24,203 bases of DNA from a virus, in IMG/VR virus record IMGVR_UViG_3300003690_000072, positions 1 through 24,203 of that record, one strand, 5' to 3'. The notes beneath the pieces are model-generated. The model searched no databases. It saw only the letters and a program-made list of their open reading frames with translations, and was not told where the DNA came from. A program made the position numbers and the translations under genes. Shown here piece after piece: positions 1 through 24,203 of the stretch; positions within the stretch are counted from its first letter, which is position 1; each line of letters starts with the position of its first letter.

Positions 1-841
1 CTAGCTCGGCGGGTTCAAGGTCGGCATCCTCAAGGTGACCTGCAACGTGCTTGTACACGCCTGTCACGTCACTGTCGGGGATGTCGGCCCCACCCATCGC
101 TCCGTTCAGGACTCCGATGGCTGATTGACAGCCCTTGATGTTGGCCGAGCCAACCATGCCATCAGTGCTGACGTTATGGTGTGGGAATTTATAGGCGCTC
201 TTGGTGTCTTCATCCTTGTCAGGATCGACGTAGGCGTACATCTTCTTGAGGGTGCTGGCTTCGGCTTCATTGGAGATTCGTTTGATCATCTCCCCGCTGT
301 CCCAGGGGTCGGTGCTGGTCGAGGTATCGTGACCAGGGATGGCATCCTTGGCGGCCGCCTTGGCGCTGATGGTCTGGGTGTATGGGGATGCGCCCCGAAT
401 GACCGTGCTGGCCTCAACCCAGTCCAGGTCGTTGATGATCCTGACGGGGGTTCCATCGATGGTCTCGATCTTGGAGCCGTTGGGTCTCATGTTGAACCCC
501 ACGCTCCACTCCCTGACGAAATCCCCTGCCACGTTAGAGAACGCCTCACGCCCTGCCTGGGTGTCCATGTTCATCTGCATCGTTGCATGGAGCCTGTACC
601 CCTGGCCGGTAGCTGCATCAGCCACGGCCCGAGCCGTTAACACCTTCCCAACGACCTCGCTCTGATCGTGAGAGGACAGAACCGGGATGGGCAAAGACCC
701 CAGCGAATTGTCGAACGCCGCCTTGGAGATGATGTCTCCGTCTGAGTCGATCACCTCCATCGTGTTGACATAGGCTTCGACGATGCCTGCCCCGGCATCG
801 AGAACCTTGGTTGTGCTACCAGAGCTAATCTTGGTTTCCAT
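1..841 (-). CDS. HK97-family prohead maturation protease (C-terminus cut by window edge)
   Basis: This gene encodes the serine protease that trims scaffold and capsid N-termini during prohead assembly (peptidase S78 / HK97 prohead protease family). It starts at ATG 841 and stays open to the left edge, so 280 residues are visible. Family signatures are present: an early V-x-S-D-x-D-x-I segment, a Ser-Ser-His-Asp stretch near residue 59 carrying the putative catalytic His, WSVGF near residue 114 carrying the putative nucleophilic Ser, and a V-x-R-G-A block near residue 145. After about residue 180 comes a helical extension with a K-F-P-H-H core, a domain often appended to head-maturation proteases or minor head proteins. 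The start lies 2 bp past the portal stop, the usual portal-protease order. The major capsid gene would be expected next, outside the window. Confidence 0.88.
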   Translation of the reverse strand, partial: METKISSGSTTKVLDAGAGIVEAYVNTMEVIDSDGDIISKAAFDNSLGSLPIPVLSSHDQSEVVGKVLTARAVADAATGQGYRLHATMQMNMDTQAGREAFSNVAGDFVREWSVGFNMRPNGSKIETIDGTPVRIINDLDWVEASTVIRGASPYTQTISAKAAAKDAIPGHDTSTSTDPWDSGEMIKRISNEAEASTLKKMYAYVDPDKDEDTKSAYKFPHHNVSTDGMVGSANIKGCQSAIGVLNGAMGGADIPDSDVTGVYKHVAGHLEDADLEPAEL

Positions 842-843
842 CA

Positions 844-2892
844 CTACTCCCTGTAGGTGCTAGGCATCGGCATCCACGACAGGGTGCCATTCGGGTGGTC
901 CATGATGTTCTCAGCATCCTCGGTTCGATACACCGTCCCGTTCCTCTGGGCACAGGTGAAGCCATACGGGTCTTCAGGGGGGACATAGTTGTCACCCCTG
1001 CCCCCATCAATGTCCACAGCTGAGACGAAGTCGAAACCTTGTTGCCGATATAGCCGTGTGGTGGTCATGTTTTGCGAGCGCATGATCTCGGTTCTGGCAA
1101 TCAGCTTTGCTCGTACCTTGGTCTCCGACATCAGGGATCGCACTCCTGGGAAATTTTCCTTCGGCACACCCCTGGCCAGCTGCTCCACAGAGTAGCCACG
1201 GGTCATAGCAGTCTCGATGGCCTTCTGGAGGTATTTCTTGGTGGTCGAGTGGATCATGTTCGCCCGCCCGTTCACCGTGGTCAGGATGCCGGTGACGACT
1301 GGGGAGTCATCTGCCCACTGCACGGCGCCCACAACCCCAGAGTCGTCAATGACCTGGTAGGTTCCCCGTGTCACCCTCATGTAGCTATTCCGCAGGATGT
1401 CAGCCAGCTCGTTCGTCGCTCCCGGCGGGATCAGCTCATCGGCACTGCCAGGGATGTCCTTCACCTCTTCGGCGCCCTGGGATCGCTCCATCAAGCGGCC
1501 CAGGATTCCGCTGACCCTGTCTCGCAGGATGCGGTAGTGCCTGTCCAGCTGGGGTTCCAGCACCAACACCTCGGCCTCTCTGGTTTCCAACAACCTGTCA
1601 TTCATCCGCATAGCACGGTCAGAGGGCTGTGGGGCTTTCAGCTCCTTCACATCCCGCACAGCTGGCAACCCCATGTCGGGCTTGTTATCGGTTCCGAAAG
1701 ACACCCCCACGGCTACAAACGCTTCGCCACCGTCGACATTTTCTTGGCCTACATAACCCCTGGCCTCGTTCAGCGTGATAACGCCAGACTGATATAGCAG
1801 GGCGATTCGGGTGGCCTGCTCGTTGCTATCATCCAGGGGGGACAGGACTGCGCTGAAATCCACCGCCAAGGTGTAGTCCGTTCCGAACTCCGGGGTCATC
1901 ATGTTGTTGAGGAACCGGATGATCCTGGAAATGAGCGGCTCAACGGTCTCGCCATGGAAGGCCAGCCTGGCTTCCTTATAGTTGGCATACGTGGAGCGGG
2001 CTAGACCCACGTTAGCGGAGATCAGGATGGGAGGAACCCCGAACACGGCACAGATGCGGGACTCGGTCAGGTAGTGCAGCCCCGTCAAGTCCATGTCTTT
2101 CGGTGCTGCCGCCATCGGTTGGTATGAGGCGTCGTCGTCTAGGATCGCCACCCTGTGCATGTTGTTGGTGCCGCCAAACGTGGAGCGCCACCTGGACCGG
2201 ATCACCCCGGCCTCTTCGGCTGAGTTGATCCGTTTCTTGATCTTCAGCAATCCACTGGGCACACCGGCGTTCTGAAAGAACACCTTGGCGAAATCCGTCA
2301 TCGCTAGATCGAGATTGACGATCCTTGACAATACCGACAGGGGGGACATGCCGTAAACGTCCCCGCCGGGGTTGGGGAACGCCATGTGAGCGATGTTCTC
2401 GGCCGGTATCTCATAGTCCCGCCCGTCGATGGTGTAGAGGTAGGTGTGGCGCTGCATGTCCCCCGGCTTGATCGACACACGATCAGGGCGCAGGAGCCAG
2501 AGGTTGATGACCCGGTTGGATCGGTTTCGTTCCTTGAGGACGTAGACGTTCCCGGCGACCTCCAAGTGCGTGACGAACTTCTCGACCCAGCTGTACATGT
2601 CGTCCTGGGTGTTGGGGCGGGTGAACAACTGGCCCAGTGGAGTGGTGGAGGGGTCGGCCTCAACAAGACCCTCCCTCTTGCTTTGCTGGACGTAATAGCG
2701 GGGTGAGGCGGCTGCGGTGGCTAGTTCCCGAATGCAGGCGTGGACAATCTCGTTTTTCCCATACCCCTCAGAGGCGAAGTTGGCGTAATTGTCTGTGGGG
2801 TATTGCGCCCCTGATAGATCAGGGATGAGGGGGATGGTCGCTGAGACAGTGTCGGGTTCTTGCTTAGATGCAAACCTGTCCCAAAACGCCAA
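844..2892 (-). CDS. Portal protein fused to a MuF-like C-terminal domain
   Basis: This is the portal: the dodecameric ring at one capsid vertex through which DNA is packaged and ejected. Residues 1 to about 450 match the HK97-type portal family, including an N-A-G-V-P-S-G-L-L segment and the V-F-G-V-P-P block followed by S-T-Y-A-N-Y. Residues from about 550 resemble the MuF/head-morphogenesis C-terminal domain: R-T-E-I-M-R-S, a Gly-rich turn, a Cys, a paired D-A and a terminal H-P-N. Many phages keep portal and MuF as separate genes; here they are one reading frame. I chose TTG 2892 (682 residues) because GAGGAGGG sits 5 nt upstream. An in-frame ATG at 2919 would add nine residues but has no ribosome binding site. 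Terminase lies upstream and the protease directly downstream. Confidence 0.88.
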   Translation of the reverse strand: MAFWDRFASKQEPDTVSATIPLIPDLSGAQYPTDNYANFASEGYGKNEIVHACIRELATAAASPRYYVQQSKREGLVEADPSTTPLGQLFTRPNTQDDMYSWVEKFVTHLEVAGNVYVLKERNRSNRVINLWLLRPDRVSIKPGDMQRHTYLYTIDGRDYEIPAENIAHMAFPNPGGDVYGMSPLSVLSRIVNLDLAMTDFAKVFFQNAGVPSGLLKIKKRINSAEEAGVIRSRWRSTFGGTNNMHRVAILDDDASYQPMAAAPKDMDLTGLHYLTESRICAVFGVPPILISANVGLARSTYANYKEARLAFHGETVEPLISRIIRFLNNMMTPEFGTDYTLAVDFSAVLSPLDDSNEQATRIALLYQSGVITLNEARGYVGQENVDGGEAFVAVGVSFGTDNKPDMGLPAVRDVKELKAPQPSDRAMRMNDRLLETREAEVLVLEPQLDRHYRILRDRVSGILGRLMERSQGAEEVKDIPGSADELIPPGATNELADILRNSYMRVTRGTYQVIDDSGVVGAVQWADDSPVVTGILTTVNGRANMIHSTTKKYLQKAIETAMTRGYSVEQLARGVPKENFPGVRSLMSETKVRAKLIARTEIMRSQNMTTTRLYRQQGFDFVSAVDIDGGRGDNYVPPEDPYGFTCAQRNGTVYRTEDAENIMDHPNGTLSWMPMPSTYRE

Positions 2893-2981
2893 CGTGACCC
2901 TCCTCTGGCATTTGGGCATTGAGCCACGGACACGGTGCCAGAATGGGCCACTGAAGGGGACTCTACCATAGGGAAATCAGG

Positions 2982-3095
2982 TCAGTCAACCTGGTTCTTG
3001 GTCTTACACCTGGAGCAGACAATGACGGTTCCCCTGGCAGCTTTCTCGGCGAGCAGCTTGCCACACCCCTGGCACCGCAACTCCTTGGTCACCAT
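2982..3095 (-). CDS. Com-like zinc-ribbon mini-protein (37 aa)
   Basis: A 37-residue protein with two Cys pairs, CQGC at residues 8-11 and CSRC near residues 27-30. The K-E-L-R-C opening and C-G-K-L-L-A context resemble the Mu Com family of small zinc-finger proteins, which in Mu activates translation of the mom DNA-modification gene. The ATG at 3095 overlaps the terL stop in ATGGTGA, so translation is probably coupled to terL. The fold assignment rests on the motif alone. A Com-like regulator would be notable in a phage that modifies its DNA, but many Com-like ribbons lie near terminase genes of phages without a mom gene, so the role here is unknown. Confidence 0.75.
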   Translation of the reverse strand: MVTKELRCQGCGKLLAEKAARGTVIVCSRCKTKNQVD

Positions 3096-4426
3096 ACCCC
3101 CACCCCGGCGGTGTCGTAATCCCCATAGATGGCCATCGCCAGGGCGTCGGCCTCATCTGGGCTTTTGGACATCTTGGCCTTCTGGGTGAGGGAGATTCTC
3201 CGGTCCGACTGGATGTTGTAACCTCGGCTGCTCAGCTGCCCGATCAGGGCGTCGTCGTTGGGAACCCTACCTCCCCCCATCACCCAGTCCCTCATGACCC
3301 ACCAGGCCTCGGCAATCCGGTTGGCAAACCGATCTGAAGCCTGGGCCTTCTCCCCACCCTTGAACGCTATGATCTCGGTCCCCGGTATCCCCACCTCGTT
3401 CAGCCGGTCAGTAACACCACCCCCCAGGCCGGTGTCATCGACCACCAGCTTGCCCACCTGGTGGTCTTCACAATACCTCCCCAACCAGCCGGCGATGCTC
3501 ATCAGGTCTTTGCCCTGGGTCTTGTAGACGATCTCGGCGTGGTTGCCCTGGCGCAACGCAACCACCGTCTTGTCCTTGCCAAACCTTGCCACGTCGCAGC
3601 CTATAATGATCTCCCCCTCTGGGATCACGTCGTTGAGCAGGGATCGTTGCAGGATGGACAGGGGGATGATTACGTCCTCCAGGTCGTCCACAAATTCCCC
3701 CAGTACAGACGCCCGGTACATGCTCGACCCTTCACCCCATTCGTCGGCCCTGTCCCGCACATCCTGGGGCGTTATCATCCCAGGTGTTACAACCGCTCCC
3801 GCCTGGATGTTGGGGGTGTCCATCGCACTGATCTGGAACGTGTTCCACCGCTCACGGTTCTGGTGATGGCTTGCGTAGAACGGCCCGGTGGTGGCGAACG
3901 GATTTCCCACCAACAACATGGTGGTCGGGTTCAATCGGTACAACGCATTGACGCTGTCGTCATCCATCGCATGGGCCTCGGTCACGATGACCAGCAGGTG
4001 GGGGCTATGGAATCCCTGGAGGTTCCAGGGGCGATCTGTCGAGAAGCCGACGATGAACGTGGACTCATCCAGCTCCCACCGGGGGGAGTCGAACAACCGG
4101 CCGCCCAGCTGCACCGGGGCCGCCCGGTACGCCGCCTTGAGCTCGTTGAACACCACGTCGTCTACCTGACGGTAGGTGGGACCGGTCACGATAACCTTGG
4201 CGGGGTAACGTGCCGTCACCCACCACAGGGCCAATCTGGCAGCGAGCCAGTCCTTGCCGCTACCATTGCATCCCACAACCGAGACCCTGCGACTGTCTTT
4301 TATCGCATCCGCAATCTCAATCTGCTTCTGGTAGGGGTTCGCCCCCAGGGCGTGTTGGAGGTATAGAACGGGGCTGTCCTGGATCGTCTGAGCCAACCCC
4401 ATCAGCTGCGAATTGACCGCTTCCAT
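3089..4426 (-). CDS. terL: Terminase large subunit (packaging ATPase-nuclease)
   Basis: TerL powers DNA translocation into the prohead and cuts the concatemer. The N-terminal ATPase has a P-loop GCNGSGKDW at residues 52-60, a T-G-P-T-Y-R-Q motif near 81-87 and a Walker B-like LLVIVTEAH at 144-152. The C-terminal RNase H-like nuclease shows its acidic residues in order: IIIGCDVARFG, LVVDDTGLGGG and D-E-A-D-A near the end. The length (445 residues) is normal for the family. The usual Thr/Ser after the P-loop Lys is Asp, and the usual Walker B Asp is Thr (see findings). ATG 4426 has GAGGG 9 nt upstream; an in-frame TTG at 4435 is less likely. The start lies inside terS (110 bp overlap), and the end overlaps the Com-like gene. 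Confidence 0.93.
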   Translation of the reverse strand: MEAVNSQLMGLAQTIQDSPVLYLQHALGANPYQKQIEIADAIKDSRRVSVVGCNGSGKDWLAARLALWWVTARYPAKVIVTGPTYRQVDDVVFNELKAAYRAAPVQLGGRLFDSPRWELDESTFIVGFSTDRPWNLQGFHSPHLLVIVTEAHAMDDDSVNALYRLNPTTMLLVGNPFATTGPFYASHHQNRERWNTFQISAMDTPNIQAGAVVTPGMITPQDVRDRADEWGEGSSMYRASVLGEFVDDLEDVIIPLSILQRSLLNDVIPEGEIIIGCDVARFGKDKTVVALRQGNHAEIVYKTQGKDLMSIAGWLGRYCEDHQVGKLVVDDTGLGGGVTDRLNEVGIPGTEIIAFKGGEKAQASDRFANRIAEAWWVMRDWVMGGGRVPNDDALIGQLSSRGYNIQSDRRISLTQKAKMSKSPDEADALAMAIYGDYDTAGVGVW

Positions 4427-4859
4427 TAGCCACAACCCTCGCCAGTTCCATGAGGCCGATGCCTTCCCCGATCAGCAGCGTCTGAGTTCTCATGTCGATC
4501 AGGGGCTTGTCGGGAATGATACCGTTGATAATGTCGATTCTTGCCATGATCCGCAGAACCATGTTGCTGGCAGTTTCGTCCCCTGCCAGAGCCTGCTGCC
4601 ACCACCTGGAGAGCATCGTGAGGTAGCGTTCCATCTGGAGGGCTCGGACGATGTTAGCGGAGCGGTCATGGGCCTTCGCCAGGTCGCCCAGCACCCTCTT
4701 CACCTCCCGGTGAACCAGGCCACGGGACACCCCCAGCGACTCGGCTATCTGCCGCTCGCTGGCCCCGGCCTTGGTGAGTTCCAGCATCTGGTATCGCCTG
4801 GTCTCAGCTGTCACCCTGGCGGCCTTGCTCGGAGGTTGGTTCGGGTGCCGATCAGCCAT
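4317..4859 (-). CDS. terS: Terminase small subunit (HTH DNA-recognition)
   Basis: Small subunits bind the packaging site and hand the DNA to TerL. The 180-residue protein has a helix-turn-helix near residues 22-55, in which ERQIAESLGVSRG gives the turn and recognition helix. A helical middle suited to oligomerisation follows, then a Pro/Gly-rich tail. Position directly before terL supports the call more than sequence identity does. The ATG at 4859 overlaps the folE stop by 8 bp, placing packaging genes in the same transcription unit as the base-modification genes. The last 110 bp also encode the start of TerL in another frame, which may explain the low-complexity C-terminus. Confidence 0.8.
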   Translation of the reverse strand: MADRHPNQPPSKAARVTAETRRYQMLELTKAGASERQIAESLGVSRGLVHREVKRVLGDLAKAHDRSANIVRALQMERYLTMLSRWWQQALAGDETASNMVLRIMARIDIINGIIPDKPLIDMRTQTLLIGEGIGLMELARVVANGSGQFAADGVGSDDPGQPRSIPPTRPGGEPLPEAD

Positions 4860-5688
4860 TGACTGCCCCCAGGAACTCAGCCCTTGCCTCTGGTAAATCT
4901 CGGAACGGTCCCGACAGGTAGTTGGTCACCATGTCGGCCCCCTGCTGCTTAACGCCTCTTGCCATCATGCAGAGGTGCTGGGCCTTGGTGTTCACCGCCA
5001 CCCCCAGCACGTTCGGCTCGATCAGCTCCCCGATCTGCCGAGTCATCCTCTCCTGTATCTGAAACCGCCGGGCAAACACGTTCACGATCCTGGAGAGCTT
5101 AGAGATACCGATGACCTTCCCCTGGGGGATGTAGCCAATCGATACCGTGCCAAAGAACGGCAACATATGGTGTTCGCAGGTGCTGTAGAACTGGATGCCT
5201 CTGGAGATAATCATCTCATCAGTGTCGTCTTCAAACCAGACCAGGTGCCGCTCTGGGTCCTGGGTGTACCCCTCGAACAGAGTCGACCACGATTCAACAA
5301 CACGGTCAGGGGTCTTGAGCATCCCCTGCCGCCCTGGGTCGTCCCCGATGAACTCGATCATCCTGGTCACAGAATCCCGAATGTCCTTCTCTGGTGATTC
5401 TTCCCAGGGGAAGGACACCCATTCGTCAATGCCCTCTTTCTGCTTGTCCACCAGGGCAACCGTGGTGAGGCCGTGTTGCGCCATGATCCTGGCAGATGTT
5501 GCACCGCTGTCAATGATGTCATCAACAGCCAACTCTGCCTCACCAGGTGTTCCAACCAGGACGGCGCCCTGGCTGCGTGAGAGAGCGCCGACAATGGCTC
5601 CTCCCCTGGGGATACCCCAGACCCGCTTCCCACCGACCTCTAGGCGGCGTATACGCTGGTCTACGTCGTCCCATGTCAGGTAGATCAT
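4852..5688 (-). CDS. folE: Phosphoribosyltransferase-GTP cyclohydrolase I fusion
   Basis: Residues 102-278 are GTP cyclohydrolase I, which converts GTP to 7,8-dihydroneopterin triphosphate, the first step to preQ0. The zinc ligands are visible (C171 and H174 in STCEHH, C240 in HLCMMARGV), as is the K-L-S-R-I-V-N-V-F-A-R-R-F-Q-I-Q-E-R core. Residues 1-100 form a separate small type I phosphoribosyltransferase-like domain: WGIPRGGA at 24-31, the PRPP-binding loop VDDIIDSGAT at 55-64, and a terminal WVSFPWE at 90-96 typical of short phage PRTases. The PRTase substrate is unknown; nucleotide salvage feeding GTP is an inference. The ATG overlaps the queE stop in ATGA, and the stop overlaps terS, so it is co-translated in the modification operon. 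Enzyme assignment of the C-terminal half is firm. Confidence 0.93.
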   Translation of the reverse strand: MIYLTWDDVDQRIRRLEVGGKRVWGIPRGGAIVGALSRSQGAVLVGTPGEAELAVDDIIDSGATSARIMAQHGLTTVALVDKQKEGIDEWVSFPWEESPEKDIRDSVTRMIEFIGDDPGRQGMLKTPDRVVESWSTLFEGYTQDPERHLVWFEDDTDEMIISRGIQFYSTCEHHMLPFFGTVSIGYIPQGKVIGISKLSRIVNVFARRFQIQERMTRQIGELIEPNVLGVAVNTKAQHLCMMARGVKQQGADMVTNYLSGPFRDLPEARAEFLGAVNG

Positions 5689-6311
5689 TCGACTTCGATC
5701 AGCTTATGAGTCTGAATGCTGAGCTTCCACCCTGGCATCGAGTACACCTTGGCCAGCGCCCGTTCCAGGTTGTGGCGGCTCTTCACCGGGTCTTCGGCAT
5801 CGATGGGTTGAATGTATCTGGTGGCCGCCCTGATCCCGTCGTAGCCCTCCGGTAGAATCCTGGGGTCAGGGTGGGGGAACAACACCTTGAGGGTGTCACA
5901 GCTGGTCACCACGGTCTGGTCCGGTGGGAGTTTGGGGGAGATGGTTAGGTGGTCCACCTGGGCGTCAATCATTCTCGTACCGTTTGATTCTACCGCCACC
6001 TTGAACCCTTGATCGTGTAGCACGTCGATCAGCTGGCGGTCTACCTGGAGGGCTGGCTCCCCGCCAGATATAGTGACCCAGGTAACCCGCCCCAGGGCCG
6101 CCAGCTGGGCAGCGATCTGATCAGCTGTCAGCATGGTATGGCTGAAGAAATCAGTGTCGCAAAACGGGCAGAGGGACTGTGCCCTGGTCTCCGGTCTGCC
6201 GTCCCACATATTGCAACCGCTCAACCTGATGAAATGGCAGACCGTACCGGTCATGCTGCCCTCACCCTGGATCGTGGGGCCGAATATCTTATGAACGCCG
6301 TATCGTCGCAC
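5685..6311 (-). CDS. queE: 7-carboxy-7-deazaguanine synthase, radical SAM (QueE)
   Basis: QueE rearranges 6-carboxytetrahydropterin (CPH4) into 7-carboxy-7-deazaguanine using a 4Fe-4S cluster and S-adenosylmethionine. The family opening IFGPTIQGEG is at residues 9-18. The cluster cysteines are C33, C48 and C51, giving the spaced Cys-x14-Cys-x2-Cys pattern of QueE enzymes instead of the plain radical SAM Cys-x3-Cys-x2-Cys, followed by D-T-D. The SAM-binding GGEP is at 83-86. Length (208 residues) is normal. The start is GTG 6311 with a poor ribosome site, 23 bp inside queD, so translational coupling is likely. It acts between QueD and QueC. Confidence 0.94.
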   Translation of the reverse strand: MRRYGVHKIFGPTIQGEGSMTGTVCHFIRLSGCNMWDGRPETRAQSLCPFCDTDFFSHTMLTADQIAAQLAALGRVTWVTISGGEPALQVDRQLIDVLHDQGFKVAVESNGTRMIDAQVDHLTISPKLPPDQTVVTSCDTLKVLFPHPDPRILPEGYDGIRAATRYIQPIDAEDPVKSRHNLERALAKVYSMPGWKLSIQTHKLIEVE

Positions 6312-6729
6312 TGGCTCTGTCCGTTTCCCAGATGGTCACCCGCTCCAGGGCCACCCCTTCAAAGGCGTGGGCTGATCGTTGGAAATCTTCGATCTGCAAC
6401 CAGACCCTCACCGCCAGGTTCTCAGCGGTGGGTTCGAAGGGGTGGGTGGTCACGTCAAAGTCTGGATGCAGGTTGCCCCCGTGGTGCCTCTCATCAGTGT
6501 CGTTCATCAAGAATTTGTGGTCAAAGTTGTCGGCGATCAACGGTTCCATCAGGTCGTCCAGCTGGGCAAAGTCCAACACCATCCCAGACTCCTCCCCCAC
6601 CTTCCCTGACACCTCCACCTCGAGCCGGTAGTTGTGACCGTGTGGGTGGTAGCACTTGCCGTCGTGGTTGGCCAGGGCGTGGCCCATCTCCCAGGTGTAG
6701 CTCTTGGCAATGCTGATCGTCAACATCAT
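6289..6729 (-). CDS. queD: 6-carboxy-5,6,7,8-tetrahydropterin synthase (QueD)
   Basis: QueD converts dihydroneopterin triphosphate to CPH4, the second step of the preQ0 pathway. The zinc ligands H17, H30 and H32 and the catalytic Cys C26 lie in the G-K-C-Y-H-P-H-G-H-N-Y block. D70-H71 (FDHKFL), the P-T-A-E-N-L motif at 100-105 and the pterin-anchoring Glu in TIWET (about 135) complete the active site of the PTPS/QueD family. Length 146 residues is slightly above the bacterial norm, with an insertion at N-D-T-D-E-R-H-H-G-G. The first of two adjacent ATG codons overlaps the stop of the upstream unknown gene. Confidence 0.94.
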   Translation of the reverse strand: MMLTISIAKSYTWEMGHALANHDGKCYHPHGHNYRLEVEVSGKVGEESGMVLDFAQLDDLMEPLIADNFDHKFLMNDTDERHHGGNLHPDFDVTTHPFEPTAENLAVRVWLQIEDFQRSAHAFEGVALERVTIWETDRASATIRRS

Positions 6730-7130
6730 GCCCCCTGCATTTGTTCGGTTACCATCTGGCGCTTCCTCGCCCGTGCCTGGTGTACGTGTTCGGACTCTCG
6801 CATGTACGGCTCCACTGGCTTCCCGTGATGCTCCCTGGAGGTTAGAGCCTGACGAGTCCGGCGCAGGTGTTCCGGCACCGTCGGTCCTGGGGCAGCTGTG
6901 AACCAGTCAGTGAACGCCATCAGAGCATCCTCACCCAGCACGGCGCCCAGGCCCTCATAGGTGATCCAGTACTTGACGATCATGTAGGGATCGTCGTCGG
7001 CGATGCGCTGGTCTGTACCCTCTCCACACAGCCACCAGATGGGTTCGGCGTATGGCTTGAGCCATGCTGCTATGCGGGAAAAGATGGGCCGGGGCTTCCC
7101 GAACATGTCATCCTGCAACGTGACTGGCAT
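6726..7130 (-). CDS. Hypothetical protein inside the modification operon
   Basis: A 134-residue soluble protein I do not recognise. The N-terminal half is rich in aromatics (W-L-K-P-Y-A-E-P-I-W-W-L near residues 23-34, then Y-M-I-V-K-Y-W-I-T-Y-E-G), and the C-terminal third is basic and helical. It has no Cys pair, P-loop, membrane segment or signal peptide. The ATG at 7130 has GAAGGGAAC upstream and overlaps the preceding HTH gene; its stop overlaps queD. That placement between Gat-QueC and QueD makes a role in base modification or its control likely, but this is guilt by association only. Confidence 0.7.
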   Translation of the reverse strand: MPVTLQDDMFGKPRPIFSRIAAWLKPYAEPIWWLCGEGTDQRIADDDPYMIVKYWITYEGLGAVLGEDALMAFTDWFTAAPGPTVPEHLRRTRQALTSREHHGKPVEPYMRESEHVHQARARKRQMVTEQMQGA

Positions 7131-7339
7131 CAGATGTTCCCTTCCAGGCTTTGGGGGACAGCCCCGTTCAAGTACTGTTCTAGTATCTTGCGACTCACAA
7201 CGATGCGACCACCCAGGTATAGAGCACCAGGTAGCTCACCCCTCCTTGCCAACCCATACGCTAGGTTCCTTCCGATGCCCAGAATGTGGGCCGCTTCATA
7301 CACCGTCCAGGTTGCCGGTTCTTGGGTATCAACACTCAT
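7130..7339 (-). CDS. Excisionase/MerR-like HTH DNA-binding protein (69 aa)
   Basis: A short protein of the HTH_17/excisionase type: an initial W-T-V-Y-E-A-A-H-I-L-G-I-G helix-turn-helix at about residues 11-23, a recognition helix N-L-A-Y-G-L-A-R-R-G, then a beta-wing (A-L-Y-L-G-G-R-I-V-V-S) and a final helix. Such proteins bend DNA during excision or act as small transcription factors. No integrase is visible, and the gene lies between Gat-QueC and queD with AGGAG upstream of its ATG, so a local regulator of the operon is more likely than a true excisionase. That role is inferred. Confidence 0.78.
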   Translation of the reverse strand: MSVDTQEPATWTVYEAAHILGIGRNLAYGLARRGELPGALYLGGRIVVSRKILEQYLNGAVPQSLEGNI

Positions 7340-7352
7340 CTGCTATCTCCTC

Positions 7353-8558
7353 TCACATTGGCACCTCTAAGCCATTTCGATCAAAAGCGGTCTCCCGCAT
7401 AAAGCAGGGACCGCAATTTCCACAGTGAACTTCACCCCCGTAATAACATGACCACGTCAAGCCATAGGGAACCCCCAGGGATGTCCCCAGCTTCACGATC
7501 TCATGCTTCATCATCCCTCCCACCGGGCTGATCAGCTGCACATGCCCACCATCATGAACGGCATAATCCAAGGCGTGGCCGAGGAGGTTGGTGAACTCCT
7601 CTTCGTTATCAGGGAACGCACCGCTCTCCTCCAGGTTGTTGCCCAGGGCGACGAACGAATACTCGTTCGCCTCCGCATAAGCCACGGCATGGGCGAGCAT
7701 CAGTAAGTTCCTGGCTGGAACCCATTCATGAGCATACTCAGCCCCCGCTTTGCCCTGGGATATAGAGCCGCCGGTAAGCAATGGAGATTGCCCCGTGAAT
7801 GAAGAATAGTCGATGTCTAAGAAAACAACTTCTCGACGTAGATCATCCGCTATCTTCTGAACCATCTGCACCTCCCTGGACTCTGCCCTGCACCCGTATC
7901 GGAAATGAAGCAGGTCCACCTCATAACCCTTGGCAACCAGATCGTATGCGACGGTGGTGCTGTCCAGTCCAGCGGAGCAAACCACCAAAGCCCTGGAGGT
8001 CGTTTCCCGAGGCAACGGGAGGGAATCCCCGCTGATCAGGTCTGTGACGGTATAGGGTTGAAGGCGGCCAGGGCGCAGACCAAAGCCACACTCAGGGAGC
8101 AGGTGTCGCTCCATCGAACTGAAGTACGTGACCCCTGCAATGCGTAGCAGGTGGAGGGGCTTATAGTTGACTGCTGCATACACCGTGTCTGAGGACACCG
8201 CTGCGATCGCAAAGCTGCCCTGCACCTTGCCTAGTGAACAGGCAACAGAACGCAGGGAGGAGCGGTCAATAACCCGTGGCAAGACCATCGAATCCACCTC
8301 GCCCGGCAACGCCCCCAGCTCCACGTCGTTGGCTATCGTGCCATTGTGAACGACCCCGTCGTAGGGTTGGTCCTCTGCATCCCAGACCTCAGTCGTCGGG
8401 GTGGCCCTCCAGTTCCCCAGGTACGCCACCTGCCCACCAGCCAGATCGTACCGTTGCATCTGGCCGCCATCCCGCCCCCGATCCTTCGCCCGCTCTGCGA
8501 TCCGGTGGAGGATGCCCAGATCAGGGTCGTTCCCTACTGCCCCGAAGATGCTACAGAT
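7353..8558 (-). CDS. gat-queC: Gat-QueC: class II amidotransferase fused to 7-cyano-7-deazaguanine synthase
   Basis: The C-terminal half is QueC, which makes preQ0 from CDG with ATP: ATP-pyrophosphatase loop SAGLDST at residues 195-201 and zinc cysteines C371, C379, C382 and C385. The N-terminal half is a class II glutamine amidotransferase: C2-S-I-F-G, R51, H71-N72-G73 and a following E-V-D-S. Gat-QueC fusions are known from archaeosine synthesis in archaea and from phages with deoxyarchaeosine; the amidotransferase half is taken to supply ammonia that turns the nitrile into a formamidine. The nucleophile must be the residue after the initiator, and the only codon there is ATC 8558, with GGGGG 8 nt upstream. 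The first ATG (8459) would delete the catalytic Cys and 32 more residues. The proposed start overlaps dpdA by 25 bp. Confidence 0.92.
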   Translation of the reverse strand: MCSIFGAVGNDPDLGILHRIAERAKDRGRDGGQMQRYDLAGGQVAYLGNWRATPTTEVWDAEDQPYDGVVHNGTIANDVELGALPGEVDSMVLPRVIDRSSLRSVACSLGKVQGSFAIAAVSSDTVYAAVNYKPLHLLRIAGVTYFSSMERHLLPECGFGLRPGRLQPYTVTDLISGDSLPLPRETTSRALVVCSAGLDSTTVAYDLVAKGYEVDLLHFRYGCRAESREVQMVQKIADDLRREVVFLDIDYSSFTGQSPLLTGGSISQGKAGAEYAHEWVPARNLLMLAHAVAYAEANEYSFVALGNNLEESGAFPDNEEEFTNLLGHALDYAVHDGGHVQLISPVGGMMKHEIVKLGTSLGVPYGLTWSCYYGGEVHCGNCGPCFMRETAFDRNGLEVPM

Positions 8559-9418
8559 TGCAATCGCCCCCGTTCTTCTAGGAACTCATAAGACCTGAAC
8601 AGAGCACCCACCTCAAACGTCGTCGTCTGTGCCAGATAGTACGTTGTGCCGACGGACCTTTCCATGTCCATGCCCCGATAAACGTGATGAACGTAGGACA
8701 TAAGAGATGCTACACCCCTCCCGCTATCCCAGCTCGTCGAGTTCGCCCCACCTCTCCAATGGGCTGACTTACTCAGACGGGCTATCTCGCCCTGAGTGAA
8801 CCCCACCTGGAGACAAGACCGGACGAAGCTTTCGGGGGGTCGCTTGGCGAACTCCTGTCTGCCTAACGTCTTCATCTGTCCTCCCCCGATGTAGTACATG
8901 AAACTGCCATAGCGCTGAACAGATGTGACGCTGCTGGCATCTACGCTGGTCGGGCGATAATGCTTGATGAAATTATGATCGGAGAACCCCAACCAGTGAA
9001 CCGGGCGACCCTGGTTGTTCTCCATGAAATAGCGGATGTAGTTCTTGTTCCCCTTGCCGCTCACGATGCCCCCAAACATGACGAGCGGGGATTGCCGGTA
9101 GTATTCGTCCAACACCTCCAGGTCGCCACCCCTGGTGAATACAGGCAGGGCATCAACGCCCGCATCCAACATCCGCAGCCAATTCTCTTTCGTTTTGATC
9201 GGGTCACCGATGACGTCCAGCTGGATGAAAGACACGTCCCAGGAAGAGGGGAACGAGCGGATGAACCGGAGGTAATCGTTCATCACTATTGGCTCCCCCA
9301 ACGTCCAGGCGCTATACGCCCCGGAGTCTATCAGGAGCCGAAACCTGGCCGGGTCTTGCTCACCCAGTAAACGCCAGAAACCCCCTGCGCTCTGCTCCCA
9401 ATACGGGAACGAAATCAG
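8534..9418 (-). CDS. dpdA: DpdA-like DNA transglycosylase (TGT paralog)
   Basis: DpdA-type enzymes are paralogs of tRNA-guanine transglycosylase that swap guanine in DNA for a 7-deazaguanine base. Counting from CTG 9418, D31-S-G-A-Y-S matches the TGT D-S-G-G-F active-site motif, F-I-Q-L-D-V-I-G-D-P is at 64-73, G-G-I-V-S-G at 116-121 forms the base-binding turn, and D160 in T-S-V-D-A-S is the probable nucleophile. Length 294 residues fits phage DpdA. The start is unusual: no ATG, GTG or TTG lies between the upstream in-frame stop and D31. CTG 9418 has AAGG 8 nt upstream. The TTG at 9301 would remove D31. It sits directly between the ParB-like gene and Gat-QueC. Exact DpdA subclass is not resolved. 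Confidence 0.88.
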   Translation of the reverse strand: MISFPYWEQSAGGFWRLLGEQDPARFRLLIDSGAYSAWTLGEPIVMNDYLRFIRSFPSSWDVSFIQLDVIGDPIKTKENWLRMLDAGVDALPVFTRGGDLEVLDEYYRQSPLVMFGGIVSGKGNKNYIRYFMENNQGRPVHWLGFSDHNFIKHYRPTSVDASSVTSVQRYGSFMYYIGGGQMKTLGRQEFAKRPPESFVRSCLQVGFTQGEIARLSKSAHWRGGANSTSWDSGRGVASLMSYVHHVYRGMDMERSVGTTYYLAQTTTFEVGALFRSYEFLEERGRLQSVASSGQ

Positions 9419-9428
9419 GAAATTAACC

Positions 9429-9995
9429 TTAGCCGACCTGGACGCCGTTCCAGCCCTGGGTTCTAACGTAGTCTGTGACAGCTTCCGTCACCTCATCTCT
9501 CAGGTCTTCTGGAAACGTGACCCTGAAATGGCCGTCCATCGAAGCGTCGAGGGGAGTGATCCGGTTGATTATGTCGGCGTCAGCAACCCAGTCGTCAATC
9601 TGGGCTTGCAACTCATTCGTAATGAGGCGAATCTGCTCGTTCTGAATATCTACCCCCTGGAGAAGCTTCCGCAGCTGGGAATCATCCGCAATAGCCATCG
9701 CAGCCAGGGGATCGAGGGTCAGGAGCATCTGATCAGCTTCCTCCTCGGTCACGTCGACAATAAGAACAGGCACCTCCTGGTCTCCCATGATCTCTCGACG
9801 GAGGTGCCCGTCTATAAGTTCCAGCCCATCCTCGGTCTCTCTGGCGATCATAGCATCTGCGAAACCGATCTCCTCAAGAACCCCCTGCATGGCGGCCGCC
9901 TGATTCGGTGGATGGGATCGCCAGTTCTTGGGGTTGGCTCTCAGCTGGGAGGCTGGGACTCGTCGCAGTTCCTTGACCCGATCCTTGAAAGCCAT
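9429..9995 (-). CDS. ParB/Srx-fold nuclease-like protein next to dpdA
   Basis: A 188-residue protein with a ParB N-terminal-like domain: V-P-A-S-Q-L-R-A-N-P-x-N-W-R at about 13-26, then E-L-I-D-G-H-L-R-R-E at about 68-77 (equivalent of ParB box II), P-V-L-I-V-D-V and a T-L-D-P-L-A-A-M-A motif common in phage ParB-like proteins. ParB folds in phages act as CTPase, DNA-binding or nuclease modules. DpdB, the partner of bacterial DpdA, also has a ParB-like domain, so a DpdB-like role is a reasonable inference. The gene starts at ATG 9995 with GGAGGG close upstream, and its stop lies 10 bp before the proposed dpdA start. The frame is open up to 10145, but that extension has no ribosome site. Confidence 0.82.
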   Translation of the reverse strand: MAFKDRVKELRRVPASQLRANPKNWRSHPPNQAAAMQGVLEEIGFADAMIARETEDGLELIDGHLRREIMGDQEVPVLIVDVTEEEADQMLLTLDPLAAMAIADDSQLRKLLQGVDIQNEQIRLITNELQAQIDDWVADADIINRITPLDASMDGHFRVTFPEDLRDEVTEAVTDYVRTQGWNGVQVG

Positions 9996-10032
9996 GATCC
10001 CTCCATGCTGGTTGCCAATCGTCAATTGCGTC

Positions 10033-10061
10033 ATACTAGCACACGGAGGAACGGGGGGGAA
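10033..10061 (-). promoter_or_regulatory. Candidate extended -10 promoter for the modification operon
   Basis: On the minus strand an extended -10 element TGCTAGTAT lies at 10041-10033, about 40 nt before the ParB-like start codon. At 17 bp spacing the -35 position reads TTCCCC, a weak match, so the extended -10 would have to carry recognition. The interval upstream of the modification operon is the natural place for a promoter. Pattern only. Confidence 0.35.
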
Positions 10062-10082
10062 GCTGGGGGGGTTGTGTGGGGG
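10053..10082 (+). other. G-run tract (G-quadruplex candidate)
   Basis: Three G runs of 7, 7 and 5 bases are separated by 5 and 6 bases on the plus strand, in the gap between the VRR-NUC stop and the ParB-like start. Seven-base runs can supply two G-triplets each, so an intramolecular quadruplex is possible. The mRNA of the operon carries the C-rich strand, so the G strand is the transcription template. Confidence 0.45.
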
Positions 10083-10116
10083 TGCGCCTACAACTAATTG
10101 GCTCACACTAGAACGA

Positions 10117-10455
10117 TCAGGCCAGCACGGCCTCCAGCTGATCAACGTGTTCGGGGTATCGCCAGAGGTAGAACTCCACCCCTGGGATGCCCTGGAGCCC
10201 CACCTGCCACCGTTTCTGATGATCGGTCACCGGTGCCTTGCGCCTCGATCTGTCGTCCCAATCCGCATGACCTGGGTCGTACTTCAACTCGGCGAAGACC
10301 AACCGGGTGCCACGGACCAGCACCAGATCGGGGAACCCTGGGTCTGACCGCTGGGAGTTGTGGGTGTGGTAGATCAACCCCCACCCAGCAAGCTCTGCCG
10401 AGGTTCTAACGTGTTGGGTGAAGCTTCTTTCGTTTTCAATTATGATCATAGTCAT
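10117..10455 (-). CDS. VRR-NUC domain nuclease
   Basis: A 112-residue stand-alone VRR-NUC protein, a PD-(D/E)xK-fold nuclease common in phages and proposed to process branched DNA. The sequence shows E-x-x-F-T-Q at the N-terminus, the G-F-P-D-L-V-L-V-R-G strand with catalytic Asp, then F-A-E-L-K giving the E-x-K pair, D-H-Q-K-R-W helix and a terminal Y-L-W-R-Y-P. ATG 10455 follows AGGTGGG by 4-5 nt; an upstream in-frame start at 10476 is less well placed. A strong hairpin overlaps its ribosome site. It follows the RecA-like ATPase, consistent with a replication/recombination job. Confidence 0.88.
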   Translation of the reverse strand: MTMIIIENERSFTQHVRTSAELAGWGLIYHTHNSQRSDPGFPDLVLVRGTRLVFAELKYDPGHADWDDRSRRKAPVTDHQKRWQVGLQGIPGVEFYLWRYPEHVDQLEAVLA

Positions 10456-10463
10456 AAGTCCCA

Positions 10464-10502
10464 CCTGATCCCCCACACCCCTTAAGGGGGTGGGGGGTCA
10501 GG
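10464..10502 (-). terminator. Strong hairpin between helicase-like gene and VRR-NUC
   Basis: CCTGA-C-rich and G-rich-TCAGG arms pair around a central CCCCTTAAGGGG, with one bulge. There is no U-run after the stem, so it is not a textbook intrinsic terminator. The 3' arm includes part of the AGGTGGG ribosome site of the nuclease gene, so it may instead limit translation. Confidence 0.5.
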
Positions 10503-10542
10503 GCTATAGCCTCTTAATGGGATTATGGGGGATTAAACCGCC

Positions 10543-11853
10543 TTAGACCCCCAGTTCCTCAGTGATCGCCCAGACAGGCCCCTTGTGGCCGTTCTGATCG
10601 ATCCCAGGCACGCTCTCGAACCGCTCGTCCTTGGTTAGCTCTACCGACACGTCATCGTCCTTCAATCCCAGTTCACTCGCAAGCTCTCCGGTGGAGGTTG
10701 CACCGGCCTGGGTTATCAGGTGGTGCGCCCTATCAGCTGTCGGCATCGATAACATTAGCTGGGCGCTCTGACGGATATCGTAATAGTCCAGGGTTATCCC
10801 ATCAGGTAGCCAATTCATCTTGAACCCACCGGCCTCGTAGAGCGGGCCGGTGTTGGACTTGCGGTGGTGTAGGGCAAAGGACGCAACCGTGGAACCCTTC
10901 GGTTGATCGTTCTGGAGCTCGAAAACGTTTCGGGGAATGTTGATCCAATAAACCGACCCGAATGGACTGCTGCCCCCTGTCATCTTCTTTCTCCCCTCAT
11001 GGGATACGTGGGCCAGTATCAGGGTGTTCAGCGGTTGGTCGTGTGGGCCTAATCTCCTAAGGGCTTCAAAGAACGCAAGGGTGGCCGCACTGCTCTCGGG
11101 CTCCCCACCACACGCCGGTCCAGCCGAGTCCACGATCACGGTTCGGATGTTGAGTCGGGCCACCTCCTGGCGCAGGAACTCCACGGCGTCCCAGATCGGC
11201 CCAGCCATGAACCGGTAGAACACAAAGGCGGTGCGCCTGCTCTCATGGGCGTCAGGATCAACCCAATCGCCCGACGTGATGCCGCTGGCGTCGAGGATCA
11301 TCTTGTTGCGCCAGTACGTCAGGTCTTCAGACGTTTCCCAGTCCAGGTATAGCGTGTTGGACTGGATCGCCTGTCTTCCCCCCACACTCGTGCCGGTGTG
11401 AAGGGCCGATGCGAACACAAGGGCCAGAGCTGATTTCCCGATCCCTCCAGGGCCGTATACCAGGGACGGCAATCCCTGCCAGACAACCCCCTGCAAGACC
11501 TCGGTGGTGGGGCGGGGGTTCTCCATGTTGCCCAGGGAGATCACCGGCGCCCCCGCTCTGAATTTCGGCAATACCATCTTTTTTATTTGCGTGAATCGTT
11601 GTTGCCAATCGGCACGCTCCGACACCCTCTCGATCTCCCGAATTGCGGTTGTGAAGGTGCCTGTTATCTCCTGGCGTACCGGGCCGAACAGGTGGGGATT
11701 AAGCTCTGATTCATCGATCACCTCGATCTCTGCGTCGATCTTCTTGTTGCGGTGACCGTACCATTCGCAGATGGTCACGATTACACCCTCGTCCCAGCGG
11801 ACGATGTAGAGGTCGCCTTCCTCGGTAATGGTTGGAATGGACAGGTTGTTCAT
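10543..11853 (-). CDS. RepA/RecA-like P-loop ATPase (AAA_25 type)
   Basis: A 436-residue ATPase of the hexameric RepA/DnaB-related group. Walker A GPGGIGKS is at 134-141, an acidic D-W-E-T-S follows strand two near 171-175, and Walker B V-I-V-D-S is near 239-243. L-I-L-A-H-V-S-H at 278-285 and a G-S-S-P-F-G-S sensor-like loop at about 294-300 match the family. The C-terminal 80 residues look like a winged helix (T-G-E-L-A-S-E-L-G-L). Likely roles are replicative helicase or loader. No polymerase or primase is visible in the window. The ATG at 11853 overlaps the upstream stop as ATGA, although its AGGAGG is rather far (about 14 nt), so coupling probably matters. Confidence 0.85.
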   Translation of the reverse strand: MNNLSIPTITEEGDLYIVRWDEGVIVTICEWYGHRNKKIDAEIEVIDESELNPHLFGPVRQEITGTFTTAIREIERVSERADWQQRFTQIKKMVLPKFRAGAPVISLGNMENPRPTTEVLQGVVWQGLPSLVYGPGGIGKSALALVFASALHTGTSVGGRQAIQSNTLYLDWETSEDLTYWRNKMILDASGITSGDWVDPDAHESRRTAFVFYRFMAGPIWDAVEFLRQEVARLNIRTVIVDSAGPACGGEPESSAATLAFFEALRRLGPHDQPLNTLILAHVSHEGRKKMTGGSSPFGSVYWINIPRNVFELQNDQPKGSTVASFALHHRKSNTGPLYEAGGFKMNWLPDGITLDYYDIRQSAQLMLSMPTADRAHHLITQAGATSTGELASELGLKDDDVSVELTKDERFESVPGIDQNGHKGPVWAITEELGV

Positions 11854-12191
11854 GGGGGTAGGGGTGTCCCTCCTTTCTGGGGCTGGGGCTTGCGGGGTTG
11901 ATCCCGGCCGCTGGGGGTGTAGGGCGGGGCGTACCGCTGAGCGAATTGGGGCTGCTCAGCGGACTCCAGCCGCTCCAATACCTCTGCCAGCTGGCGCAGG
12001 GAGTCACCCAGATCGACATCGGAGCGTTCAGCGGTGTTGGCGCCTGAACGCCGCAGGGCGTCTGCCCTAAGACAGACGCCCCACGCATTGATCCGGTAGT
12101 CGTGTAGGGTGCAAAGCGCCTCGGTGCAGATCACCGGGCCACCATTGCATCGATCTGGGCAATCAGGGTTGTTGCAATCAGTTGCTACCAC
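11850..12191 (-). CDS. Hypothetical Cys-rich N-terminus protein
   Basis: A 113-residue protein I do not recognise. The first 45 residues hold six cysteines (including C-N-N-P-D-C-P-D-R-C and two more C-x4-C-like positions) plus a His, suggesting metal binding. The middle is helical (L-R-Q-L-A-E-V-L-E-R-L) and the tail is Pro/Gln-rich and probably disordered. The start is GTG 12191, overlapping the upstream stop with no good ribosome site, so it depends on coupling. Position before the helicase-like gene suggests a replication accessory, but this is not shown by sequence. Confidence 0.65.
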   Translation of the reverse strand: MVATDCNNPDCPDRCNGGPVICTEALCTLHDYRINAWGVCLRADALRRSGANTAERSDVDLGDSLRQLAEVLERLESAEQPQFAQRYAPPYTPSGRDQPRKPQPQKGGTPLPP

Positions 12192-13024
12192 GGAAAGTCT
12201 GTGACCGCTGCGTCCAGGGATGTAGAGAGCAACTCGGCAAGCCCCGTTACCGTGTTCCCATCCGTGGACAGGTAGGCACCCGAACTGGAATAGCCCGCCT
12301 CAGTCAACACCCTGGAAATGTCCCCAGATTTCCAGCCCTTGTTCAGGGTGTAATCCCGCAGCTGCGTCTTGTTTTCGACCTTGGAGTAGTCGGCCACCTC
12401 CACCACCACGGCCCCCATTTCCTGGGCAGCTTTGACCAGGGGGGAGTCGGGCGGCTCATCTGCCCCCCGATCCAACGGGAGCCAGTCGTCGTTATAGTTT
12501 CCACGGGCAATCAACTCCATCAGATCGACGGCGTCGTTGAAAGCGCCCCCCGCCTTCATCAGGGAGTCAAAGTTCTCAAACCACATCCCCGCCGCCGCCA
12601 TCCTAGACACCGCATGCATTGCCACGCCCCGTTGGACTCCACCCTTGGCCGTTGGTGCGCCCTGGGTGGCGCTTAGAGGCGCATTAGCCGGGCCAGAGGT
12701 GTCATGGGTCTGACCTCCAGGGCTGGGCCCCGCATACGGGCGAACGGCCGTCATGTTGTAATCCAACATGTAACCCGGCTCGGTTCCGTCCACGTCCCCC
12801 TCCGGTATGTCGCCCTTGTTGATCCAGTACGGGCTGCGCCGGTATGGCTGCATGGTGGCCATCACCTCGGTCCCCGTGGCCGGGGGTGGCCCCTGCTTCT
12901 TGTTCCAGCTGATAAACCGGAACATCTTCTCCCCAAGCTCTGGGATCATGGCGTCGACTGAGTATTTCCAGCCGCCGTCCTTGACCTCCATGATGGATGC
13001 CTGAGTTTCCACCTGGTACGTCAT
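12185..13024 (-). CDS. Hypothetical protein with acidic-aromatic C-terminal tip
   Basis: A 279-residue protein of unknown family. The N-terminal 90 residues look beta-rich (V-E-T-Q-A-S-I-M-E-V, F-R-F-I-S-W-N, G-T-E-V-M-A-T-M). A Gly/Pro/Ala-rich linker spans about 100-130, followed by a helical and mixed C-terminal domain. The last residues are T-D-F-P-W, resembling the acidic-hydrophobic tips that single-stranded DNA-binding proteins use to recruit partners. With the helicase-like gene and a nuclease downstream, a ssDNA-binding role is possible but unproven. ATG 13024 follows AAAGGAG by 7 nt; the frame is open to 13156 but that part overlaps the upstream gene without a ribosome site. Confidence 0.72.
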   Translation of the reverse strand: MTYQVETQASIMEVKDGGWKYSVDAMIPELGEKMFRFISWNKKQGPPPATGTEVMATMQPYRRSPYWINKGDIPEGDVDGTEPGYMLDYNMTAVRPYAGPSPGGQTHDTSGPANAPLSATQGAPTAKGGVQRGVAMHAVSRMAAAGMWFENFDSLMKAGGAFNDAVDLMELIARGNYNDDWLPLDRGADEPPDSPLVKAAQEMGAVVVEVADYSKVENKTQLRDYTLNKGWKSGDISRVLTEAGYSSSGAYLSTDGNTVTGLAELLSTSLDAAVTDFPW

Positions 13025-13464
13025 CGGGTGCTCCTTTCGTCCTTCTCGTAAAACTTGATTGACGGGCGATCCTTCTGGACCTTCCTTGCCCGTTCGATAA
13101 TCGCTCGATGCTCCCCGCCCAGGTTGGCCAGAGACCGCCCCTTGCTCATGTTCCATTTCTCTGGCGTTTGCACCGTCTTTTCCCCGGCAGGGTAATAGAT
13201 GCCCTTGAGGTCTTCTGGGTCGGTGATCTCACGCAGCTGTGCCAGTGCGGCGTAGTCGTAAGCCACGTCATATGACAGCCGGGTGATGCCATCGTCGTGG
13301 CGCACCATCGTGGCCCCCAGGGCATCCATCTGCTCGGCAATCGATCCTTCCAACAACCATTTCGCCTGCTGCATCGTGGAGATCGTACCGGTCAACTCCC
13401 TGAGTTCAACGCAAAGCTCTTCCAGGCTCAGGTCTTTAGTGTGTTCCACGCTTCGATAGTCCAA
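13021..13464 (-). CDS. Hypothetical phage protein (147 aa)
   Basis: An unrecognised protein whose first 60 residues form acidic helices with heptad-like leucines (L-S-L-E-E-L-C-V-E-L-R-E-L), followed by a mixed region with many Tyr and a basic C-terminus. Start chosen at TTG 13464 because AAGGAG sits 7 nt upstream; a GTG two codons before is too close to the same site. Its first 29 bp overlap the upstream HTH gene, and its end overlaps the next gene in TGATG-like fashion. It belongs to the replication-side operon. Confidence 0.68.
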   Translation of the reverse strand: MDYRSVEHTKDLSLEELCVELRELTGTISTMQQAKWLLEGSIAEQMDALGATMVRHDDGITRLSYDVAYDYAALAQLREITDPEDLKGIYYPAGEKTVQTPEKWNMSKGRSLANLGGEHRAIIERARKVQKDRPSIKFYEKDERSTR

Positions 13465-13672
13465 TGTCACTCTCCTTCTCTCCTGTATGAACACCGTTCA
13501 CCAGATGGCGACGACGGAACGGCAAGGGTATCAGCCACACGATCCCCCTGGGGGTGTCGATGAACTTGCACTCCCCCAGGGCACCCTTCTTTTTCAGCTG
13601 ATGCACACGTTGCCGGCTGATGCCGAAATGCTCGCTTGCATCCTTGACCGTTCCCCATCGCTTAGTCTCCAT
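13436..13672 (-). CDS. Small HTH DNA-binding regulator
   Basis: A 78-residue protein with a helix-turn-helix at about residues 9-30 (V-K-D-A-S-E-H-F-G-I-S-R-Q-R-V-H-Q-L), followed by a short wing-like strand pair and a basic tail, resembling excisionase/MerR-type or DUF-HTH regulators. ATG 13672 has GGGAGGT 5 nt upstream. A perfect 14-bp inverted repeat ends 14 bp before the start codon, so autoregulation through that site is a natural hypothesis. The inner ten bases of the repeat also occur in the strong promoter at 18.5 kb, which could make this protein the regulator of the whole transcription unit. Confidence 0.78.
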   Translation of the reverse strand: METKRWGTVKDASEHFGISRQRVHQLKKKGALGECKFIDTPRGIVWLIPLPFRRRHLVNGVHTGEKESDIGLSKRGTH

Positions 13673-13685
13673 GTTTCACCTCCCT

Positions 13686-13728
13686 GGTGGTGGTTGTTGA
13701 CGACAGTCTACCACCAACAACCACCACC
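13686..13728. promoter_or_regulatory. Perfect 14-bp inverted repeat upstream of HTH gene
   Basis: Arms GGTGGTGGTTGTTG (13686-13699) and CAACAACCACCACC (13715-13728) are exact complements around a 15-base spacer. Possible roles are an operator for the adjacent HTH protein or an RNA hairpin in the leader. No U-tract follows, so a simple terminator is unlikely. Confidence 0.7.
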
Positions 13729-13739
13729 CACCCGTTATC

Positions 13740-13883
13740 CTAGAAGTCCTTGGTGTCGGTGCATGGGCAATGACACCAGGGGTCGATGCACCGGTGCTTG
13801 TCCACCTCCTCGTCTCTCAGATGAGACCGCCAGCACGGGGCGCATATACGAAACTCGATGTCGCTCTCTTTACCCCCTGCCAT
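13740..13883 (-). CDS. Cys/His-rich mini-protein (47 aa)
   Basis: A 47-residue protein with C-A-P-C near residue 13 and a His-Cys cluster (H-R-C-I-D-P-W-C-H-C-P-C) near the C-terminus, enough ligands for one or two zinc ions. The family is unknown. The ATG at 13883 overlaps the DUF932 stop in TGATG, so translational coupling is likely. The frame is open further upstream, but that would lie entirely inside the DUF932 gene. Confidence 0.62.
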   Translation of the reverse strand: MAGGKESDIEFRICAPCWRSHLRDEEVDKHRCIDPWCHCPCTDTKDF

Positions 13884-14935
13884 CACACCCCTTTTAGGGA
13901 CAACGCCTTGCCCATCTGGCGATCCGGTAGGGTGAGAATGTCCCACGCCACCTGCCTGATCCTGGCGCCGTCGCCAAACCACGTCCCGTTCAGCCGTCGC
14001 TCCACGTCCACCACCTCTGTACTGGCAACCGATTCGGACGCCTTGCCGCCCTTGCTGTAATCCACAAATTCCGTGACGGCGTTGTAGGCATCCCACCTGG
14101 TCTTGCCCTGGTTACCCTGGCCGGTGGAGAACAGATCGAACACCGTGCGGGCCGAGCCTTCCTTGGCCCCGTGCTGGCCCGAAAACGGCTTGTCTGGATC
14201 AAGGTCTAAAACCTTGTAGGTCAACCGCTCCATGTCCCATGACGTGAAGGCATGGCTGGCGATCTCGTTGCACTGATCTATGAAAGCGTCCATGTACACC
14301 TTGTTCAGCCCCAGGAGATCACGGGCCTCTCTAACCTTGCCCAGGATGCCCCCCGTGTGCCTTGCGTAGAACTCGGCGCTCTTGAGGGTAGCTGCCGACA
14401 GGGTGTTGGAGCAGACCACCCTGATGGGCGTCAAACGCATCCGCAGGGCCGAGGAGCCGTCATGGGAGTTATCCAGCAGCACGAAGGATTCCAGCTTCTC
14501 CCCGTTGTCCAACACGTACTCACCGTTCCCGATCCTCGCCAGTATCCACACCCTGCGGCCACCCCAGAGGGAACCAGCCGTGTGGTATGTGGCCTGCCCG
14601 GCCCCCACGATCTCATCGAAGAATCCAAAGCACTCCACGTTCTGGACGGGGGTGTACTTGGCCCCCAGGATGTTGAACACGGTCTCGGTGTCCTCCCGTA
14701 CCACCGCCACCTTGCCCTGCACCTTCACCCCTCTCCAATCTGAACCAGCCCCGTATACGGTGGAGCCAAGAGGCTCCATGTAGACTTCCCTCGTAACCAC
14801 CTCCCAGTCGAGCCCCGCCGCCGAGATCGCCTCGGCGGCCGTCATCGCATCCCCGTCAACCAGGGTTCCCAACCCATGCCAGGGCTGTCGCCCCACAAAC
14901 GCCATTCCATCCGTCTCAGTAATTCCATGTGCCAT
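13883..14935 (-). CDS. DUF932 phage/plasmid protein
   Basis: A 350-residue member of the DUF932 family (phage/plasmid-like protein TIGR03299 type), common in phages and plasmids and without an established biochemical function. Typical features are the W-H-G-L-G opening near residues 19-23, the F-N-I-L-G-A-K-Y-T-P-V-Q-N segment near 90-100, a central beta-rich domain, and R-L-T-P-I-R-V-V-C-S-N-T-L near 185-197, a strongly conserved family signature. ATG 14935 follows GAAGGAG by 6-7 nt; an upstream in-frame start is possible but lacks a site. It leads a set of coupled genes running towards the replication module. Confidence 0.88.
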   Translation of the reverse strand: MAHGITETDGMAFVGRQPWHGLGTLVDGDAMTAAEAISAAGLDWEVVTREVYMEPLGSTVYGAGSDWRGVKVQGKVAVVREDTETVFNILGAKYTPVQNVECFGFFDEIVGAGQATYHTAGSLWGGRRVWILARIGNGEYVLDNGEKLESFVLLDNSHDGSSALRMRLTPIRVVCSNTLSAATLKSAEFYARHTGGILGKVREARDLLGLNKVYMDAFIDQCNEIASHAFTSWDMERLTYKVLDLDPDKPFSGQHGAKEGSARTVFDLFSTGQGNQGKTRWDAYNAVTEFVDYSKGGKASESVASTEVVDVERRLNGTWFGDGARIRQVAWDILTLPDRQMGKALSLKGV

Positions 14936-15119
14936 CAGGTGCTCCTTCTTGCGCTTACCATATGCGGGCACCGGCTCGCTACAACATCGCCAATGCCCAC
15001 CCGAAATCGGGGTATCTCCTATTCTCCTTTTCTCATCCTATTTCCCTGACAACCCGAACTGCCAGGGATTACGTGGACGCCCCGCACTGGCTGTGCGGAA
15101 CCGCTTCGGGCCTAACCAC
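14936..15119. other. 184-bp intergenic region with one hairpin
   Basis: No convincing gene lies here. A short hairpin (CCGCAC, 5-base loop, GTGCGG) at 15082-15098 follows the upstream stop by about 20 bp. The remainder is an A/G-rich leader on the transcribed strand with two GGAG-like stretches and only very short reading frames. Confidence 0.5.
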
Positions 15120-15515
15120 CTACGCCGAACCACCATCCCCGAACGGGCTGGTGAGGTCTCTGATCCCCATGTCATGGTCGAGGTCGATGGTGTTCAGATC
15201 GCTGTGCCTCTCCTGCATATAGTCGGGGACGTAATAATCCGGCTCGGCCTCGCAGTCTGGACACCTGATCGTAGCCCCAACGTCTAGCTCGATCACCCGC
15301 TCACACTCAGGACATTGATCCACCGGATACATGTCGCTGAACTCTACGAAGTTGATCATGATCGCATGCACCAGTTCCTTGGTCAGCACTCCCTCGCTCA
15401 ACTCGATCACCTTGGCGATGTCGAACATGTTGGTCTCACCAGATCGGCGCACCGTTTCGTAGGCCAGGAACTCCCTGTAGCCCACCGCTTTTGACCTCTC
15501 AACGAACTGCCCCAT
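15120..15515 (-). CDS. Hypothetical zinc-ribbon protein (131 aa)
   Basis: The protein has a helical N-terminal half followed by a classical zinc ribbon: C-P-E-C near residue 68 and C-P-D-C near residue 85, spaced by a beta hairpin (V-I-E-L-D-V-G-A-T-I-R). The C-terminus is acidic (D-L-D-H-D-M-G-I). The family is unknown. ATG 15515 has AGGAGAGGTGAAGG upstream and overlaps the preceding 84-residue gene by 17 bp. Zinc ribbons of this sort often bind nucleic acid or RNA polymerase, but nothing here shows the target. Confidence 0.7.
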   Translation of the reverse strand: MGQFVERSKAVGYREFLAYETVRRSGETNMFDIAKVIELSEGVLTKELVHAIMINFVEFSDMYPVDQCPECERVIELDVGATIRCPDCEAEPDYYVPDYMQERHSDLNTIDLDHDMGIRDLTSPFGDGGSA

Positions 15516-15753
15516 GATCCTTCACCTCTCCTTTCTCGTAATCCCTGACCGCCTGTATGTGGGGGCACCCCTTGCGTAGAGGGGCATCAATCTCCAACAA
15601 CGTCACAGAACATCCCTGGCACTGCCACCAGTCCCCATAGCGGCGATAGCGATGCACTATCACCCCATCCCACACCGTGCGCCCTGGGCTGGGCCAGGCC
15701 GTTGGATTAACCACCCAGCCATCCGGTGCCTTGGTCTCAGTGACCGTTAGCAT
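15499..15753 (-). CDS. Hypothetical small protein with Cys motif (84 aa)
   Basis: An 84-residue protein rich in Trp and Tyr (V-I-V-H-R-Y-R-R-Y-G-D-W-W-Q-C) with C-Q-G-C near residue 49 and a later C-P-H, giving a possible zinc site. I do not recognise the family. The ATG at 15753 lies 8 nt after AAGGGGG and inside the end of the preceding gene. Its own end overlaps the next gene. Confidence 0.62.
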   Translation of the reverse strand: MLTVTETKAPDGWVVNPTAWPSPGRTVWDGVIVHRYRRYGDWWQCQGCSVTLLEIDAPLRKGCPHIQAVRDYEKGEVKDHGAVR

Positions 15754-15955
15754 TTTGGTAACCCCCTTCCCGTGTTGCGGCCTGCTTCACCAGAGCCGCC
15801 CAGGGGTTGGGGTGCTTGAACTCCCCCACCCGATTCAGGTGCACCCAGATGGCGCACCAGTAGCCGAACATCTGGAACTTATACCGGGCCAGGCTGTCCC
15901 AGGCTTTACGCTCGGCTTCTGCCATCTCGGCCTGGAGCTTGCTCCGTAGGTTCAT
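15737..15955 (-). CDS. Hypothetical helical protein (72 aa)
   Basis: A short helical protein (L-R-S-K-L-Q-A-E-M-A-E-A-E-R-K-A-W) with an aromatic centre (Y-K-F-Q-M-F-G-Y-W-C-A-I-W-V-H-L). The hydrophobic stretch is interrupted by Arg/Lys, so I do not call it a membrane helix. Family unknown. ATG 15955 follows GGGAGGGTGGA directly, a strong ribosome site; the frame extends 24 bp further without one. It is the first gene after two strong hairpins downstream of the GHKL ATPase. Confidence 0.6.
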   Translation of the reverse strand: MNLRSKLQAEMAEAERKAWDSLARYKFQMFGYWCAIWVHLNRVGEFKHPNPWAALVKQAATREGGYQNANGH

Positions 15956-15996
15956 TCCACCCTCCCTATTCGGTGTCACACCCTATTAACGCCCAC

Positions 15997-16024
15997 GGGG
16001 TGGGCGACCAAAGCCACCCACCCC
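15997..16024 (-). terminator. Hairpin downstream of the GHKL gene (distal)
   Basis: GGGGTGGG and CCCACCCC arms form an 8-bp perfect stem, extended by weaker pairs, with a 12-base interior. It lies in the 117-bp gap between the GHKL gene and the 72-residue gene. No U-run follows, so termination or RNA processing are both possible. Confidence 0.5.
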
Positions 16025-16033
16025 ACAAGGCCC

Positions 16034-16059
16034 CCCAGGTGCCGTTAGAGGCACCTGGG
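16034..16059 (-). terminator. Hairpin downstream of the GHKL gene (proximal)
   Basis: CCCAGGTGCC and GGCACCTGGG form a perfect 10-bp stem around a 6-base loop, starting about 14 bp after the GHKL stop codon. The placement fits a terminator or an mRNA 3'-end stabiliser. The U-tract expected of an intrinsic terminator is missing. Confidence 0.55.
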
Positions 16060-16072
16060 CCAGCCTTTCCGA

Positions 16073-17554
16073 CTAACCCCCCTGCCCGACAAACCAGTCG
16101 CCCTCTAAGGCAAGGTGGACCGCCTTGGCGCTGAGTGCCGCAAACGTGTTCAGGTAATCCCCCGTGTGCGGCCTGTCGCTAATGCTATGGTGGGCAAGCT
16201 CATGGAGGATCAACTCGGTCTGATGGGCCTGCGGTGTTCCCTCTGGCATGTCAAACCATCGGTCACCCAACCGGTTCGGAACGAAATCCAGGGTTCGGCT
16301 TCCATACTGAGCAACCCGATTGTCCTGCACCATCTTGGGGTGGATGAACTGCACGGTGCCTTCAAACCCTAGGAGCTTCAGCGAGAGCCACTTGGTGTAG
16401 GCCACAACATTGGCCCACTTTGGCTGCATCTCAAGGGTCTCGAACTTGATCCCGTCCTCGTTGTTGGTTAGCAGTTTGAACTCTGCCGTCGAGCTTACCA
16501 GGGGCGCAACCGCCAACCCCTGGAACCTTTCCTTCTCCTTCTTGCTCAACGTGCGGGGATGCACGATGTCCTTGCCGGCCTCATATGCCCGTTCGTTTGC
16601 CAGGGTGTCCGATGACCAGAGAACGGCGTCTGGGCCGAGTTTCTCCTTCAAAACCTTGGCAACGGCCTCGTCGCTTGTCCTGGTATCCTCTACAGCCATT
16701 TGAACCCACGGCTCCGACGCCTGTGACCCGTCCAGCAGGTGGGAGGTGGCGTTGAGAACCTCGGCGTAGACATCCTGGACGTATGCCCTGTTCACGGCGT
16801 CCCGGTTGGGGGGGAGCGGCACCTTCTGCATGATGTTGACGTCGTAGGGTGCTTCAATCGGCTGGATGTAGATTCCCATCTCGTAAAGAGATGGCACGTT
16901 CAGAGGTTTGTATATCTCGATGTCGGCTTTCTTTGACACCTGATACATCGTGCCGTCGCCCTTAGAAGACGAGATCACGGTGTAGAGTTGCGCCGAGGTG
17001 TTGGCGACGTGATCCCGAACGCCGATCATCTGGCCGTTCACGGTGTTGGTTATGCCCTGCGGGGGGATGAAGTTCAACAGCATGGCAACCGTCTCAGCGA
17101 CCACGTCCGTGTCCTTGAGAACCCACGCCTCAACAACCGTGCCAACCGTGCGGTCATTGTCGGTGATCTCCCGCCCACCGGTCTTGGGAAACGTTATGGT
17201 CTTGCCCACCGTTTCCACCCTGGCCCATTCGGCAATCGAGATGATCTCTTTCTCGCCGATGTTGAACCGTCCCCGCACCGTGGAGTTCTCCCGTTTGTCG
17301 GTGTGCCTCATCAGGGTGAACGCATCGTCAATGTCGCTGAATCCCCCTGCGTCATCCTCAACCGCCACATGGACCAGGAACCGCCCCCGCTGCTTCTTGC
17401 TGTCTATCGTGGTGGTGCAGGTGGTGGTGCCTTCCTCGTCCCAGGTGTTGGCTACCAACTCCTTCACCAGCGACCACAACGGACGCCCCCCGTGCAGTGC
17501 CTTCATCCCTTCCGTGTCGATCTCGAACCTGTTCGCCACTGTCTTCCTAACCAT
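16073..17554 (-). CDS. GHKL-type ATPase with C-terminal HExxH (zincin-like) motif
   Basis: Residues 1-200 carry the Bergerat ATP-binding fold: N-box E32-L-V-A-N36-T-W-D39, G1-like D67-D-A-G-G at 67-71, and G2-like G-R-F-N-I-G-E-K at about 95-102. This is the pattern of Hsp90/MutL/histidine-kinase ATPases and of phage rIIA-like proteins. Near the C-terminus L-H452-E453-L-A-H456-H is a HExxH zinc-protease motif with a further His at about 465. The middle 230 residues are unassigned. There is no kinase dimerisation domain, so it is not a histidine kinase. ATG 17554 follows AGGAGA by 7 nt; the ATG at 17599 has no ribosome site. Function in the phage is unknown; a rIIA-like or anti-defence role is speculative. 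Confidence 0.78.
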   Translation of the reverse strand: MVRKTVANRFEIDTEGMKALHGGRPLWSLVKELVANTWDEEGTTTCTTTIDSKKQRGRFLVHVAVEDDAGGFSDIDDAFTLMRHTDKRENSTVRGRFNIGEKEIISIAEWARVETVGKTITFPKTGGREITDNDRTVGTVVEAWVLKDTDVVAETVAMLLNFIPPQGITNTVNGQMIGVRDHVANTSAQLYTVISSSKGDGTMYQVSKKADIEIYKPLNVPSLYEMGIYIQPIEAPYDVNIMQKVPLPPNRDAVNRAYVQDVYAEVLNATSHLLDGSQASEPWVQMAVEDTRTSDEAVAKVLKEKLGPDAVLWSSDTLANERAYEAGKDIVHPRTLSKKEKERFQGLAVAPLVSSTAEFKLLTNNEDGIKFETLEMQPKWANVVAYTKWLSLKLLGFEGTVQFIHPKMVQDNRVAQYGSRTLDFVPNRLGDRWFDMPEGTPQAHQTELILHELAHHSISDRPHTGDYLNTFAALSAKAVHLALEGDWFVGQGG

Positions 17555-17616
17555 CTCCCTGTCTCCTAGCCCTGAAATTTTGACCTGTCCTTTGGACATC
17601 AGGTCTGGGGCTTTAA

Positions 17617-17634
17617 CAGGGGCCGAAGCCCCTG
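17617..17634 (-). terminator. UUCG-tetraloop hairpin between small gene and GHKL gene
   Basis: On the transcribed strand CAGGGGC-TTCG-GCCCCTG gives a 7-bp GC-rich stem closed by a UUCG tetraloop, followed by TTAAAG. It lies 13 bp after the 90-residue gene. It could be a weak terminator or RNA-stability element. Confidence 0.6.
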
Positions 17635-17646
17635 CCCATCAGCCGT

Positions 17647-17919
17647 CTAAAGAATCGGTCTGGTTCCAGTCCCACCAGGTACGGCGATCACCTGCTCCCC
17701 ATCCGAAACCCTTGGCTCCACCGCCGCCCTGAAGATCGTGTCGTTGAACTTGGGGTTGTCGGCTTTGAGCCGTACTATCAACTCGTTGACGGTCAAGTAC
17801 CATACGATTGCCGGTTCTGCCCCCCCCTGAAAGTCCATAACACCTCGGCGCAACTCTACGTCTCTCTCAGCCGCCACCTTGAGTGCCTCGGCTATCAGTT
17901 GGTAATCCTTCTTTGTCAT
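17647..17919 (-). CDS. Small phage protein (90 aa), M-T-K-K-D-Y type
   Basis: A 90-residue protein starting M-T-K-K-D-Y-x-L-I-A-E-A-L-K, an N-terminal pattern found in many unrelated phages as a short helical protein of unknown function. A second block, V-N-E-L-I-V-R-L-K-A-D-N-P-K-F-N, also fits that group. The C-terminus is Gly/Pro-rich. ATG 17919 follows GGAGGGAGACAGGG. It lies between two UUCG hairpins and is part of the early-looking unit begun by the promoter at 18.5 kb. Confidence 0.75.
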   Translation of the reverse strand: MTKKDYQLIAEALKVAAERDVELRRGVMDFQGGAEPAIVWYLTVNELIVRLKADNPKFNDTIFRAAVEPRVSDGEQVIAVPGGTGTRPIL

Positions 17920-17993
17920 CCCTGTCTCCCTCCTTGGTTTTGGTTTCTAGGTGCTTCTGGCACCCTCATCAGACCGGTCGATTCCGGTGACCT

Positions 17994-18013
17994 GGCGGGG
18001 CCGAAGCCCCGCC
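17994..18013 (-). terminator. UUCG-tetraloop hairpin between two small genes
   Basis: GGCGGGGC-TTCG-GCCCCGCC on the transcribed strand forms an 8-bp stem with a UUCG tetraloop, 6 bp after the 81-residue gene. A second short stem (GGTGC/GCACC at 17950-17964) follows. No U-run is present. Confidence 0.6.
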
Positions 18014-18018
18014 GTGGA

Positions 18019-18264
18019 TTAGAACGTGAACCCCACCCAAACCAGGGCGTCGCCCTTCATCAGATACTCCCGGTTCGCATCGGAAAACTTGGTGACCGAG
18101 AACTTCTTGGCTTCCCTGATGTAATCCCCCTTCACCCACACGTTGGACTCGGAGGGCTGTAATCCACCGACGGCCATCATTATGTGAGGTGGCACGGTAG
18201 ACAGCGGATTCAACCGCATCAGGAACTCGCCCTTCTTAACCTGGTTCAACTTGACCTGCTTCAT
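18019..18264 (-). CDS. Small phage protein (81 aa)
   Basis: An 81-residue protein of a widespread but uncharacterised phage type: a basic start (K-Q-V-K-L-N-Q-V-K-K-G-E-F-L), a middle strand V-W-V-K-G-D-Y and a terminal K-G-D-A-L-V-W-V-G-F-T-F. The predicted fold is all-beta with short helices. Function is unknown. The ATG at 18264 has GGAGAGGGAG upstream. It is the second gene after the strong promoter, an early-gene position. Confidence 0.72.
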   Translation of the reverse strand: MKQVKLNQVKKGEFLMRLNPLSTVPPHIMMAVGGLQPSESNVWVKGDYIREAKKFSVTKFSDANREYLMKGDALVWVGFTF

Positions 18265-18291
18265 GATGTTCTCCCTCTCCTTCTAAGGTGC

Positions 18292-18447
18292 TTATGACTG
18301 GCTGTTTCGCTGTGCGCTCCAGCAAGGTCCGCAAAGCACTATCTCTACACCGTGCTTGCACGTTGGCTTGTTGTTGAGGAACTTGGCCTTTCCCATCCGG
18401 TTGGGGGTGTTGCTCTTTAGTCCGTTGCCCCTGATCGTGATCCCCAT
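18292..18447 (-). CDS. Small basic Cys-containing protein (51 aa)
   Basis: A 51-residue basic protein with C-K-H-G near residue 30 and L-C-G-P-C-W near residue 40, a likely single zinc site. The family is unknown. ATG 18447 follows AAAGGAG by 7 nt. It is the first gene downstream of the strong promoter (about 37 nt leader), so it should be among the most strongly transcribed products of this unit. Confidence 0.68.
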   Translation of the reverse strand: MGITIRGNGLKSNTPNRMGKAKFLNNKPTCKHGVEIVLCGPCWSAQRNSQS

Positions 18448-18490
18448 CGTGTTGCTCCTTTCGCTGTGCTGTTTGGACTTGCCTACGGCA

Positions 18491-18519
18491 AGTATAGTGT
18501 GGTGGTTGATCGTTGTCAA
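18491..18519 (-). promoter_or_regulatory. Strong sigma70-type promoter
   Basis: The minus strand reads TTGACA (18519-18514), a 17-bp spacer and TATACT (18496-18491): a perfect -35, optimal spacing and five of six bases at -10. Transcription would start near 18484 and run left through the small genes, GHKL and DUF932. The spacer contains CAACCACCAC, shared with the inverted repeat at 13.7 kb, so a repressor could bind here. Confidence 0.85.
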
Positions 18520-18716
18520 TAGGGAATAGGCACAGATTTCCCTTGTATTTGCCAAATATCGGGGAGATCGGGGTGAAACTAGCTAGAGCGGGGGAAAAGC
18601 GGTGGCCTGGAGGTGTTGCAGTGGGGAGGTTTTGTGGGGTGGGAATCAGCGCAGAACGTCTGCGCCCCTCAATGGGTGACCCCCACCCCGGAGAAAGGAG
18701 ACTTTACAACTCTACA
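18520..18716. other. Non-coding interval with nested inverted repeats
   Basis: No gene is supported in these 197 bp. A 7-bp stem GCGCAGA/TCTGCGC with a 3-base loop (18649-18665) is nested within GGGGTGGG (18636-18643) and a matching CCCACCCC near 18681-18688. The structure lies after the last gene of the rightward-positioned late block and just upstream of the strong promoter, the right place to separate two transcription units. No U-tract follows the stems. Confidence 0.5.
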
Positions 18717-18938
18717 TCATTGACCTGGCTGATGCTGCCCGCTGGGGTAACCCCGGTCCCAATGCTCCACACAGACACCATCAGCCAGGTCGGTCCAGAA
18801 CTGGCCGCAAGTGCCCGATGCCCTGCACTCTCCGAACGTGTAGACAGGCAGCCTCACCGGTTTAAGCCACGAAGGTGGACGTGGCTCCTGAACAGGCCCG
18901 GCACCTACCGACCGTCCGACGTGATCGCCGCCTTGCAC
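18717..18938 (-). CDS. Small Cys-containing protein (up to 73 aa)
   Basis: The C-terminal 45 residues look like a real small domain, with C-R-A-S-G-T-C, W-T-D-L-A-D-G-V-C and V-E-H-W-D giving three Cys and a His for a metal site. The start is uncertain: GTG 18938 has GGAGGT 6 nt upstream but overlaps the preceding zinc-ribbon gene by 77 bp, while GTG 18857 begins just after that gene's stop with a weak site. Family unknown. It is the last gene before the non-coding interval. Confidence 0.55.
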   Translation of the reverse strand: MQGGDHVGRSVGAGPVQEPRPPSWLKPVRLPVYTFGECRASGTCGQFWTDLADGVCVEHWDRGYPSGQHQPGQ

Positions 18939-19056
18939 TGTTCACCTCCACCGTCCGGAGCGTCTTGGAAACCTGGGAGCTCCTGCACGCCATACACCAG
19001 GCCAGATGAGTGCCGTTGAGCAGGCCGGTCACCTTCAGCCATAAACCTGCGAACAT
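18862..19056 (-). CDS. Zinc-ribbon mini-protein, DUF5679-like (64 aa)
   Basis: C-M-A-C at about residues 20-23 and C-R-A-C near residue 54 frame a basic strand-rich segment (T-V-E-V-N-S-A-R-R-R). The spacing and the C-R-S-S/V-x-x-x-T pattern resemble the short DUF5679-type zinc ribbons frequent in phages. ATG 19056 overlaps the stop of the preceding membrane peptide in TGATG, after GAGGGG. An alternative overlapping frame (19042-18905, 45 codons) was judged weaker because of its lower third-position GC. Confidence 0.6.
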   Translation of the reverse strand: MFAGLWLKVTGLLNGTHLAWCMACRSSQVSKTLRTVEVNSARRRSRRTVGRCRACSGATSTFVA

Positions 19057-19142
19057 CATCCCCTCGCCACGAGATAGATTAGGGTCACCCATACCCCGAC
19101 GCAAATGCCAATTGTGGCCCACTGAGCAGCACGGCTGAGCAT
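19056..19142 (-). CDS. Single-span membrane mini-protein (28 aa)
   Basis: A 28-residue peptide consisting almost entirely of a membrane helix (W-A-T-I-G-I-C-V-G-V-W-V-T-L-I-Y-L) with Arg at both ends. The start lies 8 bp after the preceding stop and the end couples to the next gene through TGATG. Its size means the call depends on the chain of overlaps and the clear hydrophobic profile. It may belong to the lysis or membrane set with its neighbours. Confidence 0.5.
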   Translation of the reverse strand: MLSRAAQWATIGICVGVWVTLIYLVARG

Positions 19143-19149
19143 CCTGGCT

Positions 19150-19317
19150 CTATTCCCCCTCAAGAAGCTTCATGCCCAGGGCAATGATCCCACCCGTGCA
19201 GCCGGTGGCGACGGCGATGTATTCGATGTCCCCGTTGAGGATCGACAGAGTGGAGATGGTTCCCAGCACCATGATTGCGACCAGAATCTGGGGACGGACC
19301 TTTCCAAGCCAGGGCAT
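19150..19317 (-). CDS. Two-span small membrane protein (55 aa), holin-like
   Basis: Two hydrophobic segments, I-L-V-A-I-M-V-L-G-T-I-S-T-L-S-I-L and Y-I-A-V-A-T-G-C-T-G-G-I-I-A-L, are separated by N-G-D-I-E, with a basic N-terminus and an acidic tail. Size and topology fit class II holins, but many phage membrane proteins look alike. The ATG at 19317 overlaps the previous stop in TGATG and has AGGTGAG upstream. No endolysin lies next to it in the window. Confidence 0.65.
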   Translation of the reverse strand: MPWLGKVRPQILVAIMVLGTISTLSILNGDIEYIAVATGCTGGIIALGMKLLEGE

Positions 19318-19460
19318 CAGCTCACCTCACTATCGTGGCCTCTCCACCTCTGGAACAGCCATGCTAACCCACCCAGCAGCCCCAGAGAGGCCGCTATGCT
19401 CACGGACCGGTGGTTAGCCACCACTCGTTCCATTCTAAGCCTTAGATCGCCATGCCTCAT
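19317..19460 (-). CDS. Single-span small membrane protein (47 aa)
   Basis: A 47-residue protein with a basic N-terminal helix (R-H-G-D-L-R-L-R-M-E-R), one membrane segment (S-V-S-I-A-A-S-L-G-L-L-G-G-L-A-W-L-F) and a charged tail. The ATG at 19460 shares bases with the upstream TAA (TAATG), and the stop overlaps the next ATG. Coupling on both sides argues that it is expressed. Function unknown; lysis accessory or antiholin are options. Confidence 0.6.
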   Translation of the reverse strand: MRHGDLRLRMERVVANHRSVSIAASLGLLGGLAWLFQRWRGHDSEVS

Positions 19461-20383
19461 TATCTGACGCTCACCGGGCGTTCCACGTTGTTTATCAGGG
19501 TGGAGGATGAGATCAGGACCGTATTCGCAACCGTGAATGAGGCACTATCAATCCCGGTCCCGTCCCCGAAAACGCTCTCGTCGGCATCGGTTCCCAGGAT
19601 GATCACCTCGCCGCACTGAATGTCAGTGATGGTGATCCCTGCCCCATAGGCTTTCACCCTCTCGAAACTGATCAACCCCACGGTGGAGGTGGCGTTGGAT
19701 GAGATCAGGATTCTGTCAAACGTGCCACCGGAAACCTCTGGGACGTTCAGGGCTCCACGGGTGGAGCCGAAAGCGTACTTGATCGGATCGCTGGACAGGG
19801 TGGGGGAGATGCTAAGACCGTCGGCGGTGGTGGTTGCGACACTGAATGCATAGGCCGTGGAGCTGGCGAAGAGGAAGTCCGTTGCCTCGACATCGATCAG
19901 CTGGAGCGTCTCGCATAGGATTTTACCTGACGACGAGCTGATGGCGATGGCGTCTGTCAGACCAGATGCCTTGCCCACGCTCATGTCGGAAAACCTGATG
20001 CTCTCGATCCTGGCCCCCCCGATGTTCAGCTCCAGGGTCATCGTGCCCTGCTGGGTGTCCTCTGGTATGGTCTCCCCCACCCGCAGCTGCTCCTGACCCA
20101 ACCTCTGCGCCCTGGCTGCATCATAGCTGGCCGACTGGGGCCATATCGGGGCGGGGTTGATCCCCCTGATTGCGAAATAAATCGCCCCGCTAATGACCAA
20201 CCCTGAGACCACCAGGGCCATTGCCACAATACTCCCCGTCCTCGACCCGAGGTTTAGGCCCTGGAGGCTGGGCAGCTTGACGGAGAAGTCGAGCGGCAGA
20301 GTGACGCCGGCGCCCACGATTGGCAGACGTAATGTCGGGAAATACACCCGCCGAGATTTAATTACCAGCTGTACCTTTTTCAT
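19460..20383 (-). CDS. Membrane-anchored beta-rich protein of unknown function (307 aa)
   Basis: A basic N-terminus of about 50 residues precedes one membrane helix (S-I-V-A-M-A-L-V-V-S-G-L-V-I-S-G-A-I-Y-F) near residues 51-72. The remaining 230 residues are Ser/Thr/Ala-rich and beta-prone, without Cys pairs or recognisable catalytic motifs. The topology suggests an exported or virion-attached domain. It is flanked by holin-like genes on both sides and overlaps each by 1-4 bp. Options are an adhesin, a lysis accessory or a tail component; the sequence does not decide. Confidence 0.75.
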   Translation of the reverse strand: MKKVQLVIKSRRVYFPTLRLPIVGAGVTLPLDFSVKLPSLQGLNLGSRTGSIVAMALVVSGLVISGAIYFAIRGINPAPIWPQSASYDAARAQRLGQEQLRVGETIPEDTQQGTMTLELNIGGARIESIRFSDMSVGKASGLTDAIAISSSSGKILCETLQLIDVEATDFLFASSTAYAFSVATTTADGLSISPTLSSDPIKYAFGSTRGALNVPEVSGGTFDRILISSNATSTVGLISFERVKAYGAGITITDIQCGEVIILGTDADESVFGDGTGIDSASFTVANTVLISSSTLINNVERPVSVR

Positions 20384-20643
20384 CCCTTGTCCTTCGATTT
20401 GAACAATTCGGTCAGGCCCATAGATACAGGCACCGTCATGACCGCCAGAGCTGTGAGGAGACCCTCGATGTTGTCCAGGGTGTCTGGGTTGCTACTAGCC
20501 GACCAGACGATCCTGGCGCCCAGGAACAGCCAGGTGAACACCACCGGAGTGAAGATCACCAGAATGATCAGCTCCCGCCCAGAGAGCGTTACCTTGTCAC
20601 GGGCCTCGTCCTTGCCCACCTCCTGTTCGTCGGAGTCTGCCAT
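20380..20643 (-). CDS. Two-span membrane protein, holin-like (87 aa)
   Basis: A charged N-terminus (D-S-D-E-Q-E-V-G-K-D-E-A-R-D-K) is followed by two membrane helices, I-I-L-V-I-F-T-P-V-V-F-T-W-L-F-L-G near residues 25-41 and G-L-L-T-A-L-A-V-M-T-V-P-V-S-M near 60-75, and a Lys-rich tail (F-K-S-K-D-K-G). Charged ends around two spans are typical of holins. ATG 20643 has AGGG 8 nt upstream and overlaps the previous TGA; its own stop overlaps the 307-residue gene by 4 bp. Confidence 0.68.
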   Translation of the reverse strand: MADSDEQEVGKDEARDKVTLSGRELIILVIFTPVVFTWLFLGARIVWSASSNPDTLDNIEGLLTALAVMTVPVSMGLTELFKSKDKG

Positions 20644-20822
20644 CAGATAACCCTGCCCAGCACTGCCGCCAGGAGCCCGATGGCTATGACCATGAACAGC
20701 AGCTGGCACCACGCCAGAACAGTCAACGCCCTGGCTCGGTAGCTGATGCCGTTGAGCAGAGGCATCACACCCAGGGCGATCCTAGCGTTCAGCCGCTCGA
20801 ATGGGTCTTTATCCTTGTCCAA
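20643..20822 (-). CDS. Small membrane protein (59 aa)
   Basis: A protein with a charged N-terminus (D-K-D-K-D-P-F-E-R-L) and one or two hydrophobic segments, the clearest being L-T-V-L-A-W-C-Q-L-L-F-M-V-I-A-I-G-L-L. I chose TTG 20822, directly after the upstream TAG; no ATG lies before the internal Met at residue 21. The TGATG overlap with the next gene supports expression. It is the first of a series of coupled membrane genes. Confidence 0.55.
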   Translation of the reverse strand: MDKDKDPFERLNARIALGVMPLLNGISYRARALTVLAWCQLLFMVIAIGLLAAVLGRVI

Positions 20823-21611
20823 CTAAGCACCCACTTCCCTCGCATAGAGAATCGCCCTGGGATTAAAATCCGAGGAACCGGCCGTCCGTTCAACTGTGAT
20901 GAATATCGTATAGGTCGCCACGGTCGCCGGGGTAATTAGCCCTGCCGTCCCCGATTCCGGTAGCTCCTGCATCCCTCCGGTGGGGGCGGCAATAAGCCCG
21001 GTGACCTCGTCGATGGTCGTTGTCGATGCCGAAACGGTATATTTTAATCTCACGGTGTACACATTGTACGCACCGCCGTCTGGGATTTTAACCGACCCGA
21101 ACACCGCAATGGCCTCAGATTCTCCCTGTACCGCTATGGTGCCAGTTCGCACAACTGACTCGGTGTCGGTGGCCAGGTAAACGCCCGCATAGTCGAGGAT
21201 GAACTGATTCGGCGTCGTAGGCGTGTGGACGTGGTTCCCAGCTGCGGCCGCCGTGGCTGATGCCTGGTTGAGGGTTCTGAGACTTGCCGTACCTGCGGCC
21301 TGATCAGCCGCCGACAGGTTCACAACTGATGCCCCATACCAGAGCAGGTCATTCCCGTTCTTTTGCAGCTCCCCAGCTGCATCAGGGTTCTCCTCTTGGT
21401 CGGCGAACGTCAACGTCCCCAGGGCGGTCAGGGTCAGGGCCGACATGGTCGACGCCCCCATCCCCGCCGCCCCCGTGTGAGTGTGGCCGGTGGTGACATC
21501 ATCTGTGCCGCCCACGAACGACAGGTTGTCCCGCACGTCAGTGTTTAGCTGGGCGGCTGTTACGATCCCGTCAGTGATCGCTGTCCAATCTCTCGGTGCT
21601 GTCCAAGCCAT
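20823..21611 (-). CDS. Tail-fibre/collar-like protein (262 aa)
   Basis: A virion protein type seen in many tailed phages: M-A-W-T start, N-T-D-V-R-D-N-L near residue 24, then a His-rich H-T-H-T-G-A-A-G-M-G repeat near 43-52, a short beta stretch, a second N-H-V-H motif near 129, and a beta-rich C-terminal domain that may contact the receptor. His-x-His motifs in fibres can bind metal along a trimer axis. The 118-residue gene just upstream is a paralog of its N-terminal half. ATG 21611 follows a GAGG site. Confidence 0.78.
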   Translation of the reverse strand: MAWTAPRDWTAITDGIVTAAQLNTDVRDNLSFVGGTDDVTTGHTHTGAAGMGASTMSALTLTALGTLTFADQEENPDAAGELQKNGNDLLWYGASVVNLSAADQAAGTASLRTLNQASATAAAAGNHVHTPTTPNQFILDYAGVYLATDTESVVRTGTIAVQGESEAIAVFGSVKIPDGGAYNVYTVRLKYTVSASTTTIDEVTGLIAAPTGGMQELPESGTAGLITPATVATYTIFITVERTAGSSDFNPRAILYAREVGA

Positions 21612-21621
21612 CGCTTAACCT

Positions 21622-21978
21622 CTAATGCGTATGGGTTCCAACCGCCGCCTGGAGTGCGCCAGTGCCAAGGGTTCGCAGGGTTGCCACCCCTATCGCTCCG
21701 TCGGCATATAGGCCCACCACGGCAGAGCCGTTGTACCATTCAAGGTTCGTGGTGTTTCTCTGGAGCCTCCCTGTCGTAGAGGGCGACCCAGACTGATCTG
21801 CCAGGGTTGGGACAGCTAGAGCCGAAATGGACACCCCTGAGAGGGTGCTAGAGCCCATACCGGCTGCCCCCGTGTGACTATGCACCCCCAGGAATGTGAG
21901 GTTGTCGCTCGCCTGGGTGTTCAGGATCGCCCCGGTCACCATAGTTGAAGTCCATGTCAGCGGTATTGTCCAAGCCAT
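21622..21978 (-). CDS. Short paralog of the tail-fibre/collar-like protein (118 aa)
   Basis: The same plan as its downstream neighbour: M-A-W-T start, N-T-Q-A-S-D-N-L, H-S-H-T-G-A-A-G-M-G, a T-L-A-D-Q block, a W-Y-N-G-S block and L-R-T-L. It stops at G-T-H-T-H, exactly where the neighbour has its second His motif and then continues into its C-terminal domain. It is a truncated or modular copy that could form a shaft without a tip. ATG 21978 lies directly after an 11-bp tandem repeat. Confidence 0.75.
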   Translation of the reverse strand: MAWTIPLTWTSTMVTGAILNTQASDNLTFLGVHSHTGAAGMGSSTLSGVSISALAVPTLADQSGSPSTTGRLQRNTTNLEWYNGSAVVGLYADGAIGVATLRTLGTGALQAAVGTHTH

Positions 21979-21981
21979 CTG

Positions 21982-22014
21982 TATACCCTAGCTATACCCT
22001 AGCTATACCCTAGC
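21982..22014. repeat. 11-bp tandem repeat, three perfect copies
   Basis: TATACCCTAGC occurs three times head to tail at 21982-22014. On the transcribed strand the unit reads GCTAGGGTATA. The last copy ends 4 bp before the start codon of the short fibre paralog, so its GGG may serve as or tune the ribosome site. Confidence 0.95.
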
Positions 22015-22022
22015 TCTGTCTC

Positions 22023-22089
22023 CGAAACTCCCCCGAAACTCCCCCGAAACTCCCCCCAAGGTTCCCCCAAAACGCCCGTAAACCGCCCG
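22023..22089. repeat. Second 11-bp tandem repeat, three perfect plus decayed copies
   Basis: CGAAACTCCCC occurs three times at 22023-22055. It is followed in nearly the same 11-bp phase by diverged units (CAAGGTTCCCC, CAAAACGCCCG, TAAACCGCCCG). A-runs recur about once per helical turn. Together with the neighbouring repeat it fills most of the 129-bp gap between two tail genes. Confidence 0.85.
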
Positions 22090-22107
22090 AACACCGGATC
22101 AAATATG

Positions 22108-23685
22108 TTAGAAGGCCGGGACAGTGTTGGTTCCTAAGACGCTCGCCCCCAACAGCCAGAACTGGCTGTACCCTGTCGATGCAGGGGACAGCTGCCACTC
22201 GACGACATGGTTGGTGCCGCCCTCCGTTACGTTATGGGATACCGCCTCGATGAAAAAGTCGGCACTGAACCCCAGCTGGGAGGCGTTCGTACCGGTCACC
22301 GTGATCCGGTTGGACAGATCGAGGTTCAGGGCTGGTTCGATGTTCGAGTTGATTGCTGCCGAGAACCTCATGGTCAAAATATCCACCGGGCTCTGGTAGA
22401 TCACCAGGTGGTAGTCGCACCACGCTTGCGCCTCGGTGGTGTTGGGGAAGAACCTGCTCTCGGCCTCATATGTACGCTCCCCGTATTTCGTCTGGCTGGC
22501 GGTATCAATCGCCCGGACGATCACGGGGTTGTTCACCGTAACAGCTGTCCCCCTACATCGCAGCCTAATCAGGTAAACATCGACCCCGTTGACAGAGTTG
22601 GTCAGGGTGACCGTCATGCGCTCTGCTGATTTAGTGGCAACGATGGTTATATCAGAGGTCTTGTCGCCGCTGTCCCCCTCTGACCCCGAGTGAGACGTAT
22701 TGGCCAGGATGTCTGTAGTCGCCGCAGGGGTCGTCCAGGCATTGACCTCGACGGCATTATTTGCAGAGGCTGGGTTGGGGTAAAACGCTTCGAATGTCTT
22801 GCTTTCACCTGGTGCCAGGGTTGGGGAGGCTGCTCCTGTTTCGGGGTGAGTCCAAAGGACAGCCACAGACGCCACCGTATAGGTGTTGACCTGGGCTGAA
22901 ATATGGTTGGCGACCGTGGCGAGCGGGTCCTCCTGATCGAGTGACATGTAGGGGTTCGCCGCCCCTGATGCGTCGGAGAACGTAACCTGGGAGGTGGTGG
23001 ACGTGGATTCGGTCAGGCGATGGTAGCGGTTCTGAAAAACGATCTTGCCCTCTTTGCCCTCTAAGACAAATCCCGCCTCGACCTCCTCGACTTTTCTGAG
23101 GGCTCGGATAACCGACAACCCCGACACCCAGAACCGGGGGATCGTGGTCACCCCGGTGTCCAGGATTCTGTCAGCTGCGGGCCATCCTACGCCGTCGAGG
23201 ATCGACCCGACAGCCGTGTTGGTTGTGATGTCGGTTTCGGTTGCGAGCTGGAGGGCAAACTGATTGAGGTATCCCAGGGAACCGAACGCCACGATCTCGC
23301 AGGTCTTGACATCATCTCCCGACGGACTGGGCGTAATCCGCTCGATGCGCCCGGTCCACCGTGGCACATCCTCAAAGGAGATCGGGAACTCGTAGGGGAA
23401 ATGTCCCTCCCCTGCCTGAATCTGGATCGCCCTGCCAGGGACAAGGTTCGGCGACAGGACCGACGAGGTGTTGGACGGGCTATATTTCCCGTCGTTGTTG
23501 AGCAGAATGAAGGTGGCCTGACCTGCAATGGAGTTGCCGGTCAGCTGGCTGGCGTAGTCTCTGCCCCTGCTCCAAGACATAGAGAGGGTGTCACCGGTGA
23601 TGTCATCATAGGTGTCATCATAATCCCCGTCGGCGTTCCAATCTGCCAACACCGTATAGACACCGACGATCCCTGGCCCTGGCAT
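22108..23685 (-). CDS. Putative minor tail / baseplate protein (525 aa)
   Basis: A large, beta-rich, Cys-poor protein with the look of tail-tip or baseplate proteins. The N-terminal half has a D-W-N-A-D-G-D-Y-D-D segment at 14-23 and a G-R-I-E-R-I-T-P-S block near 116, resembling the hub proteins that pair ligand-binding and OB-like domains. The C-terminal half is Thr/Ser/Asn-rich with strands ending G-Y-S-Q-F-W-L-L-G. No protease or lysozyme motif is visible. Position before the fibre-like genes supports the call. ATG 23685 lies just past the preceding stop. Confidence 0.68.
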   Translation of the reverse strand: MPGPGIVGVYTVLADWNADGDYDDTYDDITGDTLSMSWSRGRDYASQLTGNSIAGQATFILLNNDGKYSPSNTSSVLSPNLVPGRAIQIQAGEGHFPYEFPISFEDVPRWTGRIERITPSPSGDDVKTCEIVAFGSLGYLNQFALQLATETDITTNTAVGSILDGVGWPAADRILDTGVTTIPRFWVSGLSVIRALRKVEEVEAGFVLEGKEGKIVFQNRYHRLTESTSTTSQVTFSDASGAANPYMSLDQEDPLATVANHISAQVNTYTVASVAVLWTHPETGAASPTLAPGESKTFEAFYPNPASANNAVEVNAWTTPAATTDILANTSHSGSEGDSGDKTSDITIVATKSAERMTVTLTNSVNGVDVYLIRLRCRGTAVTVNNPVIVRAIDTASQTKYGERTYEAESRFFPNTTEAQAWCDYHLVIYQSPVDILTMRFSAAINSNIEPALNLDLSNRITVTGTNASQLGFSADFFIEAVSHNVTEGGTNHVVEWQLSPASTGYSQFWLLGASVLGTNTVPAF

Positions 23686-23883
23686 CTAGCCCTCCAAGAT
23701 CGTTGACGCTGTTGGCAAGGCTTCGCTGCCGACAGCGCCGTTGTCCATGCCTTTCCAGCGAGAGACTTCAGCCTTGAGTTCTGCCACCAGGCGTTCGGCT
23801 ATTATCCGTCTCAGCTGCTCCGCTGCCAGCACGTTCAGTGCAACCAGCGCCTCGAGATCGGCTTGAGTTATACCTTCATCCAT
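23686..23883 (-). CDS. Small helical protein (65 aa)
   Basis: Two helices (L-E-A-L-V-A-L-N-V-L-A-A-E-Q-L-R-R-I-I-A-E-R and a following Lys/Glu helix) with heptad-like spacing suggest a small coiled coil. The family is unknown. The ATG at 23883 shares bases with an upstream TAA (TAATG), and the stop directly precedes the minor tail protein. It may be a small tail-assembly partner. Confidence 0.6.
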   Translation of the reverse strand: MDEGITQADLEALVALNVLAAEQLRRIIAERLVAELKAEVSRWKGMDNGAVGSEALPTASTILEG

Positions 23884-23927
23884 TATGCTCCCTCGTCGGT
23901 GATCTGCACCTCGGGCGGCTGCGTCAT
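23883..23927 (-). CDS. Possible 14-aa coupled mini-gene
   Basis: ATG 23927 overlaps the preceding stop as ATGA, and the TAA at its end overlaps the next ATG as TAATG. The 14-residue product (T-Q-P-P-E-V-Q-I-T-D-E-G-A after Met) is acidic. It may be a real peptide or simply a ribosome bridge keeping the two flanking genes coupled. Confidence 0.3.
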   Translation of the reverse strand: MTQPPEVQITDEGA

Positions 23928-24121
23928 GCGTCTAATCCCGTCCATGCCGTCAGGTCAGCACCAACGGTAGCGGCAAAGGCCCGGACCTCATCTACATGCT
24001 CGGCTGTATACACCTCCAGCCAGTGCGCTTGCTCTCGCTTGTAACGCTCCAGCCCATTGATGGCCTGGTTGACCGCCGACCTCTTTGCACCCAGGATTTC
24101 GAGAGCTTCAGAATTTGTCAC
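23924..24121 (-). CDS. Small protein (65 aa), unknown
   Basis: A 65-residue mostly helical protein (I-L-G-A-K-R-S-A-V-N-Q-A-I-N-G-L-E-R-Y-K) ending D-L-T-A-W-T-G-L-D-A. I do not recognise it. The start is GTG 24121 with GGAGG 7 nt upstream, a strong site. It lies between an upstream gene cut by the window edge and the mini-gene. Confidence 0.6.
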   Translation of the reverse strand: MTNSEALEILGAKRSAVNQAINGLERYKREQAHWLEVYTAEHVDEVRAFAATVGADLTAWTGLDA

Positions 24122-24136
24122 AATATGTCCTCCGAT

Positions 24137-24203
24137 CTATAGCGGGCTATTGAACTGGATAACCAACACGGAAACATCGTAGGTGTCGGAGGCCATCGCT
24201 AGC
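24137..24203 (-). CDS. C-terminal fragment of an upstream gene
   Basis: A frame ending at TAG 24137-24139 is open to the right edge and ends D-T-Y-D-V-S-V-L-V-I-Q-F-N-S-P-L. An ATG at 24196 could be internal or the start. Too little is visible to identify it. Confidence 0.35.
   Translation of the reverse strand, partial: LAMASDTYDVSVLVIQFNSPL

Follow-up and report, generated by a model that had tools for sequence, protein, structure and literature searches.

Phage 9g provides the closest described pathway for placing deoxyarchaeosine (dG+) in phage DNA: its Gat-QueC and DpdA together put dG+ into Escherichia coli plasmid DNA, and dG+ blocks EcoRI (Hutinet et al. 2019, PMC6884629). The same study listed many phages with the dG+ gene set and included Streptococcus phage Dp-1, whose gene content grouped it with the dG+ pathway, yet dG+ was absent (PMC6884629); gene content has thus mispredicted the product before. 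The DNA analysed here (the window) comes from an uncultured phage and comprises a single linear virus record of IMG/VR, 24,203 bases long. Its gene cluster is best explained as a 9g-type module for modifying DNA with a 7-deazaguanine, a kind already known in many phages.

The annotated genes that we followed, from an AAA ATPase through the portal, are all on the minus strand. Down the coordinates, the AAA ATPase (10543-11853) is succeeded by a small ORF (10117-10476) and by a ParB-like gene that adjoins the cluster (9429..9995, start ATG 9995; phrog_620/498) and is also close to it in many relatives. The cluster continues with genes for DpdA, a tRNA-guanine-transglycosylase-like DNA base exchanger (8534..9418; phrog_887, E=2.8e-28), and Gat-QueC, a class II glutamine amidotransferase domain fused to QueC (7353..8558; PF06508, E=3.9e-50; phrog_10428, E=3.6e-98). 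An HTH_17/excisionase-like small DNA-binding protein (7130-7339; PF12728) and an ORF of unknown function (6726-7130) come next, ahead of QueD (6-carboxytetrahydropterin synthase, 6289..6729; PF01242, E=1.6e-31), QueE (7-carboxy-7-deazaguanine synthase, 5685..6311; TIGR04508, E=2.8e-50), and a bifunctional protein (4852..5688) that joins a Gpt-like phosphoribosyltransferase (residues 1 to about 103) to a FolE GTP cyclohydrolase I (about 104-275; PF01227, E=1.4e-61). The small and large terminase genes and the portal follow, with the pathway block directly upstream of the terminase. For all five pathway enzymes, the family matches are strong enough to exclude chance. PADLOC, run on the DNA, returned only QueC-type matches and no defence system.

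Some of the family scores lie near or below curated thresholds. QueD scores 89.8 bits against TIGR03367, narrowly above the 89.25-bit cut-off. QueE reaches 171 bits against TIGR04508, under the cut-off of 240, and the Cx14CxxC cluster motif can be read in its sequence, suggesting a divergent member of the Cx14CxxC radical-SAM subtype. The QueC half of Gat-QueC scores far over the cut-off of PF06508 and 143.7 bits against TIGR00364 (cut-off 150.3). It contains the zinc motif C(x)8CxxCxxC (SCYYGGEVHCGNCGPC), as defined in PMC13329287, and its P-loop is SAGLDS, not the strict SGGxDS; several relatives also have SAGLDS and others SGGLDS. By these features it is classified as a QueC-family protein one residue off the strict P-loop motif.

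Gat-QueC can be aligned from one end to the other with its counterparts in 9g and in isolated phages, and the Cys nucleophile of its Gat domain is in frame with QueC. Cys1, RGRD, the WRATP arginine, and HNG-IAND are kept relative to 9g, and Cys1, Arg26-Gly-Arg-Asp, Arg50, Asn71-Gly72, and Asp88 are invariant across 32 Gat domains. The structural model of this domain (mean pLDDT 94.6) matches PurF, GlmS, asparagine synthetase (AsnB), and EgtC, all of them Ntn amidotransferase-type folds.

In DpdA, the aspartates of the DSGA, LDxIGD, and VDxS motifs (codons 9328-9326, 9217-9215, and 8941-8939) are conserved and align with D72, D114, and D215 of 9g, and a His codon at 8998-8996 aligns exactly with 9g H196. 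Absence of a His at this position marks DpdA2 (PMC6884629), and the protein encoded here is of the H196-containing kind. Used as a single query, it had no matches in the viral and genome collections. The reading frame is open from 9487, with CTG 9481 and CTG 9418 as near-cognate start candidates, and no ATG, GTG, or TTG occurs in it before 9301. Translation from TTG 9301, the earliest canonical start, would cut away the invariant DSGA motif at 9328.

Gat-QueC likewise has no ATG, GTG, or TTG in frame before Cys1; the nearest upstream stop is TGA 8588-8586, and no ATG occurs until 8459. Directly before Cys1 stands ATC (8556..8558, minus strand), the sole start that would give Met-Cys, and the corresponding codon is ATG or GTG in all 42 related loci compared (GTG in four), some of which are near-identical to one another. 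A pattern scan for ATH-started Gat-QueC genes in viral contigs yielded chance matches only, whereas the matched DTG scan recovered known and new Gat-QueC genes. Where relative L005 reads CTC TGA TG TGC at the overlap of the DpdA stop and the Gat start, the window reads TTG CAA TC TGT; the change of TGATG to CAATC means that the overlapping stop and start signals are both lost. The remaining genes of the cluster begin at normal starts. The Shine-Dalgarno-like ACGGGGGC 7 nt upstream of ATC has a pairing energy of -8.6 kcal/mol, between the 5% and 10% quantiles of the background (-9.1 and -7.3); the GGGGG stretch is suggestive as a Shine-Dalgarno element, and pairing scores of this kind do not decide the starts. 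Gat residues 1-33 are 45% to 64% identical to metagenomic relatives and residues 34-170 are 52% to 64% identical, and this conservation, on a par with that of the rest of the domain, argues that residues 1-33 are translated. Putative initiation at ATC 8558 would be the simplest reading of the Gat start. In bacteria, according to work cited in the literature, AUC and CUG seldom serve as start codons. Since they rarely initiate, expression of Gat-QueC and DpdA may be very low. A programmed frameshift joining DpdA to Gat-QueC is not favoured, because no usual slippery site was seen by eye and the fusion would bury the Gat nucleophile.

The distribution of the module among relatives is uneven. A 29-kb sister, L149, shares the large terminase (72% identity), the small terminase (59%), the HTH protein (83%), and the ORF at 6726-7130 (74%), and no DpdA, QueC, or FolE was found in the 8.4 kb of it that was examined, nor FolE or QueC in the whole, possibly incomplete, record. 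Since the HTH gene and the ORF, which matched no Pfam, phrog, or TIGR profile, are both kept in L149 without detected pathway genes, a pathway role for them was judged unlikely, and each probably lies outside the pathway. Relatives close by FolE, QueE, and terminase have QueC without Gat in the same place (L083-L085, L088-L089, L092, L094, and L096), and L002 and L003 have Gat-QueC. The window DpdA is nearest to those of L005 and L006 (46% to 48% identity) and only 28% to 32% identical to the DpdA of its FolE relatives, so that DpdA and Gat-QueC of the window appear to stem from another lineage. On these comparisons, we read the cluster as a mobile module.

Going by their families, FolE, QueD, and QueE would convert GTP to 7-carboxy-7-deazaguanine, from which the QueC half of Gat-QueC would form preQ0. 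The Gat half would use glutamine-derived ammonia to generate the G+ amidine, whether prior to insertion or following it, and DpdA would swap guanine in DNA for the modified base. By analogy with 9g, the modified phage DNA would resist some host restriction enzymes, a protection inferred from phages 9g, Rosebush, and CAjan. An earlier note on this DNA had proposed a complete route to dG+ or preQ0, encoded by five genes with intact active sites in one co-directional block. The five genes, their shared minus strand, and their family matches bear this out, although two extra genes interrupt the block. The claim of intact active sites holds for the open frames and fails for any DpdA or Gat-QueC protein begun at ATG, GTG, or TTG. 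Gene content, motifs, Gat fold, and the gene order shared with isolated phages agree with the published route (PMC6884629), and the choice between dG+ and preQ0 hinges on ATC 8558.

That the phage DNA carries a 7-deazaguanine modification is a prediction from the genes that we hold with considerable confidence. We also favour dG+ as the main product predicted from the genes, with distinctly less assurance. It is the most likely product because the frame is conserved back to Cys1 like the rest of Gat, implying translation, most simply from ATC 8558; counted against it are the missing canonical starts of DpdA and Gat-QueC and the SAGLDS P-loop, though the latter is common to relatives. The choice of start decides the product: ATC 8558 would lead to dG+, whereas ATG 8459 would remove Cys1 and lead to dPreQ0. 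Translation from ATG 8459, or from ATT 8564 with the Cys internal, would leave the Gat half non-functional and the protein effectively a QueC, giving DNA with dPreQ0. The position of ATG 8459 as the first canonical start fits such a protein, as do the close relatives with a Gat-less QueC at the same locus, which indicate that the lineage lives with plain QueC. This outcome is nevertheless rather unlikely, as the stretch of residues 1-33 that holds Cys1 and RGRDG is conserved like the remaining domain, which would be unexpected had it long been untranslated. Less probable still is that DpdA and Gat-QueC are decaying, or that the contig contains local base errors, in which case there would be no modified base and at most preQ0 would be raised for host tRNA. 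Two adjacent genes without a canonical start, and the loss of both signals within the five bases that separate TGATG from CAATC, would be explained in this way. Against it, about 300 and about 400 codons have stayed free of stops with all catalytic motifs kept, the other cluster genes have normal starts, and three base errors in five bases are unlikely.

The N-terminal domain of the FolE protein (5380..5688, minus strand) contains a PRGG loop, a VDDIIDSGxT PRPP motif, Lys82, Trp90, and PWE. Searched against PDB sequences, a profile of 34 such domains matches xanthine-guanine phosphoribosyltransferases (XGPRT; E 3.8e-10), and the 16 top PDB folds matched by the structural model (pLDDT 91.7) are all XGPRT chains. 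The PRPP motif and the base-binding Lys and Trp are present and aligned with XGPRT, and P27, G29, G30, D56, D57, G62, K82, W90, P94, W95, and E96 are invariant in the 34 sequences. In the alignment, the domain is without the XGPRT loop of about 22 residues between the second strand and the PRPP motif, and is therefore termed Gpt-like here, rather than a Gpt. It is present in 34 GenBank phage records, where annotated copies are named only GTP cyclohydrolase or hypothetical protein, and in the five such records that were inspected it is adjoined by DpdA. A literature search of partial coverage returned no published description of this FolE-linked domain.

With the domain as the only query, 83 loci were recovered from viral and cellular contigs, a descriptive count that includes related contigs. 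DpdA is nearby in 70 of these, and at least one of QueC, QueD, and QueE is present in 80. Nine of the 13 loci without DpdA were judged, from inspected coordinates, to be cut by the contig end (the others are L153, L203, L207, and L232), so that DpdA occurs at 70 of the 74 loci judged evaluable. The domain is a separate gene inside the cluster in L005, L006, L008, L017, and L067. A comparison of FolE loci with and without the fusion by DpdA presence (Fisher p=0.006) is not relied on, as the loci are selected and related.

The domain probably handles a free purine base. DpdA-type exchange must release guanine, as follows from established transglycosylase chemistry, and salvage of this guanine to GMP that feeds the fused FolE is consequently an attractive idea. 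Our preferred guess, by inference, is that the predicted role of the domain is to salvage the guanine displaced by DpdA. Alternatively, it could bind or sense PRPP or guanine nucleotides and in this way regulate FolE, or it could act on the deazapurine base. We regard this as a serious possibility that bears on the role of the domain only; it is consistent with the missing XGPRT loop and with L153, L203, and L207, which carry the domain and in which DpdA was undetected by profile. The invariance of the PRPP-loop, Lys, and Trp residues and the frequency of DpdA at evaluable loci speak against it. More ambitiously, and only tentatively, we suggest that a compact Gpt-like domain recurs across phage DNA-deazaguanine systems, in most cases as a fusion to FolE, and that it would return guanine expelled by DpdA to GMP for the GTP used by FolE in a closed cycle, and that, separately, DpdA and Gat-QueC of the window may use non-AUG starts that set the level and kind of modification. 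Taken as a whole, this proposal is doubtful.

The pathway itself is established, and one more phage carrying it is unsurprising. The parts worth following are the missing canonical starts and the Gpt-like domain. Because the domain goes unnamed in the 34 GenBank phage records and travels with DpdA, a direct test of guanine recycling in DNA base exchange becomes feasible. A natural comparison is offered by the lineage as well, as its near relatives have the Gat-QueC module, plain QueC, or no detected pathway.

Compared with the dG+ pathway of phage 9g (PMC6884629), the window has the same five enzymes, the same Gat-QueC architecture, and an H196-containing DpdA. However, Gat-QueC differs by at least 52% in every region compared, DpdA is about 28% identical (9g relatives), and the gene order is different; 9g also has a FolE without the phosphoribosyltransferase domain and a Gat-QueC with a normal ATG. 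The arrangement is closer to that of Microbacterium phages Megan and Nicole72, in which DpdA, Gat-QueC, QueD, QueE, and FolE lie beside the terminase in the same order as here, and of Mycobacterium phage StAugustine, where one small gene is placed differently and the order is otherwise the same. In Megan, too, a pair of small genes separates Gat-QueC from QueD; these were considered as homologues of the HTH gene and the ORF of the window, and have no similarity to them. In all three phages FolE is without the phosphoribosyltransferase domain, and their Gat-QueC proteins are about 40% to 41% identical to that of the window. The phosphoribosyltransferase-FolE fusion is instead shared with Queuovirinae such as Pseudomonas phage Quinobequin-P09 and Vibrio phage VpKK5, where it is beside QueD, QueE, QueC or Gat-QueC, and DpdA; in these two phages it is annotated only as GTP cyclohydrolase, and the gene order differs from that of the window. 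For the domain itself, E. coli xanthine-guanine phosphoribosyltransferase (Gpt/XGPRT) is the best match by both sequence and fold, relative to which the domain here is about 40 residues shorter, fused to FolE, and of predicted activity.

A sister phage of the window, L149 (1-8399), has a TerL 72% identical to that of the window and shares with it the gene pair formed by the HTH gene and the gene of unknown function; no genes of the predicted 7-deazaguanine DNA-modification pathway were found in this sequence. Within the window, no ATG, GTG or TTG lies ahead of the first conserved motif in the adjacent Gat-QueC and DpdA genes (8534-8588 and 9416-9490), and the stop-start overlap, TGATG in the related locus L005, reads CAATC. 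Two further loci (L086 3485-4312 and L087 2467-3294) encode a weakly QueC-like protein (E 4.5e-07) at the position of QueC or Gat-QueC in relatives. The strand that carries the cluster also encodes a DUF932 protein (13883-14971 of the window; PF06067, E=4.6e-45).

In five deazaguanine clusters with unfused FolE, the small phosphoribosyltransferase is a separate gene (L005 8209-8700, L006 3816-4214, L008 2679-3164, L017 8764-9234, and L067 7553-8020). A Sinorhizobium psoraleae scaffold (L153 3847-6798) carries consecutive QueE, QueC, QueD, and phosphoribosyltransferase-FolE genes, with no DpdA detected within 6 kb. QueD, QueE, and phosphoribosyltransferase-FolE are likewise present on viral contig L203 (6714-14809), on which DpdA was not detected. 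A protein encoded downstream contains an adenylosuccinate-synthetase-like motif (QWGDEGKGK), and L203 may carry out purine modification at the nucleotide level.
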